Assembly: GCA_017403125.1 (NCBI GenBank)
Contig: JAFQOR010000027.1
Location: 1 to 62,231 of the forward strand
Direction of reading: 5' to 3'
Source of the DNA: Alistipes sp.
Lineage (GTDB): Bacteria > Bacteroidota > Bacteroidia > Bacteroidales > Rikenellaceae
DNA: 62,231 bases
The translations under genes were made by a program, and so were the position numbers. Position 1 is the first letter of the stretch. Each line of letters begins with the position of its first letter. A model generated the notes under the pieces. That model was not told the DNA's origin. It worked only from the letters and a program-made list of their open reading frames with translations, and did not search any database. Positions 1-62,231 of this stretch are shown here, in pieces.

Positions 1-366
1 AATAACGCGGCTCAACCGCGACCCTCGAACGCCCCTTTCAGGGGTTGGGGGTGTGAATATGAAAACTGCGCGAAGCGCGGGTTCGAGCCCCGTCTGCCGC
101 TCCAAAGGAGCCAATAACGCGGCTCAACCGCGACCCTCGAACGCCCCTTTCAGGGGTTGGGGGTGTGAATATGAAAACTGCGCGAAGCGCGGGTTCGAGC
201 CCCGTCTGCCGCTCCGAAGGAGCCCATAACGCGGCTCAACCGCGACCCTCGAACGCCCCTTTCAGGGGTTGGGGGTGTGAATATGAAAACTGCACGAAGC
301 GCGGGTTCGAGCCCCGTCTGCCGCTCCGGAGGAGCCAATAACGTGGCTCAACCGCGACTCTCGAAC
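1..366. repeat. Tandem 112-bp repeats with tRNA-Gly-like 3' ends
   Basis: Three complete near-identical 112-bp copies (1-112, 113-224, 225-336) and a partial fourth (337 to about 366). The end of each copy matches a tRNA 3' end: a T-arm GCGGG-TTCGAGC-CCCGT, acceptor strand CTGCCGC, then TCC. The U discriminator and the tail resemble bacterial tRNA-Gly. No D-arm or anticodon arm lies in front of it; instead there is CCCCTTTCAGGGG and a GCGCGAAGCGC hairpin. The copies are therefore tRNA tails, not tRNA genes. The parent tRNA may lie left of base 1, which I cannot see. Confidence 0.85.
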
Positions 367-429
367 GATAGTTATAGAGAATATAATGAATTTAGTGAGT
401 ATGATGTATAAGTCGTTGAAGTAAAAAAC

Positions 430-460
430 TTAAATTCCCAAACTTACTAAACTCCCTACC
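430..460 (-). repeat. Dispersed intergenic repeat, copy 1
   Basis: Read on the minus strand this stretch (GGTAGGGAGTTTAGTAAGTT and on) closely matches 17463-17494 on the plus strand. Just downstream, CCCTCGAACACCC resembles the CCCTCGAACGCCC start of the 112-bp repeats. The rest of 361-520 shows no gene and no clear Bacteroidota promoter. Confidence 0.5.
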
Positions 461-520
461 CTCGAACACCCTTCCATTAACAACCGACAGAGTAGCATCA
501 AAATCATAAAATCAAGCAAT

Positions 521-1822
521 ATGAAGAGAGCAATACTTTCAATACTGACGATTGTTGTCGTGGCAACATCTACATCGGCGCAGTATGTGCCAACCGACGA
601 GAATCTGCGCGCTCGTGAGGAGTTTGCAGATAGCCGTTTTGGAGTATTTATACATTGGGGAATATACAGCATGTTTGCACAGGGTGAGTGGTATCTGCAA
701 AATGCAGGTCTCGACCGCGACGAGTATGCCAAGGCTGCCGATGCCTTCTATCCCCATCGCTTCGATGCCAAGGAGTGGGTGTCGGCAATCAAGGCTTCGG
801 GGGCAAAATATATATGTTTTACCACGCGTCACCACGACAGCTTCTCGATGTGGGATACCGACGAGTCGGAATACAACATTGTGGATGCCACGCCCTTTGG
901 TCGCGATGTTTTGAAGGAGCTTGCAAAGGAGTGTCGCCGTCAGGATATAAAGCTACATCTCTACTACTCGCATGCCGATTGGTCGCGCGACGAGTATCCG
1001 CGAGGACGTACAGCAAAGGGTGTCACGGGTCGTGACTCCACGCGCATAAATTGGCAGGAGTACTATGGATTTATGAACCGACAGATTACCGAACTCTTGA
1101 CGCGCTATGGCAAGATTGGCGCTATATGGTTCGATGGCTGGTGGGACCACGACGAGGATGTGACGCCCTTCGATTGGCAGCTCGACGAGCAGTACGCTAT
1201 GGTACACCGTCTGCAACCCGCGTGTCTTGTTGCAAACAACCACCACCAAGTGCCATTCGAGGGTGAGGATATTCAGATTTTTGAGCGTGACCTGCCCGGC
1301 GAAAATGAGTATGGACTATCGGGTCAGGCGATAAGTCGTCTGCCGTTGGAGACGTGTCAAACGATGAATGGTATGTGGGGCTATAAAGTTGTGGACCAGA
1401 ACTATAAGTCTGTGGAGACACTGGTGCGCTACTTGGTGAGTGCTGCTGGCAAGGGTGCAAATCTTCTGCTCAACGTCGGGCCCCAACCCAACGGCGAACT
1501 TCCGGCAGCGGCTGTTGAGCGTTTGCATGCCATTGGAGATTGGATGAAGCTCTATGGCGAGACCATCTATGGCACCGAGGCGGGCGATGTCAAGCAGCAA
1601 GAGTGGGGATGCACCACGCGCAAGGGAGATAGGCTCTTTGTGCATATCTTCGAGCTCGCAGAGGGTAAACTCTTCTTGCCTTTGGAGTGTGAGGTTCGTG
1701 AGGCAAAGTGTTTCGTTGATGGCATGCCCATCGAGTGGCAGAGAGTCGAGGGGGGCATCGAACTTAACGTAGGTGTTGTGGCGGACACAATAGATTACGT
1801 CGTTGAGCTTCGTACGGCATAG
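521..1822 (+). CDS. Alpha-L-fucosidase, GH29 family
   Basis: A secreted glycoside hydrolase expected to release alpha-L-fucose from glycans such as mucin or milk oligosaccharides. Residues 1-21 are a signal peptide ending TSAQ. The N-terminal barrel carries the family motifs RFGVFIHWG, TTRHHDSFSMWD and YYSHADW. The likely nucleophile is Asp205 in IWFDGWWD. At 433 aa it is a typical GH29 length, with a short beta-rich C-terminus. It is followed by a strong terminator, so it is probably monocistronic. There is no SusC/SusD pair nearby, so it is not part of a visible polysaccharide utilisation locus. Family assignment is firm; linkage preference cannot be read from sequence. Confidence 0.93.
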   Translation: MKRAILSILTIVVVATSTSAQYVPTDENLRAREEFADSRFGVFIHWGIYSMFAQGEWYLQNAGLDRDEYAKAADAFYPHRFDAKEWVSAIKASGAKYICFTTRHHDSFSMWDTDESEYNIVDATPFGRDVLKELAKECRRQDIKLHLYYSHADWSRDEYPRGRTAKGVTGRDSTRINWQEYYGFMNRQITELLTRYGKIGAIWFDGWWDHDEDVTPFDWQLDEQYAMVHRLQPACLVANNHHQVPFEGEDIQIFERDLPGENEYGLSGQAISRLPLETCQTMNGMWGYKVVDQNYKSVETLVRYLVSAAGKGANLLLNVGPQPNGELPAAAVERLHAIGDWMKLYGETIYGTEAGDVKQQEWGCTTRKGDRLFVHIFELAEGKLFLPLECEVREAKCFVDGMPIEWQRVEGGIELNVGVVADTIDYVVELRTA

Positions 1823-1849
1823 CAAAAATCGTGTAAAAAAACTCTATTT

Positions 1850-1883
1850 ATCGCAGTCCATATTTGTGGATTGCGATTTTTTT
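1850..1883 (+). terminator. Rho-independent terminator after the fucosidase
   Basis: Stem ATCGCAGTCCA (1850-1860) pairs with TGGATTGCGAT (1867-1877) with one G-T pair, followed by a run of seven T. Confidence 0.85.
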
Positions 1884-1893
1884 GCTATCTTTG
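1864..1893 (+). promoter_or_regulatory. Bacteroidota-type promoter for secDF
   Basis: TTG at 1864-1866, a 19-bp spacer and TATCTTTG at 1886-1893 fit the -33/-7 consensus. The -33 element lies inside the loop and right arm of the preceding terminator. Confidence 0.7.
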
Positions 1894-2012
1894 CGCGATT
1901 AACGCGCGAATGTAAGTGTGGAGGAGGTGCGTATATGAGAGGGGAGCTATTTGCGTGGTGCTAAAAATTGGAAGAAAAGACAATAACGAATAATAACAAA
2001 ATTCATTTAACA

Positions 2013-5000
2013 ATGCAGAGTAAAGGTATTATTAAGTGGCTGGCACTCCTCTTGGGTGTTGCCAGCATCTTCCAGCTCTCGTTCACCTTCGTTACACGCG
2101 GAGTTGAGTCAGACGCTGATGACTACGCCAAGCAGCAGGCAACCTTGATGGTTGATGAGATGAAGGCGATGAGTGCAGAATCAACCGAGGAGTTGACTGC
2201 CGTAAATATCAACAAGGCTTACCAGGATGCCTACAACGCAGCTTATGACCAGTTCATCGAGCAGAAGTGGGACGAGGTAGTCTATAATTTGGGTGTTGTT
2301 GAGTACACCTATGGCGAGTGTAAGGAGAAGGAGCTCAACCTCGGTCTTGACTTGCGTGGTGGTATGAACGTAATGCTCGAAATCAAGGCACAGGACGTTA
2401 TTCGTGGCTATGCCGGCGAGATTGGCGAGGTGCAGAAGGCTACGGTATATGAGCTTTTGGAGGAGCGTTTGGCAGCAACCAATATCAATGATACTCCCGA
2501 AGATGTTGTCGAGGACTTCATGGCAGTATGTAGCGCCGAGGACCTCAAAGCAATCTTCAAGAGCGAGGATGCAGCAGCTATCAGCTCGGAGATTACATCA
2601 CGCGTAAACAGCGCCGTAGATGCAACCTACGAGGTGTTGCAGACTCGTATCGACATGCTTGGTGTCGTTCAGCCCAACATCCAGAAGATCTCGAACTCGA
2701 ACCGTATCATGGTCGAGCTTCCCGGTGTTAAGGAGCCCGAGCGCGTAACACGTATGTTGGCCTCTACTGCCGAGTTGCAGTTCTGGTCGGTATGCAGCGG
2801 TCGTGACTCTAACACTATCTATGATAAGTTCGTAAGCGAGCAGTTCAACAGTGCAGTTCGCGAGTTCCTATCTAAGCAGAAGGATATGTCTGATGCCCAA
2901 ATCGACATCCTCTTCTCGGAGGGCGGTTGGTTGATGCCTACCGGTGGCGATGGCGTTGTGGCTATTGCAGCCAAGAACAATATGGCACTCATCAGCGAGT
3001 GTTTGGCATCACCTGCCATTCGTGGTATGTTCCCTGCCGACGTTAAGTTCTGCTGGGCAAACAAGAGCATCAACGGCAAGTCACGTGGCGATTTCTATCT
3101 CTACGCTTTGAAGGGCGAGGGTGGCATGGCTAAACCTTTGATGATTGGCTCGGGCATTACTGCCGACGTATCTACAAATCCTATCAACGGTGGTGTTGAG
3201 GTTACCATGACCATGGAGCGTGCCGAGGCTGATGCTTGGGCAGACATCACACGTCGTAAGGCTGCTACCAAGTCGCCCGTAGCTATCGTTTTGGATGACT
3301 ATGTATATTCGGCTCCCACCGTTAATGTTGCTATCGAGGATGGTCGTTCGTCTATCGAGGGCGGCTTTACAGTGCAGGAGGCAGAGGAGTTGGCAGGCGT
3401 TCTTAACGCAGGTAAGGCTCCCGCAAAGGCTACCATCGTTCATACCGAGGTGGTTGGTCCGTCACTTGGTGAGAAGTCTATCCAGTCGGGTATGATTTCG
3501 TTCCTTATCGCCTTCATCCTGGTATTGCTCTATATGGCATTCTTCTACAAGACTGCGGGTTGGATTGCAAACGTAGCTCTTGTATGCAACGTATTGTTAT
3601 TGATGGGTGTCTTGGTATCGTTCGGTGCAGTTCTTACTCTCCCCGGTATTGCGGGTATCGTCCTTACGATGGGTATGGCTGTGGATGCCAATGTCATTAT
3701 CTTCGAGCGTGTTAAGGAGGAGTTGCGTGCCGGCAAGGGTCTTTCGCTTGCTATCAAGGATGGTTTCAAGAATGCATATTCGGCAATTATCGATGGTAAT
3801 ATCACCACCATCATCACCGGTATCGTTCTTTTCTTCCTCGGTACAGGTCCTATCAAGGGTTTCGCTACAACGTTGGTTATCGGTATCATCACTTCGTTGT
3901 TCTGCTCTATATTTATTACACGCGTACTACTCGAAAGCCGTGCACAGAAGCGTGGTACTGTGGCTTTCTCGCGTAAGTTTACCGAGAACTTCTTGCGTAA
4001 CGTTAAGTTCAGCTTTGTTAACAAGCGTAAGTACTCTTACATCTTATCGGGAATACTTATCGTTGCTTCGGTTATCTCGTTGTTCACCATGAAGCTTAAC
4101 CTCGGTATCGAGTTTACGGGTGGTAGCGACTATGTAATCAAGTTCGATAATAGCGTCGATGTAGAGAAAGTTCGTGAGAATATTGCATTGCAGTTCGTCG
4201 ATACCGAGGATGCTGCTAATGCCTCGTTCGAGGTTAAGCGTTATGGCGATGGTGACAAGGTGCGTATCACAACGCAGTTTGTCCCTTCGGCGGCTATGGT
4301 TGCCGAGTTTGACGAGGCTGTAAAGAGTGGCTCTATCGATATTGGTATCGTAGCAAGCGATGGCGAGCAGCTCGTTGTTGATGATGAGCTCGTCTTGAAG
4401 TATATGATTTACGAGGCACTTGCCGACATGTATGCATCGCCTATCGGCTATGGCGAGTTTGCCGAGGATAACGAGCGTGGTATCGAGTCTTACAACCAGG
4501 TTGATGGTTCAATCTCTAACGAGATGACGCGTGATTCACTTATTGCCGTTGTTATCGCGCTGTTTGCTATCGGTATCTACATCGTAATCCGCTTCCGCCG
4601 TTTGGCTTGGGCCGTTGGTGCTACCTTGGCGTTGGCTCACAATGCCTTCCTCGTTGTTGGTATCTTCTCGATGCTTTATGCCATCATGCCCTTCAACTTG
4701 GAGGTTAATCAGGCATTCATCGCCGCTATCTTGACAATCATCGGTTACTCTATCAACGATACTGTGGTTATCTTCGACCGTATTCGTGAGTACATTGGCT
4801 TGTATCCCAAGCGTGACTTGCGCACCAATATCGACAATGCTATTTGTGCTACGTTGTCACGTACAATCAATACGTCGGGTACAACACTCGTAACCTTGTT
4901 GTCAATCTTCATCTTGGGTGGTGAGACAATTCGTGGTTTCGTATTCGCGTTGATTCTCGGTGTGATTATCGGTACCTACTCTTCAATCTTCATTGCAACC

Positions 5001-5087
5001 CCCATCGCTTATGACATCCAGCGTCGTAAGGCGAATAAGGAGGCAAAGAAGGCAGAGAAGGCTGCGGAGCTCCCGTCAGCCGAGTAA
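2013..5087 (+). CDS. secDF: Fused protein translocase subunit SecDF
   Basis: A 1024-residue single-chain SecD-SecF membrane protein that helps SecYEG complete export using the proton gradient. I start it at ATG 2013 (MQSKGIIKWLALL), not at an in-frame TTG at 1968, because the start then falls just before the first membrane helix. The SecD half has LGLDLRGGMNVMLEI, a large periplasmic domain and a helix bundle including GMAVDANVIIFERVKEELRAG. The SecF half begins near KRKYSYILSG and carries GIEFTGGSDYVIKF and GYSINDTVVIFDRIRE. The fusion is normal in Bacteroidales. The C-terminus is a lysine/alanine-rich cytoplasmic tail. It has its own promoter and terminator. Confidence 0.96.
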   Translation: MQSKGIIKWLALLLGVASIFQLSFTFVTRGVESDADDYAKQQATLMVDEMKAMSAESTEELTAVNINKAYQDAYNAAYDQFIEQKWDEVVYNLGVVEYTYGECKEKELNLGLDLRGGMNVMLEIKAQDVIRGYAGEIGEVQKATVYELLEERLAATNINDTPEDVVEDFMAVCSAEDLKAIFKSEDAAAISSEITSRVNSAVDATYEVLQTRIDMLGVVQPNIQKISNSNRIMVELPGVKEPERVTRMLASTAELQFWSVCSGRDSNTIYDKFVSEQFNSAVREFLSKQKDMSDAQIDILFSEGGWLMPTGGDGVVAIAAKNNMALISECLASPAIRGMFPADVKFCWANKSINGKSRGDFYLYALKGEGGMAKPLMIGSGITADVSTNPINGGVEVTMTMERAEADAWADITRRKAATKSPVAIVLDDYVYSAPTVNVAIEDGRSSIEGGFTVQEAEELAGVLNAGKAPAKATIVHTEVVGPSLGEKSIQSGMISFLIAFILVLLYMAFFYKTAGWIANVALVCNVLLLMGVLVSFGAVLTLPGIAGIVLTMGMAVDANVIIFERVKEELRAGKGLSLAIKDGFKNAYSAIIDGNITTIITGIVLFFLGTGPIKGFATTLVIGIITSLFCSIFITRVLLESRAQKRGTVAFSRKFTENFLRNVKFSFVNKRKYSYILSGILIVASVISLFTMKLNLGIEFTGGSDYVIKFDNSVDVEKVRENIALQFVDTEDAANASFEVKRYGDGDKVRITTQFVPSAAMVAEFDEAVKSGSIDIGIVASDGEQLVVDDELVLKYMIYEALADMYASPIGYGEFAEDNERGIESYNQVDGSISNEMTRDSLIAVVIALFAIGIYIVIRFRRLAWAVGATLALAHNAFLVVGIFSMLYAIMPFNLEVNQAFIAAILTIIGYSINDTVVIFDRIREYIGLYPKRDLRTNIDNAICATLSRTINTSGTTLVTLLSIFILGGETIRGFVFALILGVIIGTYSSIFIATPIAYDIQRRKANKEAKKAEKAAELPSAE

Positions 5088-5102
5088 TCCTCGTCGAGGG
5101 TT

Positions 5103-5142
5103 AAAAATAGGTCGCAACATTTTGGTTGCGACCTATTTTTTT
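5103..5142 (+). terminator. Rho-independent terminator after secDF
   Basis: A perfect 16-bp stem: AAAAATAGGTCGCAAC (5103-5118), loop ATTTTG, GTTGCGACCTATTTTT (5125-5140), then more T. Confidence 0.92.
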
Positions 5143-5151
5143 ATACCTTTG
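5122..5151 (+). promoter_or_regulatory. Promoter for the YbbR-coaE-folP cluster
   Basis: TTG at 5122-5124, spacer of 19, TACCTTTG at 5144-5151. As at secDF, the -33 region sits within the upstream terminator hairpin. Confidence 0.65.
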
Positions 5152-5244
5152 CAGATGATTGCTACGCAAGGCTCGATATGGCGTCGGTAAGGTCTGTGTC
5201 TATCTCTTGCAGAGTTGTAGCAACACTATGTTATTGCGTTGTAT

Positions 5245-5676
5245 ATGAAGTATATCGAAATAATCTTTATTTGGTTGCGTCGTCACATATCGCCCGTGTT
5301 TGTGACCATGCTTGTTGCGGCATTTGTGTTGTGGTATATTACCAAGTTGGGCGATGTATATACCGTCGATCACGAAGTAACAATCGTTGTTGATAACCAG
5401 TCGCTGTCGGTGGATTGCACCATTCGTGGCAAGGGCACCGATCTTATTGGCTATAAGTGGTCGTCGCGCCGTAGCAACTTCCAACTCTCGGACAAGGAGC
5501 TGACGTTCGATGGTGAGATACACGACGAGGAGGGAAATGTCACGCATCGCCACATATCGCCCGTATCGTTGCAACAGGCATTGGCTGCGCGTATGAGCGA
5601 TGTCGAGGTCATTGCCGTGGGTGTCATCGAGCCTATCATCGTAAACAATACAGTCGCTACATCTACGGGGCAGTAG
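5245..5676 (+). CDS. Short YbbR-like membrane-anchored protein
   Basis: A 143-residue protein with one N-terminal membrane helix (about residues 14-33, VFVTMLVAAFVLWYITKL) and a small outer beta-rich domain. The start is ATG 5245 (MKYIEIIF); a TTG two codons upstream is also in frame. I call it YbbR-like because of the helix plus strand-rich repeat (EVTIVVDNQSLSVDCTIRG) and its place directly before coaE, where Bacteroidales usually carry a YbbR-like gene. It is much shorter than the multi-repeat YbbR proteins I know, so it holds at most about one repeat. No function can be assigned. Confidence 0.5.
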   Translation: MKYIEIIFIWLRRHISPVFVTMLVAAFVLWYITKLGDVYTVDHEVTIVVDNQSLSVDCTIRGKGTDLIGYKWSSRRSNFQLSDKELTFDGEIHDEEGNVTHRHISPVSLQQALAARMSDVEVIAVGVIEPIIVNNTVATSTGQ

Positions 5677-5715
5677 CCCGAGGTTGCGGTATCTACGTTT
5701 TCTAATAATATATGT

Positions 5716-6309
5716 ATGTATAAGGTTGGCATCACAGGAGGTATAGGTTCCGGCAAGAGTTCTGTCTGCAAGATGCTTGCCGTGCGTGGCGTACCTATAT
5801 ACGACTCGGATAGCCGAGCCAAGCAGCTCATGGTTACCGATGCGGAGCTCGTAAGGCTTGTTTCGCAGCGCTTCGGTGCCGATGTCTATGTCGATGGTAT
5901 GCTTAATCGCCAAGTGCTTGCAGCACGTGTATTTACCGACAAGGTTGCTCTTGCGGAGTTGAACTCTATGGTGCATCCTGCGGTTATGCGAGACTTTGAG
6001 CGGTGGGCTGCCGAGCAGCAGACTGCGTATGTAGTCATGGAGTCTGCCATAATCTTTGAGGCGGGCTTGGATGATAAGTTGGATGCTGTTGTTGCGGTAA
6101 TGGCGCCATGTTCGTTGCGTTTGGAGCGAGCCATGCAGCGCGATGGTGCTACGCGTGAGCAGATCGAGGAGCGCATGAGGGCGCAACTCTCCGACGACGA
6201 GCTTGCACGCAGGGCAAAGTATGCAATATTGAATATCTCGCTCGATGAGCTGGATGAGGAGGTGGAGCAACTACACCGACGTTTAAGTTATGATGCAAGA
6301 GCCAAATAA
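5716..6309 (+). CDS. coaE: Dephospho-CoA kinase
   Basis: Catalyses the last step of coenzyme A synthesis, ATP-dependent 3'-phosphorylation of dephospho-CoA, in the cytoplasm. The 197-residue protein opens with the P-loop GITGGIGSGKSS and follows with IYDSDSRAKQLM, which is typical of the family. VMESAIIFEAGLDDKLDAVVAV is the equivalent of the conserved PLLFE region, here ESAIIFEAG. The length is usual. Its last 20 nt overlap folP, which implies translational coupling within the 5245-9262 cluster. Confidence 0.95.
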   Translation: MYKVGITGGIGSGKSSVCKMLAVRGVPIYDSDSRAKQLMVTDAELVRLVSQRFGADVYVDGMLNRQVLAARVFTDKVALAELNSMVHPAVMRDFERWAAEQQTAYVVMESAIIFEAGLDDKLDAVVAVMAPCSLRLERAMQRDGATREQIEERMRAQLSDDELARRAKYAILNISLDELDEEVEQLHRRLSYDARAK

Positions 6310-7129
6310 CCTGAATCTATCGCAATGTCACGTAATGGCTATTGTCAATGTCACGCCCGACTCGTTCTATTCGGCGAGCCGTAGCGAGGCGTTGTCGGAT
6401 GTCGAGCAGCGTGTTGAACGCGCTGTGAACGAAGGTGCTACGATTGTCGATATAGGCGGATATTCGTCGCGTCCGGGGGCTGCTGATGTCGATGTAGAGG
6501 AGGAGTGGCGCAGGGTAAGCATGGGGCTTGAAGCCGTGCGACGTGTCGAGAGAGGTGTTGTAGTCTCTATCGATACGTTCCGTTCCGAGATTGTGCAGCG
6601 TGCAGTCGATAGCTACGGACGAATCATGGTAAACGATATCTCGGCAGGTGAGATGGATGATAAGATGTTGAGTGTTGTTGCGCATCATGACCTTATGTAT
6701 GTGGCTATGCACATGCGAGGTGTGCCGACAACGATGCAGTCGCTTACGGATTATGACGACGGTGTTGTCGAGGGCGTTGTGAGCTATTTTCGTCGTCGCA
6801 CGGCAGAGATTGAGGCTTGTGGCATTGCCCGAAACCGAGTTATCCTCGACCCCGGCTTTGGCTTTGCAAAGAGTACGGAGCAGAATATGGAGCTGCTGGC
6901 AGGGTTGGAGATGCTGGGTGCGCTTGGCTACCCATTGCTCGTGGGTGTATCGCGCAAGTCGATGATATACAAAACGTTGAATATTACACCCGACGAGGCT
7001 CTTCCCGGCTCGTTGGTCATGGCATGGGAGGCGATGCAGCGCGGAGCCTCGATACTGCGTGTGCACGATGTTGCAGCCACGCGCCAGATTGTTGATATGT
7101 ATTACCACTATAAACCCTACGCCCGATGA
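6290..7129 (+). CDS. folP: Dihydropteroate synthase
   Basis: Joins p-aminobenzoate to the pterin pyrophosphate in folate synthesis; it is the sulfonamide target. Signatures are MAIVNVTPDSFY, then DIGGYSSRPGA, SIDTFRSEIVQRAV, VNDISAG and DPGFGFAKSTEQN. At 279 aa it is a usual length. Two adjacent ATG codons (6290, 6293) could both serve as the start. It overlaps coaE by 20 nt and lolD by 4 nt (ATGA). The folate product is relevant to the FtcD reaction encoded elsewhere in the window, but the genes are not linked. Confidence 0.95.
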   Translation: MMQEPNNLNLSQCHVMAIVNVTPDSFYSASRSEALSDVEQRVERAVNEGATIVDIGGYSSRPGAADVDVEEEWRRVSMGLEAVRRVERGVVVSIDTFRSEIVQRAVDSYGRIMVNDISAGEMDDKMLSVVAHHDLMYVAMHMRGVPTTMQSLTDYDDGVVEGVVSYFRRRTAEIEACGIARNRVILDPGFGFAKSTEQNMELLAGLEMLGALGYPLLVGVSRKSMIYKTLNITPDEALPGSLVMAWEAMQRGASILRVHDVAATRQIVDMYYHYKPYAR

Positions 7130-7779
7130 TTAAGGTCGAAAATATCATAAAGCGTTTCGGCTCGCTCGAGGTCTTGCATGGCGTTAGCATGGAGGTCCGT
7201 AAGTCCGAGATAGTGTCGTTGGTTGGTGCCAGTGGCGCAGGTAAGACCACGCTGTTACAGATTGCCGGTACGTTGTTACGTGCCGACGAGGGTCGCGTGC
7301 TTATTGGGGGCGTCGATACTTTGGGTATGAACGATGCCGAGTTATCGAAGTTCCGTTGCCAGCATATAGGCTTTGTCTTTCAGTTCCATCATCTCCTTGC
7401 CGAGTTTACGGCGTTGGAGAATGTTGTATTGCCACAGCTCATAGCCGGCGTTAAGCGTCGCGATGCCGTGAAGCGTGCTACGGAGCTTTTGGAGATGGTG
7501 TCGATGTCGCACCGTGCATCGCACAAGCCTGCGGCTCTCTCGGGAGGTGAGCAGCAGCGCATAGCCATAGCTCGTGCCTTGGCGAACTCACCTTCGGTGG
7601 TCCTCGCCGACGAGCCTACGGGAAATCTCGATACGGTGACACGTGGCGAGATACAGCAGCTATTCTTCGATTTAAGAGAGCAAACAGGTCAAACCTTCCT
7701 TATCGTTACGCACGATGAGGCGTTGGCGCAGATGTCCGATAGAAAAGTTGAGATGAGCGATGGACGTATTATATGCTGA
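7126..7779 (+). CDS. lolD: ABC transporter ATPase, LolD type
   Basis: A 217-residue nucleotide-binding subunit of the LolD/FtsE/MacB class, expected to power release of lipoproteins from the inner membrane with a LolC/E-like permease. Walker A is GASGAGKTTL (residues 34-43), the Q-loop region is FVFQFHHLLAEFTALENV, the signature is LSGGEQQR and Walker B is VVLADEPTGNLD. The FQFHHLL.EFTA.EN stretch is typical of LolD. The permease partner is not in this window. Start ATG overlaps the folP stop. LolD is the best guess; a MacB-like efflux ATPase is the alternative. Confidence 0.85.
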   Translation: MIKVENIIKRFGSLEVLHGVSMEVRKSEIVSLVGASGAGKTTLLQIAGTLLRADEGRVLIGGVDTLGMNDAELSKFRCQHIGFVFQFHHLLAEFTALENVVLPQLIAGVKRRDAVKRATELLEMVSMSHRASHKPAALSGGEQQRIAIARALANSPSVVLADEPTGNLDTVTRGEIQQLFFDLREQTGQTFLIVTHDEALAQMSDRKVEMSDGRIIC

Positions 7780-7780
7780 T

Positions 7781-8560
7781 ATGACGCATGCCGAGATGTA
7801 CGATCTTTTGGAGTCGCTACACGATCGCTACAACACTTCAGACTTCATTGAGGAGGATCCCATAAGTGTGCCACATAGTTTCTCTGCTACACTCGACCGA
7901 GAGATTGCGGGTTTCATGGCGGCTACCATTGCGTGGGGTAATCGTCGTGCCATAGTGCAGAGTTCGCACCGCATGATGCGCTATATGGATGGTGCTCCCG
8001 CCGACTTTGTTCTGAATGCTTCGGATAGCGATATTGCAACGTTGCAGAGTTTTGTGCATCGTACCTTCAATGGCGAGGATTTCAAGACGTTTGTAGGTTC
8101 ATTGCGCCATATTATAAGTGGATGGGGTAGCATCGGCGGATATTTCGAGCAGCGCTTCGAGGAGTGTGGCGATATGCGTCGCGTGTTGGCAATGTTCCGC
8201 CGCGACTTCTTTGCTATCGAGCACGACAAACACGCCGAGAAGCACATATCGAACATCGAGCGTGGTGCGGCATGCAAGCGTTTGTGTATGTATCTTCGTT
8301 GGTTCGTAAGAGCCGACGATAGGGGTGTAGATTTTGGTTTGTGGCGCAAGATACCGATGTCGGCTCTCTATATGCCTCTCGATATTCATACGGGTCGCAT
8401 GGGACGCAGCCTTGGGCTGTTACGGCGCAAGCAGGATGATTGGAGGGCTGTCGAGGAGCTTACTGCCACGTTGCGTAACTTCTCGCCAGAGGACCCCGTA
8501 CGTTACGACTATGCTCTGTTTGGCTGGGGTATAGCAGAGAAGAAAAAGAGTCTTTTGTAG
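7781..8560 (+). CDS. TIGR02757 (DUF2400) family protein
   Basis: A 259-residue cytoplasmic protein of unknown role, widespread in Bacteroidota. Recognisable stretches are DREIAGFMAATIAWGNR, SFVHRTFNGEDF, KRLCMYLRWFVR, GVDFGLWRKI and MPLDIHTGRMGRSLGLL. The ending RYDYALFGWGIAEKKK is also typical. I prefer ATG 7781, one base after the lolD stop, over an upstream ATG at 7760 that would overlap lolD. The charged, helical make-up and HTG/RNF-like motifs suggest a nucleic-acid role, but that is inference only. Confidence 0.85.
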   Translation: MTHAEMYDLLESLHDRYNTSDFIEEDPISVPHSFSATLDREIAGFMAATIAWGNRRAIVQSSHRMMRYMDGAPADFVLNASDSDIATLQSFVHRTFNGEDFKTFVGSLRHIISGWGSIGGYFEQRFEECGDMRRVLAMFRRDFFAIEHDKHAEKHISNIERGAACKRLCMYLRWFVRADDRGVDFGLWRKIPMSALYMPLDIHTGRMGRSLGLLRRKQDDWRAVEELTATLRNFSPEDPVRYDYALFGWGIAEKKKSLL

Positions 8561-8563
8561 AAC

Positions 8564-9262
8564 ATGTTTCGCTTCAAGCAGTTCGAGATTGTTGATGAGC
8601 ATTGCGCCATGAAGGTCGGCACCGATGGAGTACTTATTGGTGCTTGGGCAGATGTGGTATCGAGTCGTCGCATTTTGGATGTAGGTGCAGGTACGGCGCT
8701 CATATCGCTTATGGTTGCGCAGCGTAGCCCCGAGGCGCGAGTTACGGCTATCGAGATTGATGAGGCAGCGATAGTGGATGCGCAGAGTAATGTTGCAAAC
8801 TCGCCGTGGAGCGAACGTATCGAGGTCGTTTGTGGCGATATACGCACATATCAGACACAGCGATGCTTCGACCATATCATTAGTAACCCTCCCTACTTTC
8901 TGAACTCACTACACTCGCCCGATGCGGCGCGCACTACGGCGCGTCATGCTGCGACGCTTGCTTACGACGAACTTATGGGGGCTGCCGAGAGGTTGTTGGT
9001 CGAGGGTGGAATGTTGAGTGTCGTACTACCTACGGAGTGTGCTGCGCGCTTCCGCCGCGAGGCATATGGCAGACTATGGCTTGCGCGCCTCGAAGATGTT
9101 GTAACATGCGAGGGGGAGCAACCCAAGCGTACGCTTATGGAGTTTAGGCGCGTAGCAAAACCTCTGATGCCACGATGCAGCACGATGACGATATATGGGC
9201 GTGGAGGTAAATATAGCGATGAATATCGTCTGCTCACCGAAGAATTTTATCTTGGATTTTGA
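8564..9262 (+). CDS. trmN6: tRNA1(Val) A37 N6-methyltransferase-like
   Basis: A 232-residue Rossmann-fold SAM-dependent methyltransferase of the YfiC/TrmN6 family, which methylates N6 of A37 in tRNA-Val. The N-terminus FRFKQFEIVDEHCAMKVGTDGVLIGAW is characteristic. Motif I is ILDVGAGTALISLMVAQ, the acidic site is AIEIDEAA, and the catalytic N6-adenine motif is NPPY. It starts 3 nt after the TIGR02757 stop and ends the cluster. The downstream promoter overlaps its stop codon. Substrate is inferred from family. Confidence 0.88.
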   Translation: MFRFKQFEIVDEHCAMKVGTDGVLIGAWADVVSSRRILDVGAGTALISLMVAQRSPEARVTAIEIDEAAIVDAQSNVANSPWSERIEVVCGDIRTYQTQRCFDHIISNPPYFLNSLHSPDAARTTARHAATLAYDELMGAAERLLVEGGMLSVVLPTECAARFRREAYGRLWLARLEDVVTCEGEQPKRTLMEFRRVAKPLMPRCSTMTIYGRGGKYSDEYRLLTEEFYLGF

Positions 9263-9288
9263 TATAGTGGCAATAATTTGTATCTTTG
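9259..9288 (+). promoter_or_regulatory. Promoter for the DUF4831 gene
   Basis: TTG 9259-9261, spacer 19, TATCTTTG 9281-9288. It overlaps the stop codon of the upstream methyltransferase gene. Confidence 0.7.
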
Positions 9289-9316
9289 CCCAGAGCTAAT
9301 AAATGTGATAAGAGAT

Positions 9317-10201
9317 ATGAAACGAATTTCAACACTTATATTCGTCGCTGTGCTGTCGATTTTGGTTGTCGATGTTTCGGCACAGTCGGTTACGAAGAAG
9401 CGCGTGGGAGCCTTCATCGAGGATGGTAACGTCGTTATTGAGGAGGCTACGACAACGCTCGTAGTTAATCTTACGGTGGAGTGTGAGCGTGTGGTTGTCG
9501 GGCCCTATGCTCGCTATGCACAGAAGTATTTGGGTGTTCGTGCGCCGTTGGTAGATCGCACACAGTATCGTATTGTTGCTGCCGATGTTGCGGTTGCCGA
9601 TAATCTAAATAGTGTTACTTCGGATGTGCCTGCCCAGAGCGTTGTTGATGACCATCTGGGCGGTGTTGATAGCTTTGCAAAACTCCTGCCCGACAAGATT
9701 GCCATGGGTGAGATGACTGCCGACGAGGCTGCCGAGGAGGCTGCCGAGCGCATTTTCGAGCTGCGACGTACGCGCCTCGACCTTATCACAGGGGAGTTTG
9801 GCGAGGGTGTCTATGGCGCGGGATTGGAGAGTGCCTTGCGTGAGATAGATAAACTCGAACACCAACTTATCGAACTCTTCTTTGGAAAGCACTATATCTG
9901 TCAAACGAAGCATATCATAAAGCTCCCCGTTGAGGCTGATAATACGGCGCCCATAATTGCTCGATTCAGCCCCGAGGAGGGTCTGTTGGCAAGCGATAAT
10001 TTGGCTGGTAATATCGTTATGCTCAACATTGCTCCCAGCGACATGGTCTATCCTGCGAGTGATGTTAAGGGTAGGGTAGAGTATCGCTACGCCAATAACG
10101 CAACGGTCACGGTGAGCGTGGGCCAAGAGGTGTTGGTAAGCCGTGTGCTGCCCATCTATGAGCTTGGTGCGACCGTAATGTTCCTCACTCCCACAAAGTA
10201 A
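9317..10201 (+). CDS. DUF4831 family exported protein
   Basis: A 294-residue exported protein of unknown function. From ATG 9317 it opens with a clear signal peptide (MKRISTLIFVAVLSILVVDV, ending SAQ). The start is chosen over an upstream TTG because of that signal peptide and the promoter 28 bp before it. The body has VVGPYARYAQKYLGV and ITGEFGEGVYGAGLESALREIDKLEHQLIELFFGK, typical of DUF4831 proteins of Bacteroidota. No catalytic motif is visible. It is followed 12 nt later by the alkylation-repair gene. Confidence 0.8.
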   Translation: MKRISTLIFVAVLSILVVDVSAQSVTKKRVGAFIEDGNVVIEEATTTLVVNLTVECERVVVGPYARYAQKYLGVRAPLVDRTQYRIVAADVAVADNLNSVTSDVPAQSVVDDHLGGVDSFAKLLPDKIAMGEMTADEAAEEAAERIFELRRTRLDLITGEFGEGVYGAGLESALREIDKLEHQLIELFFGKHYICQTKHIIKLPVEADNTAPIIARFSPEEGLLASDNLAGNIVMLNIAPSDMVYPASDVKGRVEYRYANNATVTVSVGQEVLVSRVLPIYELGATVMFLTPTK

Positions 10202-10213
10202 CAACATCGCGCT

Positions 10214-10858
10214 ATGGATAATACGCAACACATGATTGAGCTCTTGGGTCGTCTGCGCAAGCAGATGAATGGAGCTGTTGCCGAGAGCATGGCACAACAT
10301 GGCGAGAACTACGGTCTGAACTATGGTGTCAGCATAGCTACCATACGCGAGATTGTGGCTTCGGAAAAGAGAGATTACGAATTTGCCAAGTATCTGTATC
10401 GTCAGCAGATTCGAGAGTTGAAGCTCGCCGCTTGTCATATTGCCGATGCCAAGATGGTCGATACCCACGAGTTCCCGTTCTGGTCGCGTGGCATTGCTAA
10501 TGCCGAGTTGGCAGAGGAGTTGGCATTTGCGCTATTGTCAAAGATTTACGATATCAACTCGCTTATGGGCGTGTGGTCCACCGAGAGCAACGAGATGGTA
10601 GCTTATGCAGCTCTTATGGCGGCATCGCGCAACGAGCGCACCACCACAGAGGTTGCCTTTGTGGCGTCGGAGCGTGCCGTGAGGGCTAATCCCAAGTCGG
10701 AGTATATTGCACAGGGCGTCGTGGCACTCATGTGCTACGTGGCGTCGCGCGATAAATCTGTTAAGGTCGGTATCCCCGTAATGTTGGAGCGCATAGACGA
10801 TTGCCCCACCAAGCAGCGCATCGTCGAGGAGTTGGAGTGGCGCATGGAGTATATGTAG
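10214..10858 (+). CDS. Probable DNA alkylation repair (AlkD-like) protein
   Basis: A 214-residue all-helical protein resembling the HEAT-repeat DNA alkylation repair family (PF08713), which removes alkylated bases. Typical parts are the N-terminus LRKQMNGAVAESMAQHGENYGLNYGVSIATIREI and the repeats QQIRELKLAACHIAD and FWSRGIANAELAEEL. I cannot identify the catalytic Asp and Trp with certainty, so it may be a non-enzymatic member. It probably shares a transcript with the DUF4831 gene. Confidence 0.6.
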   Translation: MDNTQHMIELLGRLRKQMNGAVAESMAQHGENYGLNYGVSIATIREIVASEKRDYEFAKYLYRQQIRELKLAACHIADAKMVDTHEFPFWSRGIANAELAEELAFALLSKIYDINSLMGVWSTESNEMVAYAALMAASRNERTTTEVAFVASERAVRANPKSEYIAQGVVALMCYVASRDKSVKVGIPVMLERIDDCPTKQRIVEELEWRMEYM

Positions 10859-10904
10859 CCATCGTGGCGAAGCAGAGTGTAAGTTGATACTTTCCTCACC
10901 TATT

Positions 10905-11228
10905 TCAGTATGTTGCTACGTTGCGGAAGCGGCGGAGCAATGAGTTTAATCTATCGAATGATATAACACCGCTCTCGCGCCATAGCCTCTCGCCACGCGA
11001 GAAGAGCATGAGCGTAGGGACCGAGACTATGTTAAAGCGTCGTACAAGTTCGTGGCTCGAACGAGTGTCGATGTCTATGCGTATTATTGTGAGGCAATTG
11101 CTCATGGCAAGTGCCGTACGGTCCAATATGGGGTCTATTGCCCGACATGCACCACACCATGTTGCATAGAAGTCGATGAGAATCAGATTGTCCGATGCGA
11201 TGATATTGTCAAAGTCTGTTGTTTCCAT
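10905..11228 (-). CDS. Thioredoxin-fold protein with WCGAC site
   Basis: A 107-residue cytoplasmic thioredoxin-like disulfide reductase without a signal peptide. The fold is shown by ILIDFYATWCGACRAIDPIL, IIRIDID and the cis-proline loop FNIVSVPTLMLF. The active site is Cys25-Gly-Ala-Cys28 where standard thioredoxin has CGPC; this proline often sets redox potential, so its properties may differ. The gene stands alone between converging DNA-alkylation and upstream radA genes. Confidence 0.85.
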   Translation of the reverse strand: METTDFDNIIASDNLILIDFYATWCGACRAIDPILDRTALAMSNCLTIIRIDIDTRSSHELVRRFNIVSVPTLMLFSRGERLWRESGVISFDRLNSLLRRFRNVATY

Positions 11229-11281
11229 CCTATATCGTTTTGTACATTATTTCGTAGCCCGTCGGGGTTTGGTGTGTTCCG

Positions 11282-11289
11282 CAAAGCTA
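11282..11289 (-). promoter_or_regulatory. Possible -7 element for the thioredoxin gene
   Basis: TAGCTTTG on the minus strand, 54 bp before the start codon. No clear TTG lies at the -33 position. Confidence 0.4.
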
Positions 11290-11290
11290 A

Positions 11291-11328
11291 AAACCCTCTG
11301 CATTGTAGTTGTTCTATGCAGAGGGTTT
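11291..11328 (-). terminator. Terminator after radA
   Basis: AAACCCTCTGCAT (11291-11303) pairs perfectly with ATGCAGAGGGTTT (11316-11328) across a 12-nt loop. It lies 33 bp past the radA stop. Confidence 0.75.
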
Positions 11329-11361
11329 CAAAATCTACGCCAAAGCTTGGTGGCGGATATG

Positions 11362-12729
11362 TTATTCGGCAAATAGTGCTCTGGGAAGCTGTTCGATGCT
11401 CGATATGAATACTACCTCGATACCCTTGCTACGCTTGATGCTCTTCTCGACAAAGCTCGAAACAACGATACGCTTGAAGCCAAGACGTGCTGCCTCCGAT
11501 ATACGCTGTTCGGTACGTGGAGCGGGTCGCACCTCGCCCGAGAGTCCTATCTCACCTGCGCAACATACGCCTTCGGCGAGAGCTCGGTCGTAGTACGACG
11601 AAATGATGGCTGCTACAACAGCCAAGTCCATACCCGTATCGGCAATCTTGAAGCCACCTGCGAAATTTAGAAAGACATCCTTCTGGAACATCTTCATGCC
11701 TACGCGCTTCTCTAAAACGGCGAGCAACATGTTAAGCCTACGCTGGTCGAAGCCCGTTGTTGAGCGTTGGGGAGTACCATAAGCAGCTCCGCTTACCAGA
11801 GCCTGCACCTCGATAAGATAGGGGCGTATGCCATCTACGGCAGCTCCTACGGCTATGCCTGCCAGAGGTTCCTCGTAGTGTGATAGTAGTATCTCCGATG
11901 GGTTTTCGACGCTGCGCAATCCGTTATCGCGCATCTCGAATACACCAATCTCGTAGGTTGCGCCAAAGCGATTCTTTATGCCGCGCAGTATGCGGTAGGT
12001 GTTGTTGTGGTCGCCCTCGAATTGCAGCACCACATCCACTATGTGCTCCAAAATCTTGGGTCCGGCTATGGTGCCATCCTTTGTGATATGTCCAATGATG
12101 AATATAGCTGTGCCACTACTCTTGGCTATCTTCAACAGCGTAGCAGCACACTCTCGAATCTGCGTTACGCTGCCCGCCGACGACTCCACAAAGTCGGTGT
12201 ACATCGTTTGTATCGAGTCAATGATGACGATGTCGGGGTGTTGTTCCTCGATTTGCGAGGCTATATTCTCCAATAGCGTCTCGGTATATACCGTACACTC
12301 CTCGTTGTGGATGCCAATGCGCGTAGCACGCATCTTAATCTGCTCCGCCGACTCCTCGCCCGAGACATAGAGCGTCGATAGGTTGTTATCGGTGAGTGCA
12401 AGTTGTAGCGACAAGGTCGATTTGCCTATGCCCGGCTCACCACCCAAGAGAATGAGTGAGCCCGGCACCAAGCCTCCACCAAGCACACGGTTAAGCTCCT
12501 TGTTGCCCAAATCTATGCGTCGATTCTCCTGCTCCGAAATATCTTGCACACGTTGTGCTGTGGCACGCGGAAGACTTGCAACCTGTGCTGCTATCGACTT
12601 CGACTCCTTGGCAATGACGTGCTCGGTTATGGTGTTCCACTCGCCACACGAGGGACACTTGCCGAGCCACTTGGGAGTCTCGTAACCGCACGATGAGCAG
12701 AAAAACGCCCGCTTAACCTTGCCTGCCAT
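11362..12729 (-). CDS. radA: DNA repair protein RadA
   Basis: A 455-residue RecA-like helicase that promotes branch migration during recombination repair. The start is taken at ATG 12729 (MAGKVKRAFFCSSCG); a longer in-frame reading adds an unrelated 33 residues that overlap no family sequence. Order: zinc motif CSSCG...CPSCG, Walker A GGEPGIGKSTL, Walker B region IVIIDSIQTM, the RadA motif KNRFG, then a Lon-protease-like C-terminal domain (FLNFAGGFKIADTGMDLAV). It is the last gene of the 11362-16168 cluster. Confidence 0.95.
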   Translation of the reverse strand: MAGKVKRAFFCSSCGYETPKWLGKCPSCGEWNTITEHVIAKESKSIAAQVASLPRATAQRVQDISEQENRRIDLGNKELNRVLGGGLVPGSLILLGGEPGIGKSTLSLQLALTDNNLSTLYVSGEESAEQIKMRATRIGIHNEECTVYTETLLENIASQIEEQHPDIVIIDSIQTMYTDFVESSAGSVTQIRECAATLLKIAKSSGTAIFIIGHITKDGTIAGPKILEHIVDVVLQFEGDHNNTYRILRGIKNRFGATYEIGVFEMRDNGLRSVENPSEILLSHYEEPLAGIAVGAAVDGIRPYLIEVQALVSGAAYGTPQRSTTGFDQRRLNMLLAVLEKRVGMKMFQKDVFLNFAGGFKIADTGMDLAVVAAIISSYYDRALAEGVCCAGEIGLSGEVRPAPRTEQRISEAARLGFKRIVVSSFVEKSIKRSKGIEVVFISSIEQLPRALFAE

Positions 12730-12752
12730 ATAATTTGTTCGATGCCTTGTTG

Positions 12753-14072
12753 TTAGCCAAAGAGCTTTATGATGTCGTTGCCGTTGGCAAATACCATGAG
12801 CATGAGCAGGAATATCAAACCTATCCACTGCATTACCGTGAGGAACTTATCGCTTGGCTTGCGACGTGTGATAATCTCCCAAAGGGTGAACAGTGCGTGT
12901 CCGCCATCGAGACCCGGTATGGGTAGCAGGTTCATGATTGCCAATGCGATAGATAGGAATGCGGTGAGTGCCCAGAAGCTTTGCCAATTCCACTCATCGG
13001 GGAAGATGCTGCCTATGGCGATGAATCCGCCCACCTCCTTGTAGAGTCCCGATTCGGGGTTGAAGATGAGCTTCACCTGATTCCAATACGATGCCAACTG
13101 TTCGCCTGTACGTGATATGCCGGCAGGTATCGACTCAAAGAAGTTGTAGCTTACATGGTGCTGTCCGGTAGGAGCATTTGTATAGATGCCAATCGATCCG
13201 TTCTGGTCGATATGTGTTGCTATGCGAAGCGTATCTGTGCCGCGCACGACATCGATGTCGGCGCTCTTGCCTTTCAGCTTTTCGAGTATCTTGCTGCCAT
13301 CAACGTAGTCGATGATTTGCTCTCCGTTTATGGCGTAGATGCGGTCACCTATCTGATAGCTATCACGATTCTTCGACTCCTCCATAATGCCTACTACCTC
13401 GAACGGTATAAACTCTCTTATGAAGTTCTCGTAGCCCTTGCGCTCGCGAATCGAACGTATTGTGCTGTTGGGTAACGCGAGCGTTACGGTGTCGTTACCA
13501 CGAGCTACATCAACGCTCACATCATCGCCCACGATGAATAGATTGCTGATGATGTCGTTCGTGCGCTCGATATGCTCTCCGTTGATGCTTACGATGCGGT
13601 CGCCATGCTCGAAGCCAAGCTCCAAGCCCGCCTCGTTATAGACATAACCATTTTTCATGTCGCTATTGCGGTAGTAGTTATCGCCCCACGTAAGAAGTAT
13701 TGCCGAGTAGATAACCATCGCCGTAATAACGTTCATCATGATACCGGCAAGCATAACTATAAGGCGCTGCCATGCCGGCTTGGTGCGGAACTCCCATGGC
13801 TGTGGCGGCTGGTTCATCTGCTCGGTGTTCATCGATTCATCAATCATTCCCGAGAGCGATACGTAGCCTCCAAGCGGTAACCATCCCACGCCATACTCCG
13901 TCTCGCCAAACTTGCGCTTGTAGAGTGTAAACCACGGGTTGAAGAATATGTAGAACTTTTCGACACGAATCTTGAAGATGCGTGCCGCGATGAAGTGTCC
14001 AAACTCGTGAACCAACACGAGGAACGATAACGAAAGTACGAATTGTAGAATCTTGATTAGAATAATGCTCAT
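12753..14072 (-). CDS. rseP: Site-2 protease RseP
   Basis: An intramembrane zinc metalloprotease of 439 aa that cleaves membrane-bound anti-sigma factors and leftover signal peptides. The zinc site is HEFGH (His22, Glu23, His26) and the third-ligand motif is NLLPIPGLDGGH. Two PDZ modules lie between, seen as FEHGDRIVSINGEHIE and IGDRIYAINGEQI. There are four likely membrane helices. It lies 55 bp after dxr, an arrangement common in bacteria where isoprenoid and envelope genes cluster. Confidence 0.95.
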   Translation of the reverse strand: MSIILIKILQFVLSLSFLVLVHEFGHFIAARIFKIRVEKFYIFFNPWFTLYKRKFGETEYGVGWLPLGGYVSLSGMIDESMNTEQMNQPPQPWEFRTKPAWQRLIVMLAGIMMNVITAMVIYSAILLTWGDNYYRNSDMKNGYVYNEAGLELGFEHGDRIVSINGEHIERTNDIISNLFIVGDDVSVDVARGNDTVTLALPNSTIRSIRERKGYENFIREFIPFEVVGIMEESKNRDSYQIGDRIYAINGEQIIDYVDGSKILEKLKGKSADIDVVRGTDTLRIATHIDQNGSIGIYTNAPTGQHHVSYNFFESIPAGISRTGEQLASYWNQVKLIFNPESGLYKEVGGFIAIGSIFPDEWNWQSFWALTAFLSIALAIMNLLPIPGLDGGHALFTLWEIITRRKPSDKFLTVMQWIGLIFLLMLMVFANGNDIIKLFG

Positions 14073-14127
14073 AGTGTCACTCTCCCTCTAAATCTGTTTG
14101 CTTTATCTCTTTTATCTCTTTATTGTC

Positions 14128-15288
14128 TTATAATTTGAGGTATTGCGATGCCAATTCGCGTGCCTCGATGTTTGCTTTGTCGTAGTCGTCGAGTGTGGGC
14201 GACGAGCTGAACGATGCGTTATCCAACGCATAGCGTATGGCGCCTACGATATCGCAATACCCGCACTTGCCACCAAGAAAGGCGGCTACGGCAACCTCAT
14301 TTGCTCCATTCATCGTACATGCAGCCGTGCCTCTACGCTCCAAGCACTCGTAGGCGATGCCCAATGCAGGGTACTTTGCGTTATCCACCTCGCGGAAACT
14401 CAACGTGGGGTAGTCCAATATCGAGAACTCCTCCTGCGGGTGTGGTGCACGCTCGGGATAGAACATCGCATAGCTTATGGGTGTACGCATGTCGGCGGTG
14501 CCGAGTTGAGCCTTCACCGAACCATCGCTAAACTCAACCATGGAGTGCACGATAGATTGCGGATGTATAACAACTTTTATGCGCTCAGCCTCGACGTTGA
14601 AGAGCCAGTGAGCCTCAATAACTTCAAAGCCCTTGTTTACGAGTGTCGCCGAGTCGATGGTAATCTTTGCCCCCATCGACCACTGTGGGTGTCGTAGTGC
14701 CATGTCGGGTGTTACCGTACGAAGCTCCTCACATGGTATGTCACGCAGTGCGCCACCGCTGCAAGTTATAATCAAACGTCGCAAGTGCTCTCTGCGCTCA
14801 CCCTCCAAACACTGCATTATGGCAGAGTGTTCCGAGTCGATAGGAACTATCTCCACGCCATGCTTGCGAGCCTCGCGCATGATAATGTCGCCACCTACGA
14901 CTAATGTCTCCTTGTTTGCCAGAGCTATGCGTTTGCCACTCTCGATAGCTGCCGCCGTGGGGTGCAGACCTGCATATCCGACCAATGCATTTACAACCAT
15001 GTCGCAGTCGGCATCGGCGGCTGCGGCACATATAGCGTCGCTCCCCGCCTCGACGACGATGTTGCTGCCCGAAAGCGCTTCACACAGTGCGTTATAGTGG
15101 CTTTTGTCACCAATTACCACGCGCTGGGCGCCAAACATCAGGGCATCTTGGGCAAGACGCTGCCAATTACTGTTGGCAACGAGTGTCGTGATGGCGAAAC
15201 GTTCGGGATAGCTACGCACGATGTCGAGCGTCTGCGCCCCTATCGACCCGGTTGAGCCAAGTATGGTTATGCGTTGCTTGCTACTCAT
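14128..15288 (-). CDS. dxr: 1-deoxy-D-xylulose 5-phosphate reductoisomerase
   Basis: Converts DXP to 2-C-methyl-D-erythritol 4-phosphate with NADPH, the second step of the MEP isoprenoid pathway. The 386-residue protein has the nucleotide motif ILGSTGSIGAQTL, the substrate/metal segment IVPIDSEHSAIMQCL, ITCSGGALRD and DSATLVNKGFEVIEAHWLF. Length is normal. It overlaps the upstream M23-like gene by 8 nt, so the two are probably co-translated. Confidence 0.96.
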   Translation of the reverse strand: MSSKQRITILGSTGSIGAQTLDIVRSYPERFAITTLVANSNWQRLAQDALMFGAQRVVIGDKSHYNALCEALSGSNIVVEAGSDAICAAAADADCDMVVNALVGYAGLHPTAAAIESGKRIALANKETLVVGGDIIMREARKHGVEIVPIDSEHSAIMQCLEGERREHLRRLIITCSGGALRDIPCEELRTVTPDMALRHPQWSMGAKITIDSATLVNKGFEVIEAHWLFNVEAERIKVVIHPQSIVHSMVEFSDGSVKAQLGTADMRTPISYAMFYPERAPHPQEEFSILDYPTLSFREVDNAKYPALGIAYECLERRGTAACTMNGANEVAVAAFLGGKCGYCDIVGAIRYALDNASFSSSPTLDDYDKANIEARELASQYLKL

Positions 15289-16168
15289 TGCCTACGGTTG
15301 CTTTTTCGATGTCGATATACGCCGTGGGATTTAGCGGCGAGCCGTCGCGCCATAGTTCAAAGGCGAGCATATAGCTTGCCGTAGCCTCGCTGTTGCCTGC
15401 CTCGGTCGTAGTACCCACTCGTCCTATTACGGCATTGCTGTTTACTCTCTGTCCGCGACGTACGAGTGCCTCGCCCAGACCCTTATACGTAGATACATAG
15501 CCATCGGCGTGGTGTATGCTTATGGTGTAGTATCCGTTTATCATCTCCGAACGCATAACCGTGCCGTCGGCTATTGCTACCACCGAGTTTTCGCCACTTA
15601 AACTCATGATTACGATGTCGAAATCCGAGTCGGGAGCATCGAAATCGCGTGTTATAGTGCCGTGCATGGGGCTTATGAAGCGCGCCGAGACGCTCTTTAC
15701 GGTCTTGGTGTTCGTGAGCGAGTAGTCGCCCGTAGTGCTCTCGATAGCTGCTCGTAGCAGGGTGTCGGCGCGTGTGGGCAGTATGAGTGACTTGTCGTAA
15801 CGTATGGTATCACTCGCCATGGACGATTTAAGCGTTGGTGTGCTACCACGCATGATTGTAACCACCGCCTCGTTGTACTCTATGGTCATGGCTATCTGTC
15901 GCTCCAACGAATCTACGCGCATAACATTGGCCACCATCTCGTCGTGCATCCTATCTACTTGTGTGCGGTACGATGGGAAGATGGTGTAGAGTAGCGAGGT
16001 GTGCGCCATGAGTAGCATGAGTATGACGATGATGATAAGCAGCAACGTCAGTATGCCTCCCCACAGCCCTATGGGCGATATATTCATCTTCCAATGAACC
16101 TCGTCGCTCGCACGGTCGCGCATCGATATCTGTCGCTTATCGGTTATGTAATTCCAGAATCTTCGCAT
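15281..16168 (-). CDS. M23/LytM-fold membrane protein, likely inactive
   Basis: A 295-residue protein with one membrane helix (about residues 33-56), a short coiled stretch and a C-terminal LytM (M23) domain. The domain is recognised by SPMHGTITRDFD, GTVMRSEMINGYYTISIHHADGYVSTYKGL, VRRGQRV and IGRVGTT...LAFELWRDGSPLNPTAYI. The expected zinc and catalytic residues look replaced: the usual HxGVDI reads FDIVIM, and the usual RYAHL reads TYKGL. It therefore resembles degenerate LytM factors that activate other cell-wall hydrolases. Bacteroidota often carry an M23 gene with this topology beside dxr/rseP. Function is inferred. Confidence 0.75.
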   Translation of the reverse strand: MRRFWNYITDKRQISMRDRASDEVHWKMNISPIGLWGGILTLLLIIIVILMLLMAHTSLLYTIFPSYRTQVDRMHDEMVANVMRVDSLERQIAMTIEYNEAVVTIMRGSTPTLKSSMASDTIRYDKSLILPTRADTLLRAAIESTTGDYSLTNTKTVKSVSARFISPMHGTITRDFDAPDSDFDIVIMSLSGENSVVAIADGTVMRSEMINGYYTISIHHADGYVSTYKGLGEALVRRGQRVNSNAVIGRVGTTTEAGNSEATASYMLAFELWRDGSPLNPTAYIDIEKATVGNE

Positions 16169-16285
16169 TACAGGGAGGTTCTATAAATTATTAAACAAGT
16201 TATCCGTTGCCGAGAGACTCTATTTCGGTCGCCTTTGTGTGCTTATTTTGGTGTAATTCTCACTTTTGCTCTGCGGCAATGCTCG

Positions 16286-16303
16286 CGTTGCGCTCTCGCA
16301 ACG
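16286..16303. other. Short perfect hairpin in the 16169-16484 gap
   Basis: CGTTGCG-CTCT-CGCAACG forms a 7-bp stem with a 4-nt loop. The 316-bp gap otherwise holds the nucleotidyltransferase promoter and, on the minus strand, a lone TATCTTTG (16400-16393) that could serve the M23-dxr-rseP-radA cluster but lacks a -33 match. Confidence 0.4.
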
Positions 16304-16420
16304 GATCGGAGGTATAACCAAAACAGTATCCAAAATCAACTCGACCTAATACCGAGAACCTCTCTACAATTTTTTAGTCACATTATATCACGCAAAGATA
16401 ACGAAAAAAAGTGGGATACT

Positions 16421-16451
16421 TTGTATATTACACATAACTTTTTTAACTTTG
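16421..16451 (+). promoter_or_regulatory. Promoter for the sugar nucleotidyltransferase
   Basis: TTG 16421-16423, spacer 20, TAACTTTG 16444-16451, 34 bp before the start codon. Confidence 0.7.
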
Positions 16452-16484
16452 CGCTACGAAAGACTAAAATAAACTTATTTGATT

Positions 16485-17393
16485 ATGGTAAAACCAACAC
16501 TTTTGGTATTGGCAGCGGGCATGGGTTCGCGCTATGGCTCGCTCAAACAGATGGATGGCGTAGGTCCTAACGGCGAGGCTATCATCGACTATTCGGTATA
16601 TGATGCAATACGTGCAGGTTTTGGCAAGGTTGTCTTTGTCATTCGCCACTCGTTTGCCGATGAGTTCTGCGAGGTGTTCAGCCGTGAGCGTTTTGGCAAT
16701 AAGATAGAGGTGGAGTATGTATATCAGGAGCTCGACAATCTTCCCGAGGGTTTCACCAAACCCGAGGAGCGTGTTAAACCGTGGGGTACGAACCACGCTG
16801 TGATGATGGCTGCCAACGTCATCGATACGCCATTTGCCGTTATCAACGCCGATGACTTCTATGGCCGTGACGGATATGCCGTTATAGGTCGCTATCTCTC
16901 GGACTTGGAGGGTAGCGAGGGTAGGTATTGCATGGTAGGCTACGAGGTGTGCAAGACTCTCTCGGAGAATGGTACGGTGTCGCGCGGTGTGTGTACGGTG
17001 GATAGCGATAACAATCTCACGAGCATGGTTGAACGTACGAAGATTGAGCGCGTGAATGGCACCATCGTATTCCACGACGAGGGCACGGACGAGCCTCTTG
17101 CAGAGAATACTCCCGTGTCGATGAATCTCTTTGGCTTTACCCCCGACTACTTCCGCCACTCGGAGGCGTATTTCAAGGAGTTCCTCAAAGCAAACATTGA
17201 CAATCTCAAATCAGAGTTCTTCATCCCTCTCATGGTGAATAAGGTTATCAGCGAGGGTACGGCGACCATGCGTGTTCTCTCCACCACAGCCAACTGGTTT
17301 GGCGTGACCTACAAGGAGGATAAGCCCCAGCTTATGGCAAAGATCGAGGAGTTAATCGAGGCGGGTGAGTATCCGCGTGACCTCTGGGCATAG
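16485..17393 (+). CDS. Sugar-phosphate nucleotidyltransferase-like protein
   Basis: A 302-residue Rossmann-type NTP transferase that should activate a sugar or sugar-like phosphate with a nucleotide. The signature is LVLAAGMGSRYGSLKQMDGVGPNG, followed by the metal-binding INADDFYG and the acceptor region FGFTPDYF. The start is ATG 16485; a TTG two codons upstream is possible. The C-terminal half differs from GalU and RfbA, so the sugar is uncertain. It has its own promoter and terminator, with no sugar pathway genes next to it. Confidence 0.8.
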   Translation: MVKPTLLVLAAGMGSRYGSLKQMDGVGPNGEAIIDYSVYDAIRAGFGKVVFVIRHSFADEFCEVFSRERFGNKIEVEYVYQELDNLPEGFTKPEERVKPWGTNHAVMMAANVIDTPFAVINADDFYGRDGYAVIGRYLSDLEGSEGRYCMVGYEVCKTLSENGTVSRGVCTVDSDNNLTSMVERTKIERVNGTIVFHDEGTDEPLAENTPVSMNLFGFTPDYFRHSEAYFKEFLKANIDNLKSEFFIPLMVNKVISEGTATMRVLSTTANWFGVTYKEDKPQLMAKIEELIEAGEYPRDLWA

Positions 17394-17415
17394 GAGGTTA
17401 TTCGACTACTTAACT

Positions 17416-17455
17416 AAATGTGGGTGACTAATCTAATTTTTAGTCACCCACATTT
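17416..17455 (+). terminator. Strong hairpin terminator after the nucleotidyltransferase
   Basis: AAATGTGGGTGACTA (17416-17430) pairs perfectly over 15 bp with TAGTCACCCACATTT (17441-17455). It may also stop miaB transcription coming the other way. Confidence 0.85.
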
Positions 17456-17462
17456 GTTGTTT

Positions 17463-17494
17463 GGTAGGGGGATTTAGTGAGTTTAAGGAATTTA
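17463..17494 (+). repeat. Dispersed intergenic repeat, copy 2
   Basis: GGTAGGGGGATTTAGTGAGT followed by TTAAGGAATTTA closely matches the reverse complement of 430-460. Both copies lie next to gene ends. Confidence 0.5.
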
Positions 17495-17522
17495 GCGTTA
17501 AAGATTACTTTACCTTAATATC

Positions 17523-17559
17523 TAACTTCTCTAACTTCCCTAACTTCCCTAACTTCTCT
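17523..17559. repeat. CTAACTTCYC short tandem iterations
   Basis: About four copies of a 10-base unit of the form CTAACTTCCC/CTAACTTCTC, followed by a CT/TA-rich tract to about 17585. No gene is seen in 17394-17634. Confidence 0.6.
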
Positions 17560-17634
17560 ATTCTCTTTCTCTCTCTATATATATATCTGCGCCATAATCC
17601 AATCTTCTGGTCTCCTCGATTCTCGCCCCTTGGG

Positions 17635-18990
17635 TTAAATCTCTTCGCCGAAGAGTGTTGCCGAAGAGCATCCTGTGATGCGTACTTTGACATAGTCGCC
17701 AACCTTGTGGTTGCCGCGATCGAAGACCACCATCTTGTTTTGTGAGGTGCGTCCCGACAGCTGTTCGTCGCTACGCTTTGAGGTGCACTCCACCAAAATT
17801 TCGAACTCCTTGCCTATGTCGCGTTTGTTGCTCTGCTCCGAGAGACTATTTTGTAGGTCGATAATTTCGGTGAGGCGTCGTGTCTTCACATCTTCGGGGA
17901 TGTCGTCGCCGAGGTTGCGCTGGGCAAAAGTTCCGGGGCGCTCCGAGTACTTGAACATATAGGCGAAGTCGTAGCCCACCTCTCGCATCAGCGATAGTGT
18001 TGCCTCATGCTCCTCCTCGCTCTCGTGGGCAAAGCCTGCGATAAGGTCGGTTGTTATGGCGCAGTCGGGCATGTAGCGACGTATGGCGGCTACACGTTCC
18101 AGATACCACTCGCGCGTATATTTACGGTTCATGCGTTTCAGCATCTCTGTCGAGCCCGATTGTGCGGGCAGGTGTATCGCCTTGCAGATGTTGGGCGTTG
18201 CTGCCATAGTCTCCAAGAGGCTGTCGCTGATATCTTTTGGATGCGATGTTGCGAAGCGTACGCGTAGCAGAGGAGATATGGCTGCAACACGGCGCAAGAG
18301 CTCCGGGAAATCGACATCTCCCGTGCGATACGAGTTCACGTTCTGACCCAGGAGCGTCACCTCGCGGTAGCCGTTCTCGAAGAGTGTACGTGCCTCATCC
18401 ACGATGGTCTGTGCATCGCGGCTGCGTTCTATGCCTCGTGTATAGGGTACTACGCAGTATGAGCAGTAGTTGTTGCAACCACGCATGATGGCTATAAAGG
18501 CGCTCACGCCATTTTTATCAAGACGTACGGGGGCTATCTCGGCATAAGTCTCCTCCTTCGATAGCTCAACGTTTATCCCCTTGCCGCCATCATCCACGGC
18601 GCGCACCAATGCCGGCAGGTCGCGGTAGGCGTCGGGGCCTGCGACGATATCTACGCCTGTGCCCCCCTTCGTAAGCTCCTCTTTCAGACGCTCTGCCATG
18701 CAACCTATGATGCCTATGATGAGCGATGGTTTCTGCTTGCGCATGCGACGCATCTCGCTCAGTCGTCCCCATATTCGCTGTTCGGCGTTGTCGCGTATCG
18801 AACATGTGTTGATTAGCACTATGTCAGCCTCGGCGAGCTCCTCGGTATAGCGGTAACCCTCCTCCTGCATTATAGATACTACAATCTCCGAGTCGCCGAC
18901 ATTCATTTGGCAACCATAGGTCTCGATATAGAGTTTGCGACCACTACCTGTGAGCGGTCGCAAACCATTTATATTCAGTGTTGTATTCAA
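17635..18990 (-). CDS. miaB: tRNA-2-methylthio-N6-isopentenyladenosine synthase MiaB
   Basis: A 451-residue radical-SAM methylthiotransferase that adds a methylthio group to i6A37 of tRNAs reading UNN codons. The N-terminal cluster cysteines are in YGCQMN, NTCSIRDNAE and IGCMAER. The radical-SAM CxxxCxxC is RGCNNYCSYCVVPYTRGIERSR. A C-terminal TRAM domain (EILVECTSKRSDEQLSGRTSQN) binds tRNA. It is complete and of normal length. Confidence 0.96.
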   Translation of the reverse strand: MNTTLNINGLRPLTGSGRKLYIETYGCQMNVGDSEIVVSIMQEEGYRYTEELAEADIVLINTCSIRDNAEQRIWGRLSEMRRMRKQKPSLIIGIIGCMAERLKEELTKGGTGVDIVAGPDAYRDLPALVRAVDDGGKGINVELSKEETYAEIAPVRLDKNGVSAFIAIMRGCNNYCSYCVVPYTRGIERSRDAQTIVDEARTLFENGYREVTLLGQNVNSYRTGDVDFPELLRRVAAISPLLRVRFATSHPKDISDSLLETMAATPNICKAIHLPAQSGSTEMLKRMNRKYTREWYLERVAAIRRYMPDCAITTDLIAGFAHESEEEHEATLSLMREVGYDFAYMFKYSERPGTFAQRNLGDDIPEDVKTRRLTEIIDLQNSLSEQSNKRDIGKEFEILVECTSKRSDEQLSGRTSQNKMVVFDRGNHKVGDYVKVRITGCSSATLFGEEI

Positions 18991-19039
18991 AGTTATCTTA
19001 TATAATGTGTGTTATCTCCTATCGAAATACGGTGTCGGG

Positions 19040-20059
19040 CTACTCTACGGGCATTGCATCCTCGTGAGGGAATGGCTTGAAGCCCTCGCCAAATGTGTCG
19101 TAGGCGTCGGTTACCACAACAAAGGCGCGTGGGTCAAACTCCTTGATTTTGTGCTGTATGTTGCGCACCTCCTTGCGACTTACAACGAGGAAGATCATCT
19201 CCTTCTCGTTGTTGGTGTACATACCGCTTGCTTTAATATAGGTGCCGCCACGGTCCAAGTCGTGGAGTATGTAGTTGCGCATAGCCTCCGAGTGTTCGTC
19301 GCATATTATGAATAGTAGCTTTTCGCGCGAAGCACCATCGATGGTATAGCCCAAAACTTTGGCATTGACGAAGATACATACTGCCGAGTAGAGCGATAGC
19401 AACAAACCCTGCGCCTCTTTGCCCTCGGGAAGACCGATGCCGAAGCCGATGACAATAAGACCGCAAAGTACGATGATGGCATCCGAGAGAAGCACACCGT
19501 TAGCAAACTTCATGTGAGCAAAACGGTGGAGTAGCATACCCGTAATATCGGTACCACCTGTTGCGGCATTGTTGCGAATTACGATACCCACGCCCACACC
19601 GCTGAAACATCCACCGATGATTGCAGCAAGCATAAGATGCTCCGACAAATTTACCGTGCCACCCAACAACTGCGTGGGGTCGAGAGCCTCGATAGCCTCG
19701 CTATTGGGATATACCAAGTAGTCCAATAGGTTCATAAGACCCGGCGTGAGGAATGAAGCAAAGATTGTTCGTCCGCCAAACTTGCCTCCAAATATCAGTA
19801 TCGCCGTGAGAATCAGAGGCACATCGAACATGTAGCCAAAGGTTCCCACCTGAATCGAGGGAAAGATGTTGTGTAGCACAAGCGCCAAGCCGTAGATGCC
19901 ACCAGGCACCATGTCGTATGGGTTGATAAAGATTACGAAGGCTATCGACACCAAGAGGCAGCCAAATACTATCTGACCGATAGATGACCACCATCTCCAA
20001 TCGCTGAGCGATGATTTGGTCGATGAAGCCATGTTTGCAAAGTTTAGTTGTAGCTTCAT
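19040..20059 (-). CDS. YitT family membrane protein
   Basis: A 339-residue inner-membrane protein with about five helices followed by a cytoplasmic DUF2179 domain. Typical stretches are FINPYDMVPGGIYGLALVLH, VGIVIRNNAATGGTDI and the C-terminal EKEMIFLVVSRKEVRNIQHKIKEFDPRAFV. Transport substrate is unknown for most of the family. An ATG at 20032 (MASSTKSS) is an alternative start. It has a good promoter of its own. Confidence 0.9.
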   Translation of the reverse strand: MKLQLNFANMASSTKSSLSDWRWWSSIGQIVFGCLLVSIAFVIFINPYDMVPGGIYGLALVLHNIFPSIQVGTFGYMFDVPLILTAILIFGGKFGGRTIFASFLTPGLMNLLDYLVYPNSEAIEALDPTQLLGGTVNLSEHLMLAAIIGGCFSGVGVGIVIRNNAATGGTDITGMLLHRFAHMKFANGVLLSDAIIVLCGLIVIGFGIGLPEGKEAQGLLLSLYSAVCIFVNAKVLGYTIDGASREKLLFIICDEHSEAMRNYILHDLDRGGTYIKASGMYTNNEKEMIFLVVSRKEVRNIQHKIKEFDPRAFVVVTDAYDTFGEGFKPFPHEDAMPVE

Positions 20060-20098
20060 AAATATGCAGTTGTAGTTTAATTATGCTCAATCAACCTT

Positions 20099-20128
20099 CA
20101 AAGGTACGCTTTTTTTTCGAAACATACA
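20099..20128 (-). promoter_or_regulatory. Promoter for the yitT-like gene
   Basis: On the minus strand TTG (20128-20126), spacer 19, TACCTTTG (20106-20099). Confidence 0.7.
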
Positions 20129-20235
20129 AAGCAGAATACGTAATTTTTTATCATTCTCTTTATGAAGCTTGCTATAATTGAAAAACTCTTCGTCTTGGAG
20201 GGGCGGTGTGCAATGTTAAAAGATGAGAATAAATT

Positions 20236-20265
20236 TTGAAATTAACCAAATTATTCATAACTTTG
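20236..20265 (+). promoter_or_regulatory. Promoter for plsY
   Basis: TTG 20236-20238, spacer 19, TAACTTTG 20258-20265. Confidence 0.7.
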
Positions 20266-20316
20266 TATGATAGGTGTTGCTTATTTTATCGGTAACACGT
20301 TGTTGTACAAATAAAT

Positions 20317-21027
20317 ATGTATATTATGGGATCTTGGGATATCTTAACATACTACTGCGCAATTACACTTTTAATTATAGCATATTTGCTGGGTTCGATA
20401 CCGAGTGCGGTGTGGATTGGTAAGAAATATTATGGCATAGATATTCGTGAGCACGGTTCGAAGAATGCGGGTACGACAAATATGTTGCGCGTTTTGGGTA
20501 AGCGTGCTGCAATTCCTGTATTTATCATAGACTTCTTCAAGGGCTTCTTGGCGGTGCAGATAACCTTCATTATGAAGTTCGATGAATCGATATCTCCGGC
20601 GTGGCTCATCAATTTGCGTATCATCGCCACGATTGCCGTGGTCGCAGGACACATATTTCCCATTTTTGCCAACTTCAAGGGCGGTAAGGGAGTAGCTACG
20701 TTGGTGGGTGCAGTAACGGGTATCTATCCTCCGATTATGCTCCTTTGTTTCGCGGTTTGGGCTTTGGTCTTCGCTATTTGGCACTATGTGTCGCTTGCGT
20801 CGATGATTGCAGGCTGCTGCTTCCCTATATTCGTATTGGTATTCTCGTCTATAACATACGACAAGGCGGCTCCCTTTATGAGTGTGCCGTTTATCGTCTT
20901 TTCGTGGGTTATTGCCGTGTTGCTTATCTGGACACACCGCAAGAACATCAAGCGTTTGAGAGAGGGTACCGAGTCCAAGATTTACATCTGGCCACGTCCG
21001 GGTGAGCCCGATAAATTCACCGAGTAG
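20317..21027 (+). CDS. plsY: Glycerol-3-phosphate acyltransferase PlsY
   Basis: A 236-residue polytopic enzyme that moves acyl groups from acyl-phosphate to glycerol-3-phosphate, opening phospholipid synthesis. Its three active-site loops are visible: LLGSIPSAVWIGK, REHGSKNAGTTNMLRVLGK and FKGGKGVATLVGA. Bacteroidota members are longer than the 200-residue norm, as here. A second ATG lies at 20326. It runs directly into a GtrA-family gene one base after its stop. Confidence 0.95.
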   Translation: MYIMGSWDILTYYCAITLLIIAYLLGSIPSAVWIGKKYYGIDIREHGSKNAGTTNMLRVLGKRAAIPVFIIDFFKGFLAVQITFIMKFDESISPAWLINLRIIATIAVVAGHIFPIFANFKGGKGVATLVGAVTGIYPPIMLLCFAVWALVFAIWHYVSLASMIAGCCFPIFVLVFSSITYDKAAPFMSVPFIVFSWVIAVLLIWTHRKNIKRLREGTESKIYIWPRPGEPDKFTE

Positions 21028-21028
21028 T

Positions 21029-21403
21029 ATGTCTTCGAAGTCGCGTACACGCAGCGAGTTTATAAAGTTTCTGATTGTGGGTGGCATCTCGTTTGTCGTC
21101 CACAATGTGGTTTATATGCTGCTTCTCGACGTCGTGGGAGGCACGCTTGCCTATTCGTTAGGCTATGTGTCGTGGATGGTGGTAAACTTCCTATTGTCGA
21201 ACTACGTAACCTTCAAGACGCGCCCTACTATGCGTCGTGCCGTAGGTTTTGTATTTAGCTCGGCAATATACTACTTGTTGCAGATGTGTGTCTATGCTCT
21301 GTGTGCATGGCTCGACGTTCCGGACATTATCGTTACGCCGTTGGTATATACCATTACCTTCCCGCTGAATTTCCTTATGGTGCGTTACGTGTTAAAGCAC
21401 TAA
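21029..21403 (+). CDS. GtrA family membrane protein
   Basis: A 124-residue protein of four predicted helices, related to flippases that move undecaprenyl-linked sugars. Starts at ATG 21029, one base after the plsY stop. Family features are FIKFLIVGGISFVVHNVVYMLL, the conserved asparagines in NFLLSNYVTF and FPLNFLMVRYVL. No glycosyltransferase sits next to it, so its partner is unknown. Confidence 0.85.
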   Translation: MSSKSRTRSEFIKFLIVGGISFVVHNVVYMLLLDVVGGTLAYSLGYVSWMVVNFLLSNYVTFKTRPTMRRAVGFVFSSAIYYLLQMCVYALCAWLDVPDIIVTPLVYTITFPLNFLMVRYVLKH

Positions 21404-21427
21404 ATATCGTAACTATACAAATAACAA

Positions 21428-21467
21428 CAGAGGCTGTCCAACGTTAAATAGCGATGAACAGCCTCTG
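21428..21467. terminator. Bidirectional terminator between gtrA and nitroreductase genes
   Basis: CAGAGGCTGT (21428-21437) pairs with ACAGCCTCTG (21458-21467) between convergent genes. Confidence 0.7.
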
Positions 21468-21483
21468 TGCTACTTGCTTTGGC

Positions 21484-22146
21484 TTACTCCACGTAGTATG
21501 CCTTGCTGGCATCGCGCTCGGGAGCTTGGGGAGTGTCACCCTCGGGGTAGCCAAAGGCTATGCCTACAAGGAGTTTGTAACCTTCGGGCAGCTGCAATCG
21601 CTCCATATATGGCTTCGCCTCCTCCATCTGCATTATGGGGACAATGCTTCCGAGGCAGCACGAGCCGATGCCCATCGACCATGCAGCAAGCATCATATTC
21701 TCGGATAGCAGACCGCAATCATACTCGCCGCTATAACTCTGCTCCGGAGCAGCAACGAAGGCTACTGTGGGTGCGTTGCGGAAGATGTTGCGGAAGCCCT
21801 CCTGCTCGGCAATGCTCGGGTTTGCCTCTACGGCAATCTTGGTTATGCCCTCGATAAAGTCCGGAGCATCTACGACGCGTACAGCCCATGTTTGCGCGTT
21901 CATGGCGTTGGGTGCGTAGATGCCGCACTCCAAAACCTTTGCCATCTGCTCGCGGTTTACGGGCTCGGTGGTGTAGTTGCGTATCGAGCGACGTGATAGT
22001 ATGTTATCCATCACCGCCTGCTCCTGTGTAAGCTCTGTTGTGGCTGTACAGCACGCTGCCTCCTGCTTCTTGCAGTCGTCGTTGCAACAGCCTGCCAATG
22101 CTATGGCAGACATCAGTACCGTACCATATTTCAAGACATCTTTCAT
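21484..22146 (-). CDS. Nitroreductase-family lipoprotein
   Basis: A 220-residue FMN-dependent nitroreductase-like protein carrying a lipoprotein signal: MKDVLKYGTVLMSAIALAGC, with the lipidated Cys at 20 and more cysteines just after (CCNDDCKK). The enzyme domain begins near residue 45 with ILSRRSIRNYTTEPV, followed by GIYAPNAMNAQTWAVRVV and the C-terminal GYKLLVGIAFGYPEG. Most nitroreductases are cytoplasmic, so export is unusual. It starts 4 nt after hutI and so appears to be the last gene of the histidine operon, though no histidine step needs it. Substrate unknown. Confidence 0.85.
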   Translation of the reverse strand: MKDVLKYGTVLMSAIALAGCCNDDCKKQEAACCTATTELTQEQAVMDNILSRRSIRNYTTEPVNREQMAKVLECGIYAPNAMNAQTWAVRVVDAPDFIEGITKIAVEANPSIAEQEGFRNIFRNAPTVAFVAAPEQSYSGEYDCGLLSENMMLAAWSMGIGSCCLGSIVPIMQMEEAKPYMERLQLPEGYKLLVGIAFGYPEGDTPQAPERDASKAYYVE

Positions 22147-22150
22147 ACTG

Positions 22151-23395
22151 TTATGCTCTCTTTATCTGTTTACCTTTAAGGATAATGTTTCGTATCACGG
22201 GTGTCTGGTGAGCATAGGGTAGGTATGCTAACGACGGAAGCTCACGCGTGATATAGAAGTTTGCCACCTTGCCACGTGTTATCGAGCCATAGTCGCGGCT
22301 CTCGCCCATGGCGCATGCGCTGTTCAGAGTTGCTGCGTTGATGGCCTCGGCGGGTGTCATCTTCATCTTTATCGATGCCAGCGATACCACAAAACGCATA
22401 TTTCCCGAGGGCGCTGTGCCCGGGTTGAAGTCCGAGGCGAGGGCTACTGCCAAGCCTGCATCTATCATCTTGCGTGCGGGAGGATAGCCTATGCCGAGGA
22501 AGAAGGCGCATCCGGGAAGCATCGTGGGCATGGTCTTGCTGCCACGCAGTGCCTCAATCTGTGCATCTCCCATCGACTCCAAGTGGTCCACCGATAGGGC
22601 TCCGTGCTCGACACCTATCTCCACACCGCCCGATACGGCGAGTTCGTTGGCGTGAATCTTGGCGCGCAGACCATACTTCTCGCCCTCGGCCATAATCTTT
22701 GCTGTCTGCTCTACGGTGAAGAATCCGCGGTCGCAGAATACATCCACAAAGTCGGCAAGCCCCTCGCGTGCTACGGCGGGTATCATGTCGCGGCAAACAT
22801 GCTCAACATAGTCTTCCTGACGTCCGGCATAGGCTCTGCCCACAGCGTGTGCCCCGAGGAACGTGGCGCGCACCTCCAACGGTGCTGTTTGACGTATGCG
22901 GCGTATTACGCGCAATATTTTGAGCTCATCTTCGAGCGTAAGACCATAGCCCGACTTAATCTCGACAAGTCCTGTTCCCATGCCTACAATCTCGTCGATA
23001 CGCTCCATCGCCTGACGATAGAGTTCGTCCTCGGAGGTGTCGTGCAGACGGTCTGCCGAGTTCAGAATACCTCCGCCACGCTTTGCTATCTCCTCGTATG
23101 ACAGTCCGTTAATCTTGTCGAGGAACTCGCGCTCGCGGCTTCCGGCATATACGATATGTGTATGCGAGTCGCAGAACGAGGGGAAGAGCCAGCCGCCCTC
23201 GGCATTGAGGACTTCACAATCCTCGATGTGGGGTAGCTTATCCATGGTGCCGTAATCTTTGATGCGGTCGCCTTCGGTCACGAGCCAAGCCTTTTCCAAG
23301 ATTGTAATCTCGGACATAGCCTTGCCCTCGATGCGCTCACGTCCGCTCTCGTCGATACCGACAATAGCTCCTATGTTTTTAACAAGCAGGCTCAT
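22151..23395 (-). CDS. hutI: Imidazolonepropionase
   Basis: Opens the imidazolone ring to give N-formimino-L-glutamate, the third step of histidine breakdown. The 414-residue amidohydrolase has metal ligands in SFCDSHTHIVYAGSREREF, plus FLGAHAVG, KIHANELAVSGGVEIGVEHGALSVDHLE and the late ASDFNPGTAPSG. Length matches the family. Its start overlaps the hutH end by 17 nt, supporting coupled translation. Confidence 0.96.
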   Translation of the reverse strand: MSLLVKNIGAIVGIDESGRERIEGKAMSEITILEKAWLVTEGDRIKDYGTMDKLPHIEDCEVLNAEGGWLFPSFCDSHTHIVYAGSREREFLDKINGLSYEEIAKRGGGILNSADRLHDTSEDELYRQAMERIDEIVGMGTGLVEIKSGYGLTLEDELKILRVIRRIRQTAPLEVRATFLGAHAVGRAYAGRQEDYVEHVCRDMIPAVAREGLADFVDVFCDRGFFTVEQTAKIMAEGEKYGLRAKIHANELAVSGGVEIGVEHGALSVDHLESMGDAQIEALRGSKTMPTMLPGCAFFLGIGYPPARKMIDAGLAVALASDFNPGTAPSGNMRFVVSLASIKMKMTPAEAINAATLNSACAMGESRDYGSITRGKVANFYITRELPSLAYLPYAHQTPVIRNIILKGKQIKRA

Positions 23396-24869
23396 AGTCG
23401 TTGAGGAACTTTACCGATGAGGCGATATGCGGATACATTACCGTGTCGTCAGCAACAAACGGCACAACCTTGCGGTAGGCATCGAAGAGCGCCTCTACGG
23501 CCGCCGACGAACGCAGCGGACGACGGAACTCCAATGCCTGTGCCGAGTTCATAAGCTCGATAGCCAATACGCGCTCGGTATTCTGTACCACCTTCCATAG
23601 CTTGGTTGCAGCGTTCGAACCCATGCTCACGTGGTCCTCCTGACCCTGTGACGAGGGTATAGAGTCGCATGATGCGGGCCAGCACAAGCCCTTCGACTGG
23701 CTGACGATAGAGGCTGCGGTGTACTGCGGAATCATAAAACCGCTATTCAGACCGGGGTTGGCAACGAGGAAGTTCGGAAGGTTACGTGCGCCCGATATAA
23801 GTTTGTAGGTGCGACGCTCCGAGATATTGCCCAACTCGGCAACACCTATTGCAAGGAAGTCCATAGCTACGGCGATAGGCTGACCGTGGAAGTTGCCTGC
23901 CGATATTACCTCATCGCTATCGGGGAATACGGTGGGGTTGTCCGTAGCCGAGTTAATCTCGGTCTCCAAGACGCTGGCAACGTAGGCGATAGTATCCTTT
24001 GATGCTCCGTGTACCTGTGGTATGCAGCGGAACGAGTAGGGGTCCTGAACATGCTGCTTGGGCTGCTTGCCAATCTCGCTGCCGGCGAGCAACTCGCGGA
24101 AGTTCTTGGCGGTGGCAATCTGTCCGTTGTGGGGACGTATGGCGTGTACGTTGTGCTCGAAGGGCTCCATGCGACCGTCGAAGGCGTCCAACGACATTGC
24201 TCCGATGTAGTCTGCCCAGCGGCTCAAACGTTGTGCATTGATAAGCGAATATACGCCGTATGCCGACATGAACTGTGTGCCGTTGAGTAGCGCCAAGCCC
24301 TCCTTCGAACAGAGTGTGATAGGCTCCCAGCCCATCTTCTCCATCATCACGCTACCCTCGACAACTTCACCGTCGATTTCGACATGTCCCAAGCCCAACA
24401 GCGGAAGACACATGTGCGCTAAAGGCGAAAGGTCGCCCGAAGCACCCAACGAGCCCTGCTCATAGACTACGGGGATGATGTTGTTGTTGAACATCTCGAT
24501 AAGGCGCTCTACGGTGATGAGCTGTACGCCAGAATGGCCATACGACAACGACTGTACCTTCAAAAGAATCATCAGTCGAGCAATCTCCGAGGGTACACGC
24601 TGACCTGTGCCACAGGCGTGCGACATCATCAGATTCTTCTGCAACTGCGACAAGCCCTCCTTCTCTACCGAGATATTGCACAGCGAGCCGAAGCCGGTTG
24701 TTACACCATATATGGGGCGTCCGGCGTTCTCCATCTTCTGGTCGAGGTACTCGCGACAGTGGTTGATGCGTTGCTTTGCATCGTCGCTCAGTGCGAGTTT
24801 ATAGCCACGGGTGAGAATCTCCTCGACGCGGGCAATAGTAAGACGCTCGGCACTAATATAATGAATCAT
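23379..24869 (-). CDS. hutH: Histidine ammonia-lyase
   Basis: Removes ammonia from histidine to give urocanate. The 496-residue protein carries the Ala-Ser-Gly triad that forms the MIO cofactor (QGSLGASGDLSPLAH), together with YGVTTGFGSL, NGTQFMSAYG and SCDSIPSSQGQEDHVSMG. I place the start at ATG 24869 (MIHYISAERLTIARV) because residues of a 10-codon upstream extension do not match the family and run into the hutU gap. Confidence 0.96.
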   Translation of the reverse strand: MIHYISAERLTIARVEEILTRGYKLALSDDAKQRINHCREYLDQKMENAGRPIYGVTTGFGSLCNISVEKEGLSQLQKNLMMSHACGTGQRVPSEIARLMILLKVQSLSYGHSGVQLITVERLIEMFNNNIIPVVYEQGSLGASGDLSPLAHMCLPLLGLGHVEIDGEVVEGSVMMEKMGWEPITLCSKEGLALLNGTQFMSAYGVYSLINAQRLSRWADYIGAMSLDAFDGRMEPFEHNVHAIRPHNGQIATAKNFRELLAGSEIGKQPKQHVQDPYSFRCIPQVHGASKDTIAYVASVLETEINSATDNPTVFPDSDEVISAGNFHGQPIAVAMDFLAIGVAELGNISERRTYKLISGARNLPNFLVANPGLNSGFMIPQYTAASIVSQSKGLCWPASCDSIPSSQGQEDHVSMGSNAATKLWKVVQNTERVLAIELMNSAQALEFRRPLRSSAAVEALFDAYRKVVPFVADDTVMYPHIASSVKFLNDYEPAC

Positions 24870-24899
24870 AATTCTAAAAGGTTTTACTGTGTTTGACAA

Positions 24900-26915
24900 C
24901 TATCTATTTTCGTTATATATGCGCTCGATAAGCTCCATGTCTGCAAGGTTTGGAAGCGTTACTTTCATCAGCGGTGTACGCTCCATCTGTCGCTTGATGG
25001 CGAACATTGCCCCCTCGTTACGTGCCCAACTGCGGCGTGCGATGCCGTTGTTTACGTCCCAGAGCAACATCTGCTCGATGTGGCGTGCCGACTCCTCCGA
25101 GCCGTCGATAACCATGCCGAAGCCTCCGTTGATAACCTCGCCCCAGCCTACGCCGCCGCCATTGTGGATTGATACCCACGTTGCGCCACGGAACGAGTCG
25201 CCGATGACGTTGTGTACCGCCATGTCGGCACAGAACTGCGAGCCATCGTAGATGTTCGATGTCTCGCGATATGGTGAGTCGGTACCCGATACGTCGTGGT
25301 GGTCGCGACCCAAAACTATGGGTGCCGAAATCTCGCCACGCTTGATAGCCTCGTTGAATGCCAAGGCGATGCGTGTACGACCCTCCGAGTCGGCGTAGAG
25401 AATACGTGCCTGCGAGCCTACGACAAGCTTGTTCTGCATAGCCTCACGAATCCAGTGCAGGTTGTCTGCCAGCTGACCATGAATCTCGGCGGGAGCCTCT
25501 TTGAGCATTGCATCGAGTACCTCGGCTGCTATGCGGTCCGAAGTTGCGAGGTCCTCCTCCTTGCCCGAGGTGCATACCCAGCGGAACGGACCAAAACCAT
25601 AGTCGAAGAACATGGGACCCATGATGTCTTGAACATAGGACGGATAGCGGAACTTGCCATTCTCGCCCATGATGTCGGCACCCGCGCGCGATGACTCCAA
25701 GAGGAAGGCGTTGCCATAGTCGAAGAAGTACATGCCGCGTGCAGTGAGTTTGTTGATGGCTGCCACATGGCGACGCAACGACTCGCGTACGCACTCGTGG
25801 AAGCGCTCCGGCTCCTCTGCCATCATGCGGTTCGACTCTTCGTAGGAGTAGCCTACGGGGTAGTAGCCACCTGCCCAAGGGTTGTGCAACGACGTCTGGT
25901 CCGAACCCAAATCGACGTTGATATCCTCCTCTGCCAGGCGCTCCCAGAGATCTACGACGTTGCCAACGTAGGCAAACGAGATGACCTCCTTGTTCTCCAC
26001 AGCCTGTTTTACGCGAGGAATAAGCTCGTCGAGCGACGAGTACAACTCATCTACCCATCCCTGCTTATGACGCTTCTCGGCAGCTGCAATATTCACCTCG
26101 GCGGTGATGCTCACAACGCCCGAGATATTGCCCGCCTTGGGCTGTGCGCCCGACATGCCGCCAAGACCTGCCGTAACGAACAGCATGCCGCGAAGATCCT
26201 TCTGCCCGGGCTTCATACGCTTGCGTGCAGCATTCATAACGGTGATTGTTGTGCCGTGCACGATGCCTTGTGGACCGATGTACATATACGAGCCTGCGGT
26301 CATCTGACCATACTGCGATACGCCCATAGCGTTGAAGCGCTCCCAATCGTCCTGCGACGAGTGGTTGGGGATAACCATGCCGTTGGTTACGATTACGCGA
26401 GGTGCATCCTTGTGCGAGGGGAACAAGCCCAGAGGGTGTCCCGAATACATCACCAGGGTCTGCTCGTCGGTCATCTCGGCGAGGTATTTCATAGCCAAAC
26501 GATACTGTGCCCAGTTCTGGAATACGGCGCCGTTGCCACCATAGGTGATAAGCTCGTGGGGGTGCTGTGCCACCGCCTTGTCGAGATTGTTCTGTATCAT
26601 GAGCATGATGGCTGCTGCCTGGCGCGAACGTGCCGGATAGTCGTCAATCGAACGTGCGTACATCTCGTAGTCGGGGCGCAGGCGATACATGTAGATACGT
26701 CCATAGGTCTTCAACTCCTCCAAGAACTCGGGAGCAAGCTCGGCATGGTGCTTTGCGGGAAAGTAACGCAGGGCGTTTGCCAAGGCGAGTTTTTTCTCCT
26801 CGTCGGTAAGTATATCCTTACGCTTGGGAGCATGATTTGCCGTGGGGTCGTATGCCTTCTTCGCGGGTAGTGGGTCGGGTATGCCCGCTAATATATCTTT
26901 CTGAAAATCTGTCAT
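24900..26915 (-). CDS. hutU: Urocanate hydratase
   Basis: Adds water to urocanate to give imidazolone propionate, using a tightly bound NAD+. At 671 aa it is longer than the roughly 556-residue proteobacterial HutU and closer to the length of the animal and Bacteroidota type. Recognisable parts are TYGGNGAVFQNWAQYRLAMKYL, MTAGSYMYIGPQGIVHGT, GGMSGAQPKAG, DQTSLHNPWAGGYYPVG and GPFRWVCTSG. It sits between ftcD and hutH with 24- and 30-nt gaps, in one operon. Confidence 0.96.
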   Translation of the reverse strand: MTDFQKDILAGIPDPLPAKKAYDPTANHAPKRKDILTDEEKKLALANALRYFPAKHHAELAPEFLEELKTYGRIYMYRLRPDYEMYARSIDDYPARSRQAAAIMLMIQNNLDKAVAQHPHELITYGGNGAVFQNWAQYRLAMKYLAEMTDEQTLVMYSGHPLGLFPSHKDAPRVIVTNGMVIPNHSSQDDWERFNAMGVSQYGQMTAGSYMYIGPQGIVHGTTITVMNAARKRMKPGQKDLRGMLFVTAGLGGMSGAQPKAGNISGVVSITAEVNIAAAEKRHKQGWVDELYSSLDELIPRVKQAVENKEVISFAYVGNVVDLWERLAEEDINVDLGSDQTSLHNPWAGGYYPVGYSYEESNRMMAEEPERFHECVRESLRRHVAAINKLTARGMYFFDYGNAFLLESSRAGADIMGENGKFRYPSYVQDIMGPMFFDYGFGPFRWVCTSGKEEDLATSDRIAAEVLDAMLKEAPAEIHGQLADNLHWIREAMQNKLVVGSQARILYADSEGRTRIALAFNEAIKRGEISAPIVLGRDHHDVSGTDSPYRETSNIYDGSQFCADMAVHNVIGDSFRGATWVSIHNGGGVGWGEVINGGFGMVIDGSEESARHIEQMLLWDVNNGIARRSWARNEGAMFAIKRQMERTPLMKVTLPNLADMELIERIYNENR

Positions 26916-26939
26916 TGCTGTTGTGCTTAATGTGTTGAA

Positions 26940-28646
26940 CTACTTGATTTTGCTCTCGACAACTGCCAAAATCTCTGCCTCGGCTCTCTGTGCTGCTGCC
27001 TGAATCTCCTCTGCCTCCTTAACCAAGGCATCGGCCATTGCACGGTCCTTCAAGCCTGCGGCGTTAATCTTAACGTTGAGGCATGCGCCCATCACTGCCG
27101 AACGAGCTGCCAAGGCACCTACACCTGCGTCGGTAACCGAGTTGGGGTTGCCCTCCTCTGCCATGGCGCGAACGACGTCGAATGCCTTGTAGGCAACCTT
27201 CATGGTACGCAAAGGCACCTGTGTGGCGTAGAGCGTAGCCTCCTCCATGGCTGCTGCACGTGCCGCCTTCTCCTCGTCGGTGCCCTTGGGCATGCCGAAG
27301 ACGTCCATAATCTTGTTGAAGGCTGCGGTATCCTCATCTACCAAGTAGAGTAACTCGTTCATTACACCCATGCCATTGTCTGCCCAATTCGAGAAGAACT
27401 CCCAGCGGTCGTCCCAACCGGCTTTGTGCGACGAGAGGTTGGCAACCATGGTGCCCAGAGCTGCTGCCAAAGCACCCATATATGCCGAGATAGAGCCACC
27501 ACCGGGGGCAGGAGACTCGCTTGCCGTCTCCTCGGCAAAGCCCGTGCAGGTCATATCTACAAGGCGCTTGATGCCCTTCTGCTCGTCGGCCTCCAAGATA
27601 TACTCTACGACCTTCTCCTCGGGCTTGAACTCCTTTAGGTTCGAAAGACCCATAGACTCGATAGCTATGCGTACGAGCTCACGCTCGGGAAGACCTGTCG
27701 AGCGATTCTGCTTGCGGAGGAAGTGACGTCCTGCATCAACCAGAGCACTCTTCGGAACAAGACCCACAATCTCGGCGCCCGTAACGCGTACGCCACGAGC
27801 CTCGGCTGCACGACATACCTCGTCGAAGGCTGCGTGAAGCGGTGTAACAGAGAGGTTGGTCATGTTCATCGATACCTGTGCGATGCCATACTCCTCGATA
27901 AACCAACCGATGGCCTTGCACGCCTTCAACGTGCCGGGCTTCATGATGGTATTACCATTCTCGTCCTTCATAATCTTGCCTACGATGGGATTACCCTCGC
28001 GCATGGGACGGCCCTTCTCGCGAACATCAAATGCGATGGCATTGGCACGACGTGTCGATGTGGTGTTGAGGTTGTAGTTCACAGCAACCAAGAAGTCGCG
28101 GGCACCAACAGCCGTAGCACCTGTGCGAGCTACGCCCTCGTCGTAGGGACGAGCTCCAAAGTCGGGCTTGCGCTCCTCCGACATCATCTTCTCGGGCAAT
28201 GCCTCATACTCACCGGCGCGGCATACAGCGAGGTTGCGACGCTCGGGCTTGAAGGCTGCTGCCTCGTAGCAGTAGGTGGGAACGTTAAGCTCCTCGGCGA
28301 TACGCTTTGCAAGTGCGCGTGCCAACTCGGCACACTCCTCCAACGTGATGCCCGATACGGGAATCAGCGGGCATACGTCGCAAGCACCCATGCGGGGGTG
28401 TGCACCCTTGTGCTGGCGCATGTCGATAAGTTCGGTGGCACGCTTGATGGCTGCCACGGCAGCATCGCATACTGCCTCGGGTTCGCCCACGAAGGTTACG
28501 ACCGTGCGATTTGTTGCCTCACCCGGATCAACGTCCAAAAGCTTAACGCCCTTGGCGGCATCGATGACATCGGTAATCTGCTTGATGGTCTCTGCGTTGC
28601 GACCCTCCGAGAAGTTAGGTACGCACTCGATAATTCTTTTCTGCAT
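26940..28646 (-). CDS. ftcD: Bifunctional formiminotransferase-cyclodeaminase
   Basis: Moves the formimino group of formiminoglutamate to tetrahydrofolate, giving glutamate, then releases ammonia to form 5,10-methenyl-THF. The 568-residue chain is a fusion: formiminotransferase to about residue 330 (IECVPNFSEGRN, QHKGAHPRMGACDVCPLIP, NYNLNTT) and cyclodeaminase from about 360 (TASESPAPGGGSISAYMGALAAALGTMVANL). This is the layout of the mammalian enzyme. It explains why no hutG/hutF is needed: histidine ends in glutamate plus a folate one-carbon unit. It is the first hut-type gene of the operon. Confidence 0.95.
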   Translation of the reverse strand: MQKRIIECVPNFSEGRNAETIKQITDVIDAAKGVKLLDVDPGEATNRTVVTFVGEPEAVCDAAVAAIKRATELIDMRQHKGAHPRMGACDVCPLIPVSGITLEECAELARALAKRIAEELNVPTYCYEAAAFKPERRNLAVCRAGEYEALPEKMMSEERKPDFGARPYDEGVARTGATAVGARDFLVAVNYNLNTTSTRRANAIAFDVREKGRPMREGNPIVGKIMKDENGNTIMKPGTLKACKAIGWFIEEYGIAQVSMNMTNLSVTPLHAAFDEVCRAAEARGVRVTGAEIVGLVPKSALVDAGRHFLRKQNRSTGLPERELVRIAIESMGLSNLKEFKPEEKVVEYILEADEQKGIKRLVDMTCTGFAEETASESPAPGGGSISAYMGALAAALGTMVANLSSHKAGWDDRWEFFSNWADNGMGVMNELLYLVDEDTAAFNKIMDVFGMPKGTDEEKAARAAAMEEATLYATQVPLRTMKVAYKAFDVVRAMAEEGNPNSVTDAGVGALAARSAVMGACLNVKINAAGLKDRAMADALVKEAEEIQAAAQRAEAEILAVVESKIK

Positions 28647-28722
28647 AGTGTGTTATAGTTTTAGTTGTATTATTTCTACTCGTTTTTGGTTGTGTCGTAT
28701 GCTACTTTGCCAACTTTTGTTG

Positions 28723-29022
28723 CTATATCTCGTAATCGACATCTACGCGCTCCTCGCGGCGGCTCTTGCAATAGTCGCTAATAACCACGTGCAGCGGGTG
28801 AATCTTGTAGGCATCCATAGCCTCCCACGACTCGAAGTCGGCGGTGAGTACGGCGTCGAACGACGATGCCGACTCGCGGCAGTTTACTCCTACTTCGGCG
28901 CGGATAAGTCCATCAATCTTGCCATTGAGAGCCTCCAAGCGGCTCTTCATCTCGCGAGCTACCTCCGTGGGGCTCTGCTCCATGTCACGGCGAAAACGCC
29001 ACATTACGATATGTCGTATCAT
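28723..29022 (-). CDS. Dabb (stress-responsive A/B barrel) protein
   Basis: A 99-residue ferredoxin-like dimeric barrel protein. The family start MIRHIVMWRF and the late stretch DAVLTADFESWEAMDAYKIHPLHVVISDYCKS are clear. Such small proteins occur in varied roles and a substrate cannot be named. It lies 76 bp upstream of ftcD on the same strand, so it probably heads the histidine operon transcript; this link is positional inference. Confidence 0.88.
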   Translation of the reverse strand: MIRHIVMWRFRRDMEQSPTEVAREMKSRLEALNGKIDGLIRAEVGVNCRESASSFDAVLTADFESWEAMDAYKIHPLHVVISDYCKSRREERVDVDYEI

Positions 29023-29063
29023 ACTCTGTGAAGGTTTTGTAGTTTAGTATCTGCTAAATCATA

Positions 29064-29112
29064 CAAATATAAGCAAAATTTTTGGGACCGAGTCCCAAAA
29101 GAGCGCTCTTTT
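29064..29112 (-). promoter_or_regulatory. Promoter and dyads upstream of the Dabb/hut operon
   Basis: On the minus strand TATATTTG (29071-29064) is a -7 element 42 bp before the Dabb start. In place of a TTG at -33 there is a perfect dyad TTTTGGGAC-CGA-GTCCCAAAA (29080-29100), overlapped by a 16-bp palindrome AAAAGAGCGCTCTTTT (29097-29112). A dyad over the -33 site suggests an operator, or alternatively hairpins on the opposite strand. Confidence 0.5.
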
Positions 29113-29163
29113 TTTAATATAGTATAAATTTTGTTGTACATCCATTTTTATTGTGCTCGTAAT

Positions 29164-29194
29164 TTGCGGTTATTCATAAATTTTTGTAACTTTG
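29164..29194 (+). promoter_or_regulatory. Promoter for the nfeD-stomatin pair
   Basis: TTG 29164-29166, spacer 20, TAACTTTG 29187-29194. Confidence 0.7.
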
Positions 29195-29234
29195 TGGGTA
29201 GTGATGTTAAACTTAAATCTAATACTATAACACT

Positions 29235-29666
29235 ATGGATGTTTGGCATATATGGGTTATCGTTGCCCTGCTGTTTATCATTGTCGAAATCTTTACCGTT
29301 GGCTTTGCCGTTATCTGCCTCTCGATAGGCTGTTTCGGTGCTGCTGTTGCTGCGGCAGTGGGGCTGTCGTTGGAGATGCAGTTTTTGCTCTTTGCCGTTG
29401 TGTCGTTGTTGTCGCTCGTTTCGGTGCGTCCGCTACTTAAACGTCTCCTATTCAATAGGGGTGAGAAGGTGCTTACGAATGCCGATGCAATTATCGGCAG
29501 ACGAGGTGTTGTCTGTGTGGATATAGCGTCCGGTGGCGAGGGGCGTGTAATGGTCGATGGTGTGGATTGGAAGGCACAGGGCATCGACAACGAGGCGTTG
29601 AAGGTGGGCGATAAGGTTGAGATTGTTGCAATAGATAGCATATTACTAACAGTTAAAAAATTATAG
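29235..29666 (+). CDS. NfeD family membrane protein
   Basis: A 143-residue protein with an N-terminal block of membrane helices (WHIWVIVALLFIIVEIFTVGF and a second hairpin to about residue 62) and a C-terminal OB-fold (IGRRGVVCVDIASGGEGRVMVDGVDWKAQ, ending GDKVEIVAIDSILLTVKKL). This is the short NfeD form that pairs with stomatin-like proteins, and the stomatin gene follows 2 nt later. The pair is thought to organise membrane microdomains. Confidence 0.92.
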   Translation: MDVWHIWVIVALLFIIVEIFTVGFAVICLSIGCFGAAVAAAVGLSLEMQFLLFAVVSLLSLVSVRPLLKRLLFNRGEKVLTNADAIIGRRGVVCVDIASGGEGRVMVDGVDWKAQGIDNEALKVGDKVEIVAIDSILLTVKKL

Positions 29667-29668
29667 TT

Positions 29669-30670
29669 ATGGAGGAGATACAGATTACGCCGCTAACCAT
29701 CTTTATAATCATCGCCGTGATTGCGGTGATATACGTACTCAAAGGGTTCAAAATCATTCCCCAATCCGAGACACGTGTTGTGGAGCGTTTGGGACGCTAT
29801 GACCGTACTTTGAAGTCGGGCATAAACTACATGTTGCCCATAATAGATCGTGCACGCGAGGTCGTACAGCGCGACGAGATAATCTATGCCGACGGCTCGA
29901 AGAGTGTTCGTATGCATCGTACATCGCGAATAGATCTTCGTGAACAGGTCTATGATTTCCCGAAGCAGAGCGTTATTACGAAGGATAATGTTACGACTAC
30001 GATAAACGCCCTGCTATATTTCCAGATTACCGACCCTGTGAAGTCGGTATATGAGATTGATAACCTTCCGAATGCCATCGAGAAGCTCACGCAGACGACG
30101 CTGCGTAACGTCGTAGGTGAACTCGAACTCGACGAGACGCTCACCTCGCGCGACATCATTAACTCGAAGCTGCGTTCCGTTTTGGATGATGCTACGAATA
30201 AGTGGGGTGTGAAGGTTAATCGCGTTGAGTTGCAGGATATTACGCCTCCCGAATCGGTGCGTCGCACCATGGAGTTGCAGATGCAGGCCGAGCGCGAACG
30301 TCGTGCCAAGGTCTTGGAGGCAGAGGGTCAGAAGGAGGCGATGATTCTCAAATCCGAGGGTGAGAAACAGTCGCAGATAAATCAAGCGGAGGCAGAGAAG
30401 CAGACGCAGATATTAAAGGCCCAGGGTGAGGCTGATGCACGTGTCTTGGGGGCGACAGCCGAGGCAGAGGCTATACAGAAGGTGGCAGATGCCATTGCAA
30501 AGTCGAAGACCGATCCGGCAACCTATATGCTGCTTATGAAGTATGTAGAGACGCTGAAAGAGATTGGTGCGGGTGAGCAGGCGAAGACGGTATTTCTGCC
30601 CTACGAGGCGAGCAACCTTGTTGGAGCTCTCGGCTCGCTTACCGAACTTCTCGACAAGAACAAGAGGTAG
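29669..30670 (+). CDS. SPFH/band-7 stomatin-like protein (QmcA type)
   Basis: A 333-residue membrane-anchored scaffold. One N-terminal helix (FIIIAVIAVIYVLKGFKIIP), then the SPFH domain (IPQSETRVVERLGRYDRTLKSGINYMLPIID), then a charged coiled coil with repeated EAEKQTQ/EGEKQ blocks, and a C-terminal oligomerisation segment. It acts with the NfeD protein encoded just before it. Whether it recruits a protease, as in related pairs, is not shown here. Confidence 0.93.
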   Translation: MEEIQITPLTIFIIIAVIAVIYVLKGFKIIPQSETRVVERLGRYDRTLKSGINYMLPIIDRAREVVQRDEIIYADGSKSVRMHRTSRIDLREQVYDFPKQSVITKDNVTTTINALLYFQITDPVKSVYEIDNLPNAIEKLTQTTLRNVVGELELDETLTSRDIINSKLRSVLDDATNKWGVKVNRVELQDITPPESVRRTMELQMQAERERRAKVLEAEGQKEAMILKSEGEKQSQINQAEAEKQTQILKAQGEADARVLGATAEAEAIQKVADAIAKSKTDPATYMLLMKYVETLKEIGAGEQAKTVFLPYEASNLVGALGSLTELLDKNKR

Positions 30671-30767
30671 GGTAGGCTGCCATGGCGCTTTGCGCTATCA
30701 GCTATGCTAACCAAGTGTAGCGCCTCATAGGAGGCTTATCGACGCTATCGGTCGAGATTGCCCGAAA

Positions 30768-30813
30768 AGATACTGCCGAGCCTCACGTGAGGCTCGGCAG
30801 TATCTGTTTTTTT
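30768..30813 (+). terminator. Strong terminator after the stomatin gene
   Basis: A 19-bp perfect inverted repeat with no intervening base at its centre (CACGTG): left arm 30768-30786, right arm 30787-30805, followed by G and seven T. It also faces the end of the FKBP gene. Confidence 0.9.
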
Positions 30814-30840
30814 GTGTGTAGCGTAGTGTGCGACGGACGA

Positions 30841-31857
30841 CTACTCCTCGGGATTGACCTTCAAGAGCTCGACCTTGAACTCCAAAGCGTCGTTGGGCTC
30901 GATGATGCCTCCCTGACGGGGATGCTCGCCATACGCCAAGTCAGAGGGTATCCAGAGTGTAATCTGACCTCCCTCGTCGATATACTTCAAACCCTCGGTC
31001 CAGCCGGGAATAACGCCATTTAGGGGGAATGAGATAGGCTCATTGCGCTCGTAGCTCGAATCAAAGATTGCTCCGTCGTCGAGTTTACCCTCGTAGTTTA
31101 CCAATACAACGTCGCTATCCTCGGTGGGGAATACGCCATTTCCGCTACGATCGATGCGATAGAGAAGGCCGCTCTCGCTCTTCTGAACACCCTCCATCTT
31201 CTCAATCTCGGCAAGCCATGCAGCAGACTTCTCGGCATTCTCGCGCTTTATGGCATTCTGCTTCTCCATGAAACGCTCTTGGAGCAACGTGTTGAGTGAT
31301 ATCATCTGCTTGGTCATCTGCTCCTCGGTAAGTTTAAGGTCGTCGTTGATGGTCTCGTAGCTCTGGGCTGCCATACCATCGTTGAAACCCTCGATGAGTG
31401 TTGCCTCGTCGATGTTTATATCGTTGAACTTTAATGACATAATGGCACTGCGACCCATCTTGTACGACATGTCCTCGCGGGTGTATTTATCGTTGTATAG
31501 TGCCGGAAGCTCAACCTCGCTATCCTCCTCCGATACACCCATCTGTTCGTTCATCATGCGCATGTAGATGCCCTGCTGTGCGAACATAACATAGCCCATA
31601 ATCTCCTGCTGCAATGCCATCATCTCCTCTTCGTTTACGCTCTCCATGTGCAACACATCCTTCATACCCTGGCACATGCGCTCGGTGTCAAAATCGAGGT
31701 ACTTCATCTCGGTAAATTTGAGTGACAAGGCGCTCTGTGCACCCACAGTGTAAGAGAGTGAGTCGAGACCCTCCGAGGTGTTCTTGGCGCTACCTGCGCA
31801 CGACACCATAGAGGCTGTGATAGCTGCTATGCAGCACATCTTAAATAATCTTTTCAT
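30841..31857 (-). CDS. FKBP-type peptidyl-prolyl isomerase lipoprotein
   Basis: A 338-residue envelope foldase. The N-terminus MKRLFKMCCIAAITASMVSC is a lipoprotein signal. Two FKBP_N-like helical repeats follow (SYTVGAQSALSLKFTEM and SYKMGRSAIMSLKFNDI), which give dimerisation and chaperone activity in Mip/FkpA. The C-terminal FKBP domain has VLVNYEGKLDDGAIFDSSYERNEPISFPL, VIPGWTEGLKYIDEGGQITLWIPSDLAYG. It probably assists folding of exported proteins. It follows the AsmA-like gene by 28 nt. Confidence 0.93.
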   Translation of the reverse strand: MKRLFKMCCIAAITASMVSCAGSAKNTSEGLDSLSYTVGAQSALSLKFTEMKYLDFDTERMCQGMKDVLHMESVNEEEMMALQQEIMGYVMFAQQGIYMRMMNEQMGVSEEDSEVELPALYNDKYTREDMSYKMGRSAIMSLKFNDINIDEATLIEGFNDGMAAQSYETINDDLKLTEEQMTKQMISLNTLLQERFMEKQNAIKRENAEKSAAWLAEIEKMEGVQKSESGLLYRIDRSGNGVFPTEDSDVVLVNYEGKLDDGAIFDSSYERNEPISFPLNGVIPGWTEGLKYIDEGGQITLWIPSDLAYGEHPRQGGIIEPNDALEFKVELLKVNPEE

Positions 31858-31885
31858 TGCTTCTAACTGTTTTAATATTAAATGT

Positions 31886-34411
31886 TTATTGTTCTATCTG
31901 TTCCGTTTCTTCCGTTTGCTCCGTTTGTTCCGACTGTTCCGCCTCCGTTGCTTCGGTATTCGTTGCTTCTGCCTCGTCGTCGGGGGAGTCAATCTCCACC
32001 ACCTCGTCGTCGATGACAAGAGCTATCGTATAGCGGTCTTTGCCGTTGTAGCTCCGGATGCTCTCGATGTCTATGCTATCGATTGTAAACCTATCGGCGG
32101 CAAGTTCGCTATGCTGGAATGCTATGTAGTCGCGCAATACTCGGTTGCGGTGCTTCATCATCTCTTCGAGCTGATTATCAACCATATCGCCATACAGCAC
32201 CATAGCTTTCTCGCTTGTGCGAAGTGTCGTGGGGTCGATGCCGCGAGTGATGAGCTGCGAGTCGGCATATATCATTATGTCGCTATTCGACATTCGCATC
32301 TGCTCTATGGCGGAGAAGTCGAGCATGTCGAGGCGCTCGTTGGGGTTGGTGCGCGTTGAGTTGTAGTAGGCAATTTTCAAATCGAGGTCGGCTATCTGTC
32401 GCTTTGCATTCTGGTAGTTAAGTCGCTGTGTGAGGCGTACTTTAAGTTCGTCATCCTCGGCAAGTGCCTCTGCCATCTTATCTATGCGGGCATACTGCTC
32501 CGAATCGAAGGCGGGTTGCATGGCGTCGATGTTGATGTGGCGGAAGGCATCCTGCTTGTTGCCCGCCATCCACGTGAAGGGTGATGCCACAACTTTGAGC
32601 AGAACGTTGCCGATAGCCTTCATGATAATCTTGCGATACGAGAACTCCGGTGAGTCGATATGTCCCTTTATGGGCAGGTCGATGTCGATATGTCCCTTGT
32701 TGTCGGTGAGGAAGAAGAGTCCGAGTTTGAGCGGCAGGTTGAACTCGGCGTCTATCTGCTTATCCTTCTTATCGACCTTGAATTGGTAGGTGCCCAGACG
32801 ATTCACACCATTCAACTCGCCATTCGTAATGACGTTCTGGCTCTGGAAAGTGAGGTTTCCCGACCTTACGGGGAAGGCGGTGAAGTGCTCGATGTAGGGC
32901 GAGAAGTCTTTGATATCGACGTTGTTGAGTATCGCCAGAAGGCTCTGGTTGTAGAAGTCCATGAGCGAACCCTCCCAGCGTATTGTTGCCGAGCCGTGAC
33001 CCTGCATGTCGCTCGTTATCGTTAGGCTGTTGTTGCCCATGATGTCGAAGTTATGGCTCTTGATGTTCATGCGGCGCAGCTCATACTCGAAGGGTTTGTG
33101 CATGGTGTTGTCGGCGAAGTAGAGGCGTCCATCACGCAGGTCGAGGGTATCTATCCGAAGCGTAATATCCTCGAACGGGGCAACCTCCTCGTTGGTGGTG
33201 ATGGTCACACGCTCTTTGACGTCGTACATGTCGTTGGCAACGAGTTCGGTTGTGGTCTCTACCGAGACTTCGGGCTCGCCATAGAAGAGCAGGTCGAAGT
33301 TCGTGGAGCCGTCATCTGCCATAACGAACTGCGTGAAGTAGTCGGTGGCATGCAACGAGCCCAAGACGTAGCGCTCCTCGTCGATGTTTAGCTGCCGGAT
33401 GTTCGTTCCTACGTGCTTGCTGGTGAGCATATCGCGTCCGTCGGGACCCGTAATGTGGAGGTCGGCTATTGTTGCGTCGCCTGCGATGTTCATAGCCCAG
33501 ATATTGTCGATATTACCCGTAATATGGGCATCGGCACTAACCATGCCATCCACGCTACTTACGTTCATATAGGGCGTCCAATACTTGTAGGTGTCGGCGA
33601 GGTTGAGGCTGTCGAGAGTGCCGTTGAGTTCGAAGTCGAAGCTGTCGTAGTTGAATTGCAACACGCCTCGCATCGGAGCCTCGTTTATGCGCATGCTCAC
33701 CTCGATGTCGCTCATGCGGTCCTCCATGAAGAGTTGGTCGGTGTGAAGCTCCATGTCGCTCAACGTCCAGCGCTGCTCTATCTCCTCGTCGATATACTCG
33801 ATATGTCCGCCGCTGATGGTTATGTTCTCGACGGTTATAAGCCACTCATCGCCGTCGTCGGTCTCGACCATGGCGGGGAGGATATACTCGACAAAGATAA
33901 ACTCAACCATGTCGTCGAAGTTGAAGCTATCGCCATTCTGCGTGACGCGAATAACGGGATTTTGGATGTGTGCCGAGGTGATATGCAGGTGTCCATCGAG
34001 GATGTCCCATACGTCCATCGAGACATCGACATGCTCCATTGCAACAAAGTGTGTCGTGTCGTCCGCCTCGTAGAGTACGATGTTATCTACGTCACCCGTG
34101 CCACTAAACAGGCGCAGATGGAGGTCATCCATGGTGATTGTGCGACCAACGAGCTCCTTGCTATTCTTCTCGACATACCACTCTGCAATAGGCCCTAACC
34201 ATGCTATAACCACACCTACGGCGATAAGCAGCAGCAGTAGCACTATGCCGAGTGCAAGGAGTGTGCGGCGTAGCCACTTTCGGCGTTTAGGTTTTGCCGT
34301 TGATGGCTTCGTCATCTCTTCGCCTCTATTCGATGCGTTGTCGGCGTTCGTGGCATCTGCTACGATGTTCGATGTGTTCGTTGCCATGGTGTCGTTATCT
34401 CTGTTACTCAT
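31886..34411 (-). CDS. AsmA/DUF748-like envelope protein
   Basis: An 841-residue protein with a short basic cytoplasmic N-terminus, one membrane helix (LALGIVLLLLLIAVGVVIAWL) and a very long beta-rich periplasmic part. The region after the helix (WYVEKNSKELVGRTITMDDLHLRLFSGTGDVDNI) and FRYRKIIMKAIGNVLLKVVASPF-like sequence near residue 600 are typical of DUF748 proteins of the AsmA group, thought to bridge membranes and carry lipids. The start is ATG 34411. The C-terminus is a low-complexity tail rich in Glu, Gln and Thr from hexanucleotide-like DNA. Function is inferred from fold. Confidence 0.82.
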   Translation of the reverse strand: MSNRDNDTMATNTSNIVADATNADNASNRGEEMTKPSTAKPKRRKWLRRTLLALGIVLLLLLIAVGVVIAWLGPIAEWYVEKNSKELVGRTITMDDLHLRLFSGTGDVDNIVLYEADDTTHFVAMEHVDVSMDVWDILDGHLHITSAHIQNPVIRVTQNGDSFNFDDMVEFIFVEYILPAMVETDDGDEWLITVENITISGGHIEYIDEEIEQRWTLSDMELHTDQLFMEDRMSDIEVSMRINEAPMRGVLQFNYDSFDFELNGTLDSLNLADTYKYWTPYMNVSSVDGMVSADAHITGNIDNIWAMNIAGDATIADLHITGPDGRDMLTSKHVGTNIRQLNIDEERYVLGSLHATDYFTQFVMADDGSTNFDLLFYGEPEVSVETTTELVANDMYDVKERVTITTNEEVAPFEDITLRIDTLDLRDGRLYFADNTMHKPFEYELRRMNIKSHNFDIMGNNSLTITSDMQGHGSATIRWEGSLMDFYNQSLLAILNNVDIKDFSPYIEHFTAFPVRSGNLTFQSQNVITNGELNGVNRLGTYQFKVDKKDKQIDAEFNLPLKLGLFFLTDNKGHIDIDLPIKGHIDSPEFSYRKIIMKAIGNVLLKVVASPFTWMAGNKQDAFRHINIDAMQPAFDSEQYARIDKMAEALAEDDELKVRLTQRLNYQNAKRQIADLDLKIAYYNSTRTNPNERLDMLDFSAIEQMRMSNSDIMIYADSQLITRGIDPTTLRTSEKAMVLYGDMVDNQLEEMMKHRNRVLRDYIAFQHSELAADRFTIDSIDIESIRSYNGKDRYTIALVIDDEVVEIDSPDDEAEATNTEATEAEQSEQTEQTEETEQIEQ

Positions 34412-34468
34412 AGTTGTTCTTAAATATCGTTTTCGGGTTGTTGCACTATATCGCATCGCAGGCGACGG

Positions 34469-35287
34469 CTACTTCTGCCATCTCATCGTAAAGTTGCGTA
34501 GCGGACGTATCAGAAAGTCGGGGAGATACTTGCATATCGGTATAAGGATTCGGAACCACCAGTCGGGTACCACCACACGCCTACCCTTGAACATAGCCTT
34601 CAATCCACGTCGGGCACAACTCTTTGGGCTCATCAATATGCCCCACTTAACGCCGAAACGCTGCAACCCCTTCGACAGACCATAGAGGTCGGTGGCGATG
34701 CCCGCAGGGCAGATGGCGGTTACCGTGACGCCGCTCTTGTGCAACTCCTTGGCAAACGCCTGCGTGAAGCTCTTGACATACGCCTTGCTGGCGCTATATG
34801 TCGCCAAGCCGGGGAAGGGCATCCATATCGAGTAGGACGACATATTGAGTATGCGACCCTTGCCTCGACGCCTCATATCCTCGCCATAGAGGCGGCACAT
34901 CATCGTCAGCGTAAGGTCGTGCAGCAGAATTATCTGCTCCAACCTCTCGGGGGGTGTTGTCAGCACGTCGCAGAACGAGAAGATGCCGGCATTGTTTATC
35001 ACCACGTCGAAGAGATAGCCCTCGGCTACGGTCTTATCATGCAACATGCGTGCTGCACCCTCTGTGGCAAGGTTTGCAACCTCGGCAACACACTTCACAC
35101 TGTGCGCATGTGATATAATCTGCGCCTCGCTCTCGATAGCGGGGTTTATATCTACCATATAGAGATTATAGCCCAAGGCTGCCAACTGCTCGGCATACTG
35201 TCGTCCAATGCCCGTGGCAGAGCCCGTAACCAACGCCCACGCCTTGCCGCGCGGTACTGCGCCCCTATTCTTCTTTCCCCAACACAT
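34469..35287 (-). CDS. Short-chain dehydrogenase, candidate 3-hydroxysteroid dehydrogenase
   Basis: A 272-residue NAD(P)-dependent SDR. Cofactor site TGSATGIG, NNAG, and catalytic Ser plus YxxxK (MSSYSIWMPFPGLATYSASKAYVK) are all present. The acidic residue after beta-strand 2 (MVDINPA) is consistent with NAD(H) preference. It is third in a probable operon after a 5-alpha-reductase and an old-yellow-enzyme gene. That setting makes a 3-beta-hydroxysteroid dehydrogenase the best guess; sequence alone supports only SDR. Confidence 0.88.
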   Translation of the reverse strand: MCWGKKNRGAVPRGKAWALVTGSATGIGRQYAEQLAALGYNLYMVDINPAIESEAQIISHAHSVKCVAEVANLATEGAARMLHDKTVAEGYLFDVVINNAGIFSFCDVLTTPPERLEQIILLHDLTLTMMCRLYGEDMRRRGKGRILNMSSYSIWMPFPGLATYSASKAYVKSFTQAFAKELHKSGVTVTAICPAGIATDLYGLSKGLQRFGVKWGILMSPKSCARRGLKAMFKGRRVVVPDWWFRILIPICKYLPDFLIRPLRNFTMRWQK

Positions 35288-35348
35288 GTTCTCTTTGTCA
35301 GTTTATACCATCGACAGCACATGCTGCCGATAGTCCATGCTATCGTTT

Positions 35349-36596
35349 TTACTTAATCTTGTTTATCTCCCTCCACAATCTATCGGGGATATGCTCCTTG
35401 CAGTTGTGGCAGCACTGCATATCCACCGAGTACATGCGTGCCATGCAGTAGTCGCGGTGGTCGCAGCCGCTGCGTGTTGCCATGTCGCCCTCTTTGAGCT
35501 TGTTTACAAACGCGGGGTCATTGACTAAGGCACGTGCCATCTGCACCAACTCGAAGCCCTCGTCGAGGACTCTTTCGATACCCTCGCGCGACACCAGACC
35601 GCCGACATAGACCAGCGGACCCTTCAACTCCTTGCGGAACTTCTTGGCGTTCTCCAAAAAGTAGCACTCCTCGAAGTCGTACTGCTTGATAAGCCACTTG
35701 CCGAAGAGCGTGACGACAATCTTCTGCAACCACTCGTTCCAGCCCATGTAGTAGCCCATGGTCTTTGTGGGTATCCTGCCGCGCATGACTGCCATCGGAG
35801 CCTTCGACACGAAGCCCGACGAGAGAACTATGCCATCGACGCCAAAGCTCTCGATTTGCTTGGCTATCTCTATCGACTCCGGAATCTGTATGCCCCTTTT
35901 GAAGCCATCCTCCATGTTGTGCTTAACCAAAACGCCCATGCCACGCTTGCGTGCCGCCTCCATAACCTCCTCCAAACACATGTTCATGAAGCGCATGCGG
36001 TTTTCGAGCGAGCCTCCGAACTCGTCGCGTCGATGGTTCGTATAGGGTGAGAGAAACTGCGATATGAGGTATCCGTGTCCGGCATGCACCTCCACCGAGT
36101 CGAAACCGGCGTTGTATGCCACCTCCACAGCCTTGCCAAAGTCCTTGGCAAAGGTCGTAATCTCGCTACGCTTCATGCGGCGATGGAACGTTGGCGAGTA
36201 GAGGTTGAAGCCGTTGGATGCCGATACCGGAAAACTTCCTGCCGTTGACCAGTGTGTCATGTTGCCGCAGTGTCCGAGCTGTATGCCCACGGCAGCACCC
36301 TCACGATGCACGGCGTCGGTAAGGTCGCGCAGTGACGCTACAATCTCGTCGCGCAGCCACAACTGCTTGTTGAACGATATGCCGCTACGATTTATCGAGG
36401 CGTAGGCTACGGTAGTCATACCCACGCCGCCCTTTGCCACACTCACGTGGTAATCTTTGAGGGCGTCGGTAGGTGCGAAGTCCTTGCCCATGGATTCGAA
36501 CGCTGCCGAACGTATGACGCGGTTGCGGAGTGTTACGCTGCCTAATTTGTAGGGTGTAAACAACTTCGACTCGTCGAGTCTTTGCTTATTATCCAT
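35349..36596 (-). CDS. Old-yellow-enzyme reductase, candidate 5-beta-reductase
   Basis: A 415-residue single-domain flavin ene-reductase (FMN TIM barrel) that lacks the extra FAD/NAD half of BaiCD/BaiH. Evidence: TPYKLGSVTLRNRVIRSAAFES, IQLGHCG, VEVHAGHGYLISQFLSPYTN followed by RRDEFGGSLENRMRF, and a late VYVGGLVSREGIERVL. The C-terminus has five clustered cysteines (CDHRDYCMARMYSVDMQCC plus HNC), possibly for metal or Fe-S binding. Between a steroid 5-alpha-reductase and an SDR, reduction of a 3-oxo-delta-4 steroid is likely; that is contextual inference. Confidence 0.88.
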   Translation of the reverse strand: MDNKQRLDESKLFTPYKLGSVTLRNRVIRSAAFESMGKDFAPTDALKDYHVSVAKGGVGMTTVAYASINRSGISFNKQLWLRDEIVASLRDLTDAVHREGAAVGIQLGHCGNMTHWSTAGSFPVSASNGFNLYSPTFHRRMKRSEITTFAKDFGKAVEVAYNAGFDSVEVHAGHGYLISQFLSPYTNHRRDEFGGSLENRMRFMNMCLEEVMEAARKRGMGVLVKHNMEDGFKRGIQIPESIEIAKQIESFGVDGIVLSSGFVSKAPMAVMRGRIPTKTMGYYMGWNEWLQKIVVTLFGKWLIKQYDFEECYFLENAKKFRKELKGPLVYVGGLVSREGIERVLDEGFELVQMARALVNDPAFVNKLKEGDMATRSGCDHRDYCMARMYSVDMQCCHNCKEHIPDRLWREINKIK

Positions 36597-36641
36597 AATG
36601 TTTAGGTTATTATAATCTGTTTTGTCGGTTTCGTTGTTGAT

Positions 36642-37427
36642 TTAGTATATGAAGGGTATTATGCGCTTGCGATGCAACTGCCTAAACTCGTCGCCAAACT
36701 CCCTCTCGTAACGTTTGTAGAGCGATGCCGAGCGAGGACCGAGGTTAGCGAAGGTCCACCATGCAAAGACAACGCCCGCCCACGACCACGAAGCTATGGC
36801 AAAGCCTACCCACTCCATCAACTCACCAAAGTAGTTTGCCGACGACACGTAACGGAACATGCCGCCCTTGGGGATATAGTGCTTGGTATCGCCGGGCTTG
36901 CGCAGATTGCGTATAACGTGGTCGGAGTGGAGGTTGGTCGCCATGCCAAATGCGAATACGGCAAGTCCTATGTAGATGTAGGGCTGCGACATCCAATCGT
37001 CGTAGTAGCCCATCTTGGGGCCGTGGTAGAATATCCAACCACCCTGCATTACGGCATTTAGCGTGTTGAAGACCATGCCCATTGCAACTATGCCGATAGG
37101 CATCTTCGACCTTCCGCGCATGAGCAGCGGGAAGATAAACGAGCGTTGGAAGTAGTGCAGCTCGAAGGTAAGGAAGAGCAGCAGTGGGGCACTCTCATAC
37201 TTGTAGGGTGACAGATACCACAGCACCAGCATAGCTATGAACACCGGACACTCCATCATCACCCAGCCGAGTTTGTTGCCTACCGGAAATCCGAACTTTG
37301 GGTTGAACAGATAGCCATATCCTGCCTCCACGAAGTAGAGGGCGACGAATACGACAAGAGCTATGGCTGCCATTACGACGAGCAGCGTGTTGTAGCAGTC
37401 GAGCGACGTAAAGATATCGTTAAGCAT
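36642..37427 (-). CDS. Steroid 5-alpha-reductase family protein
   Basis: A 261-residue polytopic membrane enzyme strongly resembling eukaryotic SRD5A (PF02544). The C-terminal catalytic half has the NADPH/steroid motifs NLHSDHVIRNLRKPG, YIPKGGMFRYVSSANYFGE and LMEWVGFAIASWS, ending YERE FGDEF...RKRIIPFIY. ATG 37427 (MLNDIFTSLDCYN) is chosen over a 26-codon extension that looks unrelated. Expected reaction: NADPH reduction of a delta-4 3-oxosteroid to the 5-alpha (allo) product. It leads the operon with the OYE and SDR genes (gaps 45 and 61 nt). Confidence 0.92.
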   Translation of the reverse strand: MLNDIFTSLDCYNTLLVVMAAIALVVFVALYFVEAGYGYLFNPKFGFPVGNKLGWVMMECPVFIAMLVLWYLSPYKYESAPLLLFLTFELHYFQRSFIFPLLMRGRSKMPIGIVAMGMVFNTLNAVMQGGWIFYHGPKMGYYDDWMSQPYIYIGLAVFAFGMATNLHSDHVIRNLRKPGDTKHYIPKGGMFRYVSSANYFGELMEWVGFAIASWSWAGVVFAWWTFANLGPRSASLYKRYEREFGDEFRQLHRKRIIPFIY

Positions 37428-37515
37428 ACTCCTTAATATTTTGTTTCTACTCTGTACTCCAAGAAGTGGGACTATTTGTGTTGTGCCAAGGTGAGAGCAT
37501 AACACGATAATCGGA

Positions 37516-37523
37516 CAAAGGTA
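37516..37523 (-). promoter_or_regulatory. -7 element for the 5-alpha-reductase operon
   Basis: TACCTTTG on the minus strand, 88 bp before the start codon. No good -33 TTG is seen. Confidence 0.45.
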
Positions 37524-37577
37524 GTAAAAAAATTGTGAATAAAAGAATCTTATGGCCTCTCTTTTGGTCGGAATGGG

Positions 37578-37622
37578 AATGGGAAAATGGGAATTTCCCT
37601 ATGTTTTTCCCATTTTCCCATT
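37578..37622. repeat. 45-bp palindromic element A
   Basis: Arms AATGGGAAAATGGGAA (37578-37593) and TTCCCATTTTCCCATT (37607-37622) are perfect complements around the 13-nt loop TTTCCCTATGTTT. Confidence 0.85.
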
Positions 37623-37951
37623 GAGCATCGCGCCTCCATGGGTTATCGGCAAAGTACTGACGTGGTGTGTAGTGATAATTATCAAGATGATTACATTTAC
37701 CCACGTTATCCGAGAGATACCTGTTATTGTTATGCGTATCAATATAACGTGTAAATGTATGTTTGCTCTCCACACTGCGGAGAGCGATGTCGAGTGCTGC
37801 GACCACGATACTTATCAAGAATATATCTATATTCGTTCATACTATCTTACTCGTTGATACTATATTACATATATTATTTTCTGTTGCTACTTACGGTGCG
37901 TAGAGCTCCAAGGAGGGTGATTTAGGTCAAGGAGAAAGTCCCTTCTTTTGA

Positions 37952-38135
37952 CACTCTTTCTCCGCCCTTTGATGCCCCTTTCCCCAATGGGAAAATGGGA
38001 AAAACATAGGGAAATTCCCATTTTCCCATTCCCCCCTCCAAGCCACTCTTTCTCCGCCCTTTGATGCCCCTTTTCGCAATGGGAATTTGGGAAAAACATA
38101 GGGAAATTCCCATTTTCCCATTCCCATTTTTCCCG
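37952..38135. repeat. Duplicated 92-bp block with palindromes B and C
   Basis: CACTCTTTCTCCGCCCTTTG recurs at 37952 and 38044, an offset of 92 bp. Each block holds a palindrome: B (37986-38030) with the same arms as element A but the loop inverted (AAACATAGGGAAA), and C (38078-38122), whose left arm is AATGGGAATTTGGGAA and right arm TTCCCATTTTCCCATT, so it is imperfect. Confidence 0.85.
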
Positions 38136-38302
38136 TACAAGAGACCCTCCAAGCCGACTAATCATTCCAGATGGTGGTTGATGTCGCCATCTCCCTCTAT
38201 GCGAAGCTGCCAAAATAACATAGCCCCAACGGGCGCAAGCTCGTCGAGGCTATATCTAAAAACCCGAAGGCGGCGGAGTTCCCCCCCCCTCTTCTGTTGC
38301 TA

Positions 38303-39682
38303 CTACATGTGTATTGCGCAGCCCAGAGCATCCTCGGCTGCCTCCATCACCGCCTCGTGCATCGAGGGGTGTGCGTGAATGGTGCGGGCGATGCGGTGTG
38401 CTGTGCTGCCCAGAGCCATTGCCAACGTGGGCTCGCCAATCATCTCCGTGACGTTGTGTCCTACGAAGTGTGCACCCAGCAACTTTTCGTCGGCAGAGAA
38501 GATGAGCTTAACGAAGCCGTCGCGCTCGCCGGCTGCCGTAGCCTTGCCCGATGCTGTGTAGGGGAACTTACCTACCTTATACTCAATGCCCTGTGCCTTA
38601 ACCTGTGCCTCGGTCATACCCACCGATGCAACCTCGGGTGAGGTGAAGATGCACGACGGGATAATGGCATAATCGACGGGCTCGGGGTTAAGACCGCAGA
38701 TATGCTCTACGCAGTGAATAGCCTCGGTTGAGGCAACGTGAGCCAATGCGGGGGTAGCTATGATGTCGCCGATAGCGTAGATGCCGTCAATATTGGTTTT
38801 ATAGTGCTCATCGACCTTGATTTTATCGCGCTCGATAGCGATGCCGAGAGCCTCCAAGCCCATGTTCTCGATATTAGACTTGATGCCCACAGCCGAGAGT
38901 ACGATGTCTGCCTCCAAGCTCTGTGCACCCTTCTTGCCCTCGATGTCGATAACACACTTGCCATCCTCGCGTACCGATACCTGCTTCACGGTCGTAGATG
39001 TCATCACCGTGGCGCGCAACTTGCGGAAGGCACGCTCCATAGCCTTGGCAGTATCCTCGTCCTCCAAGGGCATAATCTGTGGCATATACTCCACGATAGT
39101 TACCTTAACGCCGAGTGTAGCGTAGATGTAGGCAAACTCCGAGCCGATAGCGCCCGAGCCTACGACAACCATCGTCTCGGGTAGCTCGGGCAGCACCAGA
39201 GCCTCCTTCGACGATATGATGTGCTTGCCGTCGATGGGCATGAAGGGCATCTCGCGCGGACGTGCACCTGTGGCGAGAATGATGTTATCAGCCTCGTACT
39301 CAACACCATCTACATCTACAACGTGAGCCGCTTTGAGCGAGCCAAAGCCTGCCAATACGTCGATGTTGTTCTTCTTTAAGAGGAACTGAACGCCCTTGTT
39401 CATGGTCGTAGCAACCACTCTCTCTCTCTCGACCATCTTCGACCATTCGGGCTTAACCTCGCCCTCGATAGCAACGCCAAACGAGGCAGCAGCCTTGCAA
39501 TCGGCGAATACCTGTGCCGAGCGTACCAGCGCCTTGGTGGGGATACAGCCCCAGTTCAGGCACACGCCACCGGCATCTGCCTTCTCGACGATGGCAACAC
39601 GCTTGCCACACTGTGCAGCACGAATCGCAGCAACGTATCCTCCGGGACCGCTACCGATAACTATTATGTCGTATCTTTCCAT
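38303..39682 (-). CDS. lpdA: Dihydrolipoyl dehydrogenase
   Basis: A 459-residue FAD flavoprotein (E3) that reoxidises lipoyl groups of 2-oxoacid dehydrogenases or the glycine cleavage system. FAD site IIVIGSGPGGYVAAIRAAQ, redox-active disulfide GGVCLNWGCIPTKAL, NAD site VVGSGAIGSEFAYIY, second FAD site IYAIGDI, and the C-terminal catalytic His-Glu in HAHPSMHEAV. No E1, E2 or gcv gene is nearby, so the partner complex is not visible. It lies 49 bp downstream of a C69 dipeptidase gene. Confidence 0.95.
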   Translation of the reverse strand: MERYDIIVIGSGPGGYVAAIRAAQCGKRVAIVEKADAGGVCLNWGCIPTKALVRSAQVFADCKAAASFGVAIEGEVKPEWSKMVERERVVATTMNKGVQFLLKKNNIDVLAGFGSLKAAHVVDVDGVEYEADNIILATGARPREMPFMPIDGKHIISSKEALVLPELPETMVVVGSGAIGSEFAYIYATLGVKVTIVEYMPQIMPLEDEDTAKAMERAFRKLRATVMTSTTVKQVSVREDGKCVIDIEGKKGAQSLEADIVLSAVGIKSNIENMGLEALGIAIERDKIKVDEHYKTNIDGIYAIGDIIATPALAHVASTEAIHCVEHICGLNPEPVDYAIIPSCIFTSPEVASVGMTEAQVKAQGIEYKVGKFPYTASGKATAAGERDGFVKLIFSADEKLLGAHFVGHNVTEMIGEPTLAMALGSTAHRIARTIHAHPSMHEAVMEAAEDALGCAIHM

Positions 39683-39731
39683 AGCTATAATGTGTATTTT
39701 TTTTAGTACTTAACCTCTTGCTTCGACGCAA

Positions 39732-41354
39732 CTATTTTACCACTTTCAGCACCTCGCCATTGTCTGCGGCTACGGCACGCTTCCACGCCTCGGTGTAGCC
39801 GGGCTGCTCAATCTTGCCGGGTATATCTTTGCCGTTGCCGTTGTCGATGAAGCCGTTCTGGTCTTCGCCCTTGATGTTGCCATCTATGTACTTAACCATA
39901 AGGTATTTGTCGAGCTCTACCCACTTGTCGAAGAGCTGCTGTGCCGAGGCTACCGTAAACTCCGTTGCAATCTTTTTAGCCCTCTTGGGCGCATCGGCAA
40001 TAGCCTTATCCGTAATTTGGATCTGCTCAATCATGGCGTTTTCCCACTTATCAACCTCCTCACGTACGTGCTTGCCGATAATGTTATAGCGCAAGTATGC
40101 AAACTGTGCTATGCGGTTCGTAATCCAGAACATCGAGCTATCCGAATATTTAAGCATCGTGCCATTGCCCTCCTTCAAGCACTCGGGAACCTCGGTAGAG
40201 GTGACATAGACGGGTGTCAGGGGTGATGTTGCAGCATCGTCGGTGCCAAACCAAAGGATACCCACCTTGCCCGGACGTGCCTGACCTACGAGCCAGAAGC
40301 CTGTCTGCTGCGTAGCCGTAGCACGCTCGTTGCAGTACTCCACGCCATCAACCTCGAAGTACATCGGACGCCAACGATAGGGGCACTGCTCGCCACCTGC
40401 GCCAAAATCCTGTGTCATATCCATAGGCGTACCCTCGTAGTGGTCGCGCATGGCATCCATAAGCATCTTAACGGTCACCTTCTGGCGGGGCATAACCCAC
40501 AGAGGCATGCGGTTCTGCTTGTTGTGTCCCATAGCGTAGTCCACATATTGGTCCATGTCGTCGGCTACCATGCGGAAGAAACTCCATACACGAGCCTCGC
40601 AACCACGCATAGCACCAAAGTCGAGCGGAGCATAGGCATCGGCAAAGCTGAAATCCTTGTCCTCGCCCTCGAACCAGCCGAACTTACGAGCTACGTCCGC
40701 AACATCCGGAGCATAGATGCAGTTCTCGGGGTCATCCCAGGGGAATGTCGTGATGCGTGCTTGGTTGGCGTGTGCCGAAACATAGCCATCGGGGATGCGA
40801 CGAGCAACCCATACGATACCCTTATCCTCGGGACCCTTGCCAATGAGCTCCATAATCCACGCCTCCTCGGTATCGATGAGCGAGAACGACTCGCCCGACG
40901 AGCAGTAACCATAGGTGTTTGCCAACTCCACGATGATGTCGATAGCCTCACGTGCGGTCTTTGCACGTTGCAGCGTGATGTATATCAACGAGCCGTAGTC
41001 GATGCCACCCTTGGGGTCTTCGAGCTCGGGACGTCCACCAAATGTTGTCTCGGTGATAAATAGCGAATGTTCGTTCGAGTTACTCAGGGTGCGGTATGTC
41101 ACTTGCGCCTGGCTTATCTGACCCAGATAGCGACCCGTATCCCACTCCGTAACATCCATTAAGGCTGTGTATTTGCCGGGAACGTAGCTGTAAAGCGAGC
41201 CATAGAGGCCATGCGAGTCGGCAGCGTAGGTTACCATGTTAGAGCCGTCGGCCGAGGCCCCCTTTGTGATGATAAAGTTCGTGCAGGCATCGGCAGTAGC
41301 TATCGAGCCTATGAATGCGCCCACAAGGGCAATCGTCTTGAATAGTTTGTTCAT
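39732..41354 (-). CDS. C69 family dipeptidase
   Basis: A 540-residue exported Ntn-hydrolase of the PepD type. A signal peptide (MNKLFKTIALVGAFIGSIAT, then ADA) is followed directly by the catalytic Cys24 in ACTNFIITKGASADGS, so cleavage would expose the nucleophile. Other family stretches are TYAADSHGLYGSLY, GYCSSGESFSLIDTEEAWIMELIGKG and HANQARI. It likely trims peptides in the periplasm. The end is a helical region with DKWVELDKYLMVKY. Confidence 0.92.
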   Translation of the reverse strand: MNKLFKTIALVGAFIGSIATADACTNFIITKGASADGSNMVTYAADSHGLYGSLYSYVPGKYTALMDVTEWDTGRYLGQISQAQVTYRTLSNSNEHSLFITETTFGGRPELEDPKGGIDYGSLIYITLQRAKTAREAIDIIVELANTYGYCSSGESFSLIDTEEAWIMELIGKGPEDKGIVWVARRIPDGYVSAHANQARITTFPWDDPENCIYAPDVADVARKFGWFEGEDKDFSFADAYAPLDFGAMRGCEARVWSFFRMVADDMDQYVDYAMGHNKQNRMPLWVMPRQKVTVKMLMDAMRDHYEGTPMDMTQDFGAGGEQCPYRWRPMYFEVDGVEYCNERATATQQTGFWLVGQARPGKVGILWFGTDDAATSPLTPVYVTSTEVPECLKEGNGTMLKYSDSSMFWITNRIAQFAYLRYNIIGKHVREEVDKWENAMIEQIQITDKAIADAPKRAKKIATEFTVASAQQLFDKWVELDKYLMVKYIDGNIKGEDQNGFIDNGNGKDIPGKIEQPGYTEAWKRAVAADNGEVLKVVK

Positions 41355-41448
41355 ACTTTCTGATGCAATGTTATGCTTGTTAGTGTTAGTATTATTTATA
41401 TATTAGGTTCGAAAAATCTCCGAAAGATACAAAATTATTTCGAAATAG

Positions 41449-41479
41449 TTGTAACGTTGCCCTATATTTTGTACTTTTG
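41449..41479 (+). promoter_or_regulatory. Promoter for the yggS-like gene
   Basis: TTG 41449-41451, spacer 20, TACTTTTG 41472-41479. Confidence 0.6.
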
Positions 41480-41502
41480 TACAATAAATAGAGCTAAAAC
41501 TT

Positions 41503-42162
41503 ATGAGCATAGCACAGCGTCTTGACGACATACGTCGCACATTGCCTGCGGGCGTAAGTCTTGTTGCAGTATCAAAGTTTCACCCCTCGGAGCGTATTAT
41601 GGAGGCTTACGAGGCTGGTCAGCGTCTCTTTGGCGAGAGCCGTCCACAGGAGATGGCAGCCAAGGCGGCGGAACTCCCGCGAGATATAGAGTGGCTGATG
41701 ATAGGTCACCTGCAAACCAATAAGGTCAAACTCATAGCCCCCTTCGTGTCGATGATTACGTCGGTGGATTCCGAGCGCCTCATAGCCGAAATCGAGAAGC
41801 AGGCAGAGCGCTGTAATCGTCAGATAGATATACTCTTGGAGGTGCACGTGGCGAGCGAAGAGAGTAAGTCGGGCTGGGATATAGACGAGCTTCGCAGCTA
41901 CCTTGCGTCGGGAGTGTTGGCGCAGATGTCGCATGTGCGTGTCAGGGGCGTTATGACTATCGCCACGAATAGTGACGACGAGCGTGTTGTGCGCGGTGAC
42001 TTTGAGCGCATACGCCATATCTACGAGGAACTTAAACCGGGTTTCGACGCGAACTTCGATACACTCTCCATAGGCATGTCCGACGACTATCCCATAGCCT
42101 TGGAATATGGTACGACAATGGTTCGTGTCGGCACAGCCATCTTCGGCGCCAGAGAGTATTAA
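41503..42162 (+). CDS. YggS/PLPBP pyridoxal phosphate homeostasis protein
   Basis: A 219-residue single-domain alanine-racemase-like barrel that binds PLP and balances B6 and amino-acid pools; no reaction is known for the family. The PLP lysine lies in SLVAVSKFHP. Other markers are RLFGESRPQE, WLMIGHLQTNKVK, VRVRGVMTIA and the phosphate-binding LSIGMSDDYPIALEYGTTMVRVGTAIFG. Slightly short but complete. It is the last gene before the 2.1-kb repeat region. Confidence 0.95.
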   Translation: MSIAQRLDDIRRTLPAGVSLVAVSKFHPSERIMEAYEAGQRLFGESRPQEMAAKAAELPRDIEWLMIGHLQTNKVKLIAPFVSMITSVDSERLIAEIEKQAERCNRQIDILLEVHVASEESKSGWDIDELRSYLASGVLAQMSHVRVRGVMTIATNSDDERVVRGDFERIRHIYEELKPGFDANFDTLSIGMSDDYPIALEYGTTMVRVGTAIFGAREY

Positions 42163-42203
42163 GCGATACGAATAATACTATTTAATTTATTGTTGCGCTT
42201 CGG

Positions 42204-42248
42204 AATGGGAATTTGGGAAAACTCCTATGTTTTTCCCAAATTCCCATT
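42204..42248. repeat. 45-bp palindromic element D
   Basis: Arms AATGGGAATTTGGGAA (42204-42219) and TTCCCAAATTCCCATT (42233-42248) are perfect complements; loop AACTCCTATGTTT. Compared with A, both arms differ at matching places, so pairing is kept. Confidence 0.85.
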
Positions 42249-42270
42249 CCATTGTAGTGTAACCATGGCA

Positions 42271-42342
42271 GTTCTGCACTCGTCATCCAAGTGAGTTCTG
42301 CACTCGTCATACACGTGAGTTCTGCACTCGTCATCCAAGTGA
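42271..42342. repeat. Three tandem 24-bp units
   Basis: GTTCTGCACTCGTCATCCAA plus GTGA is repeated at 42271, 42295 and 42319; the middle copy differs at two or three bases. From there to about 42550 are loosely repeated CTTTGCTTGACGG and CTACTCTTTGC tracts. Confidence 0.85.
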
Positions 42343-42583
42343 GCTTTGCACCTCGGCTATGCTTTGCTTGCATGCGCTTTGCTTGACGGCAACGCGCTTG
42401 GGTCACTTTGCTCGACGGTGCAGCGTTTTAAGGGTGCAGCCCGCCCTTGCTACTTTTTCGCACTCTTTGCTACTCTTTGCTTGCCGGCAATGCGCTTTGA
42501 GTCCTTTGCTTGACGGAGCTATGTTTCAAAGGTGCAACCGCCATTGCTACTTTTTTCTTCCCCGTTATCTCCTCCTTCATCTC

Positions 42584-42629
42584 AATGGGAAAATGGGAAT
42601 CTACCTATGATTTTCCTATTTTCCCAATT
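42584..42629. repeat. 45-bp palindromic element E (diverged)
   Basis: Left arm AATGGGAAAATGGGAA, loop TCTACCTATGATT, right arm TTCCTATTTTCCCAATT with a change and a one-base insertion. Same loop orientation as A and D. Confidence 0.75.
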
Positions 42630-42632
42630 GTT

Positions 42633-44001
42633 GTGGGTATACTTTTGCCTACCCGCGTTTAGAGGAGGAGGGGGTTATTGCAACTGTAACTGTGACTGCT
42701 ACTGCGACCCTGACCGTGACTACGACTGCGACTACTATTCTACGCCACACAATTCTGTTGCGGGTATACTTTTATCTACCCGTGTTTAGGAGAAGTGATT
42801 GTAGTGGTAGTATTGCAACTGCAACTGCGACTGCGATTGTGACCCTTCATTACGTAATTTTATTGCGGGTATATTTTTGCCTACCCGCACTTGGCGAGAG
42901 GACTCTTCTGTATAAAATATTCATACAATGGCACGACCCTACACAACACGGGTATACTTTTGCCTACCCACATTATGATTGAGTCCAATATAGAGAGTTT
43001 TGTTGGTGTCCTTCATGGGTATCGGGGATGTTTTTTCTGCCAGTAAAATGGATGTAGCAGTGTTGTGGTGGAGTATCCTGTACCCATCTTCTCGCCGGAA
43101 TTCTTTTGCCCATGTAGGTATGGGTATTGTGGGGTCAGCATATTGTGCCTACTCTCTGTGCGGGTATACGTTTGCCTACCCGCGTTTGGATGTGGTTAGT
43201 AATTAAAGTTGGTGTGATACATCTCATTGCAGCTATACTTTTATCTACCCACATTTTAGTTGAAACAGATATAGTAAGTGCCGACAGCATTCTGTCGCGG
43301 TGATACTTTTGTCAGCCCATATAAGAGTGTCCGTATGATATGTATGGTAGTGTTCTTGTAGGTATACTTTTATCCGATAACATCAAAGCAGTGTCGGTTG
43401 GCTGGGCACGATGACACCTCTTTCTCTCTGTGCAGGTAGAAAAAAGTATACCAGCAATAGTATGAGTATGATTTGGAGAGAGATGGGTATTATTGGAAGT
43501 GCAATGTGCAGTGGGAAGGCGGGAGTTATTTTAACTTTAATGTGCGACGAAAGAGTAATATAAAGAATTTTACAAAGTCTTGTTGCCATACTGATACGGG
43601 TAGGCAAAAGTACACCCGCAACAGAATTGTATATCGTAGTCGTAGTCGCAGTCGCAGTCACAGTCACAGTCGCAGTCGCAGTCGCAGTCACGGTCACAGT
43701 TATAGTTACAATAACCCCCTCCTTCCCTAAACGCGGATAGGCAAAAGTATACCCGCAACAGAATTGTATATCGTAGAATCGTAGTTACAGTTGCAGTCAC
43801 AGTCGCAGTCACAGTCACAGTCACAGTCACGGTCACAGTTGCAGTTGCAATACCCCCCATCCCCTAAACGCGGGTAGGCAAAAGTATACCCACAATGAAA
43901 TTACATAATGTAGAGTCATAATCACGTTTACAGTTACAGTTACAGTTACAATAATCCCCTCCTCCTCTCCTAAACACGGGTAGATAAAAGTATGTCCGCG
44001 A
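42633..44001. repeat. Composite hairpin and hexanucleotide array in two orientations
   Basis: A recurring unit holds a hairpin (GCGGGTA, ten bases usually TACTTTTGCC, TACCCGC), a GTTTAG plus G-rich tract, a run of six-base repeats of the form AACTGY/GACTGY, and a linker ACGATATACAATTCTGTT. Forward hairpins start at 42633, 42760, 42865, 42949 and 43160, with weaker ones near 43231, 43297 and 43356. Reverse ones start near 43431 (weak), 43596, 43733, 43870 and 43976; the first three strong ones are 137 bp apart. Hexamer tracts: 42679-42738, 42813-42842, 43636-43711, 43775-43850, 43921-43950. No supported gene lies in 42163-44251. Confidence 0.85.
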
Positions 44002-44196
44002 CATGTGTTGAAATAGAGCTGTTGTATGTCTAACTCACCCGCCCCCTCCCCAAAAAAACATGTCTAAAAGCTTATAGTCATTTTGTCTGTCTGCAACAAT
44101 CGATATTCTTAACATGCTGGGCAATAGTATTTCCGGATGTAATAGTATGCGGTGTATGAAAGAAGTAGATAATTCCACAAAAAAATAGTGCGCCTA

Positions 44197-44227
44197 TTGC
44201 GGAGCCTTAACAAAATTTATATCTTTG
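44197..44227 (+). promoter_or_regulatory. Promoter for the small HTH gene
   Basis: TTG 44197-44199, spacer 20, TATCTTTG 44220-44227, 24 bp before the start codon. Confidence 0.65.
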
Positions 44228-44251
44228 TAAAAAAAAATAAAAAAGAGCGAT

Positions 44252-44479
44252 ATGGATAAGCAACTATCACTCCTCGAGCGTGAGAATCCTATTGGAGCGG
44301 TGTTTGAGAGGTTTCCCGAGCTGAACGTGAACTCAATAGCTCGCGATTTGGGTATTAACCCCAAGTTGATGCATCAGTATGTTAGTGGGCGCAAAAAGCC
44401 GTCGTATGAGCGTATGAGGGATATTGAACGCCATCTTCATGCGATAGGTGAGGAGTTGCTTAAAGTTCATATCGAGTAG
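44252..44479 (+). CDS. Small Xre-like helix-turn-helix protein
   Basis: A 75-residue protein made almost entirely of one HTH domain: NVNSIARDLGINPKLMHQYV followed by SGRKKPSYERMRDIERHLHAIGEELLKVHIE. The pattern (INPxLMxQYxSGxKxPS, then ERxLxxIGEELL) resembles the C-terminal DNA-binding part of HicB-type antitoxins of Bacteroidota, but there is no N-terminal HicB fold and no toxin gene beside it. It could be an independent small regulator or a remnant. It has a good promoter and borders the repeat array. Confidence 0.75.
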   Translation: MDKQLSLLERENPIGAVFERFPELNVNSIARDLGINPKLMHQYVSGRKKPSYERMRDIERHLHAIGEELLKVHIE

Positions 44480-44509
44480 AGGGAGTGTATTCCATTGCAA
44501 ATTTATTCA

Positions 44510-44517
44510 TATCTTTG
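44510..44517 (+). promoter_or_regulatory. Possible -7 element for truA
   Basis: TATCTTTG, about 22 bp before the likely GTG start; TTG at the expected -33 distance is missing. Confidence 0.4.
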
Positions 44518-44538
44518 CGGATATAAACAGTGATTAAC

Positions 44539-45270
44539 GTGCGATATTTCATAGAGTTACAATACGACGGGGCAGCATATTTTGGCTGGCAGCGACAGAC
44601 CGATGTGGTTACGGTGCAGGGTACAATAGAGCAGAAGCTGTCGATGCTCCTGCGACAACCGACCGAGATTGTGGGTGCGGGGCGAACAGATACGGGTGTC
44701 AATGCCTCGTTCTATGTGGCACACTTCGACTCTGCCTCTTGCATAGCCAACCTCGAACAGCTGAAATACAAACTCAACAAGGTTCTGCCCGATGACATTG
44801 CAATTTTGCGTATCTACGAGGTCGATGCCGCAAAGCATGCGCGATTCGATGCCCGCGAGAGGGAGTACACCTATCTGCTTACGTCGCATAAACAGCCGTT
44901 TCGTCGCTTCTCGGCATGGTATTTCGCTGTGGATTTGGATGTCGATAGCATGAATGAGGCAGCCTCAAAACTTCTCGAATACGATGATTTTACGACGTTT
45001 GCAAAGCTAAATTCTAACAATAAGACAAACATATGTCACATAACTCATGCATGCTGGGTTGTCGAGGCGGATGGCACGTTACGCTTTACGATTCGCGCAG
45101 ACCGTTTTTTGCGCAATATGGTGCGAGCTATCGTGGGTACGCTGGTGGATGTCGGGCGCGGCAGATACTCTGTCGAGGAGTTTGAGGATATAGTGCGGTC
45201 GCGCGATTTGTCGCGTTCGAGCGCCGGAGCTCCCGCCTGCGGACTCTTCCTGTCGGACGTGAAATATTAG
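44539..45270 (+). CDS. truA: tRNA pseudouridine synthase A
   Basis: Converts U38-U40 in tRNA anticodon stems to pseudouridine. The catalytic Asp is in GAGRTDTGVNA, with YDGAAYFGWQRQ near the start and FLRNMVRAIVGTLVDVGRGRY later. About 243 aa, normal. I choose GTG 44539 because MRYFIELQYDG aligns with the family start; GTG 44530 adds three residues. No ATG is available there. It is followed within 8 nt by the dnaK control region. Confidence 0.95.
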   Translation: MRYFIELQYDGAAYFGWQRQTDVVTVQGTIEQKLSMLLRQPTEIVGAGRTDTGVNASFYVAHFDSASCIANLEQLKYKLNKVLPDDIAILRIYEVDAAKHARFDAREREYTYLLTSHKQPFRRFSAWYFAVDLDVDSMNEAASKLLEYDDFTTFAKLNSNNKTNICHITHACWVVEADGTLRFTIRADRFLRNMVRAIVGTLVDVGRGRYSVEEFEDIVRSRDLSRSSAGAPACGLFLSDVKY

Positions 45271-45277
45271 GCTGTGG

Positions 45278-45383
45278 CTGACATTTTGTCAGTGGCGGTT
45301 GGTTTATGGTGACAGTTTTGTCACACAATACTAAATAAATGTGTCAGTTTTGGCACATTTTTTTGTTTGGTATGCCGTTTGCC
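45278..45383 (+). promoter_or_regulatory. Phased dyads and sigma-54-like element upstream of dnaK
   Basis: Three related dyads: CTGACA-TTT-TGTCAG (45278-45292), GTGACA-GTTT-TGTCAC (45309-45324) and GTGTCA-GTTT-TGGCAC (45341-45356). Their centres are about 31.5 and 32 bp apart, near three helical turns each. Downstream, TGGTATGCCGTTTGCC (45368-45383) has GG and GC separated by exactly ten bases, as in sigma-54 -24/-12 promoters. A start near 45394 would leave a leader of about 70 nt before dnaK. Regulator identity is unknown. Confidence 0.55.
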
Positions 45384-45464
45384 TCTTGCTATATCGACAT
45401 CGGGGGCGACAACCAGATGATTGAGAGTGTAAAATATGTAATTAACAAATAAAACTTTTAGACT

Positions 45465-47360
45465 ATGAGTAAGATTATTGGTATTGATTTAGGTACAACC
45501 AACTCATGTGTGGCTGTAATGGAGGGTAACGAGCCTGTGGTAATTCCCAACGCCGAGGGTCATCGTACAACGCCGTCGGTAGTTGCTTTTACCGAGGGTG
45601 GAGAGCGCAAGGTGGGTGATCCGGCAAAGCGTCAGGCTATCACTAACCCAAAGCGTACGGTGTTCTCTATCAAGCGTTTCATGGGTGAGCGTTATGACAA
45701 TGTTGCATCAGATATCGCACGTGCGCCCTATACTATCGTAAAGGGTGATAACAACACTCCGCGTGTCGAAATCGATGGTCGTCAATATACTCCGCAGGAG
45801 ATTTCGGCTATCACCTTGCAGAAGATGAAGAAGACTGCCGAGGATTATCTCGGACAGGAGGTTACGGAGGCTGTTATCACCGTGCCCGCATACTTCTCGG
45901 ACTCGCAGCGTCAGGCAACCAAGGAGGCTGGTGAGATTGCCGGTTTGAAGGTGCGTCGTATTATCAACGAGCCCACGGCAGCTGCTTTGGCATATGGCTT
46001 GGATAAGAAGCAGGACGAGATGAAGATTGCCGTATATGACCTTGGTGGTGGTACCTTCGATATCTCGATTTTGGAGCTTGGTGACGGTGTCTTTGAGGTT
46101 AAATCTACGAATGGCGATACGCACCTTGGTGGCGATGACTTCGACCACGTACTTATCGACTACATGGCAGAGGCATTCAAGGCCGAGCACCATATCGACC
46201 TTCGTCAGGACCCCATGGCGTTGCAGCGTTTGAAGGAGGCTGCTGAGAAGGCGAAGATTGAGCTCTCGTCGGCTACGACAACCGATATCAATCTTCCCTA
46301 CATCATGCCCGTGAACGGTATTCCCCAGCACCTTGTGATGTCGCTTACACGTGCCAAGTTCGAGCAGCTTTGCGACCACCTTGTGCAGAAGACTATCGAG
46401 CCTTGCCGCATTGCATTGCGCGACGCAGGCTTGCAGGCAAGTCAAATCGACGAGGTTATCCTCGTGGGTGGTTCGACACGTATTCCTGCCATCCAGAAGG
46501 TCGTTGAGGAGTTCTTTGGTAAGACCCCCAACCGTTCGGTAAATCCCGACGAGGTTGTTGCTGTGGGCGCTGCAATTCAAGGTGGTGTACTCACAGGCGA
46601 GGTCAAGGATGTGCTTTTGTTGGATGTTACTCCGCTGTCGCTCGGTATCGAGACTTTGGGTGGTGTATTCACGAAGCTCATCGAATCAAATACCACTATT
46701 CCTACGCGCAAGAGCGAGGTCTTCTCTACGGCTGCCGACAACCAGCCTTCGGTTGAGATTAACGTATGTCAGGGTGAGCGTCCCATGGCGCGTGACAACA
46801 AGTCTATCGGTCGTTTCCACCTCGATGGTATCCCCGCAGCACCGCGTGGTGTGCCCCAGATTGAGGTTACGTTCGACATCGACGCCAATGGTATTCTCAA
46901 CGTATCGGCAAAGGATAAGGGTACGGGTAAGGAGCAGAAGATTCGTATCGAAGCATCGAGTGGTCTTACCGAGCAGGAGATTCAGCGCATGCGCGACGAG
47001 GCAAAGGCAAACGAGGCGAAGGATAAGGCGGAGAAGGAGCGTGTGGATAAGGTGAATGCTGCCGACTCGAACATCTTTGCTACCGAGAAGCAACTCAAAG
47101 AGTATGGCGATAAGCTTCCTGCCGACAAGAAGGCGGCTATCGAGGAGGCTTTGGGCAAGCTCAAAGAGGCTCACAAGTCACAGGATATCGCGGCTATCGA
47201 CTCGTCGATTGAGGCTTTGAACGCTGCATGGCAGGCTGCATCACAGGATATCTATGCACAGCAGCAGGCACAGCAGGCACAGGGTCAGCCCACCGACGGT
47301 GCGCAGGGTGGTGCACAGCAGGCGCAGCCCGAGGACGTAGAGTTCGAGGAGGTGAAGTAG
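45465..47360 (+). CDS. dnaK: Chaperone DnaK (Hsp70)
   Basis: A 631-residue ATP-driven chaperone. ATPase domain to about residue 380: [36 protein letters not shown] and [11 protein letters not shown]. Substrate domain from [18 protein letters not shown], and a helical lid. The C-terminal tail is Gln/Ala-rich ([20 protein letters not shown]) and ends in EDVEFEEVK rather than the usual EEVD/K variant seen in some relatives. No grpE or dnaJ is adjacent. A terminator follows, so it is transcribed alone. Confidence 0.98.
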
Positions 47361-47420
47361 TGACGCACACAAAGGCGTAGTGCGTTGGCGGTAGTTGCCG
47401 TTAGCGACTAAATATTTAGG

Positions 47421-47457
47421 GTTTTGTGGACTGCTGATTGCGGTCCACAAAACTTTT
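47421..47457 (+). terminator. Terminator after dnaK
   Basis: GTTTTGTGGAC (47421-47431) pairs with GTCCACAAAAC (47443-47453), then TTTTA. Confidence 0.85.
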
Positions 47458-47548
47458 ATGGTGCTGCGTGATAGTGTAGAGCGCCTCATTGTGACTGTTT
47501 GGTGGGTTGATTTTCGGAAAAAGGCTTTCGGCTTTACACCTTTTTTTG

Positions 47549-47556
47549 TATCTTTA
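47549..47556 (+). promoter_or_regulatory. Possible -7 element for dapB
   Basis: TATCTTTA, 35 bp before the dapB start; -33 match is poor. Confidence 0.4.
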
Positions 47557-47590
47557 CCGCGTTATTTTATAAAATAGATGGAGGTATAGT

Positions 47591-48301
47591 ATGAAATGTG
47601 CAATCATAGGTTACGGAAAGATGGGGCACGAGATTGAACGTATCCTCGTGGAGCGTGGCCATAGCGTAAATCTTGTAATAGATGAACATAATACGGAAGA
47701 GCTTACGGCAGAGGCTGTTGGAGGTGTCGATGTGTGCTTCGAGTTCACTACGCCCTCGACGGCTGCCGAGAACGTAAGGCGCGTGTTGGATGCCGGAGGT
47801 AGGGTTGTGTGCGGCACTACGGGCTGGTTGGATAGTCTTGCCGATATGCAGCAGCTTGCCACCTTGAAGGGTGGTGCAATATTCTATGCCTCGAACTTCT
47901 CGATAGGTGTGAATATGATGTTTAGGCTCAATAAGCGTCTTGCCGAGTTGATGAATCCCTATGGTGGTTATGAAGTGCACATTGAGGAGACACACCACAT
48001 CTGGAAGAGGGATGCACCCAGCGGCACGGCTATAACTCTTGCCGAGGGTATTATCCAGAATCTCGACCGCAAGAGCGAGTGGGTATGTGGTGCGGCAGAG
48101 CGTGAGAGCCAGCTTGCCATAACCTCTATTCGTGAGGGCATGGTGCCGGGCATACATAGTGTGAGCTACACCTCGGCAGACGACGTTATAGAGTTGCGTC
48201 ACTCGATTACTAACCGCCGAGCCTTGGCTATGGGTGCTGTTGTTGCAGGAGAGTATCTTGCCGACAAGCGCGGTGTTCACTCTATGGACGACCTTTTGTA
48301 G
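47591..48301 (+). CDS. dapB: 4-hydroxy-tetrahydrodipicolinate reductase
   Basis: NAD(P)H-dependent step of lysine/diaminopimelate synthesis, supplying cell-wall DAP. The 236-residue protein has the cofactor motif IIGYGKMGHEIERIL, CGTTGW, and the catalytic/substrate segment IEETHHIWKRDAPSGTAITLAEG. Bacteroidota forms are usually this short. It precedes lepB by 37 nt, a common gene order in the group. Confidence 0.96.
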   Translation: MKCAIIGYGKMGHEIERILVERGHSVNLVIDEHNTEELTAEAVGGVDVCFEFTTPSTAAENVRRVLDAGGRVVCGTTGWLDSLADMQQLATLKGGAIFYASNFSIGVNMMFRLNKRLAELMNPYGGYEVHIEETHHIWKRDAPSGTAITLAEGIIQNLDRKSEWVCGAAERESQLAITSIREGMVPGIHSVSYTSADDVIELRHSITNRRALAMGAVVAGEYLADKRGVHSMDDLL

Positions 48302-48338
48302 GATGTAAAGCGTAAAATAAAGTTAAAGTTGATAAGAT

Positions 48339-49811
48339 ATGAAGATTAAGGAGATATATGGCACAATTCGAGGAGCTGTTACCAACCGCTGGACGCTGAT
48401 GTCGCTTGTGATGCTCTTGGTTACGCTCTTCTCGGTGTGGTATGGCGTGTGGTGGTCGCTCATCATCTCGTTGCCGCTCATCTACGACTACTACATCTCG
48501 CGCCGGATACGTGGCTTTCACCATCGACTCATGGAGCGCTACCGTTGGTGGCGTATAGCATGGGCTGTGTGGTGCGCTATGGTCTTTGCATTGGTTGTGG
48601 GTATTCTTGTTCACATGTTGATATTCAGGTGGAACACGCCGTTTCTCCTAACCTTTGGCGTTGTGTTGGCCTATGCCCTGTGGAACGAACTCAAAGTCAA
48701 TACCAAGACCTATAAGTGGTTGTATGGCTGGGTGCATGCCATACTCTTTGCTACGGTTGTGGCGACGTTGGTACAGCTCTATTGGTTCCAGATGTTTGTA
48801 ATCCCCACGGGCTCGATGGAGGGTACGCTACTCGCTGGCGACTACATCCTCGTAGATAAGGTGTGCTATGGTCCGCGTGTGCCCATGACACCGCTCTCGT
48901 TCCCCTTTGTGCACAACACCATGCCCATGAATCCGGAGAAGGCATCATTCTCTACGGCATGGGAGCGTTCGTATCGCCGTTTGGCAGGTACGGGACAGGT
49001 TGAGCGTGGCGATGTTGTGGTGTTCAATTTCCCCGAGGGCGATACTGTGATTATGGAGATGCCCGAGATGGATTACTACCAGCTACTTCATAACTCGTCG
49101 AACGAGTACGATGTGTTGCGTCGCGGCAGGGATGTTGAGGAGCGCCGAGAGGATATACTCTCGCGATATACTATTGCCGTACGACCGTTGGATAAAAAGG
49201 AGAACTACATCAAGCGCTGTGTGGGTATGCCGGGTGATACGTTGCAGGTCGTTGCAGGCAAGGTTGTTTGCAATGGCGCGATGGAGGGCTTCATCCCGCA
49301 ACGTCAGTACCACTACCAAAATATCAAGAGTGGCGGCAGGCGCCTCATTACCGATGCCGAGATGGAGGGTATGGATGCCTCGACATGGAGCCTTGCTCAC
49401 GACTATGCCGGCAGTTGTGCACTCATACCTCACAATCCATTGTCGCGATGGACGCTCGACGACTTCGGTCCCGTGTGGGTTCCCAAGGCGGGCATGACCA
49501 TAGCCCTCACACCCGAAAATATCGAGATGTACGGACGTTGCATCACCGTATATGAGCATCGCAGTCTGCGTCAGGAGCAGGAGGGTGGCGTTACGGCCTA
49601 CTATGTCGATGGTCAGAGAGCTACACACTATACATTCCTTATGGACTACTACTTCATGATGGGCGATAACCGTCACGAGTCGCTCGACTCGCGCTTTTGG
49701 GGCTTTGTCCCCGAGGACCACATCGTGGGTAAGGCGAAGTATATATGGTTCTCGAAGGATCCGATATCGGGTGATATTCGTTGGGATAGAATGTTTACAT
49801 CGATAGAGTAG
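48339..49811 (+). CDS. lepB: Signal peptidase I (large form)
   Basis: Removes signal peptides from exported proteins. The 490-residue chain has several N-terminal helices (about residues 19-55, 75-95, 100-120, 130-152), then the catalytic Ser159 in VIPTGSMEGTLLAGD and Lys292 in YIKRCVGMPGD, and later MMGDNRHESLDSRFWGFV. It is long because of extra N-terminal helices and an insertion between the catalytic motifs, as known in Bacteroidales. yigZ starts 4 nt after it. Confidence 0.95.
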   Translation: MKIKEIYGTIRGAVTNRWTLMSLVMLLVTLFSVWYGVWWSLIISLPLIYDYYISRRIRGFHHRLMERYRWWRIAWAVWCAMVFALVVGILVHMLIFRWNTPFLLTFGVVLAYALWNELKVNTKTYKWLYGWVHAILFATVVATLVQLYWFQMFVIPTGSMEGTLLAGDYILVDKVCYGPRVPMTPLSFPFVHNTMPMNPEKASFSTAWERSYRRLAGTGQVERGDVVVFNFPEGDTVIMEMPEMDYYQLLHNSSNEYDVLRRGRDVEERREDILSRYTIAVRPLDKKENYIKRCVGMPGDTLQVVAGKVVCNGAMEGFIPQRQYHYQNIKSGGRRLITDAEMEGMDASTWSLAHDYAGSCALIPHNPLSRWTLDDFGPVWVPKAGMTIALTPENIEMYGRCITVYEHRSLRQEQEGGVTAYYVDGQRATHYTFLMDYYFMMGDNRHESLDSRFWGFVPEDHIVGKAKYIWFSKDPISGDIRWDRMFTSIE

Positions 49812-49815
49812 GGCT

Positions 49816-50421
49816 GTGGCAACAGATAGCTATAAGACAATTGCGCGTGCTGCCGAGACAACCTATCGTCAGTTGAGTAGCAAGTTCTTGGTCTATGCCT
49901 ATCCCGTAGAGACGGAGGCGGAGATTAAGAGCCATCTGGATGCTCTGCGCAAGCAGTGGTTCGACGCTACGCATCACTGCTATGCTTGGCGTTTAGGCGC
50001 CCATGGCGAGTTGTCGCGAGCCAACGACGATGGTGAGCCCTCATCGACGGCGGGAAAGCCCATTTTGGGGCAGCTCCTATCACACGAAGTAACGAATTGC
50101 CTTGTAGTTGTAGTGCGCTACTTTGGTGGCACGAAGCTCGGTGTTCCGGGCCTTATAGCTGCATACAAGGAGTCCACAGCGCTGGTACTCGCCGAGTGTG
50201 AGATTGTGGAGCGTACGGTGGATGTGGAGTTCGAGGTCAGCTTCTCGTATGTTGTGATGAATGATGTCATGCGCATCGTCAAGGAGATGCAGCCTTGCAT
50301 TAAGAGTCAGGAGTTCGATAACCTATGTCGTATGCGTCTTGCTATACGCGAGTCCGAGTCGGAACAACTCATTGGACGATTGAGTAAGGTCGAGGGGGCT
50401 ACGATAGATATTTTGCCGTAG
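49816..50421 (+). CDS. YigZ/IMPACT family protein
   Basis: A 201-residue two-domain protein of the UPF0029/IMPACT family, of unclear role in bacteria. Clear family stretches: KFLVYAYPVETEAEIKSHLDALRK, DATHHCYAWRLG, DDGEPSSTAGKPILGQLL and VVVVRYFGGTKLGVPGLIAAY. The start must be GTG 49816, since the sequence following the lepB stop has no ATG before the conserved region. Probably co-transcribed with dapB and lepB. Confidence 0.93.
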   Translation: MATDSYKTIARAAETTYRQLSSKFLVYAYPVETEAEIKSHLDALRKQWFDATHHCYAWRLGAHGELSRANDDGEPSSTAGKPILGQLLSHEVTNCLVVVVRYFGGTKLGVPGLIAAYKESTALVLAECEIVERTVDVEFEVSFSYVVMNDVMRIVKEMQPCIKSQEFDNLCRMRLAIRESESEQLIGRLSKVEGATIDILP

Positions 50422-50484
50422 TGTGGGCTGCGAAGTTCGCGGCCCCAAAAACATATTATAGAACATTCCTACAAGCATCAGGGT

Positions 50485-53268
50485 GTGGATAACAAGATAA
50501 AAATCAAGGGCGCGAGGGTTCACAACCTCAAAAACATAGATGTCGAGATTCCGCACAACAAGTTGGTTGTGGTCACGGGATTGTCGGGGTCGGGTAAATC
50601 GACCTTGGCATTTGACACTATATTTGCCGAGGGTCAGCGACGCTATGTCGAGAGCCTATCGGCATATGCACGTCAGTTTCTGGGACGTGTTGCGAAGCCC
50701 GATGTCGATAGTATCGAGGGTATTGCCCCTGCCATAGCTATCGAGCAGAAGGTGGTGTCGCGCAATCCACGTTCAACGGTGGGAACATCAACAGAGATAT
50801 ATGACTATCTGCGTCTGCTGTTTTGGCGCGTAGGGCACACCTACTCACCTATCACGGGGCGTGAGATACGTTGCTACGAGGTTGATGATGTTGTCGATAT
50901 TATACTCAACAAGGGTGATGGCGAGCGTGTTGTTATTGCCGCTCCGTTGCTCTTGAAGGGGTCGGAGAGCATTGTAGAACGCATGCTTACGCTCATGGAG
51001 GATGGCGTAAATCGTGTAAGCTATCGTGGTGATATTATGCTTGTCGAGGAGTTTATGCCTCATGTCGATAAGGTTGCGGAGCTCTCGGAGGTGATGATTA
51101 TTGTGGACCGTCTGCGTGTCAGCCACGAGCAAGATACAATATCGCGTATCAACGACTCTGTTGCACGTGCCATGGGCTATGGTGCCGGCACGTTACACCT
51201 CTTGGGTGAGGGTGTCGAGACCTTCTCGTCGCGTTTCGAGGAGGAGGGCATATCCTACGAACGTCCTACCGAGCACCTCTTCTCGTTCAACAATCCTATT
51301 GGCGCATGTCCAACGTGTGGCGGCTATGGCAAGATTGTGGGTATCGACGAGGATTTGGTTATTCCGGATAAGTCGAAGAGCATCTACGATGGCGCTGTGG
51401 CGTGCTGGAATGGAGCAACTATGGGCCTTTGGCGCAAAGAGCTTATCATGGCAGCCTCGAAGTGCGACTTCCCGATACATACCCCCTATCATGCGTTGAG
51501 CGACGAAGAGCGACGTATGCTGTGGCAGGGAACGGAGTATTTTCATGGTATCGACGACTTCTTCCGCCATGTCGATAGCCAGCGACATAAGGTACAATAC
51601 CGAGTGCTCAAAGCGCGATATACGGGTAAGACGCTCTGCCCCGATTGTCAGGGTGCGCGTCTGCGTAGGGAGGCGTTGTACGTGAAGGTCGGAGGAAAGA
51701 GCATAGCGGAGTTGGTGAGGATGACCATAGGTGAGTTGGTTAGGTTCTTCGACGCGTTGCAGCTCGATGAGCACGATGCAAAGACTGCCGAGCGAGTGCT
51801 TATCGAGATACGTAATCGTCTTGGATATCTCATGGATGTGGGTCTTCACTACCTCACACTCGATAGATTGAGCTCAACGCTCTCGGGTGGCGAGTCGCAA
51901 CGCATCAACCTCTCTACGTCGTTGGGTAGCAACCTTGTAGGCTCGATGTATATCCTCGATGAGCCGAGCATTGGACTTCATCCGCGCGATACACATCGTT
52001 TGGTGGGCGTCATGAAGCAGTTGCGCGATCTGGATAATACGGTTATCGTCGTCGAACACGAAGAGGAGGTTATTCGCTCTGCCGACTGGATTGTAGATAT
52101 GGGCCCTGCGGCAGGTATTGGCGGTGGCGAGGTTGTCTATAACGGCAGTGCGGAGAGTATTGTCACGGCGCAGAACTCGCTCACGGCAGACTACCTAACA
52201 AGACGTCGCAGCATTGCTATACCCCAGCGTAGGCGTGCTGCTGCGGGCTACATCAATATCCACGGGGCAAGACACAACAATCTAAAAAATATCGATGTCA
52301 AGATTCCCCTTGGCGTCTTTACCTGTATTACGGGTGTTTCGGGCTCGGGCAAGTCGTCGTTGGCGGATGATATTCTCTATCCGGCACTCAAACGTCGCCT
52401 CGGCGAGACGGAGAGCATCCCCGGCGACCACGATACGATGGATGGCGACATTGCTCTGTTGCAGGGTGTCGAGATGGTTACGCAGTCGCCCATTGGCAGG
52501 TCTGCACGCTCCAATCCCGTGACCTACATCAAGGCGTATGACGAGATACGCTATCTCTTTGCCGACCAGCCACGTAGCAAGTACGAGGGTGTGGGTCCCA
52601 TAGCCTTCTCGTTCAATCAGCCGGGAGGCCGTTGCGAGGAGTGCGAGGGTGAGGGGCGCATAAAGGTGAGCATGCAGTTTATGGCAGATGTCGAGCTTAC
52701 GTGCGAGGCGTGTGGTGGCAAGCGTTTTATGCCCGAGATATTAGATATAAAGTATCGTGAACACTCGATATACGACGTCTTGGAGATGTCGGTGGACGAG
52801 GCTATCGACTTCTTTGCCGAGGATAAAAAGTGTAGCCGTTGTCAGCGCATTGTTGAGCGCCTTATGCCGTTGCAGCAGGTGGGCTTGGGCTACGTTAAAC
52901 TCGGTCAGTCGTCATCTACGCTGTCGGGCGGTGAGTTGCAACGTCTGAAATTGGCGTCGTTTCTCTTCAAGGAGCGTAGTGTGCGACGTCTGATGTTTAT
53001 CTTCGATGAGCCAACCACGGGTCTTCACTTCCACGACATAGAGCGACTGCTACGTGCGTTCGATGCACTTATCGAGCGCGGACATACGGTCGTGGTGGTG
53101 GAGCATAATATGGATGTTATAAAGTGCGCCGACTGGATTATCGATCTTGGTCCCGATGCCGGTAGCGAGGGCGGCGATATTGTTGTTGAGGGTACACCCG
53201 AGGAGGTGGCTCGGTGTGAGAGGAGCTTCACGGGTCAATTCTTAAAACGTTGTTATGAAGGAGTTTGA
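50485..53268 (+). CDS. uvrA: Excinuclease ABC subunit A
   Basis: The 927-residue damage-recognition ATPase of nucleotide excision repair. Two ABC modules: Walker [11 protein letters not shown] and [10 protein letters not shown], signatures LSGGESQR and LSGGELQR. Zinc motifs include [18 protein letters not shown] and [10 protein letters not shown] with CEACGGKRF. The start is GTG 50485 (then [18 protein letters not shown]), consistent with the family. It is slightly shorter than E. coli UvrA but has every module. Its last 14 nt overlap the M16 gene. Confidence 0.97.
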
Positions 53269-54472
53269 AACATATATACTACCTAATGGCATACGTGGTA
53301 TTCATCGTCAGGTGCGCAGTGGGGTTACACACTGTGCATTGGTCGTAAATGCCGGTAGTCGCGATGAGCGCCGGGGCGAGTATGGCATTGCTCACTTCAC
53401 CGAACACGCCCTGTTCAAGGGCACGGAGCGTCGTAGGGCATATCAGGTGAATTGCCGTTTGGAGAATCTCGGCGGCGAGCTTAATGCCTACACAACCAAG
53501 GAGGATACGACGTTGCATGCTACGACGTTGCGTCACGACTTTTCGCGTGCTGTCGAGCTACTGTCCGATGTGATGTTTTGCTCAACCTTTCCGGAGCATG
53601 AGCTGCGCAAGGAGCGCGAGGTCATTGCCGACGAAATAAATACCTATAAGGATTCGCCATCGGAGCGTATCTACGACGACTTCGAAGACCTGATATTTCG
53701 TAATTCGGAACTTGGTCACAACATTCTTGGCTCGAAGGCGTCGATTTCGCGCTTTACGTCTGCTGATCTTCATCGCTTTGTCGAGCGCACCTATACTACC
53801 GACCAGATGGTCTTTTCGTCTATCGGAAACTTCTCCGCAGCCACGGCTCGCAGTGTTGCCGAGCGATACCTCGCGAAGCATGCTGCAACGACGAGGGAGT
53901 ATGAGCGACAGCGTGTAGCGGCATACGAGCCCTTCGACCTGCGTTTGGCACGACATACACATCAAGCACATGGCATAATTGGCACACGTGGTTACGGTAT
54001 AACGTGTGATAAGCGCCTGCCGTTGGCACTGCTCATCAATATTCTCGGAGGTCCCTCGGCAAATTCGCTTCTGAACCTACTTTTGCGCGAGCGCTACGCC
54101 TTGTCCTATAATGTTGAGGCGAGCTATACGCCCTACTCCGATAGTGGCATCGTTGGCATCTACTTCTCGTCGGACCATGACCATGCCTCACAGTGTATCG
54201 AACTTATCGAGGGAGAGGTTGCGCGTCTTGGGCGCGAGCCCATTACGCCGCGTCGTTTGAGCATTGCCAAGCGTCAGTTTGTTGCGCAGATGGCAATATC
54301 TATGGAGTCGAACGAGGGTTATATGTTGGGAGCAGGCAAGAGCTATCTTATCTATCGCGACATCGATACGTTGGAGGAGGCATACCGCAAGGTTATGGCA
54401 ATTACGTCGGAGCAGTTGTTGGAGGTTGCCAACGAGTGCCTCGGTAGCCTTTCGCGTCTGATATATCGATAG
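53255..54472 (+). CDS. M16 family zinc peptidase
   Basis: A 405-residue insulinase-type peptidase with the inverted zinc motif HFTEH (His47, Glu50, His51) and the third ligand in the E-rich stretch EREVIADEINTYKDSPSE. The C-terminal half (GPSANSLLNLLLRERYALSYNVEA) is the non-catalytic lobe carrying the RY pair. No signal peptide, so probably cytoplasmic, PqqL/YmxG-like. Overlaps uvrA by 14 nt. Confidence 0.93.
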   Translation: MKEFETYILPNGIRGIHRQVRSGVTHCALVVNAGSRDERRGEYGIAHFTEHALFKGTERRRAYQVNCRLENLGGELNAYTTKEDTTLHATTLRHDFSRAVELLSDVMFCSTFPEHELRKEREVIADEINTYKDSPSERIYDDFEDLIFRNSELGHNILGSKASISRFTSADLHRFVERTYTTDQMVFSSIGNFSAATARSVAERYLAKHAATTREYERQRVAAYEPFDLRLARHTHQAHGIIGTRGYGITCDKRLPLALLINILGGPSANSLLNLLLRERYALSYNVEASYTPYSDSGIVGIYFSSDHDHASQCIELIEGEVARLGREPITPRRLSIAKRQFVAQMAISMESNEGYMLGAGKSYLIYRDIDTLEEAYRKVMAITSEQLLEVANECLGSLSRLIYR

Positions 54473-54514
54473 TCGTGGTGCATTTTTTTTAGGATTAAAA
54501 TATAGCTATTCACT

Positions 54515-55150
54515 ATGGATGCTTTGGAGCAATATATCTTGGATAATACCAAGCCCGAGGAGGAGCTTATGCACCGCCTCGAACGTGAGACATATCTGCG
54601 AGTCATCAATCCGCGTATGATTTCGGGACATCTTCAAGGCAAGCTCTTGGAGATGATAGTACGCATGATACGTCCCAGGCGTGTTCTCGAAATAGGCACA
54701 TTTACGGGCTACTCGGCGTTGAGTATTGCTCGTGGTTTGGACGATGATGCGAGGCTCGATACCATCGAGGTGGATGACGAGTTGGAGGAGATTGCTGCCC
54801 GCTTTTTCGAGGCTTCGAGCTATGGCGGACGTATCCGTCAGCACATTGGCTCGGCATTGGATGTTGTGCCCACGCTGGGCGAGTGCTACGATATGGTCTT
54901 TATGGATGGTGATAAGAGGGAGTATCCGGCCTACTATCGCATGCTTATGGAGGGTGGTTATCTTCGTCGTGGCTCCTTCATTCTTGCCGACAATATATTG
55001 TGGTATGGCAAGGTGGCACAGCCTATTGCTCATAATGACCGACATACCGAGGCGATAGTCGAGTTTAACCGCATGGTACGCGATGATGAGCGTGTCGATA
55101 ACGTTATTCTACCCATTCGCGACGGAATAAATCTTATCCGCGTTAAGTAG
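54515..55150 (+). CDS. Class I SAM-dependent O-methyltransferase
   Basis: A 211-residue enzyme of the COMT/CCoAMT-like family (YrrM type). SAM site VLEIGTFTGYSALSIARGL, acidic IEVDDELEE, metal and catalytic region YDMVFMDGDKREYPAYYRML and FILADNILWYGKV. Bacterial members act on catechol-like or tRNA targets; this one's substrate is not predictable. Last gene of the uvrA-M16 series, ending at a strong terminator. Confidence 0.92.
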   Translation: MDALEQYILDNTKPEEELMHRLERETYLRVINPRMISGHLQGKLLEMIVRMIRPRRVLEIGTFTGYSALSIARGLDDDARLDTIEVDDELEEIAARFFEASSYGGRIRQHIGSALDVVPTLGECYDMVFMDGDKREYPAYYRMLMEGGYLRRGSFILADNILWYGKVAQPIAHNDRHTEAIVEFNRMVRDDERVDNVILPIRDGINLIRVK

Positions 55151-55165
55151 GCTTATTATACGTAA

Positions 55166-55207
55166 GATATTAGACGTAGCTCTTATCCAAGAGCTACGTC
55201 TAATATC
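55166..55207. terminator. Bidirectional terminator overlapping the ZIP gene end
   Basis: A perfect 19-bp stem (55166-55184 with 55189-55207) and 4-nt loop ATCC. Its right arm codes for the last residues of the convergent ZIP transporter. Confidence 0.85.
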
Positions 55208-55959
55208 ATCATCAGAACGAATCCGATTGCAAACGTAATCGTACCCGTATCGGAGTGTTTGCCTTGCTGTGTCTCGGGTATCAGCTCCTCGACCACGACA
55301 TATAGCATTGCTCCTGCCGAGAAGGCGAGAAGGTAGGGTAGCATGGGCGATATGTGCTCAAACAGCAGAATCATGATTCCGGCAGATATGGGCTCTACAA
55401 TACCCGACAGGCTGCCATAGAGCCACGAGCGCTTGCGTGTCATGCCGTCGGCACGTAGCGGAAGAGATATTATCGCTCCCTCGGGAACATTCTGTATCGC
55501 CATACCCATAGCCAGTGCAAGTGCAGCTGCCATGGATATGCCACTATCGCCATTTAGCGCACCTGCAACAACGGCACCTACCGCCATGCCTTCGGGTATG
55601 TTGTGCAGCGTTACGGCCATCATCAACATCTGGCGCTTGCCCAACGACGAGTGTCGTCCCTCGGGGGTGTCGGATGTGGGGTGGAGGTGCGGAACAAGGC
55701 TGTCTAATGCCAACAGAAAGAGCATGCCAAGTATTATACCCACTGCTGCCGGCATCCAACTCATCCTGCCAAGATCATCAGATAGCTCCATTGCAGGCAT
55801 TATAAGTGACCACACCGAAGCAGCAACCATCACGCCCGCAGCAAATCCGAGTAGAGCCTTTTGTAGGCGTGCCGATACGCTATGGCGTGTGAAGAGCACT
55901 GACGATGCACCCAATATTGTCCCCAGGAACGGAAGAGTAAGTATAGCTAATATCTCCAT
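55183..55959 (-). CDS. ZIP family metal transporter
   Basis: A 258-residue membrane protein of eight helices that should import zinc or other divalent metals. Metal-site motifs are HNIPEGMAVG on helix 4 and QNVPEGAIIS on helix 5, with a histidine-containing loop (VPHLHPTSDTPEGRHSS) between helices 3 and 4. Complete. It stands alone between converging genes; metal specificity unknown. Confidence 0.93.
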   Translation of the reverse strand: MEILAILTLPFLGTILGASSVLFTRHSVSARLQKALLGFAAGVMVAASVWSLIMPAMELSDDLGRMSWMPAAVGIILGMLFLLALDSLVPHLHPTSDTPEGRHSSLGKRQMLMMAVTLHNIPEGMAVGAVVAGALNGDSGISMAAALALAMGMAIQNVPEGAIISLPLRADGMTRKRSWLYGSLSGIVEPISAGIMILLFEHISPMLPYLLAFSAGAMLYVVVEELIPETQQGKHSDTGTITFAIGFVLMMILDVALG

Positions 55960-55997
55960 GAGTAAAATTGTGGCGTTAGCAATAAAAAAGCAAAAAT

Positions 55998-56024
55998 TAG
56001 CCCAACCTTATGCAGATTGGGCTA
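55998..56024 (-). terminator. Terminator after rubrerythrin
   Basis: TAGCCCAA (55998-56005) pairs with TTGGGCTA (56017-56024); on the minus strand it is followed by a T-rich tract. Confidence 0.7.
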
Positions 56025-56036
56025 ACAACTTATCCA

Positions 56037-56573
56037 TTAGTAGTTTTCTGCCTTAATCTGGAAGTAGGCCTGGGGGTGAGCGCATACAGGACACATCTCC
56101 GGAGCCTTCTTGCCGATGCGGATATGACCGCAGTTCGAGCACTGCCAGATGACATCACCGTCGCGCGAGAATACCAAACCGCCCTCGACGTTTGCAAGAA
56201 GCTTCAAGTAGCGCTCCTCGTGCTCCTTCTCAATCTTGCCAACCTCGTCGAAGAGGAATGCGATGTGGTCGAAGCCCTCCTCGCGAGCATCCTTTGCCAT
56301 CTTGGCATACATGTCGGTCCACTCGTAGTTCTCGCCCTCGGCAGCAGACTTCAAGTTCTCGGCTGTCGAGCCAATGCCACCCAGAAGCTTAAACCAAATC
56401 TCGGCATGCTCCTTCTCGTTAGCTGCTGTCTCCTCAAAAATCTTTGCAATCTGAACATATCCATCCTTCTTTGCCTTCGATGCAAAGTACGTGTACTTGT
56501 TACGAGCCTGTGACTCACCGGCGTATGCCTCCCACAAGTTCTTCTCAGTTTTGGTTCCTTTTAACTCTTTCAT
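56037..56573 (-). CDS. rbr: Rubrerythrin
   Basis: A 178-residue peroxide reductase typical of anaerobes. The four-helix diiron domain has glutamate motifs [26 protein letters not shown] and [14 protein letters not shown]; the C-terminal rubredoxin-like domain has CSNCGH and CPVCAH, binding one iron. Complete and single. It has its own promoter and terminator, as expected for a stress gene. Confidence 0.96.
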
Positions 56574-56625
56574 AGCTTTTTTTGTTTTATAGGGTTATTA
56601 ACTGTTTTTCTCTGTTTCTCTGTTG

Positions 56626-56655
56626 CAAAGTTAAAAACAATTTTGTTATTTGCAA
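56626..56655 (-). promoter_or_regulatory. Promoter for rubrerythrin
   Basis: On the minus strand TTG (56655-56653), spacer 19, TAACTTTG (56633-56626), 53 bp before the start codon. Confidence 0.7.
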
Positions 56656-56827
56656 CATAAAAACGATTATATATTTCTATGTTTGTATAAGTGTGTGTTA
56701 TAGCAAATCGAAACGATATAATAATCACCAATATATAAAAGTGGCGCCTGTTGTCAAAAATTTTGCTTTTCACGCTCTTTTGCATCATAATTGCGTAACG
56801 ATGCCTAAAACCTTAAAACGAGTCGTT

Positions 56828-58282
56828 ATGCAAACGAGTACAAAAAACACTTTCAGGTTGAGCGTTATGACGCTTGCCATAATGAACATCACCGCCGTTG
56901 TGAGCCTTCGTGGTTTGGCAACCGAGGCGGTATATGGTCCGGCATCGGCTTTTTACTACCTCTTTGCCGCTATCGTATTTCTTATTCCTACGGCTATGGT
57001 GGCAGCCGAGCTTGCTGCAATGTTCTCATCGAAGCAGGGTGGTGTCTTTCGTTGGGTAGGTGAGGCTTTTGGTGCCCGCGCAGGCTTTGTGGCTATATGG
57101 TTGCAGTGGATACAATCTACAATTTGGTATCCTACGGTACTTACGTTCGGTGCTGTGAGTATCGCTTTCATGGGTGTAAACCCCACGGCTGATGCGGCGC
57201 TCGCCTCGAATCGCCTATTTACACTATGTATAGTGTTACTTATCTATTGGACTGCTACGTTCATATCGCTGCGTGGCATAGGTTGGGTAGGTAAGGTCAG
57301 TAAGTGGGGTGGTATCATCGGTACTATTATCCCCGCAGCACTACTCATCATCCTGGGCCTTTGCTACCTGTTGTCGGGGGGACACAACAATATGGATATG
57401 AATCAGAGCTTCTTCCCCGATCTCTCGAACTTCAATAACCTGGTTCTTGCAAGCAGCATCTTCCTCTTTTATGCCGGTATGGAGATGATGGGTATTCACG
57501 TTATGGAGGTCGATAATCCAAAGCGTAACTATCCGCGTGCCATCATCATTGGCTCGCTTGTTACGGTGGCTATATTCGTCCTTGGCACATTCTCGTTGGG
57601 CTTTATCATTCCGGCAAAGGATATAAGTCTCACGCAGTCGCTACTCATAGGTTTCGATAACTACTTCCACTACTTCCATATGTCGTGGGCGGGACCTATC
57701 ATTGCTGTGGCGTTGGTGTTTGGTGTGTTGGCAGGTGTGCTTACGTGGGTTGCAGGACCCTCGAAGGGTATATTTGCTGTGGGACGTGCCGGCTATCTGC
57801 CCCCATTCTTCCAGCGTGCCAATAAGCGTGGTGTTCAGCGTAATATTCTGCTTGTGCAGGGTGTTATTGTAACCATATTGAGCCTTCTGTTTGTGGTCAT
57901 GCCCTCGGTGCAATCCTTCTATCAGATTATGTCGCAGCTCACCGTACTGCTATACCTTATTATGTATATGCTGATGTTTGCTGCTGCCATCACCCTGCGC
58001 TACAAGCTTCCGAAGATGGAGCGCCCCTTCCGCCTTGGTAAGGGTAATTGGCTGATGTGGCTGCTTGCTGGCATGGGCTTCTGTGGAGCGTTGCTCGCCT
58101 TTGTGTTGAGCTTCATCCCGCCGTCGCAGATTGCCGTTGGTAGCACCACCGTGTGGTTTGCGGTACTTATCATCGGAGCGTTGATAGTTGTTGTTGCGCC
58201 CATGGTAATATACGCTCGTCGCAAACCCTCGTGGCGCATGCCCGATAGTGAGTTCGAACCCTTCGAGAACGAACGCAAGTAG
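56828..58282 (+). CDS. APC-family amino-acid permease (GadC-like)
   Basis: A 484-residue inner-membrane transporter with about 12 helices. FRLSVMTLAIMNITAVVSLRGLATEAVYG and PTAMVAAELAAMF followed by QGGVFRWVGEAFG are typical of the glutamate/GABA antiporter branch. I take ATG 56828 (MQTSTKNTFRLS); ATG 56801 is in frame and open reading extends further upstream, but that sequence looks like non-coding AT-rich leader. No decarboxylase gene is adjacent, so an acid-resistance role is not shown. Substrate is an amino acid by family. Confidence 0.85.
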   Translation: MQTSTKNTFRLSVMTLAIMNITAVVSLRGLATEAVYGPASAFYYLFAAIVFLIPTAMVAAELAAMFSSKQGGVFRWVGEAFGARAGFVAIWLQWIQSTIWYPTVLTFGAVSIAFMGVNPTADAALASNRLFTLCIVLLIYWTATFISLRGIGWVGKVSKWGGIIGTIIPAALLIILGLCYLLSGGHNNMDMNQSFFPDLSNFNNLVLASSIFLFYAGMEMMGIHVMEVDNPKRNYPRAIIIGSLVTVAIFVLGTFSLGFIIPAKDISLTQSLLIGFDNYFHYFHMSWAGPIIAVALVFGVLAGVLTWVAGPSKGIFAVGRAGYLPPFFQRANKRGVQRNILLVQGVIVTILSLLFVVMPSVQSFYQIMSQLTVLLYLIMYMLMFAAAITLRYKLPKMERPFRLGKGNWLMWLLAGMGFCGALLAFVLSFIPPSQIAVGSTTVWFAVLIIGALIVVVAPMVIYARRKPSWRMPDSEFEPFENERK

Positions 58283-58472
58283 CGGTGCGAAAAGACATAT
58301 AAGCGAATTATCTTCATTCGGTATATAAAAATAAGAACATCTTTCCGAGCTAAACGAGCGAGTGCTGAAAATCTCTCCCCCCCCCGCCTTCAATGTGGAA
58401 GATTGCCACGACTTGTAGTAAGACTCGCAATGATGCCGACGTCCAACGCAGATAATTTCGCTATACAATATT

Positions 58473-58506
58473 AGAGCCTGCTCAACGTAGAAGTTGAGCA
58501 GGCTCT
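58473..58506 (-). terminator. Terminator after purA
   Basis: AGAGCCTGCTCAAC (58473-58486) pairs perfectly with GTTGAGCAGGCTCT (58493-58506). The gap 58283-58526 also holds a run of nine C at 58377-58385 and no gene. Confidence 0.8.
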
Positions 58507-58526
58507 GCACTATATCGTGTATCGAT

Positions 58527-59810
58527 TTAGAATATCTCCTTGCGAATAATGGTCTGTTCGCGATCGGGACCTACCGAAACCACTGCAACCTCGGTCTTGG
58601 TAAGCTCCTCCAACTTGGCTATGTAGAGTTTCGCATTCTGTGGCAGCTCGTCGTAAGACTTTATTGCCGTAATATCCTCGCTCCAGCCATCCATCTCGAT
58701 ATACTCTGCCTCTACGCGAGCAAGGTCAGCTATGGTCGAGGGCACGTAGTCTATCGCCTTGCCATCGAGTTTGTAGCCTGTGCAGATGCGAATCTTATCT
58801 ACGCCCGTGAGCACATCGAAGAGCATCAGGGCAAGGTAGTTCAGACCACTTATGCGGCGCACGTGGTTCAACACCACCGTATCCAGCCAACCTACACGGC
58901 GTGGGCGTCCTGTTACAGTGCCATACTCATGACCTCGCTCGCGGATGTAGTCGGCGCGCTCGTCAAAGAGTTCGGTGGGGAAGGGACCCTCGCCTACACG
59001 TGTGGTGTATGCCTTTGCTACGCCCATAACGTTGTTGATGTAGCGAGGTGCAATACCCGTATTTACGGGTACACTCGCTGCTGTGGGGCTCGACGACGTC
59101 ACAAAGGGGTAGGTACCGTGGTCTATGCAGAGCATCACGCCCTGTGCACCCTCGAACAGCACCTTCTTACCTTCCTCAATCAGACGGTTGAGTAGTACCG
59201 AGGTGTCGCAAATCATAGGGCGCAACGTCTCGCCTAACGCCAAATATTGGTTGTATATCGTGTCGAAGTCGCAGGGCTCCATGCCGAGTGCCTTCAACTC
59301 CAAGTTCTTTTGTGCAAGAGCGTCGCGCAATCTCTCGGCGAAGTACTCCTTGTTCAGAAGGTCGCCCATGCGAATACCCACACGGCTGTACTTATCGGTG
59401 TATGCCGGACCTATACCCTTCTTGGTGGTGCCAATCTGGCGACCGCCCTTCAATGCCTCGTAGGCTCCGTCGAGCATCGAGTGGTAGGGCATGACGCATG
59501 CTGCGCGGTCCGAGATGAATAGTTTGTAATCGGTGATGCCGGCACTATGCAATCTCTCCAACTCCTCGATAAGTGATACGGGGTTGATGACCATGCCATT
59601 TGCCATGACATTTATGATGTGGGGGTTGAAGACTCCCGAAGGTATCGACTGCAAGGCAAACTTCTTGCCGCCAAAAACGATGGTGTGCCCGGCGTTGTTA
59701 CCGCCCTGATGGCGCACAACAACATCGGCACCTCCTGCATAGAAGTCCGTGATTTTACCCTTGCCCTCGTCACCCCATTGGGCACCTACAACAACCAGTG
59801 TCTTGCTCAT
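58527..59810 (-). CDS. purA: Adenylosuccinate synthase
   Basis: Joins IMP and aspartate with GTP in AMP synthesis. The 427-residue enzyme starts at ATG 59810 (MSKTLVVVGAQWGDEGKGK), which carries the GTP and catalytic Asp motif. HQGGNNAGHTI with the catalytic His, KKGIGPAYTDK and the late GRPRRVGWLD are all present. Complete. Eight codons upstream could extend it but do not match the family. Confidence 0.97.
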   Translation of the reverse strand: MSKTLVVVGAQWGDEGKGKITDFYAGGADVVVRHQGGNNAGHTIVFGGKKFALQSIPSGVFNPHIINVMANGMVINPVSLIEELERLHSAGITDYKLFISDRAACVMPYHSMLDGAYEALKGGRQIGTTKKGIGPAYTDKYSRVGIRMGDLLNKEYFAERLRDALAQKNLELKALGMEPCDFDTIYNQYLALGETLRPMICDTSVLLNRLIEEGKKVLFEGAQGVMLCIDHGTYPFVTSSSPTAASVPVNTGIAPRYINNVMGVAKAYTTRVGEGPFPTELFDERADYIRERGHEYGTVTGRPRRVGWLDTVVLNHVRRISGLNYLALMLFDVLTGVDKIRICTGYKLDGKAIDYVPSTIADLARVEAEYIEMDGWSEDITAIKSYDELPQNAKLYIAKLEELTKTEVAVVSVGPDREQTIIRKEIF

Positions 59811-59860
59811 AGTAGTTCTTTTTTTTAGCCACAATACCTCATGGCATAGTTTTACGCCTA

Positions 59861-59868
59861 CAAAAGTA
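59861..59868 (-). promoter_or_regulatory. Possible -7 element for purA
   Basis: TACTTTTG on the minus strand, 51 bp before the purA start; no clear -33 TTG. Confidence 0.4.
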
Positions 59869-59932
59869 GTGAATTTTGTGATACGTGGACCCTCTTGTGC
59901 CTCTAATTTTTCAACAGATTATGAAAAATTGG

Positions 59933-61186
59933 CTATCTTTTTGCGCGGTTTATGACATGCTCCATGATAATCACCGTCACAACGCCCATTGCAAAGCCGT
60001 TGCCCAGCAGCGGTTGCATTACTGCGGGAGCTATGCCTGCGGGCATCATCTGGAAGAGCATAGCAACCATCAGTGGCAGTCCCAACGTCAGGGCGTCGGC
60101 AAATGTCTCTGCCGACTTCGACGACTGCAACATCTCGAACGACGCAGCGAGCTGTGTGCCCATAAGGAAGAGTAGAATTACGCCAATAACGGGGTTGGGT
60201 ATGCTTGTCAGCACCCATACCAAATCGGGCGATAGAGCACATAGGGCGAGCATTACGGTTGCAGGTATCAGTGCGCGTCGCGCTGCACACCCCGTCGATG
60301 CTATCACGCCCGGACTCATCGAGTAGTTCACGGGGCCGAGTACGCCCATGGCTCCTGCCACGATGTTCATCGCGCCTGTCACCCTCACACCTCGCTTCAT
60401 GCGTTTATCCATATTGTCGGAGCCAAGCATCGCGCCGAGTGACTCAATTGAGCCTATGTCGTTTATCAGTAGAGCGACGTAACATATGACAAAGGCGATG
60501 ATAAGGCTCCAATCTATCGTGACGTCGCTTATCACAAGACTCTCCATCGACGCTGCACTCGCCGTCTTCTCGGGTAGCGCAAACATGGCATAGTAGGCTA
60601 CGCTGCCTACTATCAGCGCAATGGGTATCACAAGGCTCTTGGCTACGCCACGCAGCTTGCGGTTGAGGACAACCATGCCTACAACACCCACAATGGCGAA
60701 TATCAAGCCGAAGATGTTCTGGTCGTGTGTCGCATGGGGCGCAAACACAAGTTTGTTGGCTATCGTGGGTGTTAGAGTGAAGGCAATGAGCATGAGTATT
60801 ACCACGATGATGCGCGGGGTAAATAGTCGCTGAACATAGCGCATCATGCCACCAATGGTCATCAGCGATATGAGCACACCGCCTATGGCAATCGAGGAGT
60901 ATATAGCATTGCTCTCTGCACCTTTTGCCGAAAGTACACCTACGAGGAGCACAGCAGCGGGTCCCACTACCAAGGGCAGACGGTGTCCCCATATAATCTG
61001 CACAAGCCCCGCTATGCCCATCACGGCGAACATCTTCTGTGCGTAGAATAGCTTGTCGGCAGGCGTGCCCTCTGCCACAAATACGCTCGTTACGACTACG
61101 GCTACGGCGAGAACAAACCACTGTACCGAGTAAAGTATTAGCTGTGATGCGGGAAGGCGGTCTTCTACATTATATTTAAGTTTCAT
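59933..61186 (-). CDS. NCS2 family purine/xanthine permease
   Basis: A 417-residue transporter with about 12-14 helices. NCS2 signs are VQWFVLAVAVVVTSVF, the conserved QIIWGHRLPLVVGPA region, and the pseudo-helix motif SMSPGVIASTGCAARRAL where many members have NQNxG. The gene lies 25 bp after a guanine deaminase on the same transcript, pointing to guanine or xanthine import rather than uracil. Confidence 0.88.
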   Translation of the reverse strand: MKLKYNVEDRLPASQLILYSVQWFVLAVAVVVTSVFVAEGTPADKLFYAQKMFAVMGIAGLVQIIWGHRLPLVVGPAAVLLVGVLSAKGAESNAIYSSIAIGGVLISLMTIGGMMRYVQRLFTPRIIVVILMLIAFTLTPTIANKLVFAPHATHDQNIFGLIFAIVGVVGMVVLNRKLRGVAKSLVIPIALIVGSVAYYAMFALPEKTASAASMESLVISDVTIDWSLIIAFVICYVALLINDIGSIESLGAMLGSDNMDKRMKRGVRVTGAMNIVAGAMGVLGPVNYSMSPGVIASTGCAARRALIPATVMLALCALSPDLVWVLTSIPNPVIGVILLFLMGTQLAASFEMLQSSKSAETFADALTLGLPLMVAMLFQMMPAGIAPAVMQPLLGNGFAMGVVTVIIMEHVINRAKR

Positions 61187-61211
61187 GTTGGCGTTGTCTT
61201 TTGTTTGATGT

Positions 61212-61736
61212 TTAGTACTCTACTTTATCGGTTTTGTCCTCCCACTTGCGAAATGCCTCCATCGCCTCGTCGCGCATGAAGTGCTCGCAGTGTATCGAAC
61301 GACGGTCGTAGTCCAAACGCAGTTGGTCGTATATGAACGAGTCGTCGAAGTCTATGGCGGCAGCATCACGCTTGGTATTGGCGTAACATATACGTTGTAT
61401 GCCCGCCCAATATAGTGCACTCAAACACATGGGGCAGGGCTCGCACGAACTATATACGGTGCATCCCGAGAGGTCGAAGTTTTGCAACTCTCGGCATGCG
61501 TTACGTATCGCCATCACCTCGGCATGTGCCGTGGGGTCGTTGTTCGGAACCACTCGGTTTGCGCCCTTTGCCACAACCTTGCCGTCGCGTACTATTACTG
61601 CGCCAAACGGACCTCCACCCTCGTCAATATTTTCGATGGATAGCTCTATCGCCATTCTCATAAACTCCCTATCTTCTGCCGAGAAGTTTGTTGTTTCGGG
61701 CAGTCCGTTCTGCCTATCCGTGATATTTTCTTGCAT
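61212..61736 (-). CDS. guaD: Guanine deaminase (CDA fold)
   Basis: A 174-residue zinc deaminase, converting guanine to xanthine. Zinc site: HAEVMAIRNAC (His and catalytic Glu) and SSCEPCPMCLSAL (two Cys). The C-terminal tail DSFIYDQLRLDYDRRSIHCEHF matches GuaD, not tRNA adenosine deaminase. Co-transcribed with the NCS2 permease; with purA downstream this forms a purine salvage block. Confidence 0.92.
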   Translation of the reverse strand: MQENITDRQNGLPETTNFSAEDREFMRMAIELSIENIDEGGGPFGAVIVRDGKVVAKGANRVVPNNDPTAHAEVMAIRNACRELQNFDLSGCTVYSSCEPCPMCLSALYWAGIQRICYANTKRDAAAIDFDDSFIYDQLRLDYDRRSIHCEHFMRDEAMEAFRKWEDKTDKVEY

Positions 61737-61776
61737 GCTGTTATCTATTTATTTGCCACGCAGAGCAAAATTCGAG

Positions 61777-61808
61777 CAAATATACAAAAAAATATGTAAT
61801 TATCTCAA
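61777..61808 (-). promoter_or_regulatory. Promoter for guaD and the permease
   Basis: On the minus strand TTG (61808-61806), spacer 21, TATATTTG (61784-61777), 41 bp before guaD. Confidence 0.6.
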
Positions 61809-61878
61809 TCCCTATTTTTGCTTTGCTTGGTGGCGCTTCGCCTGGCGGTGTGTGGTTCGGGGGTGGTTTTCTCCCTTT

Positions 61879-61937
61879 CGCTACTCTTTTGCTGTCCTCC
61901 CGCTACTCTTTTGCTGTCCTCCCGCTACTCTTTGCCC
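61879..61937. repeat. 22-bp tandem units
   Basis: CGCTACTCTTTTGCTGTCCT plus CC occurs at 61879 and 61901, with a partial third at 61923. CTACTCTTTGC-type words also occur near 42470 and 62091. The 434-bp gap 61737-62170 has no gene. Confidence 0.8.
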
Positions 61938-61946
61938 ACACTTGTA

Positions 61947-61972
61947 TGCGGGTATTAAAAATAATACCCGCA
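61947..61972. repeat. GCGGGTA-type hairpin outside the main array
   Basis: TGCGGGTATT, loop AAAAAT, AATACCCGCA: a perfect 10-bp stem whose arms resemble the GCGGGTA/TACCCGC arms of the 42.6-44.0 kb array. Confidence 0.6.
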
Positions 61973-62121
61973 CACGGAGAGAGAAACGGGTGTTTGGATG
62001 GTGTGGTGCCGGCTGGCTTTGTTTGCCGGTGGGCTTTACCCTTGATGGCGCTGCGCTTGTTGGTTTCTCCGCCCTTTCACTTTCCTTCCCTTTGCTACTC
62101 TTTTGCGTCCGATACAACAAA

Positions 62122-62150
62122 AAAGCAGCACCCCTTTGGGATGCTGCTTT
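62122..62150 (-). terminator. Terminator of the partial gene at the right edge
   Basis: AAAGCAGCA (62122-62130) pairs with TGCTGCTTT (62142-62150), extended by CCC/GGG; on the minus strand it runs into TTTTTTG. Confidence 0.8.
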
Positions 62151-62170
62151 GGAATTATCGTTGTAAACGA

Positions 62171-62230
62171 TTAGAAGGTCTCCGAACCACTCTCAAATGT
62201 CTTGCCGGTGAAGTCAAGGGCTGAATTTAC
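62171..62230 (-). CDS. C-terminal end of an unidentified protein (partial)
   Basis: On the minus strand the reading VNSALDFTGKTFESGSETF ends in TAA at 62173-62171, 21 bp before a terminator in the same direction. This supports a real gene running out of the window. Only about 19 residues are visible, so I cannot name it. Confidence 0.5.
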   Translation of the reverse strand, partial: VNSALDFTGKTFESGSETF

Positions 62231-62231
62231 G

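What the first reader, a model, noticed from the sequence alone, without database searches (positions are those of the whole stretch)
42633..44001. Composite hairpin-hexanucleotide array with a change of orientation
In a genome that otherwise leaves little space between genes, about 2.1 kb (42163-44251) has no convincing gene. It holds repeated units made of a GCGGGTA/TACCCGC hairpin around a TACTTTTGCC loop, a G-rich tract, a six-base repeat run and an ATATACAATTCTGTT linker. Forward units lie to about 43380 and reverse units from about 43430, so the whole is an imperfect inverted array. In the reverse half the hairpins at 43596, 43733 and 43870 are 137 bp apart. Loop bases are more constant than the flanks. 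It may be a structured RNA array, a protein-binding or partition locus, or the remains of a non-autonomous mobile element. None of these is proven.
Basis: partly seen in the sequence, partly recalled or inferred. Interest (0 to 1): 0.75.

Follow-up and report, generated by a model that had tools for sequence, protein, structure and literature searches.

The report
Binding-site array beside its DNA-binding gene
A gut bacterium carries a long row of repeated palindromes that look like docking sites for a tiny DNA-binding protein encoded right beside them, and related bacteria carry matching but different pairs of protein and repeat, which suggests a little-known kind of genetic unit.

Summary
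The repeats are real: 8 near-identical 20-bp palindromes (0 expected in shuffles) plus about 5 decayed ones, five clear copies facing one way, then three the other. They are best read as paired half-sites for a protein, not RNA hairpins. A 75-aa Cro/C1-like HTH gene starts at 44252, just after the array. In 180 same-genus genomes (Alistipes, inferred) 30 stand-alone relatives were found; 27 of 30 have 2-24 palindromes (GGGT-N12-ACCC) within 2.6 kb, the other 3 lie at contig ends. Long-frame, DUF2442-type relatives have no array (0 of 12 fetched of 23; 0 of 29 loci checked across the order). The palindrome's inner bases change with the recognition helix of the neighbouring protein, though only 1-2 such changes are phylogenetically independent. 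Within arrays the two halves do not compensate each other (807 pairs against 804 shuffled). The same sites occur in dispersed clusters. Recognition of the array by the neighbouring HTH is well supported by sequence comparison; what the complex does (chromosome organisation, regulation, selfish spread) is inference. The paper searches made found no description.

The parts
42635..42654 (+). palindromic site GGGTATACTTTTGCCTACCC, perfect copy
42762..42781 (+). palindromic site (right half ATCTACCC)
42867..42886 (+). palindromic site
42950..42969 (+). palindromic site, perfect copy
43162..43181 (+). palindromic site
43231..43250 (+). decayed palindromic site
43299..43318 (+). decayed palindromic site
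   Evidence: family D2
43360..43379 (+). decayed copy, little more than the left half-site
   Evidence: family D11
43434..43453 (-). decayed palindromic site, reverse orientation
43598..43617 (-). palindromic site, reverse orientation
43735..43754 (-). palindromic site, reverse orientation, 137 bp on
43872..43891 (-). palindromic site, reverse orientation, perfect copy, 137 bp on
43978..43997 (-). decayed palindromic site, reverse orientation
43634..43700 (.). six-base repeat run (TCGCAG) in the spacer between sites
43783..43839 (.). six-base repeat run (AGTCAC) in the spacer between sites
44197..44227 (+). promoter-like TTG-N20-TATCTTTG (Bacteroidetes -33/-7 consensus, recalled); its -7 box lies 222 bp after the last decayed site and 328 bp after the last clear one
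   Evidence: read; consensus recalled, not tested
44252..44479 (+). 75-aa stand-alone Cro/C1-like HTH protein, proposed to bind the sites; predicted recognition helix residues 37-45 (PKLMHQYVS)
   Evidence: homologues under selection
61950..61969 (-). lone dispersed site GGGTATTATTTTTAATACCC, the motif of the array at the second HTH paralogue of this genome (contig C16)

Best explanation
The array is a cluster of about 8 clear and 5 decayed double-stranded binding sites (two GGGTNNNN half-sites around a T/A tract) for dimers of the small HTH protein encoded at 44252-44479. Protein and array form one genetic unit, found in many positions in genomes of this genus, and further clusters of the same kind of site lie elsewhere on the chromosome. 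Supported here by comparative sequence evidence, not by biochemistry: gene-array linkage, conservation of the site, matching of site bases to recognition-helix residues, purifying selection on homologous genes. Inferred: the protein, homologous to the HTH part of DUF2442 (DhiA-type) antitoxins but without a toxin partner beside it, loads onto the array as dimers, and the local cluster serves as a high-occupancy platform that buffers or autoregulates the protein and lets it bridge its dispersed clusters, as a small chromosome-organising or silencing protein. My estimates: recognition about 0.85; autoregulation or titration about 0.5; chromosome organisation about 0.3. Arrays grow by tandem duplication; how clusters reach new places is unknown. 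The confidence below is for recognition of the array by the HTH as one unit, not for the inferred function.
For: Linkage: 27 of 30 stand-alone HTH genes have 2-24 sites within 2.6 kb; the 3 without have a contig end 90-393 bp upstream. This holds across about 17 gene neighbourhoods (grouping by blastp and by eye). Controls: 0 of 12 fetched (of 23 found) long-frame HTH loci in the genus have 2 or more sites, one has 1; 6 of the 12 are cut by a contig end within 1.3 kb. 0 of 29 order-search loci, about 1.5 kb each side, have 2 or more. Specificity over 27 loci: Arg at the first variable helix position with C7 in the site 6 of 6, others 1 of 21; His/Tyr with purine at 7, 4 of 4, others 0 of 23; Asn at the next residue with G8 (over 30% of half-sites), 5 of 5, others 1 of 22. 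Those residues (H41, Q42 in the window protein) lie in AlphaFold helix 37-45, the second helix of the HTH (mean pLDDT 88). Paralogues in one genome have different array motifs, like those of their relatives elsewhere (G000a/b, G021a/b, G064a/b, G082a/b, G127a/b/c). Conservation of the site: the inner 8 bases, not fixed in the search pattern, are more alike than the 11-40 bp flanks in 25 of 25 arrays and more than the 1-10 bp flanks in 24 of 25. Genome level: 23 of 23 genomes with the stand-alone gene have at least 4 exact sites, against 16 of 157 without it. Gene: dN/dS 0.03-0.08 in 5 of 8 pairs, 3 saturated.
Against: Only 1-2 helix/site changes are phylogenetically independent, so the specificity association cannot reach significance after correcting for descent. 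G127c (Gln but C7) and G021b (G8 without Asn) break the simple code. 16 genomes carry 4 or more sites but no stand-alone gene was found at E <= 0.01; two of them are 97-98% complete (G109, G063). In the window the sites do not overlap the promoter-like sequence, and in 3 loci (G079, G082b, G127b) the array lies only downstream of the gene, so simple autorepression is not obvious. No binding data exist. Dispersed copies show some excess complementarity outside the core (z 2.3-3.5 for outer positions 1-4 in 4 sets), which protein binding does not explain.
Confidence: 0.82

Rival explanations
1. A structured RNA (or single-stranded DNA) hairpin array: each unit acts as a folded stem-loop in transcripts.
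For: Dyad symmetry; dispersed copies have excess outer-stem complementarity (G131 z 2.7 and 2.2, G101 z 2.3 and 2.7 for outer positions 1-4 and 5-10; this genome 2.5 and 1.1; named contigs 3.5 and 0.4), and 9 of 21 intergenic dispersed sites in G131/G101 lie between convergent genes, as a terminator would. Two of 27 arrays exceed their own shuffles for inner pairing (G143a p 0.009, G127a p 0.018).
Against: Over all 27 arrays no left-right compensation (807 observed, 804.2 sd 8.3 shuffled, p 0.40); window sites pair at 14 of 32 inner positions; for outer positions 1-4 the 24 HTH-linked sets have z -1.7 to 1.8 and the window array -1.3; both orientations relative to the gene; no Rfam match at gathering score in 41000-45500; no U-run after the window units (read).
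Confidence: 0.07
2. A selfish interspersed repeat: the clusters spread by their own copying (unknown recombinase or template switching), and the HTH protein is a silencer or a domesticated repressor of the repeat.
For: Clusters at many intergenic places in one genome, some sharing spacer sequence; patchy distribution of the gene (23 of 180 genomes); about 17 neighbourhoods for 30 genes.
Against: No Y1_Tnp transposase found in own plus 22 same-genus genomes; other transposase families were not searched, and target duplications or element ends were not looked for. Protein conserved and matched to its sites, which a bystander need not be. Not exclusive of the best explanation.
Confidence: 0.25
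3. A centromere-like partition locus: the HTH is a single-protein segregation factor and the array its centromere.
For: Array next to the gene for its likely binder, upstream only in 14 loci, downstream only in 3, both sides in 10, somewhat as in plasmid partition loci (recalled).
Against: No ParA/TubZ-type partner was seen by eye among the neighbours printed, which are mostly housekeeping genes that differ from locus to locus; several paralogues and up to dozens of dispersed sites per genome.
Confidence: 0.12
4. A local, unselected tandem expansion with no function.
For: Hexamer runs and tandem units show slippage; within about 1.5 kb of truA none of 21 same-genus relatives has the HTH gene or an array, one having a single site-like match.
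Against: The same site family, at 4 or more copies, in 39 of 180 genomes; core conserved while spacers diverge in 25 of 25 arrays.
Confidence: 0.03

Closest known systems
HipB and its operators (type II toxin-antitoxin autoregulation)
   Same: Cro-like HTH dimer binding a cluster of palindromes; HipB binds four operators TATCC-N8-GGATA in the hipBA promoter region (PMC3920265, passages seen); HipB and HigA2 chains are among the Foldseek matches of the window protein model.
   Different: Here no toxin gene was seen beside it, up to 24 sites per locus, arrays also lie downstream of the gene, and sites are dispersed; Foldseek matches are weak (none at E <= 0.001).
DhiTA (DUF4160 toxin / DUF2442 antitoxin)
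   Same: The stand-alone HTH is homologous to the C-terminal part of DUF2442 proteins; the DUF4160 protein beside one of them matches the DhiT model below its cut-off (48.2 bits of 100); dhiTA is an experimentally shown TA pair (PMC8198452, passages seen).
   Different: The stand-alone protein has no DUF2442 match and no DUF4160 neighbour was seen by eye; of the loci checked only stand-alone forms have arrays.
REP elements and RAYT transposases (REPtrons)
   Same: Short extragenic palindromes, dispersed and in clusters, with a cognate protein encoded next to some of them (PMC3733652, passages seen).
   Different: Cognate gene is an HTH, not a tyrosine transposase; no Y1_Tnp found in 23 genomes of this genus incl. 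own; no constant GTAG or CGTC tag seen (by eye).
Neisserial dRS3 / intergenic mosaic elements
   Same: 20-bp inverted repeats with RS elements of 30-160 bp in intergenic arrays of 200-2700 bp (PMC3898611, passages seen).
   Different: dRS3 is ATTCCC-N8-GGGAAT and its main form a phage integration target; here GGGT-N12-ACCC with an adjacent HTH gene.

Membership tests
Cro/C1-type (XRE) HTH proteins | HTH sequence profile and fold | tested here: inconclusive
   Window protein: HTH_19 and HTH_31 hits below their curated cut-offs; among the 14 proteins scanned HTH_31 matches 10 and HTH_3 7 at E <= 1, cut-offs not shown. AlphaFold gives a helical fold with an HTH; Foldseek best hits are XRE/antitoxin-type proteins, prob up to 0.99 but E >= 0.1.
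DUF2442/DhiA-type antitoxins | DUF2442 domain | tested here: not met
   PF10387 is found in both long relatives tested but is not among the 4 families of the window protein or the 16 families listed for 14 stand-alone proteins.
DUF2442/DhiA-type antitoxins | adjacent toxin gene | tested here: not met
   Window neighbours are a YggS-like and a truA-like gene (names by recall from translations); DUF4160-like genes were seen by eye only beside long forms in the loci read (one confirmed by Pfam). Unknown toxins were not searched for.
REP/RAYT (REPtron) | Y1_Tnp (RAYT) gene | tested here: not met
   0 of 23 genomes of the genus incl. own (88% complete); 12 of 14 genomes of other families in the same search rang.
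REP/RAYT (REPtron) | unpaired GTAG or CGTC tag at one end | tested here: not met
   Flanks of the window and dispersed cores show no such constant tag (printed); by eye, no statistical test.
dRS3/NIME | ATTCCC-N8-GGGAAT core | tested here: not met
   Core is GGGT-N12-ACCC.
dRS3/NIME | target of a filamentous phage integrase | not tested
   No search for prophage junctions was made.
Partition (par) locus | motor NTPase partner gene | tested here: inconclusive
   None seen by eye among the neighbours printed; no family search of all neighbours. Single-protein partition systems would not need one (recalled).
Partition (par) locus | stabilises or positions a replicon | not testable with these tools
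   Needs an experiment.
Structured RNA / intrinsic terminator | stem maintained by compensatory change | tested here: not met
   for inner stems of the 27 HTH-linked arrays taken together (2 of 27 exceed their own shuffles); dispersed copies show a modest outer-stem excess, so the question is open for those.

The most novel reading that the evidence does not exclude
A new class of bacterial repeat family whose partner gene is not a transposase but a toxin-free antitoxin-type HTH protein: protein and palindrome array evolve as a matched pair, occur in new places together, multiply into paralogous pairs with distinct specificities in one cell, and seed dispersed site clusters, forming a simple sequence-specific chromatin-like or centromere-like system.
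Probability: 0.35. Interest if true: 0.85.

Novelty: new variant of a known kind. Interest (0 to 1): 0.7.

Why it matters
It offers a natural series of matched HTH-operator pairs (about eight site types among close homologues, in several genomes two or three at once) from which recognition rules and specificity changes can be read. It gives a concrete partner for an otherwise unexplained class of extragenic palindromes, and shows a likely path by which an antitoxin DNA-binding domain leaves its toxin and takes up many chromosomal sites. If the complex organises DNA, it would be a very small accessory chromosome protein in gut Alistipes. The arrays also often sit at contig ends, so they may explain breaks in these assemblies.

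Tried and rejected
Rfam (41000-45500): one sub-threshold hit (mir-5890 at 42192-42257, 28.4 bits against a cut-off of 54), dismissed as chance; it lies outside the array, over the TTCCCA palindrome. RAYT origin: rejected for lack of Y1_Tnp. Strand bias with GC skew: none in 49 loci (p 0.57). Depletion of clusters from divergent gene pairs: 5 of 44 flanked clusters, against 42 of 166 background gaps with a crude ORF caller; weak, not used (of 82 clusters 29 were at edges and 9 in ORFs). HTH search in 21 site-bearing genomes without the gene: no stand-alone HTH at E <= 0.01, one C-terminal remnant in G150; motif searches of ORFs beside 26 further fetched stretches gave no HTH that I accepted. 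Yersinia pekkanenii hit (L085): only stretches of up to 44 bp around the palindrome match, taken as chance or a terminator. Conserved position: within about 1.5 kb of truA, 21 of 21 same-genus relatives have neither the HTH gene nor an array (one has a single site-like match), but they also lack the yggS-like and dnaK-like neighbours there, so this is no clean empty-site comparison. The mutual-information scan mis-assigned two rows (G064a, G154), so it is not used; the tables are keyed by name. Paper searches for a prior description: listings only (18 papers, two of them opened for passages; 1, not opened; 9, none opened); no papers at all.

Full report
What is there. The window (contig C25 of a 1.84-Mb draft genome, 88% complete) holds 8 copies of a 20-bp near-palindrome, GGGTATACTTTTGCCTACCC with up to 3 mismatches, where 100 shuffles give none, plus about five decayed copies. 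The gene-free stretch ends at 44252, where a 75-aa HTH protein begins.

A genome-wide family. In the same genome a loose pattern (up to 3 mismatches) gives 38 + 42 matches against 5 + 6 for the reversed control; the main dispersed form, GGGTATTATTTTTARTACCC, has 40 copies with at most 1 mismatch and no control hits. Many lie in intergenic clusters with different spacers, several at contig ends. The exact pattern GGGTNNNNTTTTNNNNACCC occurs in 71 of 180 same-genus genomes, with 54 copies here. Single hits are near chance: by my reading of that table the reversed control also hits 29 of 180 genomes, at most 3 times. 39 of 180 have at least 4.

The partner gene. A search with the HTH protein in 61 genomes of the genus found relatives beside palindrome arrays in other species. 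A profile of 14 of them found 53 matches in 37 of 180 genomes: 30 stand-alone HTH genes (E <= 4.4e-30, in 23 genomes) and 23 weaker matches, 22 of them in frames of 137 aa or more and one cut by a contig end. 27 of the 30 have 2 to 24 sites within 2.6 kb, 270 sites in all. The remaining three (G024a, G154, G122b) have a contig end 194, 90 and 393 bp upstream, so their arrays may be lost in assembly; that is inference. Of 12 of the 23 long-frame loci fetched, none has two sites and one has one; 6 of these 12 are cut by a contig end within 1.3 kb. Across a sample of the order, 38 of 393 genomes had matches; apart from this genome's own two, the listed frames are 132-173 aa, and 0 of 29 loci checked (about 1.5 kb each side) have two sites. 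Pfam finds DUF2442 in both long proteins tested, ahead of the part that matches the HTH profile, and DUF4160 in the small protein next to one of them; DUF4160/DUF2442 is the DhiTA toxin-antitoxin pair of Dickeya (PMC8198452, passages seen).

Matching of protein and site. The arrays share GGGT...ACCC but differ inside by lineage: ATTA, ACTA/GTTA, ATCT/ACCT, ATTG/ATTA, ATCG, TACA/TACG, AGGT, ATAC/AGGC. Over the 27 loci, Arg at the first variable recognition-helix residue goes with C at site position 7 in 6 of 6 (others 1 of 21), His/Tyr with a purine there in 4 of 4 (others 0 of 23), Asn at the next residue with G at position 8 in 5 of 5 (others 1 of 22). Treekit finds only one or two independent contrasts, so these counts are not independent trials (tree). 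AlphaFold (mean pLDDT 88) places the residues in helix 37-45, the second helix of the HTH. Paralogues in one genome have different array motifs, each like those of related genes elsewhere.

Why not a hairpin. If pairing were selected, left and right halves should compensate within an array. Shuffling right halves among copies gives 804.2 (sd 8.3) Watson-Crick pairs, 807 observed (p 0.40); two arrays (G143a, G127a) exceed their own shuffles at p 0.009 and 0.018, and G127b falls far below (15 against 27.0). In the window array 14 of 32 inner positions pair. By T-tract, 4 arrays face one way, 10 the other and 13 are mixed relative to the gene. Against this, dispersed copies do show extra complementarity just outside the core: outer positions 1-4 z 2.7 (G131), 2.3 (G101), 2.5 (this genome), 3.5 (named contigs, a set that includes some HTH-linked arrays), while 24 HTH-linked sets range from -1.7 to 1.8 and the window array is -1.3. 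In G131 and G101, 22 dispersed copies (two with the same flanks, perhaps one copy assembled twice) are 99.5% alike in the core and 27% alike at 11-50 bp; 9 of 21 intergenic ones lie between convergent genes by a crude ORF caller. Those copies may double as terminators or be shaped by template switching.

Gene and place. HTH homologues are under purifying selection (dN/dS 0.03-0.08 in five pairs, two of which share a member; three more pairs, one with the window gene, had saturated dS). The 30 genes lie in about 17 neighbourhoods (groESL, htpG, fba, lepA and others; names by recall from translations). Near truA, 21 same-genus relatives have neither gene nor array.

What it does. I think dimers of the HTH load onto these sites; the local array buffers or regulates the protein, and dispersed clusters are its targets, most simply for organising or silencing DNA. 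This step is inference. 23 of 23 genomes with the stand-alone gene have at least 4 exact sites, but so do 16 of 157 without it, two of them nearly complete; that leaves room for loss of the gene, assembly gaps, other binders, or selfish spread.

Known or new. Palindromic operator clusters for antitoxins of this fold are known (HipB, four operators, PMC3920265, passages seen), as are REP repeats with a cognate transposase (PMC3733652, passages seen) and neisserial mosaic arrays (PMC3898611, passages seen). A stand-alone antitoxin-type HTH paired with its own long, co-varying arrays and dispersed sites was not found in the searches listed under Tried and rejected; in a study of structured RNAs in human microbiomes (PMC8040213, passages seen) Alistipes is named once, for another motif.

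Noticed in passing
window 37578-38122 and 42584-42599: A second palindromic family, TTCCCATTTTCCCATT in facing pairs, has 6 matches (all exact, 1 mismatch allowed) in the whole held genome, all within this 5-kb part of the window.
   Followed up: partly
window 1-367: 3.3 copies of a 112-bp tandem repeat, 97% matches, containing GGTTCGAGCCCCGTCTGCCGCTCC, which resembles a tRNA 3' end (recalled), though ARAGORN finds no tRNA in the window.
   Followed up: no
window 42270-42351 and 42377-42555: 24-bp and 98-bp tandem repeats just before the array; similar CTTTGCTTGGCGG-like stretches occur elsewhere in this genome.
   Followed up: no
L151, L154, L156, L166 (groEL-like), L149, L150, L152 (htpG-like), L161 (FKBP-like), window 45465-47360 (dnaK-like): The HTH-array pair often lies near chaperone genes: groEL-like in 4 loci, htpG-like in 3, an FKBP-like gene in 1, dnaK-like about 1 kb downstream in the window. 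May be chance or a hint of stress regulation (names by recall).
   Followed up: no
L010, L009, L015 (G000 contigs C9, C6, C8): Composite dispersed arrays mix three site types (ATTA, TTAC/AGGC-like, AGAT/AGAA-like), in L010 in repeating super-units of about 230 bp, as if both HTH paralogues of this genome could bind one array.
   Followed up: partly
L217 (G150:C23): A C-terminal remnant of a stand-alone HTH next to a short-period repeat run, apparently a decayed copy of the gene.
   Followed up: no
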